In this document: positions 1 to 64,000 of the stretch, in pieces | Layout of the letters: the number at the start of each line of letters is the position of its first letter | Position numbering within the stretch: the stretch's first letter is position 1 | NCBI RefSeq assembly: GCF_900169065.1 | Contig: NZ_FXZB01000007.1 | Span: forward strand, 62,001 to 126,000 | Direction: 5' to 3' | Source of the DNA: Brevibacterium aurantiacum | GTDB lineage: Bacteria > Actinomycetota > Actinomycetes > Actinomycetales > Brevibacteriaceae | DNA: 64,000 nt | The notes under the pieces: model-generated | What the model saw: the letters and a program-made list of their open reading frames with translations, nothing else | Databases searched by the model: none | What the model was told of the DNA's origin: nothing | Made by a program: the position numbers and the translations under genes

Positions 1-1117
1 CTGATCCCGACACGGTTCCGAAGAGGATGAAGCCGGCGCCGCCGAGGACGGGCATCGGCACCGCAGCGACGACCTGACCGAGCACGGGCATGAGCCCCAG
101 GAGGATGAGGATGACGCCGCCCGCGGAGACGACGAAGCGGGAGCGGACTCCTGTCAGCGCCACGAGGCCCACGTTCTGCGCGAAGGCCGATTGGGTGAAG
201 GAGCCGAAGAAGGGTGCGATGACCGAGGAGGCCATGTCGGCGCGCAGGCCGGCCGCGACCCGCTTCTTGTCGACCGGGGTGCCGATGATCTCGCCGACGG
301 CCAGCACATCGGCCGCGGTCTCGGTCTTGATGACGAGGATGACGATGAGCATCGACCCGATCGCTGCGAGGTCGAAGGTCGGTGCGCCGAAGGGCAGCAG
401 ACCCGGGATCGCCACGGGGGCACCCTGCCCGACCTCGGAGAAGTCGGTCATGCCCATGGCGGCACCGATGCCCGTGCCGATGATGAGACCGAGCAGAATC
501 GACAGCCGCGAGATGGCGGCCGAGCCGACCTTGCTCAGCAGCAGGATGACGGCGAAGGTGATGAAGGCCAGGGCGATGTTCTGCACTGAGCCGTAGTCCG
601 CAGCGGCCTCATCGTCGCCCATGGCCCAATTGGCGGCCGTCGGGATGAGCGTGAGTCCGATGGCAGTGATGACCACCCCGGTGACCACGGGTGGGAAGAA
701 GCGGATGATCCGCGCGAAGAACGGGGCGACGACGAAGCCGATGACGCTGGCGACGATGACCGCGCCGAAGATGTCGCTGAGACTGCCGCCGCCGGTGAGA
801 ATGGCGAGCATCGTCGCGACTCCGGCAAAGGAGACGCCCTGGATGAGCGGCAGCTTCGACCCGACGAGGGGAAAGCCGATGCTCTGGATGAGTGTGGCGA
901 TGCCGCCGACGAAGAGGCTGGCGGTGACCAGCGCGACGAGCTGATCGCCGTCGACTCCGGCCGCCTTGCCGATGATGAGGGGCACCGCGATGATGCCGCC
1001 GTACATCGTGAGGACATGCTGGAGCCCGTAGGCGAAGAGCTTGGGCACAGGGAGCCACGCGTCTTCGGGTCGCTTGGACCCGGGCGGGAGGGACTTCGTC
1101 GTCGAATTCTCGGTCAT
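1..1117 (-). CDS. Nucleobase/urate:cation symporter, NCS2 family (3'-truncated by window edge)
   Basis: Integral membrane permease that probably imports urate, xanthine or uracil with a cation. The visible 372 codons start at ATG 1115-1117 behind a GGAAGG ribosome site, and the C-terminus lies outside the window. TM1 carries the family Gln-His pair (residues 33-34, in YGLQHVLTMYGG). The nucleobase-ascorbate signature QNVGLVALTGVRSR begins near residue 314, and many hydrophobic helices lie between. The QN-x-G-x4-TG form fits the urate/xanthine branch better than the uracil (UraA) branch, but substrate cannot be settled from sequence. It is divergent from hyi and shares a gap carrying candidate AllR operators at both ends, so it is probably the importer feeding the urate pathway. 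Confidence 0.9.
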   Translation of the reverse strand, partial: MTENSTTKSLPPGSKRPEDAWLPVPKLFAYGLQHVLTMYGGIIAVPLIIGKAAGVDGDQLVALVTASLFVGGIATLIQSIGFPLVGSKLPLIQGVSFAGVATMLAILTGGGSLSDIFGAVIVASVIGFVVAPFFARIIRFFPPVVTGVVITAIGLTLIPTAANWAMGDDEAAADYGSVQNIALAFITFAVILLLSKVGSAAISRLSILLGLIIGTGIGAAMGMTDFSEVGQGAPVAIPGLLPFGAPTFDLAAIGSMLIVILVIKTETAADVLAVGEIIGTPVDKKRVAAGLRADMASSVIAPFFGSFTQSAFAQNVGLVALTGVRSRFVVSAGGVILILLGLMPVLGQVVAAVPMPVLGGAGFILFGTVSGS

Positions 1118-1149
1118 ATCTCAGCCTTCCGGAGTAAGCCTCATTACTC

Positions 1150-1185
1150 TTCCGTATCGTGGATTCGATCTTCCACAAAGTGTGA
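1150..1185. promoter_or_regulatory. Candidate AllR/IclR double operator, permease side
   Basis: Four half-sites in register: TTCC (1150) N7 GGAT (1161) N6 TTCC (1171) N7 GTGA (1182). The 15-bp unit TTCC-N7-GGAA is repeated after six bases, a 21-bp period. The same arrangement occurs before hyi, between glxK and uraD, and between the IclR gene and malic enzyme. It lies 33 bp upstream of the permease start. Binding by the local IclR protein is inferred. Confidence 0.6.
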
Positions 1186-1358
1186 TCTCCACTACGTTCT
1201 GCCTCTTTTTCTGCGAAGTCAAATAAGGGATTCGGGTAGCTGATTTCGAATTTCGGGGCAAGTTGTCGGCACTCCGCTGCCGTCGAGAATTTCTGAGTAT
1301 TCCGCCTCGGTGGGTTGACCTCGTCTCAGTTGCCTGCCTATGCTTGATTTCATCAAAC

Positions 1359-1383
1359 GGAAATGAGTTTCCACAATACGGAA
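1359..1383. promoter_or_regulatory. Candidate AllR/IclR operator, hyi side
   Basis: GGAA (1359) N6 TTCC (1369) N7 GGAA (1380). The core TTCCACAATACGGAA at 1369-1383 is a near-perfect inverted repeat. It ends 40 bp upstream of the hyi start, where a repressor would block transcription of hyi-glxR-gcl. The remainder of the 306-bp gap between permease and hyi (1118-1423) is AT-richer and shows no gene. Confidence 0.6.
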
Positions 1384-1423
1384 AACATGAATCCACACTC
1401 GCAGCGACGCGAAGGAGAATCCC

Positions 1424-2236
1424 ATGACGACATTCGATTTCACCAATGCCGACAGCTACATCCTCAACTGCTCCACCCTGCTCACCGAGCTGCCCGTGAT
1501 GGAGCGGGCGCAGGCGGCCAAGGATGCCGGCTTCAGCCAGGTCGAGTTCTGGTGGCCCTTCGACGGCAACCCGAGGCCCACCTCGGCGGAGGTCGATGAG
1601 TTCATCGCCTCACTCGACAAGGCCGGAGTCGAACTCAAGGGCCTGAACTTCTGGGCCGGGAACATGGCCGCCGGCGACCGGGGCATGGTCTCGATCAAGG
1701 GCGCCGAGGCCGACTTCGCGGCCAACGTCGACATCGTCGTCGAGATCGGCCGTCGCACCGGCTGCCGCGCCTTCAACGCCCTCTACGGTCTGCGCACCGA
1801 AGGCCAGACGCCCGAAGAGCAGGACGAGGTGGCCGTGGCCAACCTCAAGCTCGCCGCCGACGCCGTGGCCGCCATCGACGGCACCGTGCTCGTCGAACCC
1901 GTCTCCGGAGCCGAGGACTACCCGCTCAAGCGCGCCTCCGACGCCGCCGCGGTGGTCCAGCGGGTCCGTGCTCAGGGCGTTGCCAACATCGCCGTCCTCG
2001 CCGACTTCTTCCACATGTCGATCAACGGCGACGACGTGGCCGCGGTCATCGAGGCCGACGCCGCGAAGTTCGGACACATCCAGATCGCCGACGCCGCCGG
2101 CCGCGGAGCACCCGGAACGGGCGAACTGCCCCTGCAGGACTGGATCAACCGCTCCTACGAACTCGGCTACACCGGCTCCATCGCCCTCGAATACAAGCAG
2201 GATCGCGCCACCGCATTCGAATGGCTCGCGAACTGA
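1424..2236 (+). CDS. hyi: Hydroxypyruvate isomerase
   Basis: Interconverts hydroxypyruvate and tartronate semialdehyde in glyoxylate assimilation. The 270 residues match the family's usual ~260 and the AP-endonuclease-2/xylose isomerase-like TIM barrel. Likely metal ligands are the Glu in VLVEPVSG, the Asp/His of LADFFHMSINGDD, the Gln in HIQIADAAGR and the Glu in ALEYK near the end. The start follows GAAGGAGAATCCC, a clear ribosome site. It is the first gene of the hyi-glxR-gcl set and sits just behind the candidate AllR operator. Substrate rests on synteny with glxR and gcl as much as on sequence. Confidence 0.9.
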   Translation: MTTFDFTNADSYILNCSTLLTELPVMERAQAAKDAGFSQVEFWWPFDGNPRPTSAEVDEFIASLDKAGVELKGLNFWAGNMAAGDRGMVSIKGAEADFAANVDIVVEIGRRTGCRAFNALYGLRTEGQTPEEQDEVAVANLKLAADAVAAIDGTVLVEPVSGAEDYPLKRASDAAAVVQRVRAQGVANIAVLADFFHMSINGDDVAAVIEADAAKFGHIQIADAAGRGAPGTGELPLQDWINRSYELGYTGSIALEYKQDRATAFEWLAN

Positions 2237-2280
2237 AACCGTCTCCACCTCCGACATTCCTCACCAGATAGGACACGAAC

Positions 2281-3162
2281 ATGAGCAAGACAATCGCATT
2301 CATCGGACTCGGAATCATGGGTCTGCCGATGGCCAAGAACCTCGTCAGCGCCGGCTTCACCGTCCGCGGCTACAATCGCTCGCCCGAGAAGGCCGCCGAG
2401 CTCGCGAAGGCAGGCGGTCAGGCCGCAGGCACCATCGCCGAGGCGGTCGACGGTGCCGATGTCATCATCACCATGGTCCCGGACTCGCCCGACGTCGAAG
2501 ACGTCCTCACCCGTGAGGACGGCATCCTCGCTCACGCCAAGTCCGGCGCGTACTGGATCGACAACTCGACCATCCGCCCCGACGTCGCCAAGAACCTCTC
2601 CGCTCAGGCAGCTGAGAAGGGGCTCAAGCCTCTCGACGCACCGGTCTCCGGTGGCGAAGCTGGCGCGGTCAGCGGTGCGCTGTCGATCATGGTCGGCGGA
2701 GACCAAGCCGACTTCGACGCCGTGGTCGATGTCTTCGATGCCGTCGGCAAGACCATCGTCCTCGTCGGACCCTCGGGCTCGGGGCAGACCGTGAAGGCCG
2801 CGAACCAGCTCATCGTCGCCGGCAACATCGAACTCCTTGCCGAAGCAGTCGTCTTCCTCGAGGCCTACGGAGTCGAGACCACCTCGGCGCTGCAGGTCCT
2901 CGGCGGGGGACTGGCCGGATCGAAGGTTCTTGAGCAGAAGGGCCAGAAGATGCTCGACCGCTCCTTCGATCCCGGGTTCCGCCTGGCACTGCACCACAAG
3001 GACATGGGCATCGTCACCGCAGCTGCCCGCGAAGCCGGCGTCGCGATCCCACTCGGATCGGCCGTCGCCCAGCTTGTGGCCTCGACCGTCCAGCAGGGCA
3101 ACGGGGGACTCGACCACTCGGGTCTGTTCACCGTCGTCGAGCAGCTCTCGGGCAAGAAATAA
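2281..3162 (+). CDS. glxR: 2-hydroxy-3-oxopropionate (tartronate semialdehyde) reductase
   Basis: Cytosolic NAD(P)H enzyme reducing tartronate semialdehyde to D-glycerate. Its 293 residues are full length for the 3-hydroxyisobutyrate dehydrogenase family. The N-terminal dinucleotide motif is GLGIMGLPMAKNL (residues 10-22). The substrate-binding DAPVSGGEAGA and the catalytic-lysine segment VKAANQLIVAGN are intact. It lies 44 bp after hyi and 89 bp before gcl, so it takes the product of Gcl within one operon. Confidence 0.93.
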   Translation: MSKTIAFIGLGIMGLPMAKNLVSAGFTVRGYNRSPEKAAELAKAGGQAAGTIAEAVDGADVIITMVPDSPDVEDVLTREDGILAHAKSGAYWIDNSTIRPDVAKNLSAQAAEKGLKPLDAPVSGGEAGAVSGALSIMVGGDQADFDAVVDVFDAVGKTIVLVGPSGSGQTVKAANQLIVAGNIELLAEAVVFLEAYGVETTSALQVLGGGLAGSKVLEQKGQKMLDRSFDPGFRLALHHKDMGIVTAAAREAGVAIPLGSAVAQLVASTVQQGNGGLDHSGLFTVVEQLSGKK

Positions 3163-3251
3163 TCCCCACCACTATCCGGACCGGCGACAGCGTCGTCGCC
3201 GGTCCACTGAACTTCGGTCCTTGACTGGGCCACTGAAACGAAGGAAGAACA

Positions 3252-5048
<1,797 letters not shown>

Positions 5049-5109
5049 TTGGGGCGCGGCCGGCGCGGCGCGGTTCAGTAGCCGCGCCAGATGTCGGCTG
5101 CACCACATT

Positions 5110-5119
5110 TGGTATACCA
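5110..5119. promoter_or_regulatory. TGGTATACCA palindrome upstream of allB
   Basis: A perfect 10-bp palindrome between the end of gcl and the hairpin at 5122-5163. It is unlike the TTCC-N7-GGAA sites and may be an operator or part of a promoter for allB. No partner regulator can be named. Confidence 0.25.
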
Positions 5120-5121
5120 TA

Positions 5122-5163
5122 GTCCCGGGAGCGTCGGAGGGTTGGTTCCGACACTCCCGGGAC
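5122..5163 (+). terminator. Hairpin after gcl
   Basis: Arms 5122-5138 and 5147-5163 pair over 17 bp with one mismatch around an 8-base loop. There is no T-run, as often in GC-rich actinobacteria. It probably terminates or attenuates the gcl transcript before allB. Confidence 0.6.
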
Positions 5164-5284
5164 TTGTCTGACATGCTTGGCGAGACACGTCGCAGCAGAC
5201 ATCGGGCATCGATGCCGTGGAAACGACCGGGATCGATGCCGAGCAGAGAACTTGGCCTGCGGGCCGATGAAACGAGGAGGATGC

Positions 5285-6664
5285 ATGAACGTCGATGACG
5301 CCGGTACACAGGGTCCTGACCAGGACTTCGACCTGATCATTCGGGCACAGCGGGCAGTTCTGCCCGAGGGCGTGAGCGCGGCCGAGATCGGCGTTCGTGC
5401 GGGCAAGATCGTCGAGGTCGCCACCGGGGGAGCGGTGCTCAGCGGTGCCGCCTCGGCGGATGCGAAGGTTGTCGACGTCGATGAGTCGCAGGTTCTCCTG
5501 CCCGGGCTCGTCGATTCGCACGTGCATGTCAATGACCCGGGCCGCAGCGAATGGGAAGGCTTCGCCAGTGCCACCCGCGCCGCAGCCGCCGGCGGGGTGA
5601 CGACGATCGTCGACATGCCGCTGAACTCCCTGCCGCCGACCGTCAACGTCGAATCCCTCGACATCAAGCGCGAAGTAGCCGCATCCAAGGCATTCATCGA
5701 TGTCGGCTTCTGGGGCGGGGCGATCCCCGGCAATACCGGTGACCTCAAGCCCCTCTTCGACGCGGGCGTCTACGGTTTCAAGTGCTTCCTCGAAGACTCG
5801 GGAGTCGATGAGTTCCCACCGCTGGAGCCAGATGAGCTGCGCGCCGATCTGGCCGAGCTCGCGAAGTACGACGGCCTGCTCATCGTCCACGCCGAGGACC
5901 ACTCGGTCATGGCCGAGGCCCCGAAGAACTCGGGCCGCAAGTTCAGCGACTTCCTCGCCTCCCGCCCGCGCGAGGCCGAGAACGTCGCGATCGCACGGGT
6001 CATCGAGGCCGCCCGCGAGACCGGTGCCCGCGCCCACATCCTGCACCTGTCATCGGCAGATGCGCTGCCGCAGATCGCCGCGGCCAAGGCCGAGTGCGTG
6101 AAGCTCACCGTTGAGACCTGCCCCCACTACCTCGTGTTCACCGCCGAGGAGATCCCGGACGGAGCGACGACGCACAAGTGCTGCCCGCCGATCCGTGAGG
6201 AATCCAACCGCGAGGCCCTGTGGCAGGGCCTGGTCGACGGCACGATCGACTGCATCGTCTCCGACCATTCGCCCTCGACGGCCGAACTCAAACTGCTCGA
6301 CACCGGCGACTTCGGGGCAGCCTGGGGCGGAATCTCCTCGCTGCAGCTGGGTCTCTCCCTTGTATGGACCGAGGCTGCCAAGCGCGGCATCGACCTCGCC
6401 GAGGTGGTGGCCTGGATGTCCAGTGCCCCCGCCTCCGTCGCTGGAGTGGAGAACAAGGGCGCGATCGCACTCGGCAACGACGCGGACTTCGCAGTCTTCG
6501 CTCCCGACGAGGAGTGGACGGTCGCAGCCGCCGAGCTCTACCACCGCAACCAGATCAGCGCCTACGACGCCCGCACCGTCCGCGGCGCCGTCAAGCAGAC
6601 GATCCTCCGCGGCGCCCCCGTGAACTTCGACGAGCCCCAGGGCCACCTCCTCCGCGCCCGCTGA
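5285..6664 (+). CDS. allB: Allantoinase
   Basis: Hydrolyses allantoin to allantoate. From ATG 5285, behind AACGAGGAGG, the protein has 459 residues, close to E. coli AllB (453). The reading frame continues upstream, but no ribosome site supports an earlier start. The metal site shows in LVDSHVHVNDPGR; GFKCFLEDSG contains the lysine expected to be carbamylated; VETCPHYL and SDHSPS supply the remaining ligands. It belongs to the amidohydrolase/dihydroorotase superfamily, but the neighbouring gcl, uraD, uraH and uricase favour allantoinase over hydantoinase. It sits 236 bp after gcl beyond a hairpin, so it may also have its own promoter. Confidence 0.92.
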   Translation: MNVDDAGTQGPDQDFDLIIRAQRAVLPEGVSAAEIGVRAGKIVEVATGGAVLSGAASADAKVVDVDESQVLLPGLVDSHVHVNDPGRSEWEGFASATRAAAAGGVTTIVDMPLNSLPPTVNVESLDIKREVAASKAFIDVGFWGGAIPGNTGDLKPLFDAGVYGFKCFLEDSGVDEFPPLEPDELRADLAELAKYDGLLIVHAEDHSVMAEAPKNSGRKFSDFLASRPREAENVAIARVIEAARETGARAHILHLSSADALPQIAAAKAECVKLTVETCPHYLVFTAEEIPDGATTHKCCPPIREESNREALWQGLVDGTIDCIVSDHSPSTAELKLLDTGDFGAAWGGISSLQLGLSLVWTEAAKRGIDLAEVVAWMSSAPASVAGVENKGAIALGNDADFAVFAPDEEWTVAAAELYHRNQISAYDARTVRGAVKQTILRGAPVNFDEPQGHLLRAR

Positions 6665-6694
6665 GGCGCGCCTCGCAAGGGGCTTCATCGTTAC

Positions 6695-6754
6695 AGCAAC
6701 CTTCCGGGCGCTGAGCAACCTTTAGCGGGGTTGCTCAGCGCCCGGAAGGTTGCT
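6695..6754. repeat. Perfect 26-bp-stem hairpin, REP-like, left of the DUF559 gene
   Basis: Arms 6695-6720 and 6729-6754 are exact reverse complements over 26 bases with an 8-base loop. Within the arms the word GCAACC recurs. A related but imperfect copy lies at 7893-7957 on the other side of the next gene. It can act as the allB terminator, but perfection and duplication suggest a REP/BIME-type mobile palindrome. Confidence 0.7.
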
Positions 6755-6892
6755 CAGTTTGATGACGCGAAGCATTCGGGTTGCTGAGGTACGAAGTTGT
6801 TGCTGACGATACGACCACCTCTGTGCACAGGTTTATCCACAGAATCGCGGAATATGTTGCTGTTTGCTGTTGAATGATGCAATTTAGTTGTT

Positions 6893-7894
6893 ATGTATGC
6901 GCACATCACCGCCGCACGTCTGGTTCGCTTGGGATTCTCTCGAGAGGAAATCCGGCGAGCGCTGCGCTGCTGCCTGCGCAGGGTGGCGCGAGGCCGATAT
7001 GTCACCGAGTTCGTCTGCGCTGATGCAGCTCATAGCGAGCTTTGGGAATCGATCAAGAGCGGTTCCAGCAGTGAGTTCGTCCAATTCGGGGATATCCGGG
7101 ACCAGGTCGAGAGACTCAAGGTACTTATCCGGGCTCGAGCAGAGCATCTTCAGGAGGGTCTGCTCAGTCGGAGTACTCCACGTGGAGGAGAAATCTTCAG
7201 CCACCTGTCCGCAGCGCTCATCCATGAACTGCCCGTGAGCTCCCTCAGCGAGCATCGGGTGGAAGTTGTACGGCCAAAGGTCAGCCGCACTTATACCAAT
7301 CTGCGGGTCCGGCGTCGTTTGATACCTCAAACCCAGATGGTCAAGATCGGCATATATGCAGTGACCTCACTGGAGCGGTCGCTCATCGACGTAGCGCGTG
7401 ACTATCCGCTGAGCGTCTCAGTGCCGATGCTCGACCATGCTTTGCGCTGTGGCTCTGCAGATCTCGACGATGTGAGGACGGTTGTCTCTGCCTGCGTTGA
7501 GATAGAGGGTTCGCGAAATGTGGAGAACGCTCTTGAGCTAGCCGACGGTCGTCGGGAATCCGTCGCCGAATCGGTCTGTGCTGTGCGATTCTACGAGTTC
7601 GGAATTGTCGGATTCCTCCCACAGGTGAACATCTTCGACACTGCCCGGAACTGGTTGGGACGAGTCGACTTCTGCCATGAGAAGGCCAAGATCATCGTCG
7701 AGGTCGACGGAATGGGTAAGTACGGACTCGGCTCCGGGGATCCGAAGAAGGAGATCGAGAAGGAGAAGCTGCGGGAGTCGGCCCTCAGCGCCGCGGGCTA
7801 TCTGGTGATCCGGTTGACCTGGAGGCAGCTCTACCGATCAGAGCTCTTCCATCACATCCTCAATGCAACTGCCACGCGGCTCTCGTCGAACTGA
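6893..7894 (+). CDS. AbiEi-like winged-helix protein with C-terminal DUF559/Vsr-like nuclease fold
   Basis: A 333-residue protein of a family common as solitary genes in Actinobacteria. The N-terminus resembles the AbiEi antitoxin winged helix (LVRLGFSREEIRRALR then GRYV). The C-terminus, about residues 255-325, has VDFCHEKAKIIVEVDGMGKYG followed by EKEKLRESALSAAGY, the layout of the DUF559 PD-(D/E)XK-like fold. No toxin gene of AbiEii type is adjacent. Base composition is less GC-rich than its neighbours and it is bracketed by two related hairpins, suggesting acquisition. The start at ATG 6893 lacks a clear ribosome site. Function is unknown: DNA-binding regulator, orphan antitoxin and nuclease are all possible. 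Confidence 0.65.
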   Translation: MYAHITAARLVRLGFSREEIRRALRCCLRRVARGRYVTEFVCADAAHSELWESIKSGSSSEFVQFGDIRDQVERLKVLIRARAEHLQEGLLSRSTPRGGEIFSHLSAALIHELPVSSLSEHRVEVVRPKVSRTYTNLRVRRRLIPQTQMVKIGIYAVTSLERSLIDVARDYPLSVSVPMLDHALRCGSADLDDVRTVVSACVEIEGSRNVENALELADGRRESVAESVCAVRFYEFGIVGFLPQVNIFDTARNWLGRVDFCHEKAKIIVEVDGMGKYGLGSGDPKKEIEKEKLRESALSAAGYLVIRLTWRQLYRSELFHHILNATATRLSSN

Positions 7895-7957
7895 GCAACC
7901 TTTCGGGCGCGTAGCAACCTCGCTAAAGGTTGCCAAGCGCCGGGAAGGTTGCTCAGC
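7893..7957. repeat. REP-like hairpin, right of the DUF559 gene
   Basis: Imperfect inverted repeat whose outer arms (GAGCAACCTT and AAGGTTGCTC) and inner words (GCAACC, GGGCGC) match the hairpin at 6695-6754. It overlaps the stop codon of the DUF559 gene and lies between that gene and convergent bcp, so it may also serve as a bidirectional terminator. Confidence 0.6.
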
Positions 7958-7976
7958 CGTGCAAGAAGAGCTGGCG

Positions 7977-8444
7977 TCAGGCGCCGAGCTTTTCGCGGAG
8001 GCGGGCGACGTGGCCGTCGGCGTCGACGTTGTATTCGACGTCGGAGAGGGTGCCGTCTTCGGCGATGACGAAAGTAGAGCGCAGCGTGCCTTCGAAGGTG
8101 TTGCCGTTGATCGTCTTCTCACCAAACGATCCGTAGGTCTGCGCGAGTTCTGCACCCGGGTCAGAGAGCAGTGGGAAGGTCAGCTGCTGGTCGTCCGTGA
8201 ACGCCTGCAGTGCCTCAGCGTCGTCGGGGGAGACCCCGAGCACCTGGAATCCTGCAGCGGCCAGGGACGAGAAGTTGTCGCGGAAGTCGCAGGCCTCTGT
8301 CGTGCAGCCGGGTGTTGCGGCCTTCGGGTAGAAGTAGAGGATGACCTTCTGCCCGGCGAAGTCCGCCTTCGAGTAGGTCTTTCCGCTGGCATCGGCCAGG
8401 GAGAAATCCGGTGCGGTCTGTCCGACTTCGAGCTGTGTCGCCAT
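7977..8444 (-). CDS. bcp: Thioredoxin-dependent thiol peroxidase, Bcp/PrxQ type
   Basis: Reduces hydrogen peroxide and organic peroxides using thioredoxin. The 155 residues begin at MATQLEVGQ, behind GAAAGGACG; the open frame continues upstream but only as the antisense of glxK. The peroxidatic Cys lies in PKAATPGCTTEACDFRD, with the resolving Cys five residues later, the atypical two-Cys PrxQ layout. It starts 43 bp after glxK and probably shares its transcript. Uricase makes hydrogen peroxide, so co-expression with the urate regulon makes sense, though this is inference. Confidence 0.92.
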   Translation of the reverse strand: MATQLEVGQTAPDFSLADASGKTYSKADFAGQKVILYFYPKAATPGCTTEACDFRDNFSSLAAAGFQVLGVSPDDAEALQAFTDDQQLTFPLLSDPGAELAQTYGSFGEKTINGNTFEGTLRSTFVIAEDGTLSDVEYNVDADGHVARLREKLGA

Positions 8445-8487
8445 GATGATGCGTCCTTTCGTAGATGACTGCTTGTGATGGTGATGG

Positions 8488-9669
8488 TCAGTTCTGTTGC
8501 GCGCCCGCGACGCCTGCGCGCGTACCTGCGACCACGAGCGCGCACGCGTGAGCGGCGGTGGCTTCGATGAGCTCCTCGGCGCGGCCGGAGAGCTCGGCAA
8601 GGTCGGCCGGGCCCTGCGCGATCGACAAGGCCGCGGTGATTCCTGCGGCACGGCATTCGGCGGGGCTGAGGGCGACGCGGCCTGCGACGACGATGATCCT
8701 CGCCGAGGCGGGGGCATAGTCGCGTACGGCCGCGACGACCTTCCCACCCAGGGACTGGGAGTCGAAGGATCCTTCGCCCGTGAGCACGATGTCGGCGGCG
8801 GCCAGGGCCTCGGTCAGCCCCACGGCCTCGGCGACCATCGTCGACCCGGGCACCACCTCGGCGCCTACTAGGCTCGTCAGAGCCAGCGGGATTCCCCCGG
8901 CGGCACCGAAGCCAGGCGTCGCCGACAGGGACTTCGCCTCGGCCGGGGAGCCGGCGAGCACCTCGGCGAGGTGGGCCAGGCCGGAGTCGAGGACGGCAAC
9001 GGACGCGGCATCGGCGCCCTTCTGCGGACCGAAGACCGCGGCAGCTCCACGGGGGCCGGTGAGCGGATTGTCGACGTCGACGGCGATGCGCCAGCGGACC
9101 TGAAGGGCACGCGGATCCAGCGCTGAGGCATCGACGGCGGCCAGGGCCGACAGCCCACCGCCACCGGGAGCGATGGGGGCACCGGAGGAGTCAGTGAAGG
9201 CTGCGCCCAGGGCCATGGCGATGCCGACGCCGCCATCGGTGCTCGCCGAGCCCCCGATGCACAGCAGGATCTCTTCGACCCCCTGGTCCAGGACGTGGCG
9301 GGCGATGAGGCCCACGCCGTAGGTGTCGGCGCGCTCGGGTGCGAGGGCGACGTCGGAGACCTGGGGGAGGCCGTTGGCCTGAGCGGCCTCGATGACCGCG
9401 GTCTTTCCATCGGCGGAGATGCCGAACAGGGCGGTCGTCGGCCGACCGAGGGCATCGACGACGTCGACCGATCGGGCCGGGGTGCCCCACACGGCGAGCA
9501 GTGCGTCGAGGGTTCCCTCGCCGCCGTCGGCGAAGGGCAGGTCGGTGATCTGCGAGTCGGGGAACACTTGGCGGGCACCGCGAGCCAAGGCGGCGGCCGC
9601 GGCGGGGGCGCTGGCCGAACCCTTGAAGGAATCGGGCGCGCAGACGATCGTGGGTGCTTCCATACTCAT
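8488..9669 (-). CDS. glxK: Glycerate 2-kinase
   Basis: Phosphorylates D-glycerate made by GlxR, giving 2-phosphoglycerate for glycolysis. The 393-residue protein from ATG 9667-9669 fits the ~380 residues of GlxK/GarK. It shows the family's N-terminal IVCAPDSFKGSASA, the PFADGGEGT segment and CIGGSASTDGG. Two in-frame ATGs lie close together (9669 and 9663) and neither has a strong ribosome site. It is divergent from uraD across a gap with two candidate AllR operators, tying the last step of the glyoxylate route to urate control. Confidence 0.92.
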   Translation of the reverse strand: MSMEAPTIVCAPDSFKGSASAPAAAAALARGARQVFPDSQITDLPFADGGEGTLDALLAVWGTPARSVDVVDALGRPTTALFGISADGKTAVIEAAQANGLPQVSDVALAPERADTYGVGLIARHVLDQGVEEILLCIGGSASTDGGVGIAMALGAAFTDSSGAPIAPGGGGLSALAAVDASALDPRALQVRWRIAVDVDNPLTGPRGAAAVFGPQKGADAASVAVLDSGLAHLAEVLAGSPAEAKSLSATPGFGAAGGIPLALTSLVGAEVVPGSTMVAEAVGLTEALAAADIVLTGEGSFDSQSLGGKVVAAVRDYAPASARIIVVAGRVALSPAECRAAGITAALSIAQGPADLAELSGRAEELIEATAAHACALVVAGTRAGVAGAQQN

Positions 9670-9749
9670 GACGTCATTCAACCTCATTGTCGAGAAAACG
9701 ATGGCCAAGTGCCCAGAACGCGGACTGCGCGTGGGACTCTTCCACCACT

Positions 9750-9774
9750 ATCCGCTTTGTGGAATAACTTTTCC
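9750..9774. promoter_or_regulatory. Candidate AllR/IclR operator, glxK side
   Basis: ATCC (9750) N7 GGAA (9761) N6 TTCC (9771), the mirror image of the hyi-side site. It lies 81 bp upstream of the glxK start in the divergent glxK-uraD gap. Confidence 0.55.
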
Positions 9775-9858
9775 AAATTCAACAGGAAAGTGCCTTCAGC
9801 GACAACGCCAGGAATTTGACTTAGCGCGAACCTGGGGTCAAACTCGAAGCAGTTAAAT

Positions 9859-9883
9859 GGAAATAATCTTCCGTGATGTGAAA
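9859..9883. promoter_or_regulatory. Candidate AllR/IclR operator, uraD side
   Basis: GGAA (9859) N6 TTCC (9869) N7 GAAA (9880), the same spacing as the other sites. It ends 45 bp before the uraD start, a position suited to repression of uraD-uraH. Confidence 0.55.
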
Positions 9884-9928
9884 CACATTCTCAGTGCTTG
9901 AGCATCTCGATTTTCTCAGGAGGTCAAT

Positions 9929-10423
9929 GTGGACCTAAGCGAGTTCAATCAGCTGTCGACCGACGATGCCCGTACGACCCTGCGCCCGTGCCTGGACGTC
10001 GACCGGTGGATCGACGGGGTCGTCTCCGCACGCCCGTTCTCCAGCGTGGAAGCCGCCCTTGAGGCCGCCCGCACCAGCGCCGCCCCACTGACCGATGACG
10101 AGATCAATCAGGCCATGTCCCACCATCCCCGGATCGGTGAGAAGGCTGAAGGCTCGTCCGCCGAGGCGGCCCATTCCTCCCGTGAGCAGGCGGGCCTGGG
10201 AGCCCTTGACGGTGACGTCCAGGAACGTCTCGCTGCAGGCAACGCCGCCTACGAAGAGCGCTTCGACCGCGTCTTCCTCATCCGCGCAGCCGGTCGCAGC
10301 CCCGAGGAGATCCTCGCCGAGCTCCAGCGCCGCATGGCCAACACCGACACCGACGAACTCGCCGAGGTCGGCGAGCAGCTGATCCAGATCGCCGCACTCA
10401 GACTCGAAGGAATCCTCGCATGA
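9929..10423 (+). CDS. uraD: OHCU decarboxylase
   Basis: Decarboxylates 2-oxo-4-hydroxy-4-carboxy-5-ureidoimidazoline to (S)-allantoin, the third step from urate. It has 164 residues from GTG 9929, chosen because CAGGAGG ends five bases upstream. The catalytic His lies in MSHHPRIGE (His66), followed by the family's SSREQAGL and the C-terminal RMANTDTDELAEVGEQL-type helix. Its last four bases overlap the uraH start (ATGA), so the two are translationally coupled. Confidence 0.94.
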   Translation: MDLSEFNQLSTDDARTTLRPCLDVDRWIDGVVSARPFSSVEAALEAARTSAAPLTDDEINQAMSHHPRIGEKAEGSSAEAAHSSREQAGLGALDGDVQERLAAGNAAYEERFDRVFLIRAAGRSPEEILAELQRRMANTDTDELAEVGEQLIQIAALRLEGILA

Positions 10424-10743
10424 GCTTCATCTCCGCCCACGCCCTCGACTCCACACTCGGCACCCCTGCCGCCGACCTCGAGGTCACGCTCTACTCGGGC
10501 ACCGAGGTGCTCGCCAATGCCCGCACCGACGGCAACGGTCGTGTCTCGGAATTCGGACCGGACCACCTCGGCGCCGGTGATTATCGGATCGTATTCGGTA
10601 CCGGTGCCTACTTCGAGGCTCAGAGGCAGGATCATTTCCACCCCCAGGTCACGATCGACTTCACGGTCAAGGCGGGCGAGGCGCACTATCACATACCATT
10701 GTTGCTGAGTCCGTTCGCGTACAGCACCTACCGCGGCAGCTGA
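10420..10743 (+). CDS. uraH: 5-hydroxyisourate hydrolase (transthyretin-like)
   Basis: Opens 5-hydroxyisourate, the uricase product, to OHCU. The 107 residues are typical. The N-terminal ISAHALDSTLGTPA carries the first catalytic His, HYHIPLLLSPFAYSTYRGS closes the protein, and the terminal YRGS is the HIUase signature that separates it from transthyretin. It overlaps uraD by four bases and precedes uricase by 186 bp. Confidence 0.96.
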   Translation: MSFISAHALDSTLGTPAADLEVTLYSGTEVLANARTDGNGRVSEFGPDHLGAGDYRIVFGTGAYFEAQRQDHFHPQVTIDFTVKAGEAHYHIPLLLSPFAYSTYRGS

Positions 10744-10789
10744 GCGGGCAGCACCACCCATAAGACATCAGGGGAAGCAGGCCCCCTGC

Positions 10790-10803
10790 AGGATCATGAT
10801 CCT
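10790..10803. repeat. AGGATCATGATCCT palindrome in the uraH-uricase gap
   Basis: A perfect 14-bp palindrome inside the 186-bp gap, which otherwise contains the uricase ribosome site (CAGGAGCAAGAAG). It may be a weak terminator or an operator. Confidence 0.25.
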
Positions 10804-10929
10804 CAACAAACCGCCGAAGTTCGCTGGGTTCGACGCCCGGCAACCTCGCAAATCAATTGGTCACAGCGGCCATGTCGGACTCGGTGACGAGGCCGGCGCG
10901 GTTGCTGGCATAGCAACAGGAGCAAGAAG

Positions 10930-11814
10930 ATGAGCAAGGTGAAACTGACAACGAATCAGTACGGCAAGGCGGAGAACCGTTTGATGAGGGTCTACCGTGA
11001 CTCCGAACGTCACGAGATCCGCGACCTCAACGTCACCTCCCAGTTGTGGGGCGACTTCGAGACCGCACACACCGAGGGCAACAACGAACACGTCGTCGCC
11101 ACCGACACCCAGAAGAACACGGTCTTCGCCAAGGCCAAGGAACTCGGAGTGACCTCACCCGAACAGTTCCTCCTCGGCCTCGGTGAGCACTTCACCTCCA
11201 GCTTCGACTGGGTCACCGGCGGACGCTGGGCAGCCGAAGAGTACGGCTGGTCGCGCATCAACGACCACAACCACTCGTTCTACAAGTCGGCACCCGAGAC
11301 CCGCACCGCGGTCCTGACCCGCGACGGCGACGCCAGCACCCTGATCTCCGGCTTCTACGGACTCACTGTGCTCAAGACCACGGAATCAGGATTCGTCGGC
11401 TACCCGAAGGACAAGTACACGACCCTGCCGGAGACCGACGACCGCATCCTCGCCACCGACATCGCGACCCGTTGGATCTACAACACCACGGATCTCGACT
11501 TCGAGGGCGTGTACACGAAGGTCAAGGAGATCATCCTCGACTCGTTCACCGACCACTACTCGCATGCCCTGCAGCACACCCTGTACCAGATGGGTGAGAA
11601 GGTCATCGAGGCTGTGCCGGAGATCGACGAGATCCGCTTCTCCTGCCCGAACAAGCACCATTTCCTCTACGACATCGAACGCTTCGGACTGGAGAACCCG
11701 AACGAAGTGCTCATCGTCGCTGATCGCCCCTACGGGTTGATCGAGGCCACCTTCACCCGTGACGGTGTGGAGGAGAACAAGGACGCCTGGGCGCAGATCG
11801 CCGGCTTCTGCTGA
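10930..11814 (+). CDS. Urate oxidase (cofactor-independent uricase)
   Basis: Oxidises urate with O2 to 5-hydroxyisourate and hydrogen peroxide. The 294 residues equal the usual bacterial length. Catalytic features are the Lys in [10 protein letters not shown] (Lys13) and the Thr in [12 protein letters not shown] (Thr58). Substrate-binding segments [25 protein letters not shown] and CPNKHHF are all present. It has no metal or flavin motif, as expected. It follows uraD-uraH, completing urate to allantoin. Confidence 0.96.
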
Positions 11815-11832
11815 TAATTTCCATAGTCGGGT

Positions 11833-11855
11833 CCACGGGAAGCACCTTCCCGTGG
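11833..11855 (+). terminator. Hairpin between uricase and aceE
   Basis: CCACGGGAA and TTCCCGTGG pair over 9 bp around a 5-base loop. There is no T-run, and aceE begins 26 bp later, so it may only reduce readthrough. Confidence 0.45.
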
Positions 11856-11881
11856 GCCTGACGTGTTTGAGAGGGAGAACT

Positions 11882-14635
11882 ATGACCCAGGACACAACCT
11901 CGGCGATCCCGAGGGGAACCGGTGACGAAGAGATCGACGAGTGGCTCGAGTCCTGGGAGGGGCTTGTCAACCAGCGTGGAACCCTGCGCGCGGCCGAGAT
12001 CATGGAGGCCCTGCGCCGCCGTGCCGCATCGAACTCGGTGGCCCAGCCGAAGGTCACGACCACGGACTATGTGAACACGATCCCGGCCGATCAGGAACCT
12101 GCCTACCCGGGCGATGAGCGCCTTGAGCGCAAGTACCGCAAATGGCTGCGCTGGAACGCCGCGATGCTCGTCCACCGGGCCCAGCGTCCCGAGATCTCCG
12201 TCGGCGGACACATCTCGACCTACGCCGGTGCCGCGACCCTCTACGAGATCGGGTTCAACAACTTCTTCCGCGGGCAGAACCACCCCGGCGGCGGCGACCA
12301 GGTCTTCTTCCAGGGCCACGCCTCACCCGGCATGTACGCCCGGGCCTACCTCGAGAACCGTCTCGGTGACAAGCAGCTCGACGGCTTCCGACAGGAGGCC
12401 TCGAAGGCACCTGACGGCCTGAGCTCCTACCCGCACCCACGCCTGATGCCCGACTTCTGGCAGTTCCCGACTGTGTCGATGGGCCTGGGACCGATCAACT
12501 CGATCTACCAGGCACAGATGAACCGCTATCTGCACAATCGCGGCATCAAGGACACCTCCGACCAGCGCGTCTGGGCCTTCCTCGGCGACGGCGAGATGGA
12601 CGAACCGGAATCACGCGGTGCACTCCAGCTGGCCGCGAACGAGGGCCTGGACAACCTCACCTACGTCATCAACTGCAACCTGCAGCGACTCGACGGACCC
12701 GTGCGCGGCAACGGCAAGATCGTGCAGGAACTCGAAGCGGTCTTCACCGGCGCCGGCTGGAACGTCATCAAGGTGCTGTGGGGTCGCGAATGGGACGCCC
12801 TGCTCGACGCCGACCACACCGGCTCGCTGGTGCGGATCATGAACGAGACGCTCGACGGTGACTACCAGACCTTCAAGGCCGAGTCCGGCGGGTTCATCCG
12901 CGACAACTTCTTCGGTCGTTCACCGGAGACGAAGGGCCTCGTCGAGCACCTGAGCGACGACGACATCTGGAACCTCAAGCGCGGCGGCCACGACTACCAC
13001 AAGGTCTTCGCCGCCTACCAGCAGGCAGTGAACACGACCGGCAAGCCGACCGTCATCCTTGTCCAGACGGTCAAGGGCTATGGCCTGGGCACGACCTTCG
13101 AGTCGCGCAACGCCACCCACCAGATGAAGAAGTTCACCGCCGCCGACGTCAAGGCCTTCCGCGACCGGATGGACATCCCGATCACCGACAAGGTCATCGA
13201 CGAAGACCCCTACGCGGTGCCCTACTACCACCCGGGCAACGACGCTGAAGAGATTCAGTACATGCTCGAAAAGCGGAAGTCACTGGGCGGGTTCCTGCCC
13301 AACCGGAAGCCCGAGAACAGCAAGAAGACCCTGCCCGCGGTCTCCGACAAGGCCTTCTCGCAGACGAAGAAGGGCTCGGGCCACCAGCAGGCCGCGACCA
13401 CCATGGCCTTCGTCCGCCTGCTCAAGGACCTCATGCGGGAGAAGGGCATCGGCAATCGGATCGTGCCCATCATCCCTGATGAGGCGCGCACCTTCGGTAT
13501 CGACGCGTTCTTCCCGACCGCGAAGATCTACAACCCGAACGGGCAGAACTACCTCGCCGTCGACCGCGAGCTGTTCCTGTCCTACAAGGAAGCGACCTCG
13601 GGTCAGCTGCTCCACGTCGGCATCAACGAGGCCGGTGCCGCGGCAGGCTTCACGGCCGCCGGCACCGCGTACTCGACGCACGGCGAGCCGATGATCCCGA
13701 TCTACGTCTTCTACTCGATGTTCGGTTTCCAGCGCACCGGCGACGCCTTCTGGGCCGCCGGTGACCAGATGTCCCGCGGGTTCATCATCGGCGCCACAGC
13801 CGGTCGCACGACGCTGACCGGTGAGGGACTCCAGCACGCCGACGGCCACTCGCCGGTGCTGGCCGCGACCAACCCGGCTGTGCGGATCTACGACCCGGCC
13901 TTCGGCTACGAAATCGGGCACATCATGCGCGATGGCCTGCACCGTATGTACGGCGAGCACGACCTCGGCGACGACGCCCGCAACGTCATGTACTACCTGA
14001 CCGTGTACAACGAGCCGATGCTCCAGCCGGCCGAGCCGGAGGATGTCGACGTCGATGGGATCCTGCGCGGGATCCATCGCGTGGCAGAAGCCGGCACCGG
14101 CGCCGAGGCTGGGGCAGGGGATCGCCCGCAAGCTCAGCTGCTCGCGTCCGGAGTCGCAGTCCCGTGGGCCCTTGAGGCCCGTGGTCTGCTGGCCCAGGAA
14201 TGGGGAGTGGACGCGGCTGTCTGGTCGGTCACCTCATGGGCCGAGCTGCGCCGCGACGCTCTGAAGTGCGAGGCCGAGAAGCTCGAGAACTTCGAGGCCG
14301 AGCCGCGTACGCCCTATGTGCGTGAGCGCCTGGGCTCCGAGGCCGGGCCGATTGTGGCAACGAGTGACTTCGACTCCACGCAGCCGGACCTCATCCGGCC
14401 GTTCCTCAAGCAGGACTTCGCAACCCTGGGTGCTGACGGATTCGGGTTCTCCGACACGCGTGCAGCAGCGAGGCGCCACTTCAAGATCGACGCCCACTCG
14501 ATGGTCGTGCGCACCCTGCAGCTGCTGGCCGACCGCGGCGAGATTGCCCGCTCCGTACCCGTCGAAGCGGCGAAGAAGTACCGCCTGAACGAGGTCAACG
14601 CAGGAACCTCAGGCTCAGCCGGAGGCGATTCCTGA
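11882..14635 (+). CDS. aceE: Pyruvate dehydrogenase E1 component, homodimeric type
   Basis: Thiamine diphosphate E1 subunit that decarboxylates pyruvate and acetylates lipoyl E2. It has 917 residues from ATG 11882, behind GAGAGGGAGAAC; the frame extends upstream through the uricase 3' end without another good start. Matching E. coli AceE, it shows [19 protein letters not shown], the ThDP motif [14 protein letters not shown] ending in [11 protein letters not shown], and [20 protein letters not shown]. No E2 or E3 gene is nearby. Its place only 67 bp after uricase is unusual and suggests a shared transcript. Confidence 0.93.
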
Positions 14636-14691
14636 GAAAGCAGCTCACTTGTTGGCTGATCAGCCTGGGCTGCTCAGCCTGAATGAGGCGA

Positions 14692-14753
14692 GACAGCGCC
14701 GGAGCTCCGAGCCGACTGTGTGTGCACAGGGGGCTCGGAGCTCCGGCGCTGTC
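14692..14753. terminator. Long hairpin between convergent aceE and the IclR gene
   Basis: Arms 14692-14713 and 14732-14753 are exact reverse complements over 22 bases, with an 18-base loop. Its position 56 bp after aceE and 50 bp before the IclR stop suits a bidirectional terminator. Confidence 0.6.
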
Positions 14754-14803
14754 GCGAGGGCGGAAGGGGTGGCCCAGTGCATTCCGCGGCTGGAGAGTCT
14801 GGC

Positions 14804-15589
14804 TCAGGCGCCACGGCGCATGTCGTCCGAGATCGCCTCGGCGGCTGAGCGCAGCAGCGGGATGGCGCGATCTGAGAAGGCCTTGTCGACGCGGCTGATG
14901 GGTCCGGACACGGAGATGGCCAGGGGAGCGGGCGCCTCGGGGATCGACATTGCGAAGCAGCGCACACCCAGCTCCTGTTCCTGTTCATCGATGGAGTAGC
15001 CGCGGTCGCGGATGCGCTCGAGCTCGGTTTCGAGGTCGTCGACGGTGCCGATGCTGTACTGCGTGGGGGTGGGCATGCCCGCAGTTGTGACGATGTGACG
15101 TACCTGCTCGGGATCGAGCCCGGCGAGCATCGCCTTGCCCACTCCGGTGTCGTGCATATGGGCACGGCGGCCCACCTCGGTGAACATGCGCATCTGGTGC
15201 TGCGAGGCCACCTGGTCGACGTAGACGACCATGTCGCCGTCGATGGTCGCGACGTTCGCGGACTCGCCGAGCTCGTCCACGAGGGTCCGCAGGTAGGGAC
15301 GGGCGATGGCACCCAGCTGGGCGCCGGCGAGGTTGCCGAGGCGAATGAGGCCCGGTCCCAGCGCATAGCCGCGGTTGGGCAGCTGACGCACCACGCCGAG
15401 GTTGACCAGAGTGTTGAGCAGGCGGTGGATCGTCGGCAGGGGGAGGCTGACCTCGGCGGCGATGTGGCTCAGGGTTGCCGACCCCGAGGAATTCGCGATG
15501 CATTCGAGGAGTCCGAAGGCGCGCTCGACGGATTGGACGCCGCCCTTCGTCTGGCGGATCGCAGGGGCCTTCGTGTCATTGCTGGTCAT
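14804..15589 (-). CDS. IclR-family regulator, AllR-like, probable repressor of the urate/glyoxylate genes
   Basis: 261 residues. An N-terminal winged helix (about 18-80; SVERAFGLLECIANSS, LSHIAAEVSLPLPTIHRLLNTL) is followed by the IclR effector domain (about 90-255; VATIDGDMVVYVDQVASQ, HDTGVGKAMLAG, DEQEQELGVRCFAMSI). AllR of enteric bacteria and Streptomyces are IclR proteins controlling allantoin genes with glyoxylate or allantoate as ligand; the neighbours make the same role likely here. The gene is divergent from malic enzyme, and the shared gap has three TTCC-type units, consistent with autoregulation. Specific ligand and binding are inferred. Confidence 0.85.
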   Translation of the reverse strand: MTSNDTKAPAIRQTKGGVQSVERAFGLLECIANSSGSATLSHIAAEVSLPLPTIHRLLNTLVNLGVVRQLPNRGYALGPGLIRLGNLAGAQLGAIARPYLRTLVDELGESANVATIDGDMVVYVDQVASQHQMRMFTEVGRRAHMHDTGVGKAMLAGLDPEQVRHIVTTAGMPTPTQYSIGTVDDLETELERIRDRGYSIDEQEQELGVRCFAMSIPEAPAPLAISVSGPISRVDKAFSDRAIPLLRSAAEAISDDMRRGA

Positions 15590-15731
15590 CCCAGTTCCTC
15601 TTCCTCGTCCATAGAAATTCGTGTTCGCGGATATGCCGGACAGGCTCGACGCTGAGTGCCGCCGGCTGAAAGCGCTGATCGCTGAGCAAGGGATCGCTCA
15701 GCGAAACTGTCACTCAGTCTAGACCTGAAAT

Positions 15732-15805
15732 GGAAGAAAGTTTCCGCTACAGAGCATTCTAGCTAGATTTTCCACTATACAGAAGATATTATCCGTAATA
15801 CGGAA
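15732..15805. promoter_or_regulatory. Candidate AllR/IclR operator array between the IclR gene and malic enzyme
   Basis: Two blocks. The first is GGAA (15732) N6 TTCC (15742) with a degenerate third arm. The second is the fullest array in the window: TTCC (15770) N7 AGAA (15781) N6 ATCC (15791) N7 GGAA (15802). The unit ATCCGTAATACGGAA at 15791-15805 is nearly perfect and ends 26 bp before the malic enzyme start. Confidence 0.65.
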
Positions 15806-15831
15806 AAGACTTATCAGAGAGGATAACTCCC

Positions 15832-17211
15832 ATGGCTGTTCCAAGCCCCGGATACTCAATCACTCTTCGCGTGGAGACCGCAGTCGGTCGGACATCGACG
15901 TCCGATCTCGTGGCCGCCGCCGCTGCAACCGGTGCCGCGATCACCGCCCTCGACGTCGTCGAGTCCACCCCGCATACGGTGATGATCGACGTCAGCGCCG
16001 ATACCCGCGATGTCGCCCACGCCGACGAGGTGGCGGCCGCGCTCGGCGCGCTCGACGGCGTCGAGGTCCACAAGGTCTCCGACCGCACCTTCCTGCTCCA
16101 CCTCGGCGGCAAGCTCGAATCCACCCCCAAGGTGCCGCTGCGCAACCGTGACGACCTCTCCCGCGCCTACACCCCGGGTGTGGCGCGTGTGTGCATGGCC
16201 ATCGCGGAGAACAAGGCCGATGCCCGCAGGCTCACGATCAAGCGCAACACCGTCGCCGTCGTCACCGACGGCACCGCGGTCCTCGGCCTCGGCGACATCG
16301 GCCCCGAAGCCGCGATGCCCGTGATGGAAGGCAAGGCCGTCCTGTTCAAGCAGTTCGCCGGTGTCGACGCCTGGCCCGTGGCCCTGGATACGAAGGACAC
16401 CGAGGAGATCATCTCGATCTGCAAGGCCATCGCCCCGGCCTACGGCGGCATCAACCTCGAGGACATCTCGGCACCGCGCTGCTTCGAGATCGAGGCCAGG
16501 CTCCGTGAAGAGCTCGACATTCCCGTCTTCCACGACGATCAGCACGGCACCGGCATCGTCACGCTGGCCGCGCTGAAGAACGCTCTCAAGGTCGTGGGCC
16601 GCAAGCTCGAGGATCAGCGCATCGTCGTCTCCGGCGTCGGTGCCGCCGGCAACGCGATCATCCGCCTGCTCCAGGTCGCCGGTGCCAAGAACATCATCGC
16701 CTGCGGACGCAACGGTGCGATCGGACCGAACTCGACCGTCGACACCGAGCACAAGGTGTGGCTGCAGGCCAACACGAACCCTGAGGGCTTCGAGGGCACG
16801 CTCAAGGAGGCCGTCGCGGGCTCTGACGTGTTCATCGGCGTCTCGGCCCCGAACGTGCTCGACGGCGCCGACATCCAGGCGATGAACAAGGACGCCCTCG
16901 TCTTCGCCATGGCCAACCCGGATCCCGAGGTCGACCCCGCCGAGGCGCTCAAGTACGCGGCCGTCGTGGCCACGGGACGCAGCGACTACCCGAACCAGAT
17001 CAACAATGTGCTGGCCTTCCCCGGCATCTTCCGCGGACTCCTCGACGCCGAGGCCACCGACATCGACGAGAACATCATGGTCGCCGCAGCCGACGCGATC
17101 GCCTCGTGCATCCCGGAGGAGGAACTCCACCCCGGCTATGTGGTGCCCTCGGTCTTCGACCCAGAGGTGGCGACGAAGGTGGCGGCAGCAGTTGCGGCAG
17201 TCTCCTCCTGA
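15832..17211 (+). CDS. NAD(P)-dependent malic enzyme with N-terminal ACT-like domain
   Basis: Oxidatively decarboxylates malate to pyruvate. Of 459 residues, about 1-85 form an ACT-like regulatory domain ([20 protein letters not shown]). The catalytic part carries [30 protein letters not shown], the Lys/Asp-rich [11 protein letters not shown] and the dinucleotide motif [12 protein letters not shown]. The start lies 26 bp after the strongest AllR-like operator array, so expression is probably tied to urate or glyoxylate supply. Cofactor preference cannot be read with certainty. Confidence 0.93.
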
Positions 17212-17216
17212 ACATG

Positions 17217-17245
17217 GACCGGTCTCCTGAAACGGGAGGCCGGTC
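17217..17245 (+). terminator. Hairpin after malic enzyme
   Basis: GACCGGTCTCC (17217-17227) pairs with GGAGGCCGGTC (17235-17245), 11 bp including one G-T wobble, followed closely by GACGTTTT. The GGGAGG in the right arm looks like a ribosome site but belongs to this stem. Confidence 0.55.
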
Positions 17246-17310
17246 GACGTTTTATGAGAGACAATGTGGAGAGACCAGTCCTCCCGCGCAACGATGCTAC
17301 GAAAGAGAAT

Positions 17311-18624
17311 GTGAAATTGGATCAATCAACGTTGACCGACATCGATTCACTCCTGGCGGACACTGACGAGCTGCTGAGCACTCGCTATCCCGGCGACCGT
17401 GACGTCCGGCAGCCCGTGCACACCGTCTACGTCCCCGGGTATCTGTCGAGCCCGTCGCTGCCCCGTGAGTGGGGTGCGCAGGCGCTCGACTGCGTCGAAG
17501 CCAACGGCGGGATGGTCCAGCTGGCCGAACGCGTCATCATCGCCTCCCGTAAGGAGACGGTGGCACCCGACAGCCAGACGATGCCCAATCTGCACCAGGT
17601 CGCCCGGGAAGCAGAGATGCTCGCCGAGGCGGTCACCACAAAGCTGGCCACCGAACCGATCGAAGACCTGCGGCTGGACTTCGAAGACGGGTTCGGCAAC
17701 CGGGGCGACGCGACCGAGGACGACTGCGTCCGCCAGGCCGCACGCAATGTGATCGCGGGCCTGGAGGAGACGGGTGCACCGGCGTTCTTCGGCATCCGGT
17801 TCAAATGCATGGAGGCCGAGACCCGGGCGCGCGGTCTGCGCACCCTTGACCTCTTCCTCGCCGAGGTGATCGCCGCCCACGGATCCCTGCCGACGCAGTT
17901 GGTGCTCACGCTGCCGAAGGTGAGCACTGTCGCTCAGGTGTCCGCCATGGTCCTCGCCTGCCGAGCGCTTGAGGCCCAGCACGGTCTCGCCGAGGGCTCG
18001 ATCACCTTCGAGGTGCAGGTCGAGACCCCACAGCTCATCCTCGGCGCCGACGGCACCGTGCCGCTGGCTCCGGTCCTCGACGCGGGAGCCGGGCGCATCA
18101 CCTCCCTGCACTACGGCACCTACGACTACTCGGCTTCGATGGGCGTCGCCGCCGCCTACCAGGCGATGGATCACCCCGTGGCCGATTTCGCGAAGAACCA
18201 GATGATGCTCGCGGTCGCCGGCACCGGCGTCCACCTCTCCGACGGGTCCACGAACATCATGCCCCTCGGCGAGCCCGAGGAGATTCATCGCGCCTGGAGC
18301 CTGCACGCCGGACTGGTCCGCAGGCACCTCAAGCGCGGCATCTACCAGGGTTGGGACATGCACCCGCATCAGCTGCCCACCCGCTTCCTCGCCACCTTCC
18401 GCTTCTACCGCGAAGGCGCGGAGCGGGCGGCGACCAGGCTGCGCAACTACGTGTTCCAGGAGGACTCGGCCGTCCTCGACGAGCCGGCGACGGCACGGGC
18501 ACTGGCCCGCTACCTGGGCCGCGGGCTCTCGTGCGGCGCCCACACCGAGGAATTCGTGACCGGCCGGACGAAGATGTCGATCGAAACACTCAACCACATC
18601 GCCGCCACCGGCGCGGCCGAGTGA
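17311..18624 (+). CDS. DUF6986 protein, HpcH/HpaI-CitE-like lyase fold; candidate malate synthase-like enzyme
   Basis: 437 residues from GTG 17311, behind GAAAGAGAAT. An earlier ATG at 17254 is in frame, but its only ribosome-like word is in a terminator stem. The chain follows the CitE/malyl-CoA lyase/malate synthase superfamily: DLRLDFEDGFG (acidic Mg site), FGIRFK (Arg), LTLPKV, FEVQVETPQLIL (second Glu), HYGTYDYSASMG (Asp) and GWDMHPHQLPTRF, like the lyase HPxQ segment. Members of this family are annotated only as DUF6986 or aldolase/lyase-like. Its place between malic enzyme and allE suggests a glyoxylate-using reaction; joining acetyl-CoA to glyoxylate is my inference. Confidence 0.75.
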   Translation: MKLDQSTLTDIDSLLADTDELLSTRYPGDRDVRQPVHTVYVPGYLSSPSLPREWGAQALDCVEANGGMVQLAERVIIASRKETVAPDSQTMPNLHQVAREAEMLAEAVTTKLATEPIEDLRLDFEDGFGNRGDATEDDCVRQAARNVIAGLEETGAPAFFGIRFKCMEAETRARGLRTLDLFLAEVIAAHGSLPTQLVLTLPKVSTVAQVSAMVLACRALEAQHGLAEGSITFEVQVETPQLILGADGTVPLAPVLDAGAGRITSLHYGTYDYSASMGVAAAYQAMDHPVADFAKNQMMLAVAGTGVHLSDGSTNIMPLGEPEEIHRAWSLHAGLVRRHLKRGIYQGWDMHPHQLPTRFLATFRFYREGAERAATRLRNYVFQEDSAVLDEPATARALARYLGRGLSCGAHTEEFVTGRTKMSIETLNHIAATGAAE

Positions 18625-18660
18625 CCTGACCAGCCCCGATCTCAAGGAGACACCACACCC

Positions 18661-19485
18661 ATGACGACGACCGACCCCTACACCTACTTCGCGCCCACCG
18701 GCGGGCACCCGCCGCAGACGGACCTTCTGACTGACCGCGCGATCGTCACCGAGGCGTACACCGTGATCCCGCGCGGCGTCATGCGCGACATCGTGACCTC
18801 GAATCTGCCCGAATGGACGGGGACCAGGTCGTGGGTGCTGAGCAAGCCGGTGGCCGGGGGAGCGGTGACGTTCTCCCAGACCATCCTCGAGGTCGCTCCC
18901 GGCGGCGGCTCGGAGAAGCCAGAACCGCAGGCCGAGGTCGAGGGGTTCATCTTCCTCATGGCGGGAACGCTCGAGATCACCCACGAGGGCCAGGCCCACA
19001 CCCTGACCGCCGGCGGCTACGGATTCCTGCCTGCCGGTTCGACGTGGAGCGTGAAGTCCACCGGCGCCGAGGCGGCACGTTTCCATTGGGTGCGCAAGCG
19101 CTACCAGCCCGTGGCCGGGCTGACCCCGGAGGCCAAGTTCGGTCAGGATGCTGACGTCGAGCCCGCCTCGATGCCGGGCACCGACAACCGGTGGCGCACG
19201 ACGCGTCCCCTGGATCCGGACAACCTGGCCTACGACATGCACGTGAACATCGTGACCTTCGAACCCGGTGCCGTGATCCCCTTCGCCGAGACCCATGAGA
19301 TGGAGCATGGTCTCTACGTGCTCGAAGGCAAGGCCGTCTACCGTCTCAACGGCGACTGGGTGGAGGTGCAGGAAGGTGACTTCATCTCGATGCGCGCCTT
19401 CTGCCCGCAGGCCTGCTACGCCGGCGGACCGGGCCGCTTCCGCTACCTGCTCTACAAGGACGTCAACCGCCAGGTCGAGCTGTGA
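18661..19485 (+). CDS. allE: (S)-ureidoglycine aminohydrolase
   Basis: Bicupin enzyme converting (S)-ureidoglycine to (S)-ureidoglycolate and ammonia. Its 274 residues contain both cupin halves. The Mn ligands known from the Arabidopsis enzyme (Glu235, His237, His241, Gln275) are reproduced with identical spacing as Glu210, His212, His216 and Gln250 in FAETHEMEHG and FCPQACYAGG. It follows the DUF6986 gene by 36 bp in the same direction. Its substrate must come from an allantoate amidohydrolase that is not in the window. Confidence 0.93.
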   Translation: MTTTDPYTYFAPTGGHPPQTDLLTDRAIVTEAYTVIPRGVMRDIVTSNLPEWTGTRSWVLSKPVAGGAVTFSQTILEVAPGGGSEKPEPQAEVEGFIFLMAGTLEITHEGQAHTLTAGGYGFLPAGSTWSVKSTGAEAARFHWVRKRYQPVAGLTPEAKFGQDADVEPASMPGTDNRWRTTRPLDPDNLAYDMHVNIVTFEPGAVIPFAETHEMEHGLYVLEGKAVYRLNGDWVEVQEGDFISMRAFCPQACYAGGPGRFRYLLYKDVNRQVEL

Positions 19486-19517
19486 GGCACTGACTCACTC
19501 ATAGACGCTGACACACG

Positions 19518-19550
19518 AAGAACGGCGGACCGCAGGGTCCGCCGTTCTTT
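19518..19550. terminator. Bidirectional terminator between allE and mqo
   Basis: AAGAACGGCGGACC and GGTCCGCCGTTCTT pair over 14 bp around a 4-base loop, with a T-run on one side and an A-rich flank on the other. It separates convergent allE and mqo. Confidence 0.85.
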
Positions 19551-19588
19551 CTGTATCCAGCTGTTGTCAGCTACCAGTCGTCAGCCGA

Positions 19589-21064
19589 TCAGATCAGCTT
19601 GAGGGTGCGAGCCGTGTACTCGGAGAGCTCCTTGAGCAGTGTCTCGTCATCGGCGAGGCTGCGGCCCAGCGAGGGAACCATGTCCTTGATCGCAGGCTCC
19701 CAGCTGCTGTACTGGCGGGGGAAGCAGGTCTTGAGCAGGTTGAGCATGATCGACACTGCCGTCGATGCACCGGGGGAGGCGCCGAGGAGAGTAGCGATCG
19801 AGCCGTCGGCCGAGGAGATGAGCTCGGTGCCGAAGCTGAGCACTCCGCCCTTCTTGGGATCCTTCTTCATCACCTGCACGCGCTGACCGGCCTGGATGAA
19901 CTCCCAGTCGCTGGGGTCGATGTTCGGGATGAACTCGTGCATCGACTCGAAGCGGGCCTTCTTCGACGAGGCCAGCTCGGAGACGAGGTAGGTGACGAGG
20001 TCGGTGTTGTCCTTGGCCACGTTGAGCATTGTGGGCAGGTTGTTTCCGCGCACCGAGAAGGGCAGATCGGTGAAGCGTCCGCCCTTGAGGAACTTCGGAG
20101 AGAAGCCGGCGTAAGGGCCGAAGAGCAGGTAATCCTTGCCGTCGACGACACGGGTGTCGAGGTGAGGCACCGACATGGCAGGAGCACCGAAGGAAGCCTG
20201 GCCGTAGACCTTGGCCTGGTGACGGGCGACGAGATCGGGGTTCGAGGTCCGCAGGAAGATGCCGGAGACGGGGAATCCGCCGTAGCCGCGGCCCTCGGGG
20301 ATGCCCGACTTCTGCAGCAGCGGCAGAGCACCGCCGCCAGCGCCGTTGAAGACGAACTTCGCATTGATCTTATGGGTCTCGTGGGAGAGCAGGTCCTTGA
20401 CGGTGACGACCCAGCCGTCGGAGGAGCGTTCCAGGTCGGTGACCTGGTGGCTGGTGCGGATCGTGGCACCCTTGTCGCCGACGTAGTTGAGCAGCTGGTG
20501 CGAGAGCGAACCGAAGTCGACGTCCGTGCCGATCTTCGTGCGCGAGATGCCGTTGACCTGACCGGGTCCGCGGCCTTCGAACATCAGCGGCAGCCACTCG
20601 GCCTGGGTGGCCGGGTCGTCGGTGTACTCCATCTCGGAGAAGAGCGGATTGCGCACCATCTGCTCGTAGCGGTTCTTGATGTAGTCGCGTCCCTTCTCAC
20701 CACGGCCGTAGCTGATGTGAGGGACCTGGTTGATGAAGGACTTCGGCTCTGCCAGGACGCCGTTGTCGACGAGGTGCGACCAGTACTGGCGGGAGTGATG
20801 GAACTGCTCGTTGATCTGCGAGGCCTTCGCGAGATCGACGTGGCCGTTCTCGTCCTCAGGAGTGTAGTTGAGTTCGCACAGGGCGGCGTGGCCGGTGCCT
20901 GCGTTGTTCCAGGGATCGGAGCTCTCCTCGGCGACATAGTCGAGCTTCTCGTAGACCCGGATATCCCATTCGGGCTGAAGTTCGGTCAGCATGGCACCAA
21001 GAGTGGAGCTCATGATGCCGCCGCCGATCAAGACAACGTCAACCTTTTCCTGCGTTGAGGGCAT
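19589..21064 (-). CDS. mqo: Malate:quinone oxidoreductase
   Basis: FAD membrane-associated enzyme oxidising malate to oxaloacetate with electrons to quinone. It has 491 residues from ATG 21062-21064; an in-frame ATG four codons upstream directly abuts GAAGG and is less likely. N-terminal FAD motif VDVVLIGGGIMSSTLGAML, then YEKLDYVAEESSDPWNNAGTGHAALCELNYTP-type Mqo segments, LLFGPYAGFSPKFLK and LLGASPGASTAV. It is convergent with allE beyond a strong terminator, so it is probably not part of that regulon, though both act on malate. Confidence 0.95.
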   Translation of the reverse strand: MPSTQEKVDVVLIGGGIMSSTLGAMLTELQPEWDIRVYEKLDYVAEESSDPWNNAGTGHAALCELNYTPEDENGHVDLAKASQINEQFHHSRQYWSHLVDNGVLAEPKSFINQVPHISYGRGEKGRDYIKNRYEQMVRNPLFSEMEYTDDPATQAEWLPLMFEGRGPGQVNGISRTKIGTDVDFGSLSHQLLNYVGDKGATIRTSHQVTDLERSSDGWVVTVKDLLSHETHKINAKFVFNGAGGGALPLLQKSGIPEGRGYGGFPVSGIFLRTSNPDLVARHQAKVYGQASFGAPAMSVPHLDTRVVDGKDYLLFGPYAGFSPKFLKGGRFTDLPFSVRGNNLPTMLNVAKDNTDLVTYLVSELASSKKARFESMHEFIPNIDPSDWEFIQAGQRVQVMKKDPKKGGVLSFGTELISSADGSIATLLGASPGASTAVSIMLNLLKTCFPRQYSSWEPAIKDMVPSLGRSLADDETLLKELSEYTARTLKLI

Positions 21065-21280
21065 TTCGACTCTCATCCTTCGTCACTGACTACATGTATT
21101 CGACTCACAGACTACTCTTCGCCACACGCGAACCAGTAACCCGCCCCTGCGTACAGGAGTCCCGTGCGAGCAACCTCACAGCCGGTGATCGTCCGCAGTC
21201 ACACGCATTTTCCGACCATTCGGACGTTTAGCGCGTGGACGCCTTGTGTCGCCCGCCACAGGATGTGCAAATATGGGCAC

Positions 21281-22366
21281 ATGTCGAATCGCTTCCTGCT
21301 TCGTGATGCCCTGGCCGAATTCCCGCCGTATGTGCCGGGCAAACCCCCGACCACCACACCGGGTCTGAAACCGTACAAACTGTCCTCGAACGAGAACCAC
21401 CTGGCACCGCTGCCGGTCGTCCTCAAGTCGATCACCGACCCCGGGCAGGTGCCCGCGAACTATCCCGATCCGAAGTCGACGAAGCTGGTCGCCGATATTG
21501 CGGCCCACCTCGACGTCGATGCCTCCGAGATCGTGCCCGGTGCCGGGGCCTCGGAGATCCTCTCCGCGCTGACGAACATCACCCTCGAAGCAGGCACCTC
21601 GGTGGTCTACCCCTGGCCCTCCTTCGAGATGTACCCGATCCTCGCCTCGGCGCGCGGTGCCGAGAAGCGCCCCGTGCCGCTGCTCGAAGACGGCCGGCAC
21701 GACTTCCCGGGCCTCGTCGCCGCCATCGACGACACGACCCGCCTCATCCTGCTCTGCTCGCCCAACAATCCGACCGGCCTGTCGATCTCGACGGCCGAGC
21801 TCGACGGCTTCATGGCCGAGGTCCCTGCCGAGGTCATCGTCGTCCTCGACGAGGCGTACTTCGAGTTCGCCTCCGACGCCGAGGTGGTCGATGGGATGGC
21901 CGCCTACCGGAAGTTCCCGAATCTGGTGTTGGCACGCACCTTCTCCAAGGCCCATGGCCTGGCTGGCCTGCGGGTGGGCTTCGGCGTCGCCGATCCGACG
22001 ATCGCGACCGCACTGCGCCAGGTCATCGCACCCTTCAGCGTCACCTCGACGGCTCAGGTCGCGGCCGTAGAATCACTGTCGCGCAACGACGAGGTCCTCG
22101 TCCGGGCCAAGGACGTCGCGGCCACTCGTGACCAGTTCGCACAGGATCTGCGGAATGCGGGACTCACCGTCACCGACTCGCAGGGCAACTATGTGTGGGT
22201 CAGCCTGCCCGACGATGACGCACAAGACTTCGAAGCTGCCTGCGCAGCCCAGGCCGTGGCCGTGCGGAAGCTCAGCGGCGGGGTGCGCATCAGCATCGGA
22301 CCCGATGAAGCTCTCGACCGGGTGCGCGAAGTGGCCACGAAGTTCGCAGCCTCGCGGACCGCATGA
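21281..22366 (+). CDS. HisC-like aminotransferase (histidinol-phosphate or aromatic amino acid transaminase)
   Basis: 361-residue PLP enzyme of fold type I, starting at MSNRFLLRDALAEF. No strong ribosome site is seen, and an in-frame ATG at 21263 is an alternative. The PLP lysine is in ARTFSKAHGLAGLRVGFG; SNENHLAP near the N-terminus and SPNNPTGLSIS are typical of HisC and its paralogue Pat (aromatic aminotransferase). There are no his genes beside it, which favours the Pat role. Its end overlaps the next gene by four bases. Confidence 0.8.
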   Translation: MSNRFLLRDALAEFPPYVPGKPPTTTPGLKPYKLSSNENHLAPLPVVLKSITDPGQVPANYPDPKSTKLVADIAAHLDVDASEIVPGAGASEILSALTNITLEAGTSVVYPWPSFEMYPILASARGAEKRPVPLLEDGRHDFPGLVAAIDDTTRLILLCSPNNPTGLSISTAELDGFMAEVPAEVIVVLDEAYFEFASDAEVVDGMAAYRKFPNLVLARTFSKAHGLAGLRVGFGVADPTIATALRQVIAPFSVTSTAQVAAVESLSRNDEVLVRAKDVAATRDQFAQDLRNAGLTVTDSQGNYVWVSLPDDDAQDFEAACAAQAVAVRKLSGGVRISIGPDEALDRVREVATKFAASRTA

Positions 22367-23766
22367 GTGTGACAGCCGAGATTCCGACCCAGGACCTGGA
22401 GGCTCGGCTGAGCCCCGGCGCGCTGGTCACCGACAGGGACGTCATCGACAGCTACGCCTCCGACAAGGCCCTGTTCTGCCCGGCGGGCCAGGCCCTGGCC
22501 CTGGTGCGGGCACGCACGGTCGATGACGTCGTGGCAGTGATGTCCTTCGCCACGCAGCACCACATCCCCGTCGTCACCCAGGGCGCACGGACCGGCCTGT
22601 CCGGTGCCGCGAACGCCGTCGACGGCGGCCTCCTGCTCAATGTCGCAGCGATGGATCAGGTCCTCGAGATCGACGAGGTGAATCAGACCTGCCGCGTCCA
22701 GCCCGGCGTCATCAACCAAGACCTGAAGACGGCGCTGGCCGAACACGGACTGGCCTACCCGCCCGATCCAGGGTCGGTGGCGATCTCGACGATCGGCGGC
22801 AATGTCGCCACGAACGCCGGTGGCATGTGCTGCGTGAAGTACGGCGTGACCAAGGACTATGTGCGGGCCATGACCGTGGTGCTCGCCGACGGAACCGTGA
22901 CGAAGCTGGGCCGTCCGACTGCCAAGGGTGTCGCCGGTCTCGACCTGGCGGCCCTGTTCGTCGGGTCCGAAGGCACCTTGGGCACCATCGTCGAGGTGAC
23001 TCTGGCCCTGAAACCGGCACTGACGCAGCCGATCACCGCAGTGGGAATCTTCCCCGACACCGCATCGGCCGGACGCACCGTCACCGAGTACATGGGGTCG
23101 GGGGCGAATTTGTCGATGCTGGAGTTCATCGACGGTCCCAGCGTGGCGATGATCAATGCCTACGGCGACTTCGGTCTGCCGGACGATGTCGGTGCACTGC
23201 TGCTCGTGCAGTCCGATGCCAAGGGCGCCGGGGCGATGGAGGAGCTCGAAGCCTTCCGCCGGGTCGCGGAGTCCAACGGCGGCTCCGAGGTCTTCGTTTC
23301 CGACGATCCTGCCGATTCGCAGATGCTCGTCGCAGCCCGCCGAGCGGTGGCCCCGGCGATGGAGAAGTACGCCCACACTCGTGGTGGGGGAGAGCTCGTC
23401 GATGATGTGTGCGTGCCGCGCTCCGCTCTCGGGGAGTTCTTCGAACGCCTGGCGCTCATCGATGCCCGCTTCGACGTCGAGGTCGCCACGGCCGGTCACG
23501 CCGGTGACGGAAACATGCATCCTTCGGTGGTCTTCGACGCCGGGGACGAGGCTCAGGTCAGCCAAGCGCAGGAGGCGTTCGCTGCGATCATGCAGCTGGG
23601 CCTCGATCTGGGTGGGACGATCACGGGGGAACACGGTGTCGGATTCCTCAAGCGCGAGTGGCTCGGACGCGAACTCGATGCCGGAGCCAGGCTGATGCAC
23701 ACCCAGATCAAGAACGCCCTTGACCCGCTGGGGATCCTCAATCCGGGGAAGATGTTCGGCGTGTGA
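22363..23766 (+). CDS. FAD-linked oxidase, GlcD/D-lactate dehydrogenase type
   Basis: 467 residues; oxidises a 2-hydroxy acid such as glycolate, D-lactate or 2-hydroxyglutarate. The FAD-binding-4 domain spans about 40-220 (VTQGARTGLSGAANAVDGG, ISTIGGNVATNAGGMCCVKYG, GSEGTLGTIVEV). The C-terminal FAD-oxidase domain has ATAGHAGDGNMHPSVVF and the closing GGTITGEHGVGFLKREWL. It is coupled to the preceding aminotransferase by an ATGA overlap, so its substrate may be a 2-hydroxy acid related to that enzyme's keto acid. No GlcE or GlcF partners are present. Confidence 0.85.
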   Translation: MSVTAEIPTQDLEARLSPGALVTDRDVIDSYASDKALFCPAGQALALVRARTVDDVVAVMSFATQHHIPVVTQGARTGLSGAANAVDGGLLLNVAAMDQVLEIDEVNQTCRVQPGVINQDLKTALAEHGLAYPPDPGSVAISTIGGNVATNAGGMCCVKYGVTKDYVRAMTVVLADGTVTKLGRPTAKGVAGLDLAALFVGSEGTLGTIVEVTLALKPALTQPITAVGIFPDTASAGRTVTEYMGSGANLSMLEFIDGPSVAMINAYGDFGLPDDVGALLLVQSDAKGAGAMEELEAFRRVAESNGGSEVFVSDDPADSQMLVAARRAVAPAMEKYAHTRGGGELVDDVCVPRSALGEFFERLALIDARFDVEVATAGHAGDGNMHPSVVFDAGDEAQVSQAQEAFAAIMQLGLDLGGTITGEHGVGFLKREWLGRELDAGARLMHTQIKNALDPLGILNPGKMFGV

Positions 23767-23851
23767 CGCTTCGTGACCGCTGATGACTTCGTCACGGTGT
23801 GGCGGCAGGAGTTCGCACTAGCGTTCTGAGCACCTAGGAAAGGACTCAGCA

Positions 23852-24853
23852 ATGACGCTTCGCCAACTCCCCATCCTCGACCTCAGCCTGTCTGAGGATC
23901 CCGCGACCGCCGAGACGTTTCGAGCAGACCTGCGCAGAATCACGCATGAGATCGGATTCTTCTACCTCGTCGGCCACGGTGTCCCCAACGAGGACTTCAG
24001 CGCAATCATCGAAACAGCACAGAAGTTCTTCGCTCTCCCCGAGGATGAGAAGCTGGCGATAGAGAACATCAACTCCCCGCATTTCCGCGGTTATACGCGC
24101 ACGGGTGGCGAACGCACACGCGGCCGCGTCGACTGGCGTGAGCAGATCGACATCGGGCCCGAACGCGAACCGGTGACGGAACCTGAACACGACTATGACA
24201 ATCTCACCGGCCCCAATCAGTATCCGCAGTCATTGCCACAGCTGCGGGAGGTCACTGACGCCTGGCACGCCCAGCTCACGGAGGTCGGCAATAGGCTGCT
24301 GGCTCAATGGGCGCTGAGCCTGGGCCAGGAGGCCGATCACTTCTTCGCTGCCTTCGACCGCGACCCGGAATCATTCATCAAGATCGTCCGCTATCCGGCA
24401 GCCGAGAACGAGGACGTGACCCAAGGGGTGGGCGAACATCGTGACGGCGGTACTCTCACTCTGCTCTACCCGCAGCCGGGCACCACTGGCCTGCAGGTGC
24501 TGACAGATGACGGCTATATCGATGCGGATCCGATCGACAATGCCTTCATCGTCAATATCGGCAAGCTCCTCGAGGTCGCGACGAACGGGTATCTTAAGGC
24601 GACGGTCCATCGGGTGCTGCCGACCAAACCAGGCGAAGACCGGATCTCGATACCCTTCTTCTACAACCCTGCTCTGAGCAGTCATCTGCCGCCGGTTGAA
24701 CTCCCGCCGGAGCTTGCCGCCGAGGCGCGTGGAGTTTCTGTCGATGAACTCGACGCGCTGCACGCGGTCTATGGGCAGAATGCGTTCATGTCGCGTCTGC
24801 GCTCACACCCGAACGTCGCTGAGAAATACTACGCGCAGCACATCGCGAACTGA
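23852..24853 (+). CDS. 2-oxoglutarate/Fe(II)-dependent dioxygenase, isopenicillin N synthase-like
   Basis: 333 residues. The N-terminal DIOX_N part (about 5-130) includes EIGFFYLVGHGVPNEDF and FFALPEDEKLAIE. The catalytic jelly roll has iron ligands in GVGEHRDGGTLTLL (His, Asp) and YLKATVHRVLP (second His), and the 2-oxoglutarate anchor is RISIPFF (Arg-x-Ser). The ribosome site AAAGGA precedes ATG 23852. It stands alone and is convergent with mmuM, ending five bases before it. The substrate is unknown. Confidence 0.85.
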   Translation: MTLRQLPILDLSLSEDPATAETFRADLRRITHEIGFFYLVGHGVPNEDFSAIIETAQKFFALPEDEKLAIENINSPHFRGYTRTGGERTRGRVDWREQIDIGPEREPVTEPEHDYDNLTGPNQYPQSLPQLREVTDAWHAQLTEVGNRLLAQWALSLGQEADHFFAAFDRDPESFIKIVRYPAAENEDVTQGVGEHRDGGTLTLLYPQPGTTGLQVLTDDGYIDADPIDNAFIVNIGKLLEVATNGYLKATVHRVLPTKPGEDRISIPFFYNPALSSHLPPVELPPELAAEARGVSVDELDALHAVYGQNAFMSRLRSHPNVAEKYYAQHIAN

Positions 24854-24858
24854 GATGC

Positions 24859-25785
24859 TCAGAGCTGCGGCACCGAGTCGGCGAGACCGGCGATGTCGGC
24901 CGGTGTCGTCCGGCAGCAGCCGCCGATGATGCGAACACCGGCCGACACCCACGGTGCCAGGGTCGACGGGCTCGTGTCGAAGGCAGAGTCCTCGCGCCAT
25001 TCCATCGTGGCCGCATCGTAGGTCTCACCCGAATTCGGGTAAGCGATGAGCGGGAGGTCCGTGGCGCTCGCCAAGGCCGCCAGCGCGGGGGCCACGAGTG
25101 ACGGCCGGACGCAGTTGACGCCGACGGCGCGGATCATTCTCGAGTCAGCAACCGCCTCGGCGAGGTCGCTCAAGGGTGTCCGGTCGGCCATGTGAGAACC
25201 ATCGGCGAGGTCCCCCTGGTCAGCCAGGGTCACGCTCAGCCACGCGGGAATCCCGTACTCATCGGCCAGGCCTGCGAGCACTGTGATCTCCGGCAACGAA
25301 GGCTGTGTCTCGATGGCCAGCAGGTCGGCACCGGCGTTGACCAGAGCCTCGATTCGGGGACGGTGGAAGGCGGCGAACTCCTCGTCGCTGAGGTGATAGT
25401 CGCCGGTGTACTCGGCGCCGTTGCCCAATGCCGCGCCGTAGGGTCCGACGGACCCGGCGACGAGGGCATCACCGGCCCCAGCCGCGATCTCGACGCTACG
25501 TGCGATGAGACGCAGACCCTCCTCGGCGGGGATCGATGCCCGCTCGAACCCCAAGGGGGTCGCCTGGTAGCTGGCGGTCGTGACGATCTGGGCACCGGCG
25601 CGGATGAAGTCGGCGTGCACCTCGGCGAGGGTGTCGGGGGAGTCCCGGAGCAGAGCCGCCGACCACAGCTCGTGGCTCAGATCGATGCCGCGGGACTCGA
25701 GCGCGGTACCCAGGCCGCCGTCGATGACGAGAGGGTCGCCCGAGCGCACAGCAGCCTGGAGCAGGTGGATGAAGGTCTGACTCAT
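24859..25785 (-). CDS. mmuM: Homocysteine S-methyltransferase
   Basis: Makes methionine from homocysteine with S-methylmethionine or S-adenosylmethionine as methyl donor. It has 308 residues from ATG 25783-25785; the frame stays open upstream only as the antisense of tgt. Zinc ligands are the Cys in AVGVNCVRPS and the Cys pair in IIGGCCRTTPADI. The N-terminal LVIDGGLGTALESRGIDL is typical. It is divergent from tgt across 21 bp. Confidence 0.93.
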   Translation of the reverse strand: MSQTFIHLLQAAVRSGDPLVIDGGLGTALESRGIDLSHELWSAALLRDSPDTLAEVHADFIRAGAQIVTTASYQATPLGFERASIPAEEGLRLIARSVEIAAGAGDALVAGSVGPYGAALGNGAEYTGDYHLSDEEFAAFHRPRIEALVNAGADLLAIETQPSLPEITVLAGLADEYGIPAWLSVTLADQGDLADGSHMADRTPLSDLAEAVADSRMIRAVGVNCVRPSLVAPALAALASATDLPLIAYPNSGETYDAATMEWREDSAFDTSPSTLAPWVSAGVRIIGGCCRTTPADIAGLADSVPQL

Positions 25786-27066
<1,281 letters not shown>

Positions 27067-27072
27067 GCGCGG

Positions 27073-27822
27073 CTAGGCGGTCGTGCTGCCGTCGGGCAGC
27101 TCGTAGCTGGGTTCGTGCTTCTTCACGAGCTTGATCACCCGATAGGTCACGGGCATGAGGATGACTTCGACGGCGACCTTGTAGACGAAGCCGAAGACGA
27201 TGTAGTTGATGAAATCGAGTCCGGGGATGACCCCGGCGAAGGCGATGACGCAGAACAGCAGAGTGTCGACGAACTCTCCGACCCCGGTAGAGGTGAGCAG
27301 GCGGACCCACAGCTTCTGTTCGCCCATGCGCTTCTTCACAGCCACGAGCACATACGAGTTCAGCAGCTGGCCGAAGAAGTAGCCGACTAAGGACGCGGCG
27401 ACGATGCGCGGGTAGAAGCCGAGGACGGCGGCGAAGGCGTCCTGGTTCTCATAGCCGGGTCCCGGGGGTGAGATGAGGACGAGCCAGAACACGAGAGTCG
27501 CCAGGATCTGGAGTCCGAAACCGGTGATGACGGCCTTGCGGGCGGCTTTGAAACCGTAGACCTCGCTGATCACATCGCCGAGGATGTAGGCGATGGGAAA
27601 CAGGAATGCACCGCCGTCGGTGACGATGGGTCCGAAGCCGATGACCTTCGTCGCGGAGATGTTGGAGATGATGAGCACCGCAGAGAACACGGCCAGAATC
27701 ACCGCATAGTAGCGTCCTCGGGAGGAGGCGAAGGCCGCCAATCTGCCCGCAGCGCTCAGCGCCTCCGGGCCTCCAGTGCTCGGCTCGTCCGAGCCCTCAG
27801 GCTTCGGCACCTTCTTCGACAA
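27073..27822 (-). CDS. yhhQ: Queuosine precursor transporter, YhhQ/DUF165 family
   Basis: Membrane carrier for preQ0/preQ1-type bases. About 249 residues from TTG 27820-27822, behind GGGAAGGAAATCACTG; GTG 27811-27813 is an alternative. The start overlaps the upstream peptidase gene by 26 bp. About six hydrophobic helices are seen, with family segments ISATKVIGFGPIVTDGGAFLFPIAYILGD (given in part) and DVISEVYGFKAARKAV, and STGVGEFVDTLLF near the end. It is convergent with tgt, six bases apart, which supports the queuosine role. Confidence 0.88.
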   Translation of the reverse strand: MSKKVPKPEGSDEPSTGGPEALSAAGRLAAFASSRGRYYAVILAVFSAVLIISNISATKVIGFGPIVTDGGAFLFPIAYILGDVISEVYGFKAARKAVITGFGLQILATLVFWLVLISPPGPGYENQDAFAAVLGFYPRIVAASLVGYFFGQLLNSYVLVAVKKRMGEQKLWVRLLTSTGVGEFVDTLLFCVIAFAGVIPGLDFINYIVFGFVYKVAVEVILMPVTYRVIKLVKKHEPSYELPDGSTTA

Positions 27823-30382
27823 CAGTGATTTCCTTCCCTCCGGTGATCGCCAGCAGCTGCTCATACGTCAGCGGCATCATCGAGTTCGGTGTGCCGGCCG
27901 CAGCCCAGAGAACAGGATAGTCCTTCAGCGCCACGTCGACATACGTGGGGATCGGCTGCGGATGCCCGCATGGGGCGACCCCGCCGATGACCTGCTCCGT
28001 CGCGGTGCGCACCAGATCCTTATCGGCCCGATCGAGGGAGCTCAGCCCGATGAGTCCGGCCACGTAGTCCGTGTCCACGCGGTGGCGACCGGAGGTCATG
28101 ATGAGCACCGGTTCGCCCTCAGCGGAGAAGATCAGGCTGTTCGCAATCGCTCCGACCTCCACGCCGACCTTCTCCGCCGCCGAGGCTGCGGTAGGGGTGG
28201 CATCGGTGAAGAGTCTGATCTGTGGTTCGATTCCATTGGCTTCGAGGACCTGGGAGACCGCCGCATGGTTGCGGTGCCCCTTCGGCTCGGCGGCATCGAC
28301 CTCGGTGGGCTCTTCGGCCGGTTCCTCGGCGGGCGCCGATTCTTCCACCGGCTCGGCCAGTCCGCGCCTGCGCAGCAGGGGTGCGACATCGGGGCGGGTG
28401 CCGAAGAAGCGTTCGATCGCACTCATCGGGTCGATCGAGTAGCCGGGGGCCAGGATGGCCTCACGGAAGGCATCGCCGGCTTCCCGGTTGAGTCCGCCCT
28501 GGGCCTCGAACCATTCGCTGACCCAGGCTGCGATGACCTCCGAGTAGAGGTAGGAGTAGTAACCGGCGGCATAGCCGGAGGCGAAGATGTGGCCGAAGTA
28601 CGTGGTGCGGTAGCGGGGCGGAACCAGGTCGGTGAACCCGGCTGCGGCGAGTACCTCGGATTCGAAGGACAGGACGTCGGTGATGTGCTCACCGGCCTCC
28701 AGCGAATGCCAGGAGAGGTCGAGCATGGCCGCGGCCAGATACTCGGTCGTGTCGAAGCCTTGGCCGAACTTCTCACTGTCGATGAGAGCGGTGACCAGGG
28801 ATTCGGGCATCGGCTCGCCCGTCTCCACGTGCTTGGCGTAGTGGGGGAGGACCTGCGGGTGGAAGCGCCACATCTCATTGAGCTGGGACGGGAATTCCAC
28901 GTAGTCGCGAGGCACAGCTGTCCCGGCTGTCGACGGGTAGGTCGAGTTCGCGAACAGGCCGTGAAGGACGTGGCCGAATTCGTGGAAGAGGGTGTTGAGC
29001 TCGGTGGGGTTGAGCAGCGTCGGTCGACCTTCGCCCGGCTTGGCCAGATTGAGCGAGAGTGTGACCACGGGCAGGTGCCCGGTCAGCCGTGAACTTGTCA
29101 CCAGCTCACCCATCCATGCGCCGCCGCGCTTCGTGTCCCGGGAGTAGGGGTCGAGGAGGATGAGTCCCAGGGTGCGTTCATTGGCGTCGGTGACCTCGAA
29201 GGTCCGCACATCCTCGTGCCAGGCGGAGACAGTCTCGCGTGGGGCGAAGGTGACTCCGTAGAGACCCGTGGCCGCGCGGAAGACGCCTTCATTGAGGACG
29301 GTGTCGAACTCGAAGTACTTGGCGACCTCATCGGCGTCGATGTCGAATTTCTCGGCCCGGTACTGCGCCAGACGATGCTTGACGTCCTCGGGTGCGACAT
29401 CAGTGAGGCCGTAATGGTCCTTGACCTGTGCCAGCTCCTCGGCCAACTGTGCATTGGCCGGCGCGATGAGCGAGGACACGATGTCTGCGGCCGCATCCGG
29501 GCCACCGGCGGTCTGATTGTCGATGGCAAACGACGAATAGGACGGGTATCCCAGCAGCTTCGCCTGCAGTGCTCGCAGCGCCGTGGTGTCGGCGACCTGA
29601 GTCCGGGTGTCGCCCTCACCGCCGCGGGCACCGCGGGAGGTCGAATTGTCCAAGACTTGTTTGCGGGTCGCAGCCGATTCCAGGGATTCGAGGACAAGCT
29701 GCTGGGTGAAGTTGTTCAGCGGCAGCAGGTACCCGTCGGTGCCTCGCTCGGCGGCCCGATTGGCCGCGGCCGCGACCTGGTCCTCGCTGAGTCCGGCCAG
29801 CTGCGCCTTATCGTCGAGATGGACGGCAAGCTCCCTGGTGTCCTTCTGCAGGGCACGGGAGAAGGAGGTTCCTAGGGTCGTGAGCTCGGCCGCGATGGTG
29901 GACATCTGGTCGCGCTCTTCCGCACCGAGGCGGGCTCCGGCACGCACGAACTCCTCGACGGTGAGCTCCTGCTGACGCTTGTCCTCGGGGTTGAGATCGG
30001 TCGATGGTACCTGTTCGATGCGGTGGAAGAGATCGACGTCGAGGAAGATCCGGGTCCGTGCCGCGGACAGACGATCCCACACCTCGGCGACGGCATCGGC
30101 GAATTCGGGACGGAGATGATTCGACTCCACGGCGCTCACCACGGCCGAGATGCGGGCCATGGGAATGGTCGCGGATTCGAAGCGCACGGTTGTCGACACG
30201 AACGTCGGCTCGTTCTCATCACCGATGATGTCTTCGACCTCGGATCGCGCGAAGTCGGTGGCCGCCCTGACCGCAGCGATCAGTGATGCCGGAGTGACCG
30301 CGGAGAAATCGGGCAGTGAGAAGTCGCCCTGTGGGTCGAGGAAGGCCTCCCAGACATCGATGCTGTTCGGATCGGAGCTCAT
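27797..30382 (-). CDS. M3 oligopeptidase/dipeptidyl carboxypeptidase fused to a YbaK-type aminoacyl-tRNA deacylase domain
   Basis: 861 residues in one uninterrupted frame. Residues 1 to about 680 are a complete M3 zinc peptidase. The zinc site is HEFGH (His467, Glu468, His471) with Glu496 in PRDYVEFPSQLNEMW, at the same 29-residue spacing as in thimet oligopeptidase. A Glu/Pro/Ala-rich linker (about 681-701) leads to a YbaK/ProX editing domain (702-861) showing IANSLIF, GRHRVDTDYVAGLIGLSS, GGVAPCGHP and WAAAGTPNS. Free-standing versions of both are usual, so the fusion is notable. Its 3' end overlaps yhhQ. Confidence 0.9.
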   Translation of the reverse strand: MSSDPNSIDVWEAFLDPQGDFSLPDFSAVTPASLIAAVRAATDFARSEVEDIIGDENEPTFVSTTVRFESATIPMARISAVVSAVESNHLRPEFADAVAEVWDRLSAARTRIFLDVDLFHRIEQVPSTDLNPEDKRQQELTVEEFVRAGARLGAEERDQMSTIAAELTTLGTSFSRALQKDTRELAVHLDDKAQLAGLSEDQVAAAANRAAERGTDGYLLPLNNFTQQLVLESLESAATRKQVLDNSTSRGARGGEGDTRTQVADTTALRALQAKLLGYPSYSSFAIDNQTAGGPDAAADIVSSLIAPANAQLAEELAQVKDHYGLTDVAPEDVKHRLAQYRAEKFDIDADEVAKYFEFDTVLNEGVFRAATGLYGVTFAPRETVSAWHEDVRTFEVTDANERTLGLILLDPYSRDTKRGGAWMGELVTSSRLTGHLPVVTLSLNLAKPGEGRPTLLNPTELNTLFHEFGHVLHGLFANSTYPSTAGTAVPRDYVEFPSQLNEMWRFHPQVLPHYAKHVETGEPMPESLVTALIDSEKFGQGFDTTEYLAAAMLDLSWHSLEAGEHITDVLSFESEVLAAAGFTDLVPPRYRTTYFGHIFASGYAAGYYSYLYSEVIAAWVSEWFEAQGGLNREAGDAFREAILAPGYSIDPMSAIERFFGTRPDVAPLLRRRGLAEPVEESAPAEEPAEEPTEVDAAEPKGHRNHAAVSQVLEANGIEPQIRLFTDATPTAASAAEKVGVEVGAIANSLIFSAEGEPVLIMTSGRHRVDTDYVAGLIGLSSLDRADKDLVRTATEQVIGGVAPCGHPQPIPTYVDVALKDYPVLWAAAGTPNSMMPLTYEQLLAITGGKEITVVEEGAEA

Positions 30383-30476
30383 CGTCGACGTACCACTTTC
30401 TACACGGTTGAAGGATTGTGCCAGGTCTCGCCCTCGATCCTAACGCGTGAACACGCTGAAGCGCATGGTCGCTGGT

Positions 30477-30482
30477 TACACT
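30477..30482 (+). promoter_or_regulatory. -10 hexamer TACACT, probable leaderless start
   Basis: TACACT ends seven bases before the ATG of the AI-2E-type transporter gene, and no ribosome site lies between them. Confidence 0.5.
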
Positions 30483-30489
30483 TGTCACC

Positions 30490-31560
30490 ATGGGCAAAGG
30501 GCAGGGAAAATCGCTGACTCTCAACAGCGCATTCCGGGTCGGCTTCACCGGAACGCTCGGTGTGGGACTCGCCTTCGGGCTGATCACGGCCCTGCAGTCC
30601 GTGGCGACCGTCATCATCTACATCGGTCTGGCCCTGTTCCTCGCGCTCGGACTCGAACCGATCGTGCTGTGGCTGGTCGAGCGCAGGCTGCCCCGGTCCC
30701 TGTCGGTCGTCCTCGTCGTTCTGGCCTTCCTCGCCATCGTCGCGGGTGCTGTGCTGCTCATCGCCCCTGCCGTCATCAGCCAGATCCAGCAGTTCATCGG
30801 TGATCTTCCGGACATCGTCGCGAGCCTGGCGGCCACAGGGTGGGTCGCCGACCTCGAACAGAGATTCACCGGAGCGGTCGATCTCGACAAGATCTTCGCC
30901 AACCTCGGCGAGTGGGCATCCGACCCGAAGAACGTGGTGTCGCTGGGCGGCGGGGTCGTGTCCATCGGAGCCGGCATTATCAGCTTCCTCGCCGGCGTCG
31001 TCATCGTCGTCATCCTCACCATCTACTTCGCCGTGACGATGCCGACGATCAAGTCGGCCATGCTCTCCCTCGTCGCTGCGAGCTCCCGACCGACCGTCGA
31101 ATCCGTCACCGAGGAAGTCACCCGATCCATCGGACGCTACGTTCTGGGTCAGGTGTCCTTGGGCATCGTCAACGGCGTGTGCTCGGCGATCTTCCTCACC
31201 ATCATCGGTGCCCCGCTGCCGGCGCTGTTGGCGTTCATCGCGTTCCTCGCCTCACTCATCCCACTCGTCGGCCCGATCACCGGTGCGATCATCATCACCG
31301 GATCCTGCCTCATGGTTTCTCCGGGGCTGGGGATCGCCGTCGGCATCTACTACCTCGTGTACATGCAGGTGGAGGCGTACCTGCTCAGCCCCCGCATCAT
31401 GAAGACCGCGGTCAATGTGCCCGGTGCGCTCGTCATCATCGCGGCCATCGCCGGCGGCACCCTGGGCGGAGTCCTCGGGGCCGTGGTCGCTGTGCCCGTG
31501 GCCGCCTCGGGAATGATCATCATCCGCAAAGTCGTCGTGCCTGCGCAGGACGAGAGGTAG
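30490..31560 (+). CDS. AI-2E-family (TqsA/PerM-like) membrane transporter
   Basis: 356 residues with about eight hydrophobic helices. After two or three N-terminal helices comes a soluble segment (about 110-160), then the conserved region VLGQVSLGIVNGVC, IPLVGPITGAIIITGSC and LLSPRIMKTAVNVPGAL found in PF01594 proteins. Members export autoinducer-2, ions or other small molecules; no substrate can be assigned. It is divergent from the M3-YbaK gene. Confidence 0.85.
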   Translation: MGKGQGKSLTLNSAFRVGFTGTLGVGLAFGLITALQSVATVIIYIGLALFLALGLEPIVLWLVERRLPRSLSVVLVVLAFLAIVAGAVLLIAPAVISQIQQFIGDLPDIVASLAATGWVADLEQRFTGAVDLDKIFANLGEWASDPKNVVSLGGGVVSIGAGIISFLAGVVIVVILTIYFAVTMPTIKSAMLSLVAASSRPTVESVTEEVTRSIGRYVLGQVSLGIVNGVCSAIFLTIIGAPLPALLAFIAFLASLIPLVGPITGAIIITGSCLMVSPGLGIAVGIYYLVYMQVEAYLLSPRIMKTAVNVPGALVIIAAIAGGTLGGVLGAVVAVPVAASGMIIIRKVVVPAQDER

Positions 31561-31563
31561 CTG

Positions 31564-31779
31564 CTAGTCCTGGTCGTCGGTGCTGTTGCGGCGGTTGCGG
31601 ACGATGAGTCCGATGATGTACCTGACCAGGTAGTAGGTCACGAAGTAGGCGACGGCGGCGACGACGACGGCCGCCAGCAGATCTCCGTTGCCCATCGCGG
31701 GCAGGCCGAGGAACACCGCGACCGTGAATGCCGCGAGATAGGGAATCAGGCGGAGAACCGGGCTGTCGACATCGCTCAT
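31564..31779 (-). CDS. Small membrane protein, unknown function
   Basis: 71 residues with two hydrophobic helices (about 9-28 and 34-58: LIPYLAAFTVAVFLGLPAM and AVVVAAVAYFVTYYLVRYI). A basic-then-acidic tail RNRRNSTDDQD follows. On the minus strand TACGCT ends seven bases before ATG 31777-31779, suggesting a leaderless start. I do not recognise a family. Confidence 0.65.
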   Translation of the reverse strand: MSDVDSPVLRLIPYLAAFTVAVFLGLPAMGNGDLLAAVVVAAVAYFVTYYLVRYIIGLIVRNRRNSTDDQD

Positions 31780-31786
31780 GTTCGTC

Positions 31787-31792
31787 AGCGTA
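31787..31792 (-). promoter_or_regulatory. -10 hexamer TACGCT (minus strand)
   Basis: Reads TACGCT on the minus strand, seven bases before the ATG of the small membrane protein. Confidence 0.4.
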
Positions 31793-31824
31793 CCAAGTGC
31801 CGGTCCGCTCGCCGAGGTGGGCGC

Positions 31825-31830
31825 TAGGGT
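31825..31830 (+). promoter_or_regulatory. -10 hexamer TAGGGT before the GNAT gene
   Basis: TAGGGT ends seven bases before ATG 31838. The intervening TGAGGGT could double as a short ribosome site. Confidence 0.4.
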
Positions 31831-31837
31831 TGAGGGT

Positions 31838-32308
31838 ATGGCACAGACACGATGGAGTGCAGTGAGAGATGATCAGGTGCCCGACGATGTGGATCGTCTT
31901 CTGCTGACTGTTCCGGAGTGGTTCGGCAGGCCGGAATCCAACGCCGAGTACGTCGATGATGCACGAACCATGGAGACCTGGACGGTGCGAAACGAGGCTG
32001 GCGAGGTCGTCGGGGTCACCCTGGTGTCGTGGCATTTCGATCACTGTGCCGAAGTCCATTTCACGGTTGTCGACCGATCGGAACATGGGACAGGGGCCGG
32101 CACAGCAATGATGCGAGCGATTGCAGTCGATGTGCGCAGACGGGGCGCCACGCTGCTGCAGGTGAAGACGTTGGGGGCTTCGAACCCCGATCCCAACTAC
32201 GACCGAACACGACACTTCTACCAGAAGGTGGGATTCTTCCCGCTCGAGGAGATCGACCTGTGGGATGAGCAGACGCCCTGCCTGATCATGGTCATGCCGT
32301 TGGTATGA
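31838..32308 (+). CDS. GNAT-family N-acetyltransferase
   Basis: 156 residues starting at MAQTRWSAVRDDQVPDDV; an earlier in-frame ATG at 31778 would overlap the divergent gene's start and promoter. The acetyl-CoA loop is seen as VVDRSEHGTGAGTAMMRAI (a Q/R-x-x-G-x-G/A variant). The C-terminal NYDRTRHFYQKVGFFPLEEI is the usual GNAT tail. The substrate is unknown. Confidence 0.8.
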   Translation: MAQTRWSAVRDDQVPDDVDRLLLTVPEWFGRPESNAEYVDDARTMETWTVRNEAGEVVGVTLVSWHFDHCAEVHFTVVDRSEHGTGAGTAMMRAIAVDVRRRGATLLQVKTLGASNPDPNYDRTRHFYQKVGFFPLEEIDLWDEQTPCLIMVMPLV

Positions 32309-32395
32309 GCCCGCGTCGTTCCCGGTCAGAGGAGACGACAGAGCGACTTGGGTTCATCTGCTGAGACGTGACTGTAGTATAGGAAACCGCATGAT

Positions 32396-32408
32396 ATGTG
32401 TCACACAT
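32396..32408. promoter_or_regulatory. ATGTGTCACACAT operator-like palindrome before aquaporin
   Basis: Perfect inverted repeat with six-base arms and one central base. It lies about 15 bp downstream of a possible -10 (TAGTAT, 32375-32380) and 20 bp before the aquaporin start, a position suited to a repressor. The regulator is unknown. Confidence 0.35.
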
Positions 32409-32428
32409 CACAGATGGGATGAATCATC

Positions 32429-33187
32429 ATGGTGCTCCTGCAGAAACCCTCCCTGGTCTCGAAGATCTTCGCCGAATTCCTCGGCACCTTCGTCCTCGTC
32501 TTCGGCGGCTGCGGCGCGGCCGTATTCGCCGCGAAGGTCGTCGGTGATGACGGCCTCAACATGGGCATTGGATTCCTCGGTGTCGCACTGGCCTTCGGCC
32601 TCACCGTCGTCGTCATGGCCTACGCCGTCGGACATGTCTCCGGCGGACACTTCAATCCAGCAGTGACACTGGGCTGCGTGCTTGCGGGCAGGACCCCAGT
32701 GAAAGACGCCGTGCCCTACTGGATCACGCAGTTGGTCGCCGGCATCGTCGCCGGTGGAGTCGTGCTCCTCATCGCCTCGGGCAACCCGGACTATTCGCTA
32801 GCGAAGGATGGGCTGGCGACGAACGGCTATGGAGAATTCTCCCCGAACGGATTCTCCTTGCTCAGCGTGCTCATCGCCGAGTTCGTCCTCACCGCCATCT
32901 TCCTCTACGTCATCCTCGGGACGACCGACGACAGGTCCCCGGTCGGAATGGCACCTCTGGCGATCGGCCTCTCACTCACACTCATCCACCTCGTCGCCAT
33001 TCCGGTGTCGAACACTTCGGTCAATCCGGCGCGTTCCTTCGGTGTCGCGGTATTCGCCGGTGGAGACGCGCTCGGTCAGGTGTGGGTGTTCTTCCTCGCA
33101 CCGCTCGCCGGTGCCGCCGTCGCCGGACTCACCTATAACCTTCTGTTCCCGAAGGCTGTCGAAGTTCCCATCACCGAGGGCGGATGA
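32429..33187 (+). CDS. aqpZ: Aquaporin Z-like water channel
   Basis: 252 residues, six transmembrane helices and both pore half-helices: GGHFNPAVTLG and NTSVNPARSFG, each with the NPA box. The N-terminal AEFLGTFVLVFGGCGAAVFA and the small residues of the AqpZ selectivity region indicate a water-selective channel rather than GlpF. Its stop overlaps the next start in ATGA. Confidence 0.93.
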   Translation: MVLLQKPSLVSKIFAEFLGTFVLVFGGCGAAVFAAKVVGDDGLNMGIGFLGVALAFGLTVVVMAYAVGHVSGGHFNPAVTLGCVLAGRTPVKDAVPYWITQLVAGIVAGGVVLLIASGNPDYSLAKDGLATNGYGEFSPNGFSLLSVLIAEFVLTAIFLYVILGTTDDRSPVGMAPLAIGLSLTLIHLVAIPVSNTSVNPARSFGVAVFAGGDALGQVWVFFLAPLAGAAVAGLTYNLLFPKAVEVPITEGG

Positions 33188-33621
33188 CACTGCCAGAAGA
33201 CGCCACCATGCAGGAGGCCAGAGACTGGGTCGAACGCCAGCAGGGTCGTCATGCAGAGGGAACCGGCTCCTCGTTCACGATTGCGCGGCGAACCGAAGAG
33301 TTCGCGATCGGTCACTGCGGTCTCTGGCTGAAGGATCTCGACGAGGGGCAGGCGAGCGCCGGATATGCCGTTGCACCGTCCGAGCGTGGGCGCGGCTATG
33401 CGGCCGAGGCACTCGCGGCCCTGACCGAGTTCGGGTGGACTGTACCGGGAGTACAGCGGATCGCCCTATTCATCGAACCGTGGAACATCGCATCGATTCG
33501 CACCGCCGAACGGGCAGGCTATGTTCGCGAGGAACTCCTGGTCAGCCATCAGCTGGTCGGCGGCGAATGTCGCGACATGATCCTGTATTCCTCGGTACGA
33601 CGGGGCCACTCCAGGAGGTGA
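33184..33621 (+). CDS. GNAT acetyltransferase, RimJ/RimL-like, with shortened N-terminus
   Basis: 145 residues. The segment LWLKDLDEGQASAGYAVAPSERGRGYAAEALAALTEFG (in parts) is the RimJ-like core with the acetyl-CoA loop SERGRGYA; NIASIRTAERAGYVREE is the C-terminal motif. Family members usually have about 30 more residues at the N-terminus (the first strand and helix). Here the gene begins at TLPEDATMQEARDWV, directly coupled to aqpZ by ATGA. It may be a truncated, partly functional copy. Confidence 0.7.
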   Translation: MTLPEDATMQEARDWVERQQGRHAEGTGSSFTIARRTEEFAIGHCGLWLKDLDEGQASAGYAVAPSERGRGYAAEALAALTEFGWTVPGVQRIALFIEPWNIASIRTAERAGYVREELLVSHQLVGGECRDMILYSSVRRGHSRR

Positions 33622-34241
33622 TGAACCCCATGGCCGACTTGCTCGATATGGACTACCCCTTCACCGGCCGATGGCTGGTTCAAAACAGTCCCGCCGACCG
33701 GGTGCCGAGCCACGGCACGACACTCTTCGCGACCTCATACGCAATCGACTTCGTGCCGGTCGATGGCTCTGGGAGATCGGCGCCCTTCACCTTCGGCTCC
33801 CTCCTCCGTCCGGAACCTCCGGAGAGCTTTGTCGGCTTCGGCCGCCCGGTGCTCTCTCCGGTCGCAGGAACTGTCGTGGCTTCTCACGACACTGAGCGTG
33901 ATCATTTCTCGTACCGCGGTGTCCCGTCGATCGGATACTCCCTGACACAGGCCCGGCGTGTCGGCGAGGGCTGGCGTGCGCTCGCCGGCAATCACGTCAT
34001 GATCCGGTGCGACCGCGGTATAGTCTCGCTCTGCCATCTCCAGCATCTCAGCACACGAGTTCGGGCGGGACAGCACATTGAGATCGGCGAAGAGATCGGC
34101 CGGTGCGGAAACTCCGGCAACAGCACGGAACCGCACCTGCATGTCCAAGCGATCGACCGCGTCGACATTGAGCACGCTGTGGCTACGCGCATTGCGTTCA
34201 GAGGCGCATTGCCGTCGAATGGTTCGGTTGTCTCGCGGTAG
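33621..34241 (+). CDS. M23-family peptidoglycan endopeptidase-like protein
   Basis: 206 residues from ATG 33621, just behind CAGGAGGTG and overlapping the preceding stop; ATG 33630 is an alternative. LysM and signal peptide are absent. The M23 features are HGTTLFATSYAIDFVPV (first His and Asp region), VLSPVAGTVVASHD, NHVMIRCDRGIVSLCHLQHLS and the closing EPHLHVQ (His-x-His). Without an export signal its target is unclear; related solitary M23 proteins occur in antibiotic-resistance-like contexts. The long frame upstream of 33618 is an overlap artefact with aqpZ. Confidence 0.8.
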   Translation: MNPMADLLDMDYPFTGRWLVQNSPADRVPSHGTTLFATSYAIDFVPVDGSGRSAPFTFGSLLRPEPPESFVGFGRPVLSPVAGTVVASHDTERDHFSYRGVPSIGYSLTQARRVGEGWRALAGNHVMIRCDRGIVSLCHLQHLSTRVRAGQHIEIGEEIGRCGNSGNSTEPHLHVQAIDRVDIEHAVATRIAFRGALPSNGSVVSR

Positions 34242-34326
34242 TGCGCTCGAATGAGAACTCGCCTAGTACGACCGGCTGATCGGAATCATCCTTGTGGCTT
34301 GATGCCGGGCACTGAAGAATGTGCCC

Positions 34327-34606
34327 ATGGCCGACAAGAATCCGGATTGGGGCTTCGACAGATCGCTGGTGATCAAAGCGCCGGCTGCCCAAGTCTGGCC
34401 GCACGTGGCAGACCCGATTCGATTGAGCAGATGGTGGTGTCCGCCGCCGACAGTGTCGAGATCACCCTGCCACCTCATGGCGGGGATGGGAGGGTGACCA
34501 TCGTGCATTGCTTTGACGACATTCCAATCGAACGCCGAGGCGAAGCGCGGGACTTCTGCGCCGACGGGTGGGACTTCAGCCTCGAACTCCTCCGGCGAAA
34601 TATACT
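34327..34606 (+). pseudogene. Broken SRPBCC/AHSA1-domain gene
   Basis: From ATG 34327 one frame gives MADKNPDWGFDRSL, VIKAPAAQVWPHVADPIRLS and RWWCPPP, the N-terminal strand and helix of an AHSA1-type SRPBCC domain, then stops at 34498-34500. From about 34443 a second frame continues with VEITLPPHGGDGRVTIVHCF and ADGWDFSLELL, the C-terminal strands and helix of the same fold. About 60 middle residues are missing and the frame is shifted, so the gene is dead. Confidence 0.7.
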
Positions 34607-34627
34607 CAGTACCGATGAGAACCAGCG

Positions 34628-35650
34628 TTATCGTCTGTCGTACCTGGTGCCGAACGCATCCCGTATGAGAACGGCGAACATCTCCGTCATACGGACTGCG
34701 ACACTCGCATGCTCAGCGATGAGGTCGGCACCCTTTCCACCGAGAGCTGCGCGAACCGGCTTCAGCGCTGAGGCTGCCGGATCAGCTGCTGCAGCACGCA
34801 GCAGCTCCAACCGCCTGGACCTGGAGGTGCAACCGAGTTCGAACAGCGTCCAGTGGAACAGGTGCATGAGGCCGGTGTCACGGTCGAAGCCGCGATGAGT
34901 GGACAGCGATGACTCCTCGTCCGCGGTGAGCTCGAAATCGCGGTGGAGCGAGAGTCCGAAATCCGTGAAGATCAGTCTGCCGCCGTGGATGAGGATATTT
35001 CCCGGATGCACGTCGAAGTGGTGGAATCCCTGCTTCTCCATCCACGCCGTGGCATCGATGATCTGGCCCACGGCCTCAGCGAACACTGTCGATCCGCTGC
35101 CTTCGGCCACGCTTCGGCGCACCCACGACCCCAAGGTCACAGGCACATGTTCAAGGAAGAGCACCACACTTGTGGGCGCGGACGACATCTCGGCGAGCTT
35201 CGTCTCAACGTGCGGCCACGAGGTGCCCCATCGGTGTTTCGGTCCGTCTCCGTCGAATTCGCTGAGGTCGGATTCGCACGGAAGATCGACGACTCTCCAC
35301 CCGAGCAGAAGCGGAAAGAAGTCTGCCTCCCCGGAGCGGACCCAATCGGAGGTGAGCGTGTGTGTTGCCAGCTCGCGCCCGACACCATGCGCCGGGCTCC
35401 CGATCCCATAGTGGCTGACAAACGGCAGTCCAGCGTGATTGCGGGTGGCGGTCGGATCCGACGCTTCGCTGTGTGTGAGTGGAAGCTGCTTGATGAAGAC
35501 AGGAGTTCCATCGATCTCAGCAGTTCTCGTGGTTCCACCGATGCCGACCCCTACTTTCTCGGCGGCGTCGACGAGCGCACATACCTGTGAATCATCGAGT
35601 CTGTGGATCTCGGCAGAGATTCTACGGGCACTTTCCACGCGCGCAGTCAT
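34628..35650 (-). CDS. Protein kinase-like/phosphotransferase protein of unknown substrate
   Basis: 340 residues from MTARVESARRISAE; an upstream in-frame ATG (35726-35728) has no better ribosome site. Kinase-fold signatures are present: a lysine in PVFIKQLPL (likely ATP-binding), the catalytic loop FHHFDVHPGNILI (Asp, Asn) and FTDFGLSLH (the DFG metal site). The glycine-rich loop is reduced to GVGIGGTTR. The arrangement suits small-molecule or protein kinases of the APH/ABC1-like group. It stands alone beside the broken SRPBCC gene, and its codon use is less GC-biased than the flanks. Confidence 0.65.
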   Translation of the reverse strand: MTARVESARRISAEIHRLDDSQVCALVDAAEKVGVGIGGTTRTAEIDGTPVFIKQLPLTHSEASDPTATRNHAGLPFVSHYGIGSPAHGVGRELATHTLTSDWVRSGEADFFPLLLGWRVVDLPCESDLSEFDGDGPKHRWGTSWPHVETKLAEMSSAPTSVVLFLEHVPVTLGSWVRRSVAEGSGSTVFAEAVGQIIDATAWMEKQGFHHFDVHPGNILIHGGRLIFTDFGLSLHRDFELTADEESSLSTHRGFDRDTGLMHLFHWTLFELGCTSRSRRLELLRAAAADPAASALKPVRAALGGKGADLIAEHASVAVRMTEMFAVLIRDAFGTRYDRR

Positions 35651-35931
35651 GACATTACGCTGAGGCAGATTATGTTTCCGGGTGATCTCTCGCCTGCTCT
35701 TGTGAAGAGAGCAGAGAGCGATTCGCAATCAGCAGGAGAGAACGGTCGGACATGCATGGAGTCATTCTCTCAACTTCACCTCGAAATCGTGCAGGCTATT
35801 GTTCGCAGACTCTCTCCACCCTAAGGTGAGAGGACACGGACACATCCGCTCCGCGCAGTCGACCACGACCATGCACTGCACGCGAAACTATGCGTGCGAT
35901 GCGAGCGGATGGACTCACACGAAGGAGTGTC

Positions 35932-37455
35932 ATGGCAGTCTACTCAGCACCCGGTACCGAAGGTTCGCTCGTCACGTTCAAGTCGCGCTACGAGAACTAC
36001 ATCGGAGGGGAGTGGGTGCCGCCGAAGAACGGCGACTACTTCGACAACATCACTCCCGTCACCGGACAGGCATTCACAGAGATCCCCAGCTCCACCGCCG
36101 ACGACATCGAAACCGCCCTCGATGCGGCCTGGGCAGCAGCACCTGCTTGGGGGAAGACCTCGGTGACCGAGCGCTCGAACATCCTTCTGAAGATCGCTGA
36201 TCGCATGGAGGCGAATCTTGAGATGCTCGCGGTCGCAGAGACCTGGGACAACGGCAAGGGCATCCGCGAACCACTGGCCGCCGACATCCCACTGGCCATC
36301 GACCACTTCCGCTACTTCGCTGCAGCGATCCGGGCCCAAGAAGGCGGCCTGTCGCAGATCGACGACGACACCGTTGCCTATCACTTCCTCGAACCGCTCG
36401 GCGTCGTCGGACAGATCATCCCGTGGAACTTCCCCATACTCATGGCCACGTGGAAGCTGGCACCGGCGCTCGCCGCAGGCAACTGCGTCGTCCTCAAGCC
36501 CGCCGAGCAGACTCCGGCCTCGATCCTCATCCTGGCTGAACTCGTCGGCGATCTGCTGCCACCCGGTGTCCTCAACATCGTCAACGGCTTCGGAGTCGAG
36601 GCAGGCAAACCTCTGGCCTCGAACAAGCGGATCAAGAAGATCGCGTTCACCGGTGAGACCACGACCGGTCGTCTGATCATGCAGTACGCCTCGCAGAACA
36701 TCATCCCAGTCACCCTGGAGCTCGGCGGCAAGTCACCGAACATCTTCTTCGAAGACGTCCTCGCCGCCGACGACAGCTACCGCGACAAGGCGCTCGAAGG
36801 CTTCGCGATGTTCGCACTCAATCAGGGCGAAGTCTGTACCTGCCCGTCTCGCGCTCTCGTCCAGGAGTCGATCTTCGATGACTTCGTCGCCGCTGGTGTC
36901 GAGCGTGTGCGAGCGATCAAACAGGGCAATCCACTCGACACCGATACCCAGGTCGGCGCGCAGGCCTCGAATGATCAGTACGAGAAGATCATGTCGTACC
37001 TGCAGATCGGCAAGGACGAAGGCGCCGAGGTGCTCATCGGCGGTGACAAGGCCGAACTCGAGGGCGACCTCTCAGGAGGCTTCTACGTCCAGCCGACCAT
37101 CTTCAAGGGCTCGAACAATATGCGGATCTTCCAAGAGGAGATCTTCGGTCCTGTCGTAGCGCTGACCTCGTTCAAGGACTACGACGACGCCATCACCACC
37201 GCCAACGACACGCTCTACGGTCTGGGGGCCGGCGTCTGGGCCCGCACCGGCAACATCGCCTACCGTGCCGGCCGTGACATCCAGGCAGGCCGCGTCTGGG
37301 TGAACAACTATCACGCCTACCCGGCACATGCCGCGTTCGGCGGATACAAATCATCGGGAATCGGCCGAGAGAACCACCTGATGATGCTCGACCACTACCA
37401 GCAGACGAAGAACCTGCTGGTCAGCTACTCGGACAACGCGCAAGGATTTTTCTGA
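35932..37455 (+). CDS. Aldehyde dehydrogenase (AldB/ExaC type)
   Basis: NAD(P)-dependent oxidation of acetaldehyde or other aldehydes. It has 507 residues from ATG 35932, behind GAAGGAGTGTC. Motifs: [20 protein letters not shown], the catalytic Glu in [14 protein letters not shown] and the nucleophile in [17 protein letters not shown], where paired Cys residues are typical of this subgroup. Its stop overlaps the DUF779 start by one base, the usual AldB-DUF779 pairing. The preceding 281-bp gap shows no gene. Confidence 0.93.
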
Positions 37456-37874
37456 TGAGTGAATCTACACAGACCGCGGCGCTGGAATCAGCACCGACCA
37501 TCGACGGGGAGGAGAAATCGAGAGTGGCCATGACACAGGCCGCTGTCGACCTCCTCGGCGATCTGGTCGCCAAACACGGCCAACTGATGTTCCACCAATC
37601 GGGTGGCTGCTGCGACGGGTCCTCGCCGATGTGCTTCCCCGAAGGCGACTTCCTGACCTCGGAGGCTGACGTTCTCCTCGGCCACTTCGAACTGCCCGTC
37701 GATGACGCAGAGAAGGCGGGCCTCGACTTCTGGATGTCGGTCGAGCAGTTCGAGTACTGGAAGCACACCCACCTCACGATCGATGTGGTCCCCGGACGAG
37801 GCAGCGGCTTCAGCGTCGAGTCACCGACAGGCAACCGCTTCATCATCCGGTCCACCCTCATGGACGTCGGCTGA
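37455..37874 (+). CDS. DUF779 protein paired with aldehyde dehydrogenase
   Basis: 139 residues. DUF779 proteins almost always follow AldB-type aldehyde dehydrogenase genes, but their role is not established. The region HGQLMFHQSGGCCDGSSPMCF contains a conserved Cys-Cys and a further Cys (given in part), suggestive of a metal or redox site. It is translationally coupled to the dehydrogenase and ends seven bases before the convergent XRE-cupin gene. Confidence 0.88.
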   Translation: MSESTQTAALESAPTIDGEEKSRVAMTQAAVDLLGDLVAKHGQLMFHQSGGCCDGSSPMCFPEGDFLTSEADVLLGHFELPVDDAEKAGLDFWMSVEQFEYWKHTHLTIDVVPGRGSGFSVESPTGNRFIIRSTLMDVG

Positions 37875-37881
37875 GATACCG

Positions 37882-38481
37882 CTAATCCTCGCCGAGGTGG
37901 CGCTTCGGTGCCGCACGGACGTGGGCTCTCTCGCCCTGCTTGCCGACGAGGCTGAGGAACTCGACGGGCCCTGCACTGGTGGCGCCGAACCAGTGCGGGG
38001 TGCGGGTGTCGAACTCGGCTGCCTCGCCGGGTTCCATGATGAGATCGTGCTCGCCGAGGACGAGGCGAAGGTTGCCGTTGAGGACGAAGACCCAGTCGTA
38101 GCCCTCATGGCTGCGCAGCTCTGGCGTGGCCTCATCCGAGCCTGTCGGCAGCACGAATTTATAGGCCTGGATGCCCCCTGCCCGACGCGTCAGCGGCAGG
38201 ATCGTCCGGCCGTCGCGAGTGGGCAGGGGCCGCAGATTGATGCGCGGATCCCCGGTCGGGGGCGCGTCGACGAGTTCGTCGAGAGTGGCCCCGAACGCTC
38301 GCGCCAAGGGCAGGAGCTGTTCGAGACTGGGACGGCGGTGCCCGGCCTCAAGGCGCGAGAGCGTGCTGATCGAGATGCCGGTCTCTTCGGACAGATCGGT
38401 GAGAGTGATGTCGCGGCGCTGCCGTAGCTGCTTCAGCCGTGGCCCAACAGCATCGAGAGTGCGGTCCATGAGTTCATCCAT
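37882..38481 (-). CDS. XRE-family regulator with C-terminal cupin
   Basis: 199 residues from MDELMDRTLDAVGPRL; the longer frame to 38517 lies over the operator region. The N-terminal helix-turn-helix (about 12-68: LRQRRDITLTDLSEETGISI, STLSRLEAGHRRPSLEQL) is followed by a single cupin (about 110-180: SHEGYDWVFVLNGNLRLVLG, GEAAEFDTRTPHWFGA). Such proteins sense small ligands and usually control the neighbouring gene. Here that is the divergent flavoprotein, with two palindromic sites in the gap. Confidence 0.88.
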   Translation of the reverse strand: MDELMDRTLDAVGPRLKQLRQRRDITLTDLSEETGISISTLSRLEAGHRRPSLEQLLPLARAFGATLDELVDAPPTGDPRINLRPLPTRDGRTILPLTRRAGGIQAYKFVLPTGSDEATPELRSHEGYDWVFVLNGNLRLVLGEHDLIMEPGEAAEFDTRTPHWFGATSAGPVEFLSLVGKQGERAHVRAAPKRHLGED

Positions 38482-38489
38482 GCCCCTTA

Positions 38490-38527
38490 TTTTGCCATTC
38501 GGCAAAACTGTTTGCAATACTGCGAAT
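38490..38527. promoter_or_regulatory. Paired palindromic operators between the XRE-cupin and flavoprotein genes
   Basis: TTTTGCC-ATTC-GGCAAAA (38490-38507) is an exact 18-bp inverted repeat. Beside it TTTGCA-N4-TGCGAA (38511-38526, N4 = ATAC) is a weaker copy. Both lie between the divergent starts, close to the regulator gene, as expected for autoregulation. Confidence 0.6.
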
Positions 38528-38594
38528 AGGTTGTCACCATCGAAGTATCGGAGCGCCGCAGCGGCGACTCCACATACTTTGAGAGGACCAGGAC

Positions 38595-39560
38595 ATGGCA
38601 GAGAAGCAGAGCGCGATTCGAGACGTCGTGATCGTCGGAGCCGGTGCGGCCGGACTCAGCGCTGGCCTGACCCTGGCCCGCGCACGCCGGAGGGTGACAG
38701 TCATCGATGCCGGCCACCCGCGCAATGCTCCGGCCGACGGGGTCCATGGGCTCCTCGGACTCGAAGGCATCAGCCCCGCAGAGCTGTTGACCCGAGGCCG
38801 AGACGAAGTGCAGAGCTACGGGGGCGAGATCATCGACGGCCAGGTCACCGAAATCAGCGGCGAAGTCGACAGGTTCACAATCACCGTGGACAACGGCGAA
38901 GAGATCGTCGGCAGACGGCTGCTCATGGCGACCGGCCTCGTCGACGAACTGCCCGAGATCCCGGGCGTGCGCGAACAGTGGGGTCGTGGCGTCCTTCACT
39001 GCCCCTACTGCCACGGATGGGAGGTCCGCGACAGTCGCATCGGCATCCTCGCCACCAGTCCGATGGCCATCCACAAGGCCTTTCTGTTCAAGCAGTGGAG
39101 CCCTCATGTGATGCTCTTCTCCGGAGACCAACAGCTGAGCGAGGAAGATCAGGTCAAACTTCGCGCGCTCGACATCCCAGTCATCGACGGGGACATCGAC
39201 AGCCTGGAGATCACCGATGACACGCTCACGGGTGTGCGTCTGGGTGATGGACAGGTCATTGCCGTGGATGCTGCAGTCGTCGCTACGCCGATGGTTGCCC
39301 GCACCGAACTCTTCGCAGGGATCGGGCTCGAGCCCACGGCCCGTCCTGCTGGGGCTTTCATCGAAACCGAAGCCTTCGGGCAGACCGCGGTCCCCGGCGT
39401 CTGGGTGGCCGGCAATGCTACCGACATCGGAGCGCAGGTCAGTGGTGCGGCAGCGGCCGGTGCGCTCGCCGCACAGCACATCAACACCGACCTCATCTTC
39501 ACCGACCTCGATCGCGCAGTGGCGCAGCACGAGACCGAGCAGGCACAGGAGGCAAGCTGA
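38595..39560 (+). CDS. Thioredoxin reductase-like FAD/NAD(P) oxidoreductase with CPYC site
   Basis: 321 residues. The N-terminal FAD motif is DVVIVGAGAAGLSAGLTLAR; the redox pair is VLHCPYCHGWEVRD; the closing VWVAGNATDIGAQVSGAAAAG is the second FAD-binding segment. The NADPH-side glycine motif seen in true TrxB is weak (IGILATSPMAI). The family pairs with XRE-cupin regulators and often with a methyltransferase, as here. The true electron acceptor is unknown. Confidence 0.88.
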   Translation: MAEKQSAIRDVVIVGAGAAGLSAGLTLARARRRVTVIDAGHPRNAPADGVHGLLGLEGISPAELLTRGRDEVQSYGGEIIDGQVTEISGEVDRFTITVDNGEEIVGRRLLMATGLVDELPEIPGVREQWGRGVLHCPYCHGWEVRDSRIGILATSPMAIHKAFLFKQWSPHVMLFSGDQQLSEEDQVKLRALDIPVIDGDIDSLEITDDTLTGVRLGDGQVIAVDAAVVATPMVARTELFAGIGLEPTARPAGAFIETEAFGQTAVPGVWVAGNATDIGAQVSGAAAAGALAAQHINTDLIFTDLDRAVAQHETEQAQEAS

Positions 39561-40189
39561 TGACACACTCATTCGACAAGACCTACTGGGATCAGACCTG
39601 GACCGGTGAACGCGCCCCAGCGATGAGCTCAGGCGATCCGAACCCCCACCTGATCAAGGAGGTCAGCGGACTCGAATCCGGAACCGCACTCGACGCCGGC
39701 TGCGGTGCCGGAGCAGAGGCCATCTGGCTGGCAGCTCAGGGCTGGGATGTCACCGGAGCCGACGTTGCGAATGCAGCACTTGACCACGCGAAGGACCGCG
39801 CTGCGGTCGCCGGAGTCAGTGACCGGGTGCGCTGGATCCAGGCCGATCTCTCCAGCTGGGCGCCGGAGACGCAGTACGACCTGGTCACCACCCACTACGC
39901 GCATCCGGCAATGCCTCAGCTGGACTTCTACGGGCGCATCGCGGATTGGGTGGCACCCGGGGGAACACTCCTCATCGTCGGCCACCTCCACCACGGCCAT
40001 GGCGACTCTCACGGCGATTCTCACCCGCCGGCAGTAGCCTCAGCGACTGCCGACTCGATCACTGAGCGTCTCGATCGAGTCGTCTGGACCGTCGTCACCG
40101 CCGAGGAATCCCAGCGCACCATGGCAGGACCCGGTGGCCGCACAATCACCATCGACGACGTCGTGGTGAGGGCAGTGCGCAGCCGCTGA
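39560..40189 (+). CDS. Class I SAM-dependent methyltransferase
   Basis: 209 residues overlapping the flavoprotein stop by one base. SAM motifs: GTALDAGCGAGAEAIWLAAQGWDVTGADVA (in part; motif I and the acidic residue of strand 2), then WIQADLSSWAP and APGGTLLIVGHLH. A His-rich loop HLHHGHGDSHGDSH follows, which could bind metal. The product of this two-gene unit cannot be named. Confidence 0.85.
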   Translation: MTHSFDKTYWDQTWTGERAPAMSSGDPNPHLIKEVSGLESGTALDAGCGAGAEAIWLAAQGWDVTGADVANAALDHAKDRAAVAGVSDRVRWIQADLSSWAPETQYDLVTTHYAHPAMPQLDFYGRIADWVAPGGTLLIVGHLHHGHGDSHGDSHPPAVASATADSITERLDRVVWTVVTAEESQRTMAGPGGRTITIDDVVVRAVRSR

Positions 40190-40195
40190 GCCGCG

Positions 40196-41539
40196 TCACT
40201 TTCCGGGTGCGAGCACCTCGGGTTCGCCGAGGGAGAGCATGAGGCGGTTGGCCCAGTTGAAGAAGGCTGCGCAGTTGAGTACGTCGATGATGTCGCCATC
40301 GTCGAGGCCGGCCTCGCGCAGTGCATTGACATGCGCAGGACCGAACGCCTGCGGGGTCAGCGTGAGAGCCGCGGAAGCGTCGACGACAGCGTCCCAGACA
40401 GCATCGCCGAGGTTCGACGGCGTTTCCACACCCGTGTCGAGCAGCGTCTGCACCAGGTCCCGGCGACCCGACTCCTCCGTGGCCCGGTCCGAGTGGATCG
40501 AGGCGCAGAACAGGCACCCGTTGAGACGTGAGGCCACGGTCGCGGCCAGCTCACGTTCGGCCCGGCCGAGCCCGTCGGTGGTGTTGAAGAAGATGTCGAG
40601 GTCGGTCAGTGTTCGTGCCCGCAGGGCCGCCGGATCCCTGGCCAGGAGCCGGAAGTAGGGGTTCTTCGCCCGCCCCGCCTCGATGAGTGCCTCGCGCTGG
40701 ACATCGGTCAGGTCCGCCTCGGCGACGGGGGAGATCCAGGGCACCCAGCCCAGCCCGGACTGCTGGAACAGCTCCGGACGGGTGAGCCCGGGATAGGTGC
40801 TGACGCGCTCGCCGACCCGGGCCAGAGCCTCGCTGCCCTTCGACGAAGCGGCAGAGTCCCTCGCAGAGGTGGCCTCGCCGTCACCGTCGCCCGCTTCGGG
40901 CGGTTCGTCCGAGACCGGGGGCAGGGTCGTCGCCGGTGCGTGGACCAGGGCAGTGAGTCCGGTGCTGATGCGGATCTGGAAGTTGAGGAATGACACGAGC
41001 TGCGCGAGCGTGACGATCGAGTCTTCGTCCCAGCCGGCGTCGAGGAGCAGCGCCATGTGTTCGGGACGTGAGTCGCGGGGATGCAGAACTAGGAGATGGG
41101 CGAATTCGAGGCCGGCGGCCAGCTGTGCGCCCAGCACCTCGCTCGACTTCTTCTCCACACTCAGCCAGGGTCCCGGGACGTTCTCGGCCGCCAGGGCAGC
41201 CGATTCGAAGGTTCCGTAGGGGCCGCGCACGGTCGAACGGGAGTCGAGTTCGAGCAGCACCTCATCGAGGAGTTCGGCGATCTCCCAGGAGGCGACCTCG
41301 TCTTCGTCACGGAGGAGGTCACGGTAGAACTCCTCGGCCGCGGGCGCGCCGAGGAGGCCGGCCGTGAATGCGGCGACGGCATAGCGGTCACGGTGGGAGA
41401 ACCCACCGGTCTCAGCTGGTTCGAGCAGCGCTTCGAAGCTGAGCTGGGCGTTGTCCTTGGCCTGTGCACGGTGATCGCGCAGCTTGTCGAGGGGGTCCTG
41501 TGCGGCGATTCCGGCGAGGGTGTTGATGATGTCGGTCAT
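40196..41539 (-). CDS. CMD-domain/alkylhydroperoxidase fusion protein
   Basis: 447 residues with two related halves. The N-terminal half (about 1-205) is a CMD-like helical domain without a Cys pair. A Ser/Gly/Glu-rich linker (about 210-240) leads to a C-terminal AhpD-like half with NGCLFCASIHSDR, the active Cys-x-x-Cys and His. From memory this matches the Avi_7170/Avi_7169-type pair, which accompanies the same luciferase-like and ABC genes in other bacteria. It is the last gene of the 47.9-40.2 kb operon. Confidence 0.85.
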   Translation of the reverse strand: MTDIINTLAGIAAQDPLDKLRDHRAQAKDNAQLSFEALLEPAETGGFSHRDRYAVAAFTAGLLGAPAAEEFYRDLLRDEDEVASWEIAELLDEVLLELDSRSTVRGPYGTFESAALAAENVPGPWLSVEKKSSEVLGAQLAAGLEFAHLLVLHPRDSRPEHMALLLDAGWDEDSIVTLAQLVSFLNFQIRISTGLTALVHAPATTLPPVSDEPPEAGDGDGEATSARDSAASSKGSEALARVGERVSTYPGLTRPELFQQSGLGWVPWISPVAEADLTDVQREALIEAGRAKNPYFRLLARDPAALRARTLTDLDIFFNTTDGLGRAERELAATVASRLNGCLFCASIHSDRATEESGRRDLVQTLLDTGVETPSNLGDAVWDAVVDASAALTLTPQAFGPAHVNALREAGLDDGDIIDVLNCAAFFNWANRLMLSLGEPEVLAPGK

Positions 41540-41540
41540 G

Positions 41541-42566
41541 TCAGGCCGCCTGTTCCGTCGTGAGCGTCAGTCCCAGGGCCGGGGCCACCTCGGTGGCCAG
41601 GAGTTCGATGGACCGCAGCGTCGTCTCATTCGTCGCCGGCACCGAGTGTACCTGGAAGCTGACGTCGGTGGCCCGGTTCAGCACACGGTCTGTCGCCAGG
41701 CGTTCGATGACCTGCTCGGGGGTGCCGAGGTAGGTGTCGGTGGCGATGAGCAGCTCGTCCAGGCTCAGCCCCGAGGTGTCATAGCCGACGAGGCGATCTG
41801 CCTCGGCCCGCAGCGCCGGTTCGGTCCGGGCGCGGAGTTCGGGCAGCGCTGCGGCATCGGCGACGACGGCCGTGCGCGATGCCAGGATTCGGGGCTCCAC
41901 ACCGGAGGGAAGGTTCGCCAGGTAGGTGTCGATGACCGGCAGCTGCACCTCGTCGAGGGTTGCTTCGGGCTTGTCCTGGGAGCGGGGTTGGGTGCGCGAG
42001 AGCATGAGGCCATCACCGGCGGCACCGGCAGCTCCGGATCCGCCGGAGGAGAAGGTGGCCTGCCAGAGGCGCTCGGAGAGCCGGGTCGGTTCCGGATAGA
42101 GCGCATGCCCGGTCTCCAGGGACTGACCTGCCAGCAGAGTCTTCAGTGCCGCGAGGTTGTCGGCGAAGACCTCACGTCGTTGATCGAAGCTGGTGCCGAA
42201 GGCGGGGAAGGACTTCGGGTTTCCGCCCGAACCGAGCCCGATCTCCAGGCGTCCCCCGGAGAGCACGTCGGTGACCGCAGCGTCTTCGGCCACACGCACG
42301 CCGTTCTCCATGGGCAGGGTGATGATCGCCGTGCCCAAGCGGATCCGCGAGGTCTGGGCTGCCGCATGGGCGAGGAACACGAGTGGGGAGGGCAGGCCGC
42401 CCTCGGTCGCAGAGAAGTGGTGCTGGGCCACCCACGCGGAGTCGAAGCCGTGGGCCTCGGCCGCCTGGATCTGTTCGAGTGCGAACCGGTAGCGCTGAGC
42501 TGCCGGGGCGTCCTCGAGCAGGCGGGTGAAGAATCCGAGCCGGGGACCGGTGGAACTGTTCGTCAT
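41541..42566 (-). CDS. FMN-dependent luciferase-like monooxygenase
   Basis: 341 residues, TIM-barrel LLM fold: GFFTRLLEDAPAAQRYRFAL, WVAQHHFSATEGGLPSPLVF, IRLGTAIITLPMENGVRVAEDAA (in part) and GRLEIGLGSGGN. From memory it resembles the KPN_01858-type subgroup, which co-occurs with the peptide-type ABC transporter and CMD proteins seen here. The substrate is unknown; together these genes probably import and oxidise a flavin-dependent substrate. It ends one base before the CMD gene begins. Confidence 0.88.
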   Translation of the reverse strand: MTNSSTGPRLGFFTRLLEDAPAAQRYRFALEQIQAAEAHGFDSAWVAQHHFSATEGGLPSPLVFLAHAAAQTSRIRLGTAIITLPMENGVRVAEDAAVTDVLSGGRLEIGLGSGGNPKSFPAFGTSFDQRREVFADNLAALKTLLAGQSLETGHALYPEPTRLSERLWQATFSSGGSGAAGAAGDGLMLSRTQPRSQDKPEATLDEVQLPVIDTYLANLPSGVEPRILASRTAVVADAAALPELRARTEPALRAEADRLVGYDTSGLSLDELLIATDTYLGTPEQVIERLATDRVLNRATDVSFQVHSVPATNETTLRSIELLATEVAPALGLTLTTEQAA

Positions 42567-42576
42567 CGTGTCAGTC

Positions 42577-44259
42577 TCAACTTTCTGCTGCGGTGAGCAA
42601 TGTGGGTGTCGAAGCGGCGCTGTCTCCGTTGCCGTGGAGCATCACGGGGCGGGGGATCGCATCGAGGAGGGTGCGCGTGTACTGAGTCTGCGGGCGAGCG
42701 AAGAGGTCCTCCGTCGGTCCGTTCTCCACCAGTCGTCCCTGCGACATCACCGACACGGTATCAGCGATCTGTCGCACGACAGCGAGATCGTGGGAGATGA
42801 AGACATAGGTCAGTCCCAGGTCAGATTGGAGATCGTCGAGGAGGGTCAGAATCTGGGCCTGCACGGTCACGTCGAGGGCCGAGACGGCCTCATCGAAGAC
42901 GACGAGCTCAGGGCCGGCGATGAGGGCCCGCGCGATCGCCACCCGCTGCAGCTGACCGCCGGAGAGCTCGGCCGGTCGGCGCTCGCCGAACTCGGTAGGC
43001 AGGGCAACCCTCTCCAGGGCCTCGGCGACGAGGGTCGGTCGCGAATTCCGGGAACCGATGCGGAAGTTGCGCAGCGGTTCGGTGAGTATCTGGCCGATGG
43101 TGTGCTTGGGATCCAGTGCCGAGTACGGGTTCTGGTGCACGAGCTGGACCGTGCGGCGGAAGTCGCGCAGGCGGGCCCGCTCCGCACGACCGCGCAAAGA
43201 GTCATCGGTGTCGAAATTGCCGACGCGGATGCGACCGGACTGTGGGGTGAGGAACCCGGCCAGGGCCTTGCCCGTCGTCGTCTTCCCTGAACCGGATTCG
43301 CCCACGATGCCGTGGGTGGTGCCGCGTTCGACGTGCAGTGACACGTCGTCGATGCCGATGACCTGATCATCGTTGCGGGCATAGACCTGAGTCAGGCCCT
43401 CGACCGAGACGAAGGGGGCCTGCGCCTCGGCGAGTGCGGCGGTGGATGTGGCCTGTCGGTGGGTCTTCGTCTTCAGCGCCGGGGCGTCGGCAAGCAGCCG
43501 CGAGGTGTAGTCGGTGGCAGGCCGGGAGAAGATCTGAGCCGCCGGTCCGGCCTCGACGACGCGTCCGGACTGCATGACGACGACCTCATCGGCGCGTTCA
43601 CCGGCGACGGCGAGGTCGTGGGTGATGAAGAGGACGCCCATCTCGGTCTCTGCGCGCAGCTCATCGAGGAGATCGAGGACCTGCTTCTGCACGGTCACGT
43701 CGAGGGCCGAGGTCGGCTCGTCGGCGATGAGCAGTCGTGGGCGCAGTGCGATCGCGGAGGCGATGAGGACTCGCTGGCGCATTCCCCCGGAGAGCTCATG
43801 CGGGAACTGATCGGCGCGCATCTGTGGCCGATCGATGCCGACTCTGGTCAGCAGTTCGATGACCTGGGCACGGGCAGACTTCCGATCGGCGCGCTTGTGG
43901 ATCCGCAGCGCCTCGGCGACGGATTTGCCGATGGTCTGCAGCGGATTGAGTGAACTGCCGGGGTCCTGGGGGACGTAGCCGATCTGACTGCCGCGGATCC
44001 CACGCCAGCCGCTGGTTCCCAAGCCACCGAGATCGACTTCACCTAAGTGGATGTGCCCGCTCGTGATCTGCGCGGACTCCGGGAGGAGGCCGATGGCGGC
44101 ATTCGCGGTCGTGGACTTGCCGGACCCGGACTCGCCGACGACCGCGGTCATCGACCCGGCGCGCACGGCGAAGGTCACGCCGTCGACGGCCGGGGCCGAG
44201 GACTGGGAGTAGGCGACACTGAGATCCTGCACGGACAGCAGGGGTGCGGACTCGGTCAT
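42577..44259 (-). CDS. Peptide/nickel-type ABC transporter, two ATPase domains in one protein
   Basis: 560 residues from MTESAPLLSVQDL, behind GAGAAAGGTGACATC; the frame continues upstream only over the permease. The first domain has Walker A GESGSGKSTTA and signature LSGGMRQRV; the second has GESGSGKTTTG and LSGGQLQRV. It is a fused DppD-DppF-like protein powering the two permeases. Its start overlaps the permease stop by four bases. Confidence 0.95.
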   Translation of the reverse strand: MTESAPLLSVQDLSVAYSQSSAPAVDGVTFAVRAGSMTAVVGESGSGKSTTANAAIGLLPESAQITSGHIHLGEVDLGGLGTSGWRGIRGSQIGYVPQDPGSSLNPLQTIGKSVAEALRIHKRADRKSARAQVIELLTRVGIDRPQMRADQFPHELSGGMRQRVLIASAIALRPRLLIADEPTSALDVTVQKQVLDLLDELRAETEMGVLFITHDLAVAGERADEVVVMQSGRVVEAGPAAQIFSRPATDYTSRLLADAPALKTKTHRQATSTAALAEAQAPFVSVEGLTQVYARNDDQVIGIDDVSLHVERGTTHGIVGESGSGKTTTGKALAGFLTPQSGRIRVGNFDTDDSLRGRAERARLRDFRRTVQLVHQNPYSALDPKHTIGQILTEPLRNFRIGSRNSRPTLVAEALERVALPTEFGERRPAELSGGQLQRVAIARALIAGPELVVFDEAVSALDVTVQAQILTLLDDLQSDLGLTYVFISHDLAVVRQIADTVSVMSQGRLVENGPTEDLFARPQTQYTRTLLDAIPRPVMLHGNGDSAASTPTLLTAAES

Positions 44260-45131
44260 GATGTCACCTTTCTCAGGGTGTTGCCGATTTGGTGGGTGGC
44301 CAGGACGATGGCCATGACGACGAAGCCGGGCAGCACGGTCAGCCACCATGCGGTGGCGACGAAGTTGCGGCCCTCGGCGATGATGAGGCCCCATTCCGGT
44401 GTCGGCGGGGGAGTCCCGTAGCCCAGGAAGCCCAGCGTCGAGATCTGGAGGATCGCGGATCCGATCTGGAGGACGGCCAGGGACAGCACGGGCGAGATCG
44501 AGTTGGGCAGGATATGGCGGACGAGGACGGAGAAGAAGGTGCCGCCCGAACCGTAGGCCGCGGCCACGAAGTCGCTGGTGTTGATGCGCACCGCCTCTGA
44601 CCTCGACAGTCGTGCGAACTGGGCGATGGCCGTGACGCCGACGGCGATGGCCGCGTTGATGGTGCCGAAGCCCAAGACGACGACGATCGAGAGGCTGAGC
44701 AGGATCGCCGGGATCGAGAGCAGCACGTCGATCAAGCGCATGAGCACATCGTCGACCCAGCCGCGGCGGGTGCCGGCGATGAGCCCGATGGCCGTGCCCA
44801 CGATGAGTCCGACACCGACAGCCACGAGTGCTGCGAGCAATGACTGTGACGCGCCGTAGACGACGCGGGCGTAGGCATCACGTCCGGTCTGGTCGGTGCC
44901 GAACCAGTGGTCGAGGCTGGGGCCAAGCAGCGCCGGAGTGGTGCCGCCGTCGTTGGGGTCATGCTGGGTGAAGAGTCCGGGGAAGAGCGCCCACATGATG
45001 GCGATGAGCAGGACCAGGGCCGAGACGATGGTGGCGGGGCCGATGTTCGCGCGGGTGCGGCTGCGTCGCTTCGCCGGAGAGCCCGGCTTACCGGTGCCCG
45101 AGGTGGGGGCAAGACTGCTGATGAGGCTCAT
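44256..45131 (-). CDS. ABC transporter permease, DppC type
   Basis: 291 residues; a soluble N-terminus, then about six helices. GTDQTGRDAYARVVYGASQS (in part) is the DppC/OppC signature, and VAAAYGSGGTFFSVLVRHILPN is the EAA loop that contacts the ATPases. Both ends overlap neighbouring genes by four bases. Confidence 0.94.
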   Translation of the reverse strand: MSLISSLAPTSGTGKPGSPAKRRSRTRANIGPATIVSALVLLIAIMWALFPGLFTQHDPNDGGTTPALLGPSLDHWFGTDQTGRDAYARVVYGASQSLLAALVAVGVGLIVGTAIGLIAGTRRGWVDDVLMRLIDVLLSIPAILLSLSIVVVLGFGTINAAIAVGVTAIAQFARLSRSEAVRINTSDFVAAAYGSGGTFFSVLVRHILPNSISPVLSLAVLQIGSAILQISTLGFLGYGTPPPTPEWGLIIAEGRNFVATAWWLTVLPGFVVMAIVLATHQIGNTLRKVTS

Positions 45132-46183
45132 GAGTGGGTGTCCTTGTCGTCCCAGTCGAGATCGACCCCGACGCTGGCCGCGGTCGTCGACAGTGCCCGG
45201 CGAGTGGGTTCATCGGCAGGCTTCTTCCCCGCCGAGGCGGCCCCGGGCTGTGTGCGCAGCCGGACGTCGATGACGGGGTAGAGGAGGTCGACGATGAGGT
45301 TGATGGTCACGTAGGCCAGGGTCGCGATGACGACGACGGCCAGGAGGATCGGGTTGTCGCGGTGGGTCACGGCCTGGGCGGTGATCTGGCCGATTCCGTT
45401 GCGCCCGAATACGGTCTCGGTGACCACGGCGCCGGCGACCAGTTCACCGAAGACGAGGCCGATGATCGTCAGGCCCGGCAGGACGGCGTTGCGGGCGACG
45501 GTGTGGACGAGGATCCACAGCTCACCGGCACCCTTCGCCGAGGTGACCTTGACGAATCCGGAGGCCTTGACGTCGGTGATGGAGCGGATGAGGACCTGCG
45601 CGATGGGGGCCGAGAGCGGCACCGCCACGGTCAGGGTTGGGAGGACGAGCGCCTCGGCGGGGCCGGGTGAGACCACGGAGACGAACCCGAGCTGGAAGGA
45701 GAAGATCTGGATGAGCAGGATCCCCAACCAGAAGACGGGAATCGAGATGAAGAGGCTGGGCACCGAGTCGAGCAGCTTCCGCAGCCAGGCGAAGGGCCCG
45801 TAGGTTGCCAGCACCGCGATGACAACGGCCAGGACCAGGGCGGAGACGAACCCGGACAGGGCGAGCACCGCGGTCGAGGGCAGGGCCGCGGCGATGATCG
45901 TCGACACCGCGGCACCGGTCTGGACGGAGAAGCCGAAGTTGCCGGTGAGGAACCCTCCGAGGCTGAGGAAGTAGCGGCTGATCCACGACTCATCGGCCCC
46001 GGTCTCGGTGCGGATCTGCGCGATCTGGTCGGGAGAGAGACCCAGTGCAGGGTCGGCGAATCTGGCGGTGACACCGTCGCCGGGAATGAGGCTGAGCAGG
46101 ATGAAGGCCGCGGTGAACGCGAGCAGCAGCACGAGCAGTGCCTGGCCCAGGCGCAGGAAGAGGTAGCGGATGTCGAGGATCAT
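45128..46183 (-). CDS. ABC transporter permease, DppB type
   Basis: 351 residues from MILDIRYLFLRLGQALL, whose ATG overlaps the binding-protein stop; an ATG six codons upstream is less likely. About six helices. The EAA-like segment VKVTSAKGAGELWILVHTVARNAVLP (in part) and FGRNGIGQITAQAV are typical of DppB. A cytosolic tail of about 45 residues follows the last helix. Confidence 0.94.
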   Translation of the reverse strand: MILDIRYLFLRLGQALLVLLLAFTAAFILLSLIPGDGVTARFADPALGLSPDQIAQIRTETGADESWISRYFLSLGGFLTGNFGFSVQTGAAVSTIIAAALPSTAVLALSGFVSALVLAVVIAVLATYGPFAWLRKLLDSVPSLFISIPVFWLGILLIQIFSFQLGFVSVVSPGPAEALVLPTLTVAVPLSAPIAQVLIRSITDVKASGFVKVTSAKGAGELWILVHTVARNAVLPGLTIIGLVFGELVAGAVVTETVFGRNGIGQITAQAVTHRDNPILLAVVVIATLAYVTINLIVDLLYPVIDVRLRTQPGAASAGKKPADEPTRRALSTTAASVGVDLDWDDKDTHS

Positions 46184-47889
46184 TTCTGCCCTGCCAACCA
46201 TGTGCTGTAGAAGTCGGGACGGCCCACCGGTTCGGTCGTGAAGCCGTTGACGCGGCGGCGGAAGGCGAAGACCTGCGGCTCTTCGAAGAACGGCAGCACA
46301 TAGGCGTTCTCGACGAGGTAGTCCTGAACTTTCTCGGCGGCCTTCTGCCGGTTCTTCGTCTCGGGCTCCGAGGCGAGTTCATCCAGCAGGCGGTCGATCT
46401 CGGGGTCGATGCTTCCGTCCTTCGCATCGTCGCGGTCCTTGCCGTTGAGGAAGACGTCGCGGTTGACCGAGGAGTAGTTGGAACGCAGATTGTCGAAGTC
46501 CGCGCGCGCGACCATCGAATGGTAGATCTGGACCGTGTCGAGTTCGAGGGCATCGAGGGTCTGCTTGGACTGGTCACCGGGGTTGATGGACAGACGCACG
46601 CCCACGTGACGCAGCTGCTGCTGGATGAGGGTCTGCACCTCGTTCGAGCGTGGCTGCGGCAAGGCGATGTTGACGCTCAGTGCCAGGACCTGGCCGTCCT
46701 TGGTGCGGAACCCGGCGGAGTTGCGCTCGGACCAGCCCGCCTCGTCGAGGAGTCGGTTGGCTTCCTCGGGATCGTGGACCCAGGACCCGGACTGGTCCTT
46801 GTAGCCCATGGCGCCCTTGGCCAGCAGGCCGGTGGCCAGCGGGTAGTTGGGGGTGAAGAGCTTGTCGACGATCTCCTGCCGGTCAACGGCGGCGATGATG
46901 GCCTGCCTGACCTTGAGATCTTCCAGTAGTTCGTGCCGGAACCGGAAGTTGACGCTGTTGTTGATGCCGTTCGTGGCCTTCGCATAGAGGCGCAGACCCT
47001 GCTCGCTCACGCGCGATTCGTCGGGAGCCTGGACGTCGCGGACGCCATCGGCCTGCCCGGAGAGCACGGCGCCGATGCGCACCGAATACTCGTTGTTGGC
47101 CAGGTAGTCGATGCCGTCGAGGTGGGCCCGGCCCTGGTGCTTCAGGTGTGGTGGGGCCCAGTCGTAGTCCTCACGGACCCGGACGGAGAGTTTCGTCCCG
47201 ATCGTCTCGTCGGTGATGTGGAAGGGACCGCAGGTGTGGATGCCGGTGGCACCGCCGGGGCCGAAGCCCTCGGCGTCCAGAGCCAATGTCGAATCGGCGA
47301 GGAGACCCGCGTTCATCGTCGACGTCGCCTGCGCGAAGCCGGGGGAGGGTGCGCTGAAGTGGAAGCGGACGCGTTTGTCGTCGAGGACTTCGCTGCGCTC
47401 GTAGTTCGAGATCTGCTCGGAGACCGGCAGGGTGCGAGCCTCATCGCCTCGTCCGAAGAGATCGAAGTTCGCCGCTACGTTCTTCGCCGTCAGCGGTGAA
47501 CCGTCGGAGTAGGTGACACCGTCGCGGATCGTGAAGGTGAACTTGGTGGCATCGGCGTTGATCTCAGGCAGTTCGGTGGCCAGCCAGGGGTAGAGGTCGA
47601 GGGTCTTCGGATCCTGCCACAGCAGGCGGGCGGAGATGTTGTTCATGATGCCGCCGTTGGGATAGAACCCGACCGAGGGCGGGTAGAGCAGCGTCCACGT
47701 CTGAGGCTCGAAGTACGTGAGCACCCCGCCCTGGACCGGGTCGCCGCCCTCGGGCAGCGGAGCATCATCACTCGGCGTGCAGGCGCTGAGCGTGATGAGA
47801 GTGCCCAGTCCCAGCCCGAGGCTGAGGAAATTGCGTCGGCCGTAGGTCCGGCCGGGGCTCGCCGAGGTGGAGGGACGGAGGTCCGTCAT
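46180..47889 (-). CDS. ABC transporter substrate-binding lipoprotein, family 5
   Basis: 569 residues from MTDLRPSTSASPGRT. The signal has a twin-arginine start (YGRRNFLSLGLGLGTLITLSAC) ending in an LSAC lipobox, so Tat export and lipid anchoring are likely. The mature part is an SBP_bac_5 peptide-type binder. From memory it resembles the KPN_01854-like group linked to LLM and CMD proteins. It is the first gene of the operon, behind inverted repeats at 47946-47973. Confidence 0.92.
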   Translation of the reverse strand: MTDLRPSTSASPGRTYGRRNFLSLGLGLGTLITLSACTPSDDAPLPEGGDPVQGGVLTYFEPQTWTLLYPPSVGFYPNGGIMNNISARLLWQDPKTLDLYPWLATELPEINADATKFTFTIRDGVTYSDGSPLTAKNVAANFDLFGRGDEARTLPVSEQISNYERSEVLDDKRVRFHFSAPSPGFAQATSTMNAGLLADSTLALDAEGFGPGGATGIHTCGPFHITDETIGTKLSVRVREDYDWAPPHLKHQGRAHLDGIDYLANNEYSVRIGAVLSGQADGVRDVQAPDESRVSEQGLRLYAKATNGINNSVNFRFRHELLEDLKVRQAIIAAVDRQEIVDKLFTPNYPLATGLLAKGAMGYKDQSGSWVHDPEEANRLLDEAGWSERNSAGFRTKDGQVLALSVNIALPQPRSNEVQTLIQQQLRHVGVRLSINPGDQSKQTLDALELDTVQIYHSMVARADFDNLRSNYSSVNRDVFLNGKDRDDAKDGSIDPEIDRLLDELASEPETKNRQKAAEKVQDYLVENAYVLPFFEEPQVFAFRRRVNGFTTEPVGRPDFYSTWLAGQK

Positions 47890-47945
47890 GGAATGTGGTC
47901 CTTTGTGCAGATGAAACCGAGATCGGGGGTGGGTCGGGTGCTCAA

Positions 47946-47973
47946 CCAATTGTTGATATAGCTCAACAATTGG
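47946..47973. promoter_or_regulatory. 28-bp inverted repeat upstream of the ABC operon
   Basis: CCAATTGTTGA and TCAACAATTGG are exact reverse complements with a six-base centre (TATAGC). It lies 57 bp before the binding-protein start, in the AT-rich part of the divergent gap. Its size suits a dimeric repressor, but no regulator gene is adjacent. Confidence 0.6.
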
Positions 47974-48037
47974 AGCTGGTGAGCCTCTTGAGATCGATGT
48001 GGAGCCGACGCCACAGCATTCGGCCCTCTGGTTGTGT

Positions 48038-48093
48038 CTGCATGCTTTGAGTTAAGCGCATCGGCATGCAGAGCGTCAATTCGATCGCTTAAC
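48038..48093. repeat. Interleaved inverted repeats before the VOC genes
   Basis: CTGCATGC (48038) pairs with GCATGCAG (48064), and GTTAAGCG (48051) pairs with CGCTTAAC (48086). The two pairs interlock in a-b-a'-b' order. The last arm ends eight bases before the VOC start. This could be two overlapping operators or an RNA pseudoknot. Confidence 0.45.
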
Positions 48094-48101
48094 ATTGAGT
48101 C

Positions 48102-48761
48102 ATGTTGCTGCCTTGGAATTTCGATCATCTCGTCATTGCCGTGCCGAATCTCGCCGAAAGTGTTGAGCAATATCACAACATTCTCGGCGTGGAGCCTATT
48201 CCCGGTGGTGCCCATCCGGGGCTGGGGACGGCCAATGCGCTGCTGGGCCTTGAGTTCGGCGACGAGTCTGGCGATGAGCACCGCGACATCTATTTGGAGA
48301 TCCTCGGACCCGACCCGGAGCAGGATCCCGAGCTGGCAGTCGCGCGCCTGGCCGGTATCACCCGGCCCACGGTGCAGCGCTGGGCCATCCACCCGGACGA
48401 CTTCGACGGTCTCGTCACCTCAGCCGCACGAGCGAGCGAACCGCCCGTCGACCTCGGCGAGGTTCATGACATGACCCGCCGCACCCCTGCGGGCACTCTT
48501 CTGGAGTGGAGGCTGACGAGGCGGACACCGCTGGCGCTGGGCGGAATCCAACCCTTCCTCATCGATTGGCAGGACTCTCCGCATCCTGCGCGCCAGGCGA
48601 TGCCCTCGGTTCACCTCGAACGGTTCTGGGCGTTGAGCCCAGATGTAGACACAACATCCAGAGTTCTGCGATCCTTGGGGGCTACCATCGAGGTTGAGGC
48701 AGGAATCACAGAAACCCTGCACGCCACACTGAAAGGTCCTGGTGGATCATGGACGATCTGA
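48102..48761 (+). CDS. VOC/glyoxalase-like protein 1
   Basis: 219 residues of the glyoxalase-3-like VOC family. It begins NFDHLVIAVPNLAESVEQY, has IYLEILGPDPEQ with the Glu expected to hold metal, and LEWRLTRRTPLALGGIQPFLIDW. It overlaps the next VOC gene by 13 bp. The divergent ABC/monooxygenase operon suggests a linked substrate. Confidence 0.85.
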   Translation: MLLPWNFDHLVIAVPNLAESVEQYHNILGVEPIPGGAHPGLGTANALLGLEFGDESGDEHRDIYLEILGPDPEQDPELAVARLAGITRPTVQRWAIHPDDFDGLVTSAARASEPPVDLGEVHDMTRRTPAGTLLEWRLTRRTPLALGGIQPFLIDWQDSPHPARQAMPSVHLERFWALSPDVDTTSRVLRSLGATIEVEAGITETLHATLKGPGGSWTI

Positions 48762-49417
48762 GTACGATTCCCGCCAATCTTGACCACCTCATCATCACGG
48801 TGCCCGAGCTCGAAGCCGGGGTCGCCGAATTCGAGCGCCTCACCGGAGTCAAAGCAGTGGCCGGGGGACGACACCCGGGCCGAGGAACCGCGAACTACCT
48901 GATAGGTCTCACCCCTGCTGGCTGGCCCGAAGGTGCTCACACTTACCTCGAGATCCTGGGTCCCGACCCGCAGCAGGAAGCGCCAGCCGATGGCACCCTG
49001 CCGTTGGATGCCCATCTGGCGCAGGGCCTGACCCTCCAGACCTGGGCCATCCACCCGCACGCCTTCCTCGCGAAGGTCGCCGGAGCGAACACCGAAGGAA
49101 TCGACTTCGGCGAGGTCCGCGACATGTCCCGCGAAACTGCCGAGGGGGAGCTGCTCGAATGGCGTCTGACCTCGCGGTCTCCGCTGCCGAGCAAGGGAAC
49201 GCAGCCCTTCCTCATCGACTGGGGCGAGTCGACCCACCCCGCCGAGGCTGCCCTGCCGTCGGTCGAACTCCTCGAGTTCTCCATCGAATCCCCGGACGCC
49301 GAGGAGAGCCGCCGTGCCCTCGATGTGCTCGGTGCCGGTGATACCCAGGTCGTCGAAGGCACGGAGCATCGGCTGCATGCACGCCTGCGTGGTCCCGGCG
49401 GTGTCCTCAAGTTCTGA
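48749..49417 (+). CDS. VOC/glyoxalase-like protein 2, tandem paralogue
   Basis: 222 residues, clearly related to the preceding protein along its length: NLDHLIITVPELEAGVAEF, TYLEILGPDPQQE, LQTWAIHPHAF and KGTQPFLIDWGES match the same positions. The pair arose by tandem duplication and may form a heterodimer. No enzymatic assignment is possible. Confidence 0.85.
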   Translation: MDDLSTIPANLDHLIITVPELEAGVAEFERLTGVKAVAGGRHPGRGTANYLIGLTPAGWPEGAHTYLEILGPDPQQEAPADGTLPLDAHLAQGLTLQTWAIHPHAFLAKVAGANTEGIDFGEVRDMSRETAEGELLEWRLTSRSPLPSKGTQPFLIDWGESTHPAEAALPSVELLEFSIESPDAEESRRALDVLGAGDTQVVEGTEHRLHARLRGPGGVLKF

Positions 49418-49445
49418 GCGAAAGTTCTCAGTGGAGCGGTTGTGA

Positions 49446-50300
<855 letters not shown>

Positions 50301-50351
50301 TCGGGAAATCGGGACGGCACTCGGGAATAAGACCACCTCCTTCGTCGTTGA

Positions 50352-50370
50352 TTGAGTCGTATAGGCTCAA
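50352..50370. promoter_or_regulatory. HAIR-like HspR operator before the Clp ATPase
   Basis: TTGAGT-N7-GCTCAA. The actinobacterial HAIR element is CTTGAGT-N7-ACTCAAG, so 11 of 14 specified bases match with the spacing kept. It lies 19 bp before the start codon, suggesting heat-shock control through HspR. Confidence 0.45.
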
Positions 50371-50389
50371 CTTTCGACAGGAGATCAGA

Positions 50390-52942
50390 TTGGCTACGTT
50401 CTTCGGATCCGCCGGTTCTGGCGGAGATTCATTCGACGAGTTCCTTGCCCGTTTTCTGCAGGGACAGCAGGGCGCGCGCCAGGGGCGCAGCGTCGACATC
50501 AACAAGCTGCTGAGCAAGCGCAGCCACGAGGTCATCGACAACGCCGCTGACTATGCCAGAGAGCACGGTCAGGCGGAGGTCGATGCCCTGCACATTCTGC
50601 GCACCATGGCAGAGACCGAGCCCGGAGTCTCGGCGATCCGTCAGGCCGGAGCTGACCCGGAGCAGGTCGCCCGCGCCGTCGAAGACCGTCTGCCCGCATC
50701 CTCAGACACCAAGCCCGAAGGGGCACTGACCCTTACCGGTTCCGGTCAGCGCGCGCTCCTCGACGCCTACCAGGTGGCACGGGCGTTCGGTTCGACCTAC
50801 GTCGACCCGGAGCACCTGTTCTTCGCCTTCGTGCTCAACCACGAGATGCCAGCAGGCCGCATCCTCGCCCAGGCGGGCGTGACACAGGAACGGCTGCAGG
50901 CCGGAGCCGAAGCCGCCGAGGCAGGCGACCCGCAGGGCGGTCCCGGAGCGGGCCAGCCGGAGGAGACCATGCTCGAGCGTTTCGGCACGGACCTCACGGC
51001 ACTGGCAGCCGACGGTGAACTCGACCCGGTGATCGGACGCGCCGAGGAGATCCAGGAGACGATCGAGATCCTGGCTCGCCGCACCAAGAACAACCCGGTG
51101 CTGCTCGGTGAGGCCGGCGTCGGCAAGACCGCGATCGCCGAGGGACTGGCTCAGGCCATCCACAGCGGCGAGATCCCAGCACAGCTCTCGGGTAAGCGAG
51201 TCGTCGCACTCGACCTGCCGGGCATGCTGGCAGGCACACGCTACCGCGGTGACTTCGAGGAACGCCTGACCGGGACCCTCGACGAAGTCGCCGAGGACGG
51301 CGAGATGATCGTCTTCATCGATGAGCTCCACACCCTCGTCGGTGCCGGCGGCAACGGCGAATCCAACTCGATGGACGCCGGCAACATCCTCAAGCCCCGG
51401 CTGGCCCGTGGTGATCTGCACCTGTTGGGTGCAACCACGCTCAAGGAATACCGCACGATCGAGAAGGACTCGGCCCTCGAACGTCGGTTCCAGCCGGTGC
51501 GCGTGGGGGAGCCGAACATCGAAGATGCCGTGGCAATCCTCGACGGACTCAAGGACCGCTACGCCGAGCACCACAATGTGACCTACACGCCCGAGGCGAT
51601 TCGCGCGTCGGTCGAGCTCTCCGATCGCTACATCAACGACAGGTTCCTGCCGGACAAGGCGATCGACCTCATCGACCAGGCCGGTGCTCGACTGTCTCTG
51701 CGTCGTGGGCCCAAGGTCGACACCCAGGCCCTGCGCACGGAGATCGAACGACTCGAGACCGAGAAGAACACCGCGATCAGCGAAGAGAACTATGAGCGTG
51801 CCGGGGAACTTCGCGACGAGGTCATGAGTCTCGGGGAGAAGCTGCATGCAGCCGAGAACCCGGACGACGGCGCGCAGCGGGCTGAGGCTGACGCCAAGCC
51901 GAGCATCGTCGATGCTGACCAGATCGCACAGGTCGTCTCCCGTGCCACCGGAATCCCGGCGGCGAGCATGACCCAGGGTCAGAAGGCCAAGCTGGCCAAG
52001 CTCGAAGAGATCCTCCACGGTCGCGTCATCGGTCAGGACAACGCGGTGACGGCAGTGTCGAAGGCCGTGCGCCGGTCCCAGATGGGAATGGGAGATCCGA
52101 ACCGTCCCATCGGCAGCTTCCTCTTCCTCGGACCCACCGGCGTGGGCAAAACCGAGCTGGCGAAATCTCTGGCCGCGACCCTGTTCGATGACGAGTCGGC
52201 GATGATCCGATTCGACATGAGCGAGTTCGGGGAACGCCACACCGTCTCACGCCTGGTGGGTTCGCCTCCCGGCTACGTCGGCTACGACGAAGCGGGACAG
52301 CTGACCGAACAGGTTCGGCGCAAGCCGTACTCGGTGATCCTCCTCGACGAGGTCGAGAAGGCTCACCCGGACGCCTTCAACCTGCTGCTCCAGGTCCTCG
52401 ACGACGGTCGTCTCACCGACGGTCAGGGCCGGACCGTGGACTTCCGGAACACCGTCATCATCATGACGAGCAACCTGGGCTCCGAGTTCATGTCCGGCAG
52501 CACCCCGCTGGGCTTCAGCTCCACCGATGCGAAGGTCACCGAGAAGGACCTGAGTGCAAAGGTGATGGGCAAGCTCAAGGAGTTCATGCGTCCCGAGTTC
52601 CTCAACCGGATCGACGAGACCGTGATGTTCTCGCGGCTCGATCGTGAGCAGCTGCGCGTCATCGTCCGTCTTCAGCTGGAGCGTTCGGTCGAGCGTCTGG
52701 CGCACCAGGGCATCGGCCTGACCGTGTCCGAGGATGCTGTGGAGTGGCTTTCCGATACCGGGTACGAACCCGAGTTCGGTGCCCGTCCGCTGCGCCGCGT
52801 GATCCAGCGTGAGCTCGATGACCGCATTGCGGACCTCCTCGTCAACGAGACAGTGTCCGAAGGCGGAAGGGTCAGCGCCACGGTTGACGACGGAACACTG
52901 CGAGTGGTCGCGGAATCACCCGAGGTTCCTGTGGCAGTCTGA
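50390..52942 (+). CDS. Clp-family AAA+ ATPase with UVR motif (ClpC-like)
   Basis: 850 residues from TTG 50390, behind CAGGAGATCAGA. An N-terminal Gly/Gln-rich stretch is followed by a Clp-N-like repeat domain (about 35-180). Walker A of domain 1 is [13 protein letters not shown] (Gly240-), and of domain 2 [12 protein letters not shown] (about 580). Between them is a short UVR helix pair (about 450-485: [19 protein letters not shown]) instead of the long ClpB coiled coil. STPLGFSS supplies an LGF-type loop like that by which ClpC docks on ClpP. It therefore looks like a protease partner, possibly of the ClpPs at 54.5-55.7 kb. Confidence 0.88.
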
Positions 52943-52980
52943 GGCAGAGCCGCCTGTGCAGGGTGATCACCTGCACGGCA

Positions 52981-53020
52981 CGGGGCCGGATCGGAAGCGA
53001 TGTCTTCCGGTCCGGCCCCG
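52981..53020. terminator. Terminator between the Clp ATPase and yidC-like genes
   Basis: Arms 52981-52997 and 53004-53020 pair over 17 bp with one G-T wobble around a 6-base loop. It separates convergent genes. Confidence 0.75.
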
Positions 53021-53026
53021 CTTCAT

Positions 53027-53839
53027 TCATGCGGCAGGAACTGCCTCTTCCTGCTCGTGAACCTTGAGGACACGGTTGAGCACGAGGCGCTCTGTCAGGG
53101 TCCAGGCTGTCGTCGTCATCAGGTAGAGCGTGGCAGCTAGAGGCACAAACAGTGCGATGACCGCGGTCATGAAGGGCATGAAGCTCAGCACCCTGGTCAC
53201 GCCTGAGAGGTCCGGCATGGCGGGTCCCTCGGTGGTGGAGTTCTGGCTGCCAGACGCCCGGACGGGCGGGGTCTGCGGCATATCGGGGGTGAGCAGATGC
53301 CGCGAGAGGGCAGCGACGACGGCGATGATGATCACGATGACGCCGAAGACTGCGGCCGAGACCACGCTCAGGTTCCCTCCGGTCAGGAGACCCACGAAGC
53401 CGGCGTTGAGGGGGACGCCCAGCAGGGAATGGTTGAGAAGGTCATTGGCGTGCCCGCCGATCGTGGATTGGATGAAGATTCCATAGACGGCCATGAGCAC
53501 CGGCATCTGGGCCAGCACGGGCAGGCAGCCGGCCATCGGGGAGGCCTTTTCCTCCTTGTAGAGCTCCATCATCTTCTGCTGCATAAGCTCGGGGGTCTTC
53601 TTGTACCGGGTCTGCAGCTCGGTGATCTTCGGTGCGAGGCGTTTGCGAGTGATGCCGGCTCTGACCTGTGAGAGCCCGACGGGGATGAGCACGGCGCGGA
53701 CGATGATCGTGAGCACCACGATCGCCAGCGCAGCACTTGCGGTGCCAGCCAATGGTTCGAGCAGAGTCGTCAGCCAGGTGACGACCCAATAGGCGGCGTT
53801 GACGAGCAGTTCGATGGGTGGAAATTCGTAGATGTTCAT
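53027..53839 (-). CDS. YidC/Oxa1-family membrane insertase paralogue
   Basis: 270 residues from MNIYEFPPIELLVN, behind CCAGGAGGGCCATCACC. The YidC core has VRAGITRKRLAPKITELQTR, MELYKEEKASPMAGCLPVLA and about five helices. The housekeeping yidC normally lies next to rnpA-rpmH near the origin, so this is a second copy. It follows a DUF6412 gene on the same strand. Confidence 0.88.
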   Translation of the reverse strand: MNIYEFPPIELLVNAAYWVVTWLTTLLEPLAGTASAALAIVVLTIIVRAVLIPVGLSQVRAGITRKRLAPKITELQTRYKKTPELMQQKMMELYKEEKASPMAGCLPVLAQMPVLMAVYGIFIQSTIGGHANDLLNHSLLGVPLNAGFVGLLTGGNLSVVSAAVFGVIVIIIAVVAALSRHLLTPDMPQTPPVRASGSQNSTTEGPAMPDLSGVTRVLSFMPFMTAVIALFVPLAATLYLMTTTAWTLTERLVLNRVLKVHEQEEAVPAA

Positions 53840-54030
53840 GGTGATGGCCCTCCTGGGCGCTGCCGATGCAGGCAATTCGGCCGTGCAGCGTTGAGCAGCA
53901 GTGGTGATGTCGTCATGGACGTTCAACGACCGAACGACGCAGGGCGACACCACAGGCGGGATCCGTTAGGGAAACAGACAGGAGTGGCGTCAGCGACCGT
54001 GCTTGAGGAGCACGGAGATCACGTCGTCGG

Positions 54031-54336
54031 TCAGGCGAAGGAGCGGACGACGAAGGAGGGGGCTCTGGCTTGAGCGGTGCCCGGAGTGCCGGGTTCCTCG
54101 GGCATGCGGAATTCGCGAACCTCGGTTCGCTCTCCCCGTCCCCAAAGACCGCGAGGAGACTGAGGAAGGAACCTGAAGAGAGCCCTTGCCAACCACGGTG
54201 CGACCGGCGACAGCAGTGCCGCACCGAGCAGCACGAGGACGATCAGATGCATCGACGACTGAGGAATGACCGTATCGGCATCGGCGCTGAGAAGCACCAC
54301 GATGAACTGAACTGTCATCCACAGATTCAGCATCAT
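54031..54336 (-). CDS. DUF6412-type small membrane protein
   Basis: 101 residues from MMLNLWMTVQFIVVLL. Two hydrophobic helices (about 3-18 and 27-50: SSMHLIVLVLLGAALLSPVA) precede a basic/acidic tail. The pairing with a YidC paralogue recurs in related actinobacteria as far as I recall. It lies 191 bp upstream of the yidC-like gene on the same strand; that gap shows no other gene. Confidence 0.65.
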   Translation of the reverse strand: MMLNLWMTVQFIVVLLSADADTVIPQSSMHLIVLVLLGAALLSPVAPWLARALFRFLPQSPRGLWGRGERTEVREFRMPEEPGTPGTAQARAPSFVVRSFA

Positions 54337-54455
54337 TCCGTCTCGGCCTTCCCTTGACACAGTCGGGGTTTCTCGCCCGATTTTATCACGGCAGCACCAT
54401 CACACCGGGCGCACAGGCACGCCGTCCGCTCACAGCGGCACCCTCCTGCTCAAGG

Positions 54456-54470
54456 CGGAAAAGACTTCCG
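54456..54470. promoter_or_regulatory. CGGAA-N5-TTCCG inverted repeat before clpP
   Basis: An exact inverted repeat with five-base arms, 30 bp before the clpP start. Its N5 spacing differs from the N7/N6 of the AllR-type sites. It may be the operator of the local HTH regulator. Confidence 0.3.
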
Positions 54471-54500
54471 ACTCGGCACAGCCAGCTCCAGTGTGGAGGC

Positions 54501-55160
54501 ATGAACACACGAATCGCACATCAGAATGCTCACAACCGACCCACCTCACCATCGCCGAGGTTCGCCGACGGTGACGAGTCCACGACGACGACCCGCATCC
54601 CCGAGTCCCAGAGAATGCTCTACGCCTACCGTTCGGTGGTCTTCAACGGGGAGCTGCGCGATGAGAACGGCATGGAGATCATCTCGCGACTCATCCTCCT
54701 CTCCGCCGAAGACTCCCACAGTGACATCCACCTGTGGATCAACTCACCGGGCGGATCGGTGCCGATGATGCACGCGATCGCCGATGTGATCGAGACTCTG
54801 CCCAACGATGTGGTCACGGTGGCGTTCGGGTGGGCCGCCTCGGCGGGGCAGTTCGTGCTCATGATGGGCACCCCCGGCAAACGACTCGCCCTGCCCCACG
54901 CCCGGATCCTGCTGCACCAGGGATCATCGGGCATCGGGGGAGCGGCCGCTGACATCGAGCTGCAGTCCGGGGACCTGCGCACCGTCCGGGACACGGTCCT
55001 GCATCGCATCGCCGAGGCGACGGGAAAGACCTATGAGCGTGTCTTCGAGGACTCCCTGCGCGATCGGTGGTTCACGGTCGAACAGGCACTGGACTACGGG
55101 CTCATCGACCGCATCGTCGAGTCCCCGGCCGATCTGCGCGGCGGGATCGGTGCGCCATGA
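54501..55160 (+). CDS. clpP: ClpP protease subunit with intact catalytic triad
   Basis: 219 residues from ATG 54501, behind GTGTGGAGGC. The triad is complete: Ser114 in GWAASAGQFVLM, His139 in ARILLHQGSSG and Asp188 in LRDRWFTVEQA. The oxyanion strand INSPGGSV is present. An N-terminal extension of about 38 residues (Ser/Thr-rich) may be a propeptide. It overlaps the second clpP gene by four bases, so the two are made together. The housekeeping clpP1-clpP2-clpX locus is not here, so this is an accessory pair. Confidence 0.93.
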   Translation: MNTRIAHQNAHNRPTSPSPRFADGDESTTTTRIPESQRMLYAYRSVVFNGELRDENGMEIISRLILLSAEDSHSDIHLWINSPGGSVPMMHAIADVIETLPNDVVTVAFGWAASAGQFVLMMGTPGKRLALPHARILLHQGSSGIGGAAADIELQSGDLRTVRDTVLHRIAEATGKTYERVFEDSLRDRWFTVEQALDYGLIDRIVESPADLRGGIGAP

Positions 55161-55738
55161 GCCAGTACACGATTCCGAATGTCGTTGACCGCTCGGGTGG
55201 CGGGGAGAAGATCGTCGACGTGTATTCCCACCTGCTGGGCAACCGCATCATCTACCTCGGAGTGCCGATCGATGACGGGGTGGCGAATACGATCATCGCC
55301 CAGCTGCTCCACCTCGAGGCGAGCAGCCGAGAACTCCCGATCCAGCTGTACATCAACTCACCGGGCGGATCGCTGACGGCCATGACCGCCATCTACGACG
55401 CGATGCACCACATCGGTGCGCCCGTGGCGACCATCTGCGTGGGGCAGGCGGCCGCTGATGCCGCGGTGCTCCTGGCAGCTGGCGAACCCGGTCAGCGTTC
55501 GATGCTCGAACACGCTCGAGCGGTGCTGCGCCAACCCCATGCCGAGGGTGCTCGCGGGGCAATCCCCGATCTCATCGTCGCCGCCGACGAGATCGCCCGG
55601 CAGCGCCGAGATGTTGAGGCGATGCTGGCGAAGGGCACCGGGCGCAGTGTGGACCAGATCCATGCCGACCTCGACCGGGATCTCGTGCTCAATGCGCAGG
55701 CGGCCCGGGACTTCGGCCTCGTCGATCAGATCCTCTGA
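55157..55738 (+). CDS. ClpP-like subunit lacking catalytic Ser and His (ClpR-like)
   Basis: 193 residues. The fold is well preserved (IIYLGVPIDDGVANTIIAQL, LYINSPGGSLTAM, FGLVDQIL). The nucleophile in the usual GQAAS is Ala100 (GQAAADAAVLLAAG) and the His of the usual HQP is Arg125 (AVLRQPHAEG); Asp175 in LDRDLVLN remains. It should be proteolytically dead and structural or regulatory, as cyanobacterial and plastid ClpR are. Coupled translation with the active ClpP suggests a mixed tetradecamer. Confidence 0.92.
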   Translation: MSQYTIPNVVDRSGGGEKIVDVYSHLLGNRIIYLGVPIDDGVANTIIAQLLHLEASSRELPIQLYINSPGGSLTAMTAIYDAMHHIGAPVATICVGQAAADAAVLLAAGEPGQRSMLEHARAVLRQPHAEGARGAIPDLIVAADEIARQRRDVEAMLAKGTGRSVDQIHADLDRDLVLNAQAARDFGLVDQIL

Positions 55739-55818
55739 GTTGCTCCCGGGCCGCGGTACTCCGCGGGAAGTCCGGTCGGATACTCCCGTGGTACGACGTT
55801 GAATCCGGTGTCAGTGAC

Positions 55819-55824
55819 TACGAT
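55819..55824 (+). promoter_or_regulatory. -10 hexamer TACGAT before the histidine kinase
   Basis: TACGAT ends six bases before ATG 55831. The CGGAGG between could also be a ribosome site for a longer message. Confidence 0.35.
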
Positions 55825-55830
55825 CGGAGG

Positions 55831-57231
55831 ATGAGCCGATCCTGGCGTGCCGCCGCCGAGGCGAGCGATCCCGATGCTGATCGTCGCGTCCGTCGTCGAC
55901 CTCGGCTGCTCCTGGTTGCCCTGAGCGTCCTGGCCCTGCTCCTGCAGCTGCCCTTCGCCGTGTTCATGGCCACCCACGATGGTGTCGATGCCCTGGCCGG
56001 GGGCGTGCGCATCGCCGTAGCCCTGCTGTCCCCGATGATCTTCTTACTCTGTGCACGATGGCCGGGCCCGAGAGTCGCGATCATCGCCGGGCTGACGCTG
56101 GTTGACTTCGTCGCCTGGGCCGCACTGGCGGGATCCAGCCTGTCCGGTGCGTGGAGCCACGGTCCAAGTAATCGTCCCTGGTCTGGGGAGGGTCCGGGCG
56201 GAATGTGGGCGCAGGGGCTCACCGGACCTGAGATGACACCGTTCTATGCGGCGTTCCTCTTCGCTCTCGTCGTGGCCATGGTCCGCGGTCATCAGATCTG
56301 GGCCATCGCCTCGGCGGCCGGTGTCTGGTTGGGTGCCCTGCTGCTCGGTCCCTTCCTCGGTGTCGACTGGTCGGTGGGGCGTGTGGCCTCTGCGACGATC
56401 GGTCTGCTGATGACCCTGAGCATCGGAGCCTTCGCTCGGCGCAGGCGCGAAGGCAGGAGGCTCGCGGCCGAGGAGGCGCAGGCCCGGCACCAGGAGGTGA
56501 TTGCGGCCGAAAGGCTGCGCATCGCCAGGGACCTCCACGATGTGCTGGGCCATTCCCTGTCCCAGATCAACGTGCAGGCCGGTGTGGGCGAACACCTCAT
56601 CGACCGGGACCCCGAGCAGGCCAGACGGGCGCTCGCCGCCATCAAGGAGCTGAGTCGAACGGGACTCAACGAGGTCCGTTCAGTGCTCCACACGATGCGC
56701 TCGGATGCTGCCGGCCCAAGCGATCTCGACTCCGACGCGGCCGGCACTGACGCGGCCAGTGCCGACGCAGGCACAGCCGAGCCGCTGGCCCCAGTGCCGG
56801 GCCTCGACGAGCTGCCGGCACTCATCGCCGCAATGACCGGGCGACCAGCCATCCACCTCGATGACCGGCGCGAGCTCCGAGCCGACGGTACTCGAGAGAA
56901 TCCCGGCAGTGCCGCGGATGCGGCCGCCTACCGGATCGTGCAGGAGGCGCTGACGAATATGGTCCGCCACGCTGCCGCCAGCCAGGCGAACGTCAGAGTC
57001 TTCCGTGAAGGCGAGTTCCTGCACCTCGAGATCAGTGACGATGGCCAGGGAACAGAGAACGCGATGCACGGGCGAGACGAAGGCACCGGAATCATCGGGA
57101 TGCGGGAGCGGACGAAACTTCTCCACGGAACCTTCGCGATCACCTCGGCGAGCGGGGACGGCACGCACATCAGCGTCCGGCTGCCCTGGACCAGCGGACA
57201 CGGACGAACAGATCGGCAGGCTGAGGCATGA
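55831..57231 (+). CDS. NarL-type sensor histidine kinase
   Basis: 466 residues. Five or six N-terminal helices (about 25-205) carry no large external sensor domain. HisKA_3 has RIARDLHDVLGHSLSQINVQ, with the phosphoacceptor His236. An Ala/Asp-rich insert (about 290-320) precedes the ATPase domain (AAYRIVQEALTNMVRHA, EISDDGQG, GTGIIGMRERTKLL). The stop overlaps the response regulator by four bases. The signal is unknown. Confidence 0.93.
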   Translation: MSRSWRAAAEASDPDADRRVRRRPRLLLVALSVLALLLQLPFAVFMATHDGVDALAGGVRIAVALLSPMIFLLCARWPGPRVAIIAGLTLVDFVAWAALAGSSLSGAWSHGPSNRPWSGEGPGGMWAQGLTGPEMTPFYAAFLFALVVAMVRGHQIWAIASAAGVWLGALLLGPFLGVDWSVGRVASATIGLLMTLSIGAFARRRREGRRLAAEEAQARHQEVIAAERLRIARDLHDVLGHSLSQINVQAGVGEHLIDRDPEQARRALAAIKELSRTGLNEVRSVLHTMRSDAAGPSDLDSDAAGTDAASADAGTAEPLAPVPGLDELPALIAAMTGRPAIHLDDRRELRADGTRENPGSAADAAAYRIVQEALTNMVRHAAASQANVRVFREGEFLHLEISDDGQGTENAMHGRDEGTGIIGMRERTKLLHGTFAITSASGDGTHISVRLPWTSGHGRTDRQAEA

Positions 57232-57902
57232 ACGATATCTCGGTGGCGATTGCCGATGATCACCAGCTGGTTCGCGCCGGCTTCGCTTCGCTGTTGGATG
57301 CGGAACCGGGCATCAGCGTGAGTGTGCAGGCCTCCGGCGGGGAAGAGCTGTTGGAGAAACTGGCAGCGACGCCGGTCGACGTCGTGCTCATGGACATTCG
57401 GATGCCCGACGGTGACGGACTGTGGGCCACCGAGGCGATCGCAGCCGATCCCGACCTCGGGCACGTTCGGGTGGTGCTGGTGACGACCTTCGGCCTCGAC
57501 GAGTACATCGTGCGCGCGGTCAGGGCGGGTGCCAGCGGATTCCTGCTCAAGGACACCGAACCGGTCGACCTGATCCGAGCGGTGCGCGTCGTCGCCGAGG
57601 GGGAGGCGCTGCTCTCACCGGAGGTGACCCGATACCTCCTGTCGAGGATGTCCCTGGGACTGCGGGCGGAGCCGGCGAAGCATCTCGACGTGCTGACACA
57701 ACGTGAACGAGAGGTGCTCGCCCTCGTCGGGCAGGGACTGTCGAACGACGAGATCGCGGCGCAGCTGGTGCTCTCACCGCTGACGGCGAAGACCCATGTC
57801 TCGCGCATCATGAGCAAGGTCGCCGCACGCGACAGGGTCCACCTCGTCGTGCTCGCCTATGAGTCCGGGCTGGTCTCCCCGGGCTGGCTGCGCGAACAGT
57901 AG
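57228..57902 (+). CDS. NarL/LuxR-type response regulator
   Basis: 224 residues. The receiver domain has IADDHQLVRAGF and the phosphorylated Asp56 in DVVLMDIRMPDGDG. The LuxR helix-turn-helix (about 155-215) contains LTQREREVLALVGQGLSNDE and SPLTAKTHVSRIMSKV. Targets are unknown, but the nearby clpP, SHOCT and HTH genes are candidates. Confidence 0.94.
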   Translation: MNDISVAIADDHQLVRAGFASLLDAEPGISVSVQASGGEELLEKLAATPVDVVLMDIRMPDGDGLWATEAIAADPDLGHVRVVLVTTFGLDEYIVRAVRAGASGFLLKDTEPVDLIRAVRVVAEGEALLSPEVTRYLLSRMSLGLRAEPAKHLDVLTQREREVLALVGQGLSNDEIAAQLVLSPLTAKTHVSRIMSKVAARDRVHLVVLAYESGLVSPGWLREQ

Positions 57903-57983
57903 GAGCTCATCCTCAGCGAGTACCCGAAGTGACTCCCAGCGGGGGATTCGCCGAGGCGGCTGCAGGAGTTGGATTGATGTCAT

Positions 57984-58002
57984 ATCCACGAGCGACGTGG
58001 AT
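57984..58002. promoter_or_regulatory. ATCCACG-N5-CGTGGAT palindrome before the SHOCT gene
   Basis: Exact 7-bp arms around AGCGA, 18 bp before ATG 58021. It may be an operator for the response regulator or a 5' hairpin. Confidence 0.35.
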
Positions 58003-58020
58003 TCCTGACAAGGAGGCATT

Positions 58021-58308
58021 ATGAACATGGAACACGGACCCGCGGCCTGGCCGTTCTTCTTCCTCATCCCGATCTTCTGGGTGCTCATCATCGGACTGGT
58101 CGTCACTCTCATCATCACGCTCAATCGGCGTCGTTGGCGCCAAGCCGGGGGACCGCCCTGGGCAGATGGTCAGGGCCGATTCGGGTCGACGAAGAACGCG
58201 GAGGCGACACTGTCCGAGCGTTTCGCCCAAGGTGACATCGACGAGGCCGAGTACCGGGGCAGACTCGAGGTGCTCAGGGCCAATCGTCTCGATTCCGGTA
58301 CGAGCTGA
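58021..58308 (+). CDS. Small membrane protein with SHOCT domain
   Basis: 95 residues behind CAAGGAGGCATT. One helix (about 10-35: WPFFFLIPIFWVLIIGLVV) is followed by a C-terminal SHOCT motif (about 63-88: LSERFAQGDIDEAEYRGRL). SHOCT domains occur in small envelope-stress or oligomerisation proteins of unclear role. Confidence 0.85.
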   Translation: MNMEHGPAAWPFFFLIPIFWVLIIGLVVTLIITLNRRRWRQAGGPPWADGQGRFGSTKNAEATLSERFAQGDIDEAEYRGRLEVLRANRLDSGTS

Positions 58309-58326
58309 GGCACCCGGCCGGTGTGA

Positions 58327-58665
58327 CTAGGCCACGAGGGACAGCTGCGCCCGTCCGGTGAGCCCGAATGCGGGCACCGTCGCGGGCGCGGCTGTCGGCG
58401 TTGAGCCGGCGGCGAGGACGAGCACCTGGGGGAGTGCGAGGCCGAGGACTATGGCGATTGCCTCGATGACCTCCGAAGAGGGATCCTTGAGGCCGCGTTC
58501 GACCTCGGACAGGTATTGGGTCGAGACTCCCGAGCGGCGTGAGACCTGAGCCAGGGTCAGGCCCAGCTCGGTGCGGCGCAGCCGCAGCACCCTCCCGAGC
58601 ATCTCGCGCCACAGCAGCGCCGGAGTCCGGTCGGCGTACGCATCTGTGACGTGAAGTGCATCCAT
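58327..58665 (-). CDS. Small XRE-type HTH regulator, ClgR/PopR-like
   Basis: 112 residues, a single helix-turn-helix (about 22-80: LRLRRTELGLTLAQVSRRSG, VSTQYLSEVERGLKDPSSEV). The YLSEVERG-x-K-x-x-SSE pattern is that of ClgR and PopR, which activate clp genes in Corynebacterium, Mycobacterium and Streptomyces. The C-terminus ends in LSLVA, a hydrophobic tail that could be a Clp degron. Its place near a clpP pair supports a clp regulatory role. TAGGAT precedes ATG 58663-58665 by six bases, suggesting a leaderless start. Confidence 0.75.
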   Translation of the reverse strand: MDALHVTDAYADRTPALLWREMLGRVLRLRRTELGLTLAQVSRRSGVSTQYLSEVERGLKDPSSEVIEAIAIVLGLALPQVLVLAAGSTPTAAPATVPAFGLTGRAQLSLVA

Positions 58666-58671
58666 GATGCG

Positions 58672-58677
58672 ATCCTA
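58672..58677 (-). promoter_or_regulatory. -10 hexamer TAGGAT (minus strand)
   Basis: Reads TAGGAT on the minus strand, six bases before the HTH regulator's ATG, with no ribosome site between. Confidence 0.45.
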
Positions 58678-58791
58678 GGAGGAATCGCCGTCGCTCACGC
58701 GGATTTCTGCTCTGAGCAGACGAATACCGGCTGCCCCGTCATGCGCTCGAGGGGGATCAGGGCGCGGTCGAGTTGCACCCAGGCCGCGAAG

Positions 58792-58810
58792 TTAAGTTAG
58801 GCTGTCCTTT
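58792..58810. promoter_or_regulatory. DtxR/IdeR-like iron box
   Basis: TTAAGTTAGGCTGTCCTTT matches 14 of 19 positions of the DtxR consensus TTAGGTTAGGCTAACCTAA, including an unbroken GTTAGGCT. It lies 48 bp before the siderophore-binding protein gene. Confidence 0.6.
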
Positions 58811-58858
58811 GTTAAAGTGGAGAGGTCGACCACGACCCTCACAGACGAAAGGGCAGGA

Positions 58859-59887
58859 ATGTCAGCTCATCTCACTCGCCGGGCCATGGCCATAGGCACC
58901 ATCGTCACACTCGCCTTCAGCGCGAGCGCCTGCAGCCAGGACTCGGCGGATTCTGCGAAGTCAGCCTCCGACGACTTCCAGACCGTCACGATCGAACACG
59001 CACTGGGCAAGGCCGTCATCGAGGCCGAGCCCAAGCGCGTCGTGACCCTCGGGCAGGGGTCGACCGAGACCGCCATCGCACTGGGCAAGACACCCGTCGG
59101 CATGGAGGAGTACGCCTGGGGCAGCGATGACACCGGCTATATGCCGTGGATCCATGAAGCCGTGACAGAGAAGGGCGAGGAGCTGCCGAAGCAGTTCCAG
59201 GGAGATACCGAGCTCGATGTCGAAGCCATCGCCGAACTCGAACCAGATGTCATCCTCGCACCATGGTCCGGCGTCACCGCAGATCAGTACAAGCAGCTCG
59301 ACGCCATCGCACCCACGGTCGCCTACCCCAAACAGCCATGGACGATCGAATGGGACGAGCAGATCACGACCATCGGCAAGGCCCTGGGACAGGAGAAGGA
59401 ATCCGAGGGGCTCGTCGATGACATCAAGACGCAGCTCTCCGAGGCCAAGCGGCCCGAATACGAGGGACTGACGTTCTCCTACATCTACAACGACGGACCG
59501 GGCACCCTCGGAGCCTTCTACCCCAATGAGCAGCGAGTGGCGATGGTCTCGGCACTGGGCCTGACTCCTGACCCCGTCGTCGACGAACTCAAGAAGAACT
59601 ATGACGCCCCGGGTACGGATTCCGCGCTCATCGGGCTGGAGAACGCGGACAAACTCGACGACTCCGACCTCATCTTCACGTTCTACTCCGATGAGAAGAG
59701 CAAGAAGGAGATCAAGGCACAGAGCGTGTACGCAAACATTCCGGCGATCAAGTCCGGCGCGGTCGTCGCGCCCGAAGACCAGCCGTTCGTCACAGCCTCA
59801 TCGATCATCAACCCGCTCACCGTCCCATGGACGCTGGAGCGCTATGTACCGATGATCGACAAGGCCGCAGAGAACGTCAAGAAGTAG
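58859..59887 (+). CDS. Iron-siderophore ABC transporter substrate-binding lipoprotein
   Basis: 342 residues from MSAHLTRRAMAIGT, behind GAAAGGGCAGGA. The signal ends in a lipobox (AFSASAC). The FecB/FhuD-like fold shows KRVVTLGQGSTETAIALGKT and LEPDVILAPWSG. No permease or ATPase follows, so it must work with components elsewhere. The DtxR-like box predicts induction in low iron. Confidence 0.9.
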   Translation: MSAHLTRRAMAIGTIVTLAFSASACSQDSADSAKSASDDFQTVTIEHALGKAVIEAEPKRVVTLGQGSTETAIALGKTPVGMEEYAWGSDDTGYMPWIHEAVTEKGEELPKQFQGDTELDVEAIAELEPDVILAPWSGVTADQYKQLDAIAPTVAYPKQPWTIEWDEQITTIGKALGQEKESEGLVDDIKTQLSEAKRPEYEGLTFSYIYNDGPGTLGAFYPNEQRVAMVSALGLTPDPVVDELKKNYDAPGTDSALIGLENADKLDDSDLIFTFYSDEKSKKEIKAQSVYANIPAIKSGAVVAPEDQPFVTASSIINPLTVPWTLERYVPMIDKAAENVKK

Positions 59888-61334
59888 GCAGCGCGCTCAT
59901 CTTCTTCCAGTCATCCCACTCATAGACCCAGTCGGAGATGTCGCTGGCTGCGGTCGACAGGGTGGCATTCGAACCGGTGATCTCGACCGGGTCGCCGAAG
60001 ATCGCCGAGTCGTAGTACTGCTTGGCACGTGCGGTCGAGAGGTTGATGCAGCCATGGGAGACATTCGCCGACCCCTGAACCCCGGTCGACCAGGGCGCGG
60101 CATGGATGAACTCTCCGTTGTTGTGGATGCGCACGGCCCAGCGCACATCGGTTTCGTAGTCCCACTGCTCGGAGGTCATCGTGTAGTCCGAGGCCTTGGA
60201 CATCACCACATGGGTTCCGTTGTAGGACGGGGACTTCGCAGCACCCAATGAGGCCGGGAAGTTCATGACCTCTTTGCCGTCGCGCGTGACGACCATGCGG
60301 TGGGTCTTGGCGTCGGCCTTGACGACCTGCTTGCGGCCGATGTCGAAATCGAGTGTGAGGTCGTTCTGGCCGACGGTGTCATCGGTGGTGGGAACGTTCT
60401 TCAGCGGCACGTCGACGGAGACCTTCGAATGCGCGGGCCAGAATTCCTTGGGACGGAAGTGCAGTCGCGACTGCGGGTCATCAGGCAGCCAGGCCCATGA
60501 GCCTTCGACTTTGCGCTTCTTCCCATCGTTGTCCGTGACCTTGACCGACAAGCGGTGCTCGACGTCGTCACGGTACTTCTTGGCCACCGTAGAGCCGAAG
60601 GTGAGGATGATCGGAGCTCCGACGCCCACGGTCTGGTCATCGGAGAGGATCGTGCGCACCGCCATCGGCGAGGCGTCGCCGGCTGAGACTGTGACCGTGG
60701 ACCTGAAATCGACTTCCTCTCCATCCGCCGAGGTGGCCGTGGCCGAGAGCTCGTATGTGCTGTCGGCGACGAGGTCGTAGGCAGACATCCAGGCCGCGGC
60801 GTCGTCGGGGGCGGTGATCGCGTCTGAGTCTTCTGAGGCTGATTCGCTTGGAGTCGAAGATCCCGCCTTCGCGTCTTCGGTGCTGTCTGCTGCTTCGAGT
60901 TCGCTCCCGGCGGTGTCGAAGAAGACTCCGGGATCGGTCTTGATGCGCGGGTGGTCGGATTCGGTGATGGAGATGTCGCTCAGCGCCGCGTTCTCGACGC
61001 TGAGGCTGATGCGCTCGCCGGGGGCAGCTGTTGTCTCTGCACCGGGTTCGACCACTTCGCCGGTCTGCTGGGGAGCAGAAGTCTGTGTGCTGGTGGGCGT
61101 AGCCGAGGCGGTGGAGTTCGAAGCCTTCGCCGACGAGCCCTGTTCCGTCGCCTGGGCTGCCTCGGCTTCGGAGACGCTCCCTATTCGGAACACCGGCTCG
61201 GCTGCGGCCTCGGCTTCGGCCGTCTTCGCACCATCGCGAGTCGCGTCGGGGTCAGAGTCTGCCGGGGTGCAGGCCGTGAGTAGAGCGAGTGCTGAAAGGG
61301 CAGCAACCGCCCCGTGAATCTTCTTGGGTGACAA
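59877..61334 (-). CDS. L,D-transpeptidase lipoprotein
   Basis: 485 residues from TTG 61332-61334, behind GAGGATCCC; ATG 61377-61379 is an alternative without a ribosome site. A signal with lipobox (ALSALALLTAC) precedes a long Ala/Ser/Glu/Thr-rich stretch (to about 180), Ig-like domains and the YkuD catalytic domain. The active site is SHGCINLSTARAK with Cys429. It makes 3-3 peptidoglycan crosslinks outside the membrane. Its 3' end overlaps that of the convergent iron-binding gene by 11 bp. Confidence 0.92.
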   Translation of the reverse strand: MSPKKIHGAVAALSALALLTACTPADSDPDATRDGAKTAEAEAAAEPVFRIGSVSEAEAAQATEQGSSAKASNSTASATPTSTQTSAPQQTGEVVEPGAETTAAPGERISLSVENAALSDISITESDHPRIKTDPGVFFDTAGSELEAADSTEDAKAGSSTPSESASEDSDAITAPDDAAAWMSAYDLVADSTYELSATATSADGEEVDFRSTVTVSAGDASPMAVRTILSDDQTVGVGAPIILTFGSTVAKKYRDDVEHRLSVKVTDNDGKKRKVEGSWAWLPDDPQSRLHFRPKEFWPAHSKVSVDVPLKNVPTTDDTVGQNDLTLDFDIGRKQVVKADAKTHRMVVTRDGKEVMNFPASLGAAKSPSYNGTHVVMSKASDYTMTSEQWDYETDVRWAVRIHNNGEFIHAAPWSTGVQGSANVSHGCINLSTARAKQYYDSAIFGDPVEITGSNATLSTAASDISDWVYEWDDWKKMSALPTS

Positions 61335-61521
61335 AACAGGGATCCTCGTTCGAGCAAAGGGATGAGAGCTACAGACCATGCTAGTGAAGCCAAATCACGA
61401 AAGTATTAAAGCAGTGGCTGAATTCCTCGGGAAAAGGCCATTTATCGTCGTTGAGATGGGCCCTGACCTGGACTGACATAGGGGAGGGGGAGTTGTGGAA
61501 TTGTAACCTTGAGAAACGAAG

Positions 61522-61608
61522 GACTCCCCGTGCACCCGCCAGAGCTCGCTTACCCTTGCTGCCTTCCGGCCCTGGGGGAGTTCACAAGATGACGCCGCAC
61601 GGGGAGCC
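61522..61608 (-). ncRNA. ffs: Signal recognition particle 4.5S-type RNA
   Basis: On the minus strand the conserved core CAGGGCCGGAAGGCAGCAAG, with a GGAA tetraloop closed by GCC/GGC, is flanked by a long helix. CTCCCCGTGC (minus 5' end) pairs with GCACGGGGAG (minus 3' end). Length and structure are those of the small bacterial SRP RNA. Ends are approximate. Confidence 0.93.
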
Positions 61609-61772
61609 ATCGATCAGTGTAGTCGAGAGCATCCTCGAGGCACAAAACGAGGTCCGAAGTCAGGCCCGGTGCGGCGGGGACTGGAGGGGATTCTATCTGT
61701 GATTAGTGTGATGGTTCACACTTGGCCATCTTGATTTCGCATTGTCGACACGACTCATATAGGCTGGCTCGC

Positions 61773-61860
61773 GGAGGATTCGCCTAGTGGCCTATGGCGC
61801 TCGCCTGGAACGCGGGTTGGGTTAACGCCCTCAGGGGTTCGAATCCCCTATCCTCCGCCA
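61773..61860 (+). tRNA. tRNA-Ser (anticodon GGA)
   Basis: Acceptor GGAGGAT pairs with ATCCTCC (61850-61856), then discriminator G and an encoded CCA (61858-61860). Anticodon stem CTCGC/GCGGG holds loop CTGGAAC, so the anticodon is GGA, reading UCC and UCU. A long variable arm and GGGGTTCGAATCCCC T-arm complete a class II tRNA. Confidence 0.97.
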
Positions 61861-61864
61861 CGGG

Positions 61865-61898
61865 AGTCCCGGTCTCGCAGTTTCTGCGGGCCGGGACT
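61865..61898 (+). terminator. Hairpin after tRNA-Ser
   Basis: AGTCCCGG pairs with CCGGGACT, enclosing a second stem CTCGCAG/CTGCGGG. It follows the tRNA by four bases and is its likely terminator. Confidence 0.65.
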
Positions 61899-61950
61899 TC
61901 GTCGATTCACCCGGTTTCGAGCCGAGCGCGGGCCTCGCAGTCGCCTTTCG

Positions 61951-62080
61951 GGCATCCCTCACCGTTCGTGGCAATCCGGATTGGCCGTGGCATTTCCTAC
62001 TGGTGCCTCCGCATCCCTCACCATTCGCAGCACTACGCACCGGTGCAACGGGGTGGTGCGCCGGTGAGGGTGAGGGATGC
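61951..62080. repeat. Short repeats and inverted repeat between tRNA-Ser and the truncated monooxygenase gene
   Basis: GCATCCCTCACC occurs directly at 61952 and 62011, and inverted (GGTGAGGGATGC) at 62069. The last two form a 12-bp stem. The 370-bp gap from 61861 to 62230 contains no gene. The repeats may be REP-like or scars of recombination. Confidence 0.5.
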
Positions 62081-62230
62081 TGAGTGGGCCGCAGCGCAGG
62101 ACCGCTGCCCGAGGCGCAAATCGCATGACGCCCCGTGGCGGAATGCCTCATTGTGACGGTGCGCGGCGGCCCGCGAAATCTGCTCGCCGTGTGTGGTCTG
62201 TGTCTCAGTAATCTGGCACAGCTCGCCCGC

Positions 62231-62680
62231 ACACAGCACTCGGAGGTGGCCCGCGCCCACAATCGGAAAGTCCGTTTCGGACTCAACGGGTTCGTGATCG
62301 TCCGCGACACCGAAGCCGAAGCCTGCGACCAGCTGTGCGAGATCATCGCACACGCCGACGCCGAGGCGGTCGAAGGATTCCGCGAGTCCGTGCAGACCGC
62401 CGGAGCCGCGACCTCGGATAAGAAAGGCATGTGGGCGGATTCGAGCTTCGAAGACCTCGTGCAGTACAACGACGGCTTCCGTACCCAGCTCATCGGAACC
62501 CCCGAACAGGTCGCCGACCGCATCATCGAATACAAGAAGATCGGCGTCGACCTCATCCTCACCGGCTTCCTCCACTTCCAGGAGGAACTTGAAGCGTTCG
62601 GCAAGTCCGTCATCCCGATCGTGCGCGAGAAGGAAGCCGAACTCGTCAACAGGGGACTGCTCACCCCTGCCGGAGTCTGA
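62231..62680 (+). pseudogene. 3' remnant of a dimethylsulfone monooxygenase-like (SfnG) gene
   Basis: The frame gives RKVRFGLNGFVIVRDTEAEA, FEDLVQYNDGFRTQLIGTP and GFLHFQEELEAFGKSVIPIV, typical of the C-terminal ~140 residues of SfnG-type FMNH2-dependent monooxygenases. The N-terminal ~200 residues with the barrel's flavin site are absent. Upstream of about 62240 the frame turns into unrelated sequence. A possible ATG at 62135 would give a nonfunctional 181-residue product. Confidence 0.8.
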
Positions 62681-62699
62681 GTCAGCCAGTCGGTTTCCC

Positions 62700-64000
62700 T
62701 CAGGCCACGCTGAATGACGCGGACTTGAGCTTCAGCTTCGTTCGCAGCTGATCGCCGGTGAGGCTCGCGGTCTTCCCCTTCACCGAGGTGGCTTTCACCG
62801 TCTTCACCAGACCTGAGCCGGTCTTCGCCACCGCCACAGACCGGACGTCTGCCAGCCCGAAGGCCCGTGCCATGTCGGACTGCTTGGCCGTCACCGACCA
62901 CGAGGCGTTCGGGTTCTGCGCAGAGGCATACTTCGACGGAGAGTCATCGACCGAGACCAGGTACGGCACGGCCGACCCCCACACCTCGGCAGCCGAATGC
63001 GTCTTCGACCCGGCCGACGACGAGTAGACAGCATCGATGAGCCCGCCCTTGTAGGTGATGAGGCGCGCCGACCTCACCGTCGACCCGCTCGTGGTCTGTG
63101 TCGCGGCCACGGCCTTGCGCCATGGACCGGAATCGCCTGCATTCTCATGAGTCCACCCGAGGAAACGCTGCGAGGCCACCTCGTCATAGACGTTGCACCC
63201 GCAGGCCGGCTTCACCGCACCGAGATTGCGGTAGGCGTAGGTGCGCGAAGCGATGGCCTGAGCGCGCAGGGCCTCGGACTGCCACGACGCCGGCATCTCG
63301 GCGATGCCCGGCAGATATTCCTTGTTGAGACCCACCACGTTGATGACGTTGAGCGAGCTCTTCAGCTGACCGATCTCGAGCCGTCCGTGTCGGTAGGTGC
63401 CGGTCGCCCCGTTCTGGGCACCGCTGACCGACACCGTCGTCGCCGACGAACTCTTCCAATATCGGGTGCCCTGCCATTCGAGGGTGAGCTTCGACCCCGA
63501 ATAGCTCTTCGACCCGACGGTCGCCTTGACCGAACCGGATGACGTCCGTTCGATCGTGACCTTCGAGCCCGATTCGATGGTCTTCGACCCGACCTTGATC
63601 CGAAGACGGCCGGACCGCGGAGTGACCGTCACGGACTTCTTACCGGTCAGCAGCTGCACCTTGAGACTGGCGTCGGCGTTCTTCGACATCGTCGTGACCT
63701 TGGCACCCGTGTAGTAGTGTTGCAGGATCTGCGTCGACGACTTTCCGGCTGTCGCCATTCCGCGCGCTCCGTACTGGCTCATCCCGACCCCATGGCCGAA
63801 CCCCGACCCCTTGATCGTGAACGACGACGGCGCTTTCGTCACCGTCACCTTCGCCCCGGATTTCGCCGTCCACACGATCATGCCGTTCTGGAACTTCTGC
63901 CGGGTCTCCGAACCTGAGCGGTATTCGTTGCTCGTCGGATAGCCGAGCGGACCGCGTTCCCACCCGGACTTCTTCCATGCTGTGCGGATCGCGCCCAGAG
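62700..64000 (-). CDS. SpoIID/LytB-domain cell-wall protein with LGFP repeat (5'-truncated by window edge)
   Basis: At least 433 codons; the N-terminus is beyond the right edge. Near the edge WKKSGWERGPLGYPTSNEY is an LGFP wall-binding repeat, read in frame upstream of ATG 63879-63881. The SpoIID region follows: SGFGHGVGMSQYGARGMATA, the probable catalytic Glu in GIAEMPASWQSEALRAQAIA and AVYSSSAGSKTHSAAEVWG. It probably acts as a secreted glycan lyase or amidase activator in this non-sporulating lineage; the reaction is inferred. Confidence 0.88.
   Translation of the reverse strand, partial: LGAIRTAWKKSGWERGPLGYPTSNEYRSGSETRQKFQNGMIVWTAKSGAKVTVTKAPSSFTIKGSGFGHGVGMSQYGARGMATAGKSSTQILQHYYTGAKVTTMSKNADASLKVQLLTGKKSVTVTPRSGRLRIKVGSKTIESGSKVTIERTSSGSVKATVGSKSYSGSKLTLEWQGTRYWKSSSATTVSVSGAQNGATGTYRHGRLEIGQLKSSLNVINVVGLNKEYLPGIAEMPASWQSEALRAQAIASRTYAYRNLGAVKPACGCNVYDEVASQRFLGWTHENAGDSGPWRKAVAATQTTSGSTVRSARLITYKGGLIDAVYSSSAGSKTHSAAEVWGSAVPYLVSVDDSPSKYASAQNPNASWSVTAKQSDMARAFGLADVRSVAVAKTGSGLVKTVKATSVKGKTASLTGDQLRTKLKLKSASFSVA

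Follow-up and report, generated by a model that had tools for sequence, protein, structure and literature searches.

In ClpP1P2, the nearest relative of the proteins described here, one ring of the protease core consists of ClpP1 and the other of ClpP2. The two rings share the work unequally: in Streptomyces hawaiiensis ClpP1 cuts and ClpP2 docks all three Clp ATPases, the docking pocket lying at the positions of E. coli Y74, Y76 and F96, and a core carrying ClpP2-S131A has full activity (PMC9765437), while in Mycobacterium tuberculosis ClpP1 activity alone is needed and ClpP2 is a scaffold whose own activity is nonessential (PMC9067928). Streptomyces additionally carries a clpP3-clpP4 operon with the activator PopR (PMC9765437, PMC12607617, PMC9775585), and in S. 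lividans at least one of clpP1clpP2 and clpP3clpP4 is essential (PMC9765437). The S. lividans PopR target is TCTGCC-3N-GGCGAATCTGCC-3N-GGCAGA, with two boxes 15 bp apart (PMC9775585). ClpP homologues without a triad that stand beside an active ClpP are known as ClpR from cyanobacteria, plastids and apicoplasts, the plastid R-ring being composed of ClpR1-4 and active ClpP1 (PMC7966870). Single ClpPs without critical residues were also listed from S. coelicolor, Nocardia asteroides and Leptospira interrogans and likened to ClpR (PMC9067928); those of S. coelicolor and Nocardia probably belong to the ClpP4 family treated below. They appear in the accessible part of that paper as examples alone, with operon, recurrence, paralogy and selection not given there. 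Inactive serine protease homologues have been counted in 91 genomes, with no ClpP4 finding in the accessible part of that study (PMC2605481). In the open-access literature we found no paper on ClpR in actinobacteria and no account of recurrent loss, operon identity or asymmetry, and the papers listed for the PopR half-site were unrelated ones on lipoproteins. The accessible part of the literature searched yielded neither a structure of a purified ClpP3P4 core nor biochemical work on one.

The window analysed here, a stretch of 64,000 nucleotides from Brevibacterium aurantiacum, contains the gene of an active ClpP coupled to that of a catalytically dead ClpP (Table 1), as the initial annotation had claimed. 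The triad residues were located where it had placed them, all three being kept in the first protein and the second having Ala for Ser and Arg for His with Asp retained, and the ATGA overlap of the two genes was seen at 55157-55160. Its claim that the second protein keeps the ClpP fold was also borne out, by the Pfam CLP_protease model (179.5 bits for ClpP3 and 200.5 bits for ClpP4, cut-off 20.2) and by a confident AlphaFold2 model of ClpP4 (mean pLDDT 88.9, pTM 0.82), for which the top PDB matches are M. tuberculosis ClpP1P2 entries (TM 0.91-0.92, 46% identity). The start codon of clpP3 (ATG at 54501) is uncertain because the GGAGG lies only 1 base before it. NCBIfam, Pfam and PDB sequence searches labelled both proteins just as ClpP, and two more Pfam ClpPs, side by side on another contig of the same genome, are the housekeeping pair. 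ClpR, to which the annotation had likened the dead subunit, is a fair functional comparison; the NCBIfam model NF009204, which we take to be the ClpR-type model, matched ClpP4 with 148 bits (cut-off 263).

Table 1. Coordinates of clpP3-clpP4 and surrounding features in the window
Feature	Coordinates	Strand	Description
ClpI-type (ClpIa) unfoldase	50207..52942	+	double-ring, UVR motif, LGF loop (PLGFSST); start codon uncertain
YidC/Oxa1-type insertase gene	53027-53953		conserved between clpI and clpP3 in many Brevibacterium
small membrane protein	54031-54360		accompanies the YidC/Oxa1-type gene between clpI and clpP3
PopR box 1	54425..54439	.	TCCGCT-CAC-AGCGGC; predicted, upstream of clpP3
PopR box 2	54445..54459	.	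CCTGCT-CAA-GGCGGA; predicted, 20 bp from box 1
clpP3	54501..55160	+	active ClpP, 219 aa, Ser114-His139-Asp188 (codons 54840-54842, 54915-54917, 55062-55064); paralogue of housekeeping ClpP1
clpP4	55157..55738	+	catalytically dead ClpP, 193 aa, Ala100-Arg125-Asp175 (codons 55454-55456, 55529-55531, 55679-55681); paralogue of housekeeping ClpP2
sensor kinase + response regulator	55831..57902	+	between clpP4 and popR; not regarded as part
popR	58327..58665	-	ClgR/PopR-type HTH activator of 112 aa with a degron-like C-terminus (LSLVA), convergent with clpP3-clpP4
PopR box before popR	58706..58720	.	perfect palindrome TCTGCTCTGAGCAGA (+ strand); predicted

For comparison with relatives, and so that a dead triad would not bias their choice, 393 genomes were drawn evenly from the class regardless of triad state; the ClpP4 profile used to search them mixed intact and degenerate members. 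The scores were bimodal with a gap between 294 and 284 bits, and all 120 places above the gap (119 and the window) were taken. A further 80 named loci are biased because they were chosen by likeness to the window (74 of the 80 are degenerate), and rates are therefore given from the class sample alone. ClpP3 adjoins clpP4 in all 119 class loci where the contig permits, with a 4-base overlap in 68 of the 119. In a tree of 71 rows of ClpP3, ClpP4 and housekeeping ClpP1 and ClpP2, built with the triad columns omitted and containing no ClpR rows, ClpP3 and ClpP1 were split from ClpP4 and ClpP2 with an SH-aLRT of 100 on both sides, and thus the clpP3-clpP4 operon is a duplicate of clpP1-clpP2. ClpP4 formed a single group (support 92) and so, weakly (18), did ClpP3; in a second tree, from another sample and under a simpler model, each required 2 changes, not 1. 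By its place in the tree ClpP4 is a paralogue of ClpP2, and its kinship with ClpR may go no further than both being ClpP.

Operon order, convergent popR, tandem PopR boxes, paralogy with clpP1clpP2 and, in most relatives, an AA-type PopR tail are all shared with Streptomyces clpP3-clpP4/PopR. The Streptomyces locus had at first been taken as a partial precedent, which understated the case: by PopR, PopR boxes and operon paralogy the Brevibacterium locus is the clpP3-clpP4/popR locus of Streptomyces, and the Streptomyces ClpP4 itself lacks a catalytic residue, with His changed to Gly in 27 of 27 Streptomyces-clade rows (8 named Streptomyces and 19 sampled, family code f6; 26 Ser-Gly-Asp and 1 Ser-Gly-Glu). 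The two differ in the triad, Ser and His being lost in Brevibacterium and His in Streptomyces, in the boxes, which in Brevibacterium have a TCCGCT-type half-site and stand 20 bp apart compared to 15, and in popR, which in the window strain is set off by a two-component system and encodes an LVA rather than an LAA tail.

The best NCBIfam match of the popR product was the ClgR model, with 64.1 bits and hence below the equivalog cut-off of 170, which fits PopR being a paralogue of ClgR. Of the 120 class loci, 106 have a popR-like HTH gene, on the opposite strand in every case (106/106); in the other 14, at least 3 of which are cut at a contig end, none was found. In the window it lies 2.6 kb from clpP4, behind the sensor kinase and response regulator; the same two genes intervene in several other Brevibacterium but are absent there in others, and popR can be adjacent to clpP4. 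Of the PopR tails, 100 of the 106 from class loci and 28 of the 36 from Brevibacterium-family loci (some genomes being counted twice) end in AA.

The published tandem PopR target is present upstream of clpP3 here (54425-54459) with a variant half-site. Inverted repeats were recovered upstream of clpP3 in the class sample (TCTGC-N5-GCAGA in 74/118, TCTGCC-N3-GGCAGA in 41/118) and in the Brevibacterium family (CCGCT-N3-AGCGG in 16/29). When scored by the form TCYGCY-N3-RGCRGA (maximum 12), a box of 11 or more was found in 113 of 118 class upstreams, in 54 of the 59 named others and in 28 of the 29 distinct upstreams from the Brevibacterium family, compared to 6, 3 and 0 after shuffling; these counts are descriptive and carry no test because the form was defined after the data had been seen. 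With the fixed TCTGCC form, 104 of the 118 class loci scored at least 10 of 12 (1 after shuffling). The spacing of paired boxes (sites of at least 9/12) was 15 bp in 91 of the 118 class upstreams, and in the Brevibacterium family it was 20 bp in 26 of the 29 distinct upstreams. A box also preceded popR itself in 29/30 Brevibacterium-family, 53/102 class and 19/58 named other upstreams (shuffled 0, 2 and 1), which suggests that popR is probably autoregulated, most clearly in Brevibacterium; no mention of this was found in the accessible parts of the PopR literature. Two further strict-pattern matches, at 20659 (inside an mqo-like gene) and 58153, were taken as chance, 1.5 being expected in the window.

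Within the genus Brevibacterium a ClpP4 orthologue was found in 32 of 57 genomes (59-100% identity), and also in 3 of 3 genomes from other genera of the family. It had been proposed at the outset that the second protein be aligned with its actinobacterial relatives; the loss of Ser proved conserved, in all 35 family genomes that have clpP3-clpP4, and the dead state being unique to this strain is excluded, since the triad is Ala-Arg-Asp in 31 of the 32 Brevibacterium genomes and Ala-His-Asp in the other. The three genomes of other genera have Ala-Arg-Asp, Ala-His-Asp and Ala-His-Glu. As the Ser loss is fixed in the family and the partner triad is intact in every row examined, the half-dead pair is more than chance. 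The dead ClpP4 is under stronger purifying selection than the active ClpP3, the median pairwise dN/dS being 0.107 for clpP4 and 0.215 for clpP3 (29 Brevibacterium genomes; 403 pairs with dS between 0.1 and 1.5).

Among the class loci, 77 of 120 ClpP4 triads were degenerate and 43 intact, compared to 0 of 119 for the ClpP3 partners (1 locus was cut at a contig end; Fisher p = 1e-31, kinship ignored). Controls from 32 housekeeping loci gave 0/31 degenerate for ClpP2 and 1/31 for ClpP1, and ClpP4 differed from ClpP2 with p = 4e-12, or 2e-8 when only the 20 surest ClpP2 rows were used (0/20 degenerate), kinship again being ignored. Twenty of these loci had been picked, among the matches listed, by a ClpP3-profile search of 296 phylum genomes (the profile failed to separate ClpP3 from ClpP1 and served just to pick controls) and 11 extra loci were the next-best ClpP2-type matches of the ClpP4 profile, whose housekeeping status is assumed from the score. 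The lone non-canonical triad among the 62 housekeeping rows, Ser-His-Glu in a ClpP1-type control (L286), was counted. The view in the initial annotation that dead subunits are not the norm in actinobacteria therefore stands for ClpP1P2, where the ClpP2 triad was always kept, and fails for ClpP4, where the degenerate form is the majority of the sample. Triad loss is nevertheless not required for the ClpP3P4 system, as the intact ClpP4s demonstrate, which were found for example in Frankiaceae and Cellulomonas.

The commonest degenerate triads were Ala-His-Asp (23), Ser-Gly-Asp (18) and Gly-His-Asp (7), followed by Glu-His-Asn (6), Glu-His-His (5), Ser-His-Asn (4), Trp-His-Thr (3) and others (11). 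Ser or His was gone in 70 of the 77; the 7 in which Asp alone was gone might retain activity. A tree of 183 ClpP4s, 120 of them sampled and 63 named, was built with 6 ClpP2 rows as the outgroup and without the triad columns. It required a minimum of 9 triad changes if these are unordered. On the assumption that a lost triad never returns, the best tree has 17 losses, falling to 16, 12, 10 and 7 when branches with SH-aLRT below 50, 80, 90 and 95 were collapsed; the count is approximate because the tree comes from 190 columns and a quick search. The residue lost differs by clade, with His lost in Streptomyces, Ser and His in Brevibacterium and Ser in others, while Asp was apparently lost first in Acidimicrobiales and in the clade holding Jiangella. 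The ClpP4 active site thus seems to have been lost many times across the actinobacteria with the triad of its ClpP3 partner intact. The operon has likely been transferred between families, which would make these losses less independent. One clade of 26 ClpP4 rows (SH-aLRT 99), Ser-less with His and Asp kept, is spread over seven family codes (L194, L223-L225, L233, L235, L236, L243, L245, L248, L250, L251, L254, L255, L259-L262, L264, L266, L267, L269, L274, L277-L279), and family f83 has intact ClpP4 clades besides this one; the dead version of the operon, too, seems to move between families.

The docking pocket positions were placed on the alignment by reference to the E. coli sequence, presumably correctly. 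On that placement, positions 2 and 3 were both aromatic in 104/120 ClpP4, 20/20 ClpP2, 15/21 ClpP1 and 5/119 ClpP3, and, within ClpP4, in 43/43 intact and 61/77 degenerate members, so the ATPase-docking pocket is, as far as these residues tell, mostly kept in ClpP4 and mostly not in ClpP3. The third residue is His, not Phe or Tyr, in 16 of the 77 degenerate ClpP4s, the window included, and in none of the 43 intact ones. In the window the pockets read Gln-Tyr-His in ClpP4, which is partly canonical, and His-Trp-Thr in ClpP3, and docking by ClpP4 alone is less certain there because its position 3 is His and ClpP3 keeps Trp at position 2. An N-terminal hairpin motif was found in 111/120 ClpP4, 0/119 ClpP3 and 0/20 ClpP2, which by itself says little on function because the search expression was derived from ClpP4 and fails on ClpP2, whose N-terminus looks similar to that of ClpP4 without being identical.

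A dead ClpP4 could simply be a decaying copy that drifted because a backup system is rarely used. The triad columns of ClpP4 do vary (by entropy, Ser ranks 145, His 85 and Asp 104 of 192), and the pair is dispensable, since 25 of the 57 genus genomes are without it and broken clpP3/clpP4 remnants stand at the syntenic site in two of these (G018 and G049). In those remnants, however, clpP3 is likewise broken, and hence decays together with clpP4, and where the pair survives clpP4 has no internal stop (0 of 120 class places, 0 of 35 family genomes), is more constrained than its active partner, has mostly kept its pocket, and is alone in having lost the triad. We therefore regard decay as very unlikely and largely refuted. 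Elsewhere among the pair-less genomes, parts resembling clpP3 and clpP4 lie in different frames of a broken stretch in G007, close to a popR-like gene, and in G016 no trace of clpP3 or clpP4 was found beside clpI.

ClpP4 might instead form a dead ring of its own, or act as a decoy which caps ClpP1P2 or occupies Clp ATPases, and so be a regulator and not part of a protease. Docking features mostly kept without catalysis are what a decoy would have, and interference between ClpP paralogues is known, ClpP-ADEP disrupting ADEP-activated ClpP1 complexes (PMC12607617). The constant presence of an adjoining clpP3, frequently overlapping, speaks against it, and S. lividans is viable on clpP3clpP4 without clpP1clpP2 (PMC9765437), a life that would not be possible if ClpP4 were purely a decoy; this role is accordingly improbable. 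A third arrangement, to which the initial annotation had pointed, would mix ClpP3 and ClpP4 within one heptamer, as in cyanobacterial ClpP/ClpR and in the plastid R-ring, where dead and active subunits do share a ring. Against this, the nearest relatives segregate their subunits into separate rings, and ClpP4 differs from ClpP3 as ClpP2 does from ClpP1, in lineage and in pocket, which makes mixed rings unlikely.

We consider it probable that the locus encodes a PopR-controlled, conditional backup Clp core, ClpP3P4, in which the ClpP3 ring would carry out catalysis and the ClpP4 ring the docking. The starting points of this model, namely the sequence, triad states, paralogy, recurrence of loss, selection, boxes and popR linkage, are directly established. 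Judging by its LVA tail (LAA in most relatives), and by analogy with Streptomyces, PopR would be kept at a low level by the housekeeping ClpP1P2, and would accumulate when ClpP1P2 fails or is overloaded, then bind the tandem boxes and switch on clpP3-clpP4. Expression of the pair on loss of ClpP1P2, and survival on it instead, are reported for S. lividans alone. ClpP3 and ClpP4 may then assemble into a hetero-tetradecamer, in the simplest case with one ring of each, in which all peptide-bond cleavage would fall to ClpP3, and ClpP4 would contribute the hairpin at the axial entry and the hydrophobic pockets for docking a Clp ATPase (ClpX, ClpC or perhaps the neighbouring ClpI). For Brevibacterium we infer the assembly, stoichiometry and activity of this core, the docking by ClpP4 and the induction. 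A ClpP4 without a working active site would be the end point of the asymmetry of ClpP1P2, in which an active ClpP1-type subunit is likewise joined to a ClpP2-type one that docks the ATPase and, in laboratory mutants, can do without its serine. If the S. lividans ClpP4 is His-less like the other Streptomyces-clade rows, a half-dead core already sustains life there.

The unfoldase gene preceding the pair fits the ClpIa class, judged by motifs and model scores: it has a short ClpC-like M-domain, the LGF motif and an intermediate standing between ClpB and ClpC (UVR motif at residues 512-544; 944 of 1232 bits with the ClpB equivalog model and 740 of 993 with ClpA). The class name comes from a study which notes that in Brevibacterium linens clpIa lies upstream of a 'secondary clpP1-clpP2 locus' (PMC10149685), the same neighbourhood as in the window. 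ClpI was found in 48 of the 57 genus genomes, 31 with the pair and 17 without, while 1 had the pair without ClpI and 8 had neither (Fisher p 0.007, kinship ignored). Because 17 of the 48 ClpI genomes lack clpP3-clpP4, ClpI as the dedicated unfoldase of the pair was rejected as a firm claim; the strict PopR-box pattern had no match just before the ClpI gene. ClpIa is a neighbour and possibly a partner of ClpP3P4, not a dedicated one.

The new element is how common the dead-subunit form of the PopR-controlled ClpP3P4 core, itself known, proves to be. Like ClpR, ClpP4 is a triad-less ClpP homologue beside an active ClpP, but unlike ClpR it is a paralogue of the actinobacterial ClpP2 which has lost its triad more than once, and it has another controller and another partner. 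Laboratory mutants of S. hawaiiensis and M. tuberculosis ClpP1P2 do without the ClpP2 serine, which raises the question of why housekeeping ClpP2 keeps it (31/31), when evolution of the clpP3-clpP4 duplicate has dropped that same site on more than one occasion, and among the rows examined only from the docking-type subunit. It is possible, though we hold it doubtful, that the docking ring has repeatedly been freed from catalysis because the loss is advantageous and not merely tolerated; a half-active core, with seven sites in one ring, could then be an emergency protease whose processivity or peptide products are unlike those of ClpP1P2, or whose docking ring offers no target to the active-site inhibitors that neighbouring actinomycetes make. 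If this were true, the actinobacterial ClpP4 would be a phylum-wide natural experiment. Intact and dead ClpP4s within one family offer ready comparisons for what a second active ring is for, and the picture of ClpP3P4 as just another ordinary two-subunit protease changes, a point of relevance to work on ADEP and beta-lactones in Streptomyces.
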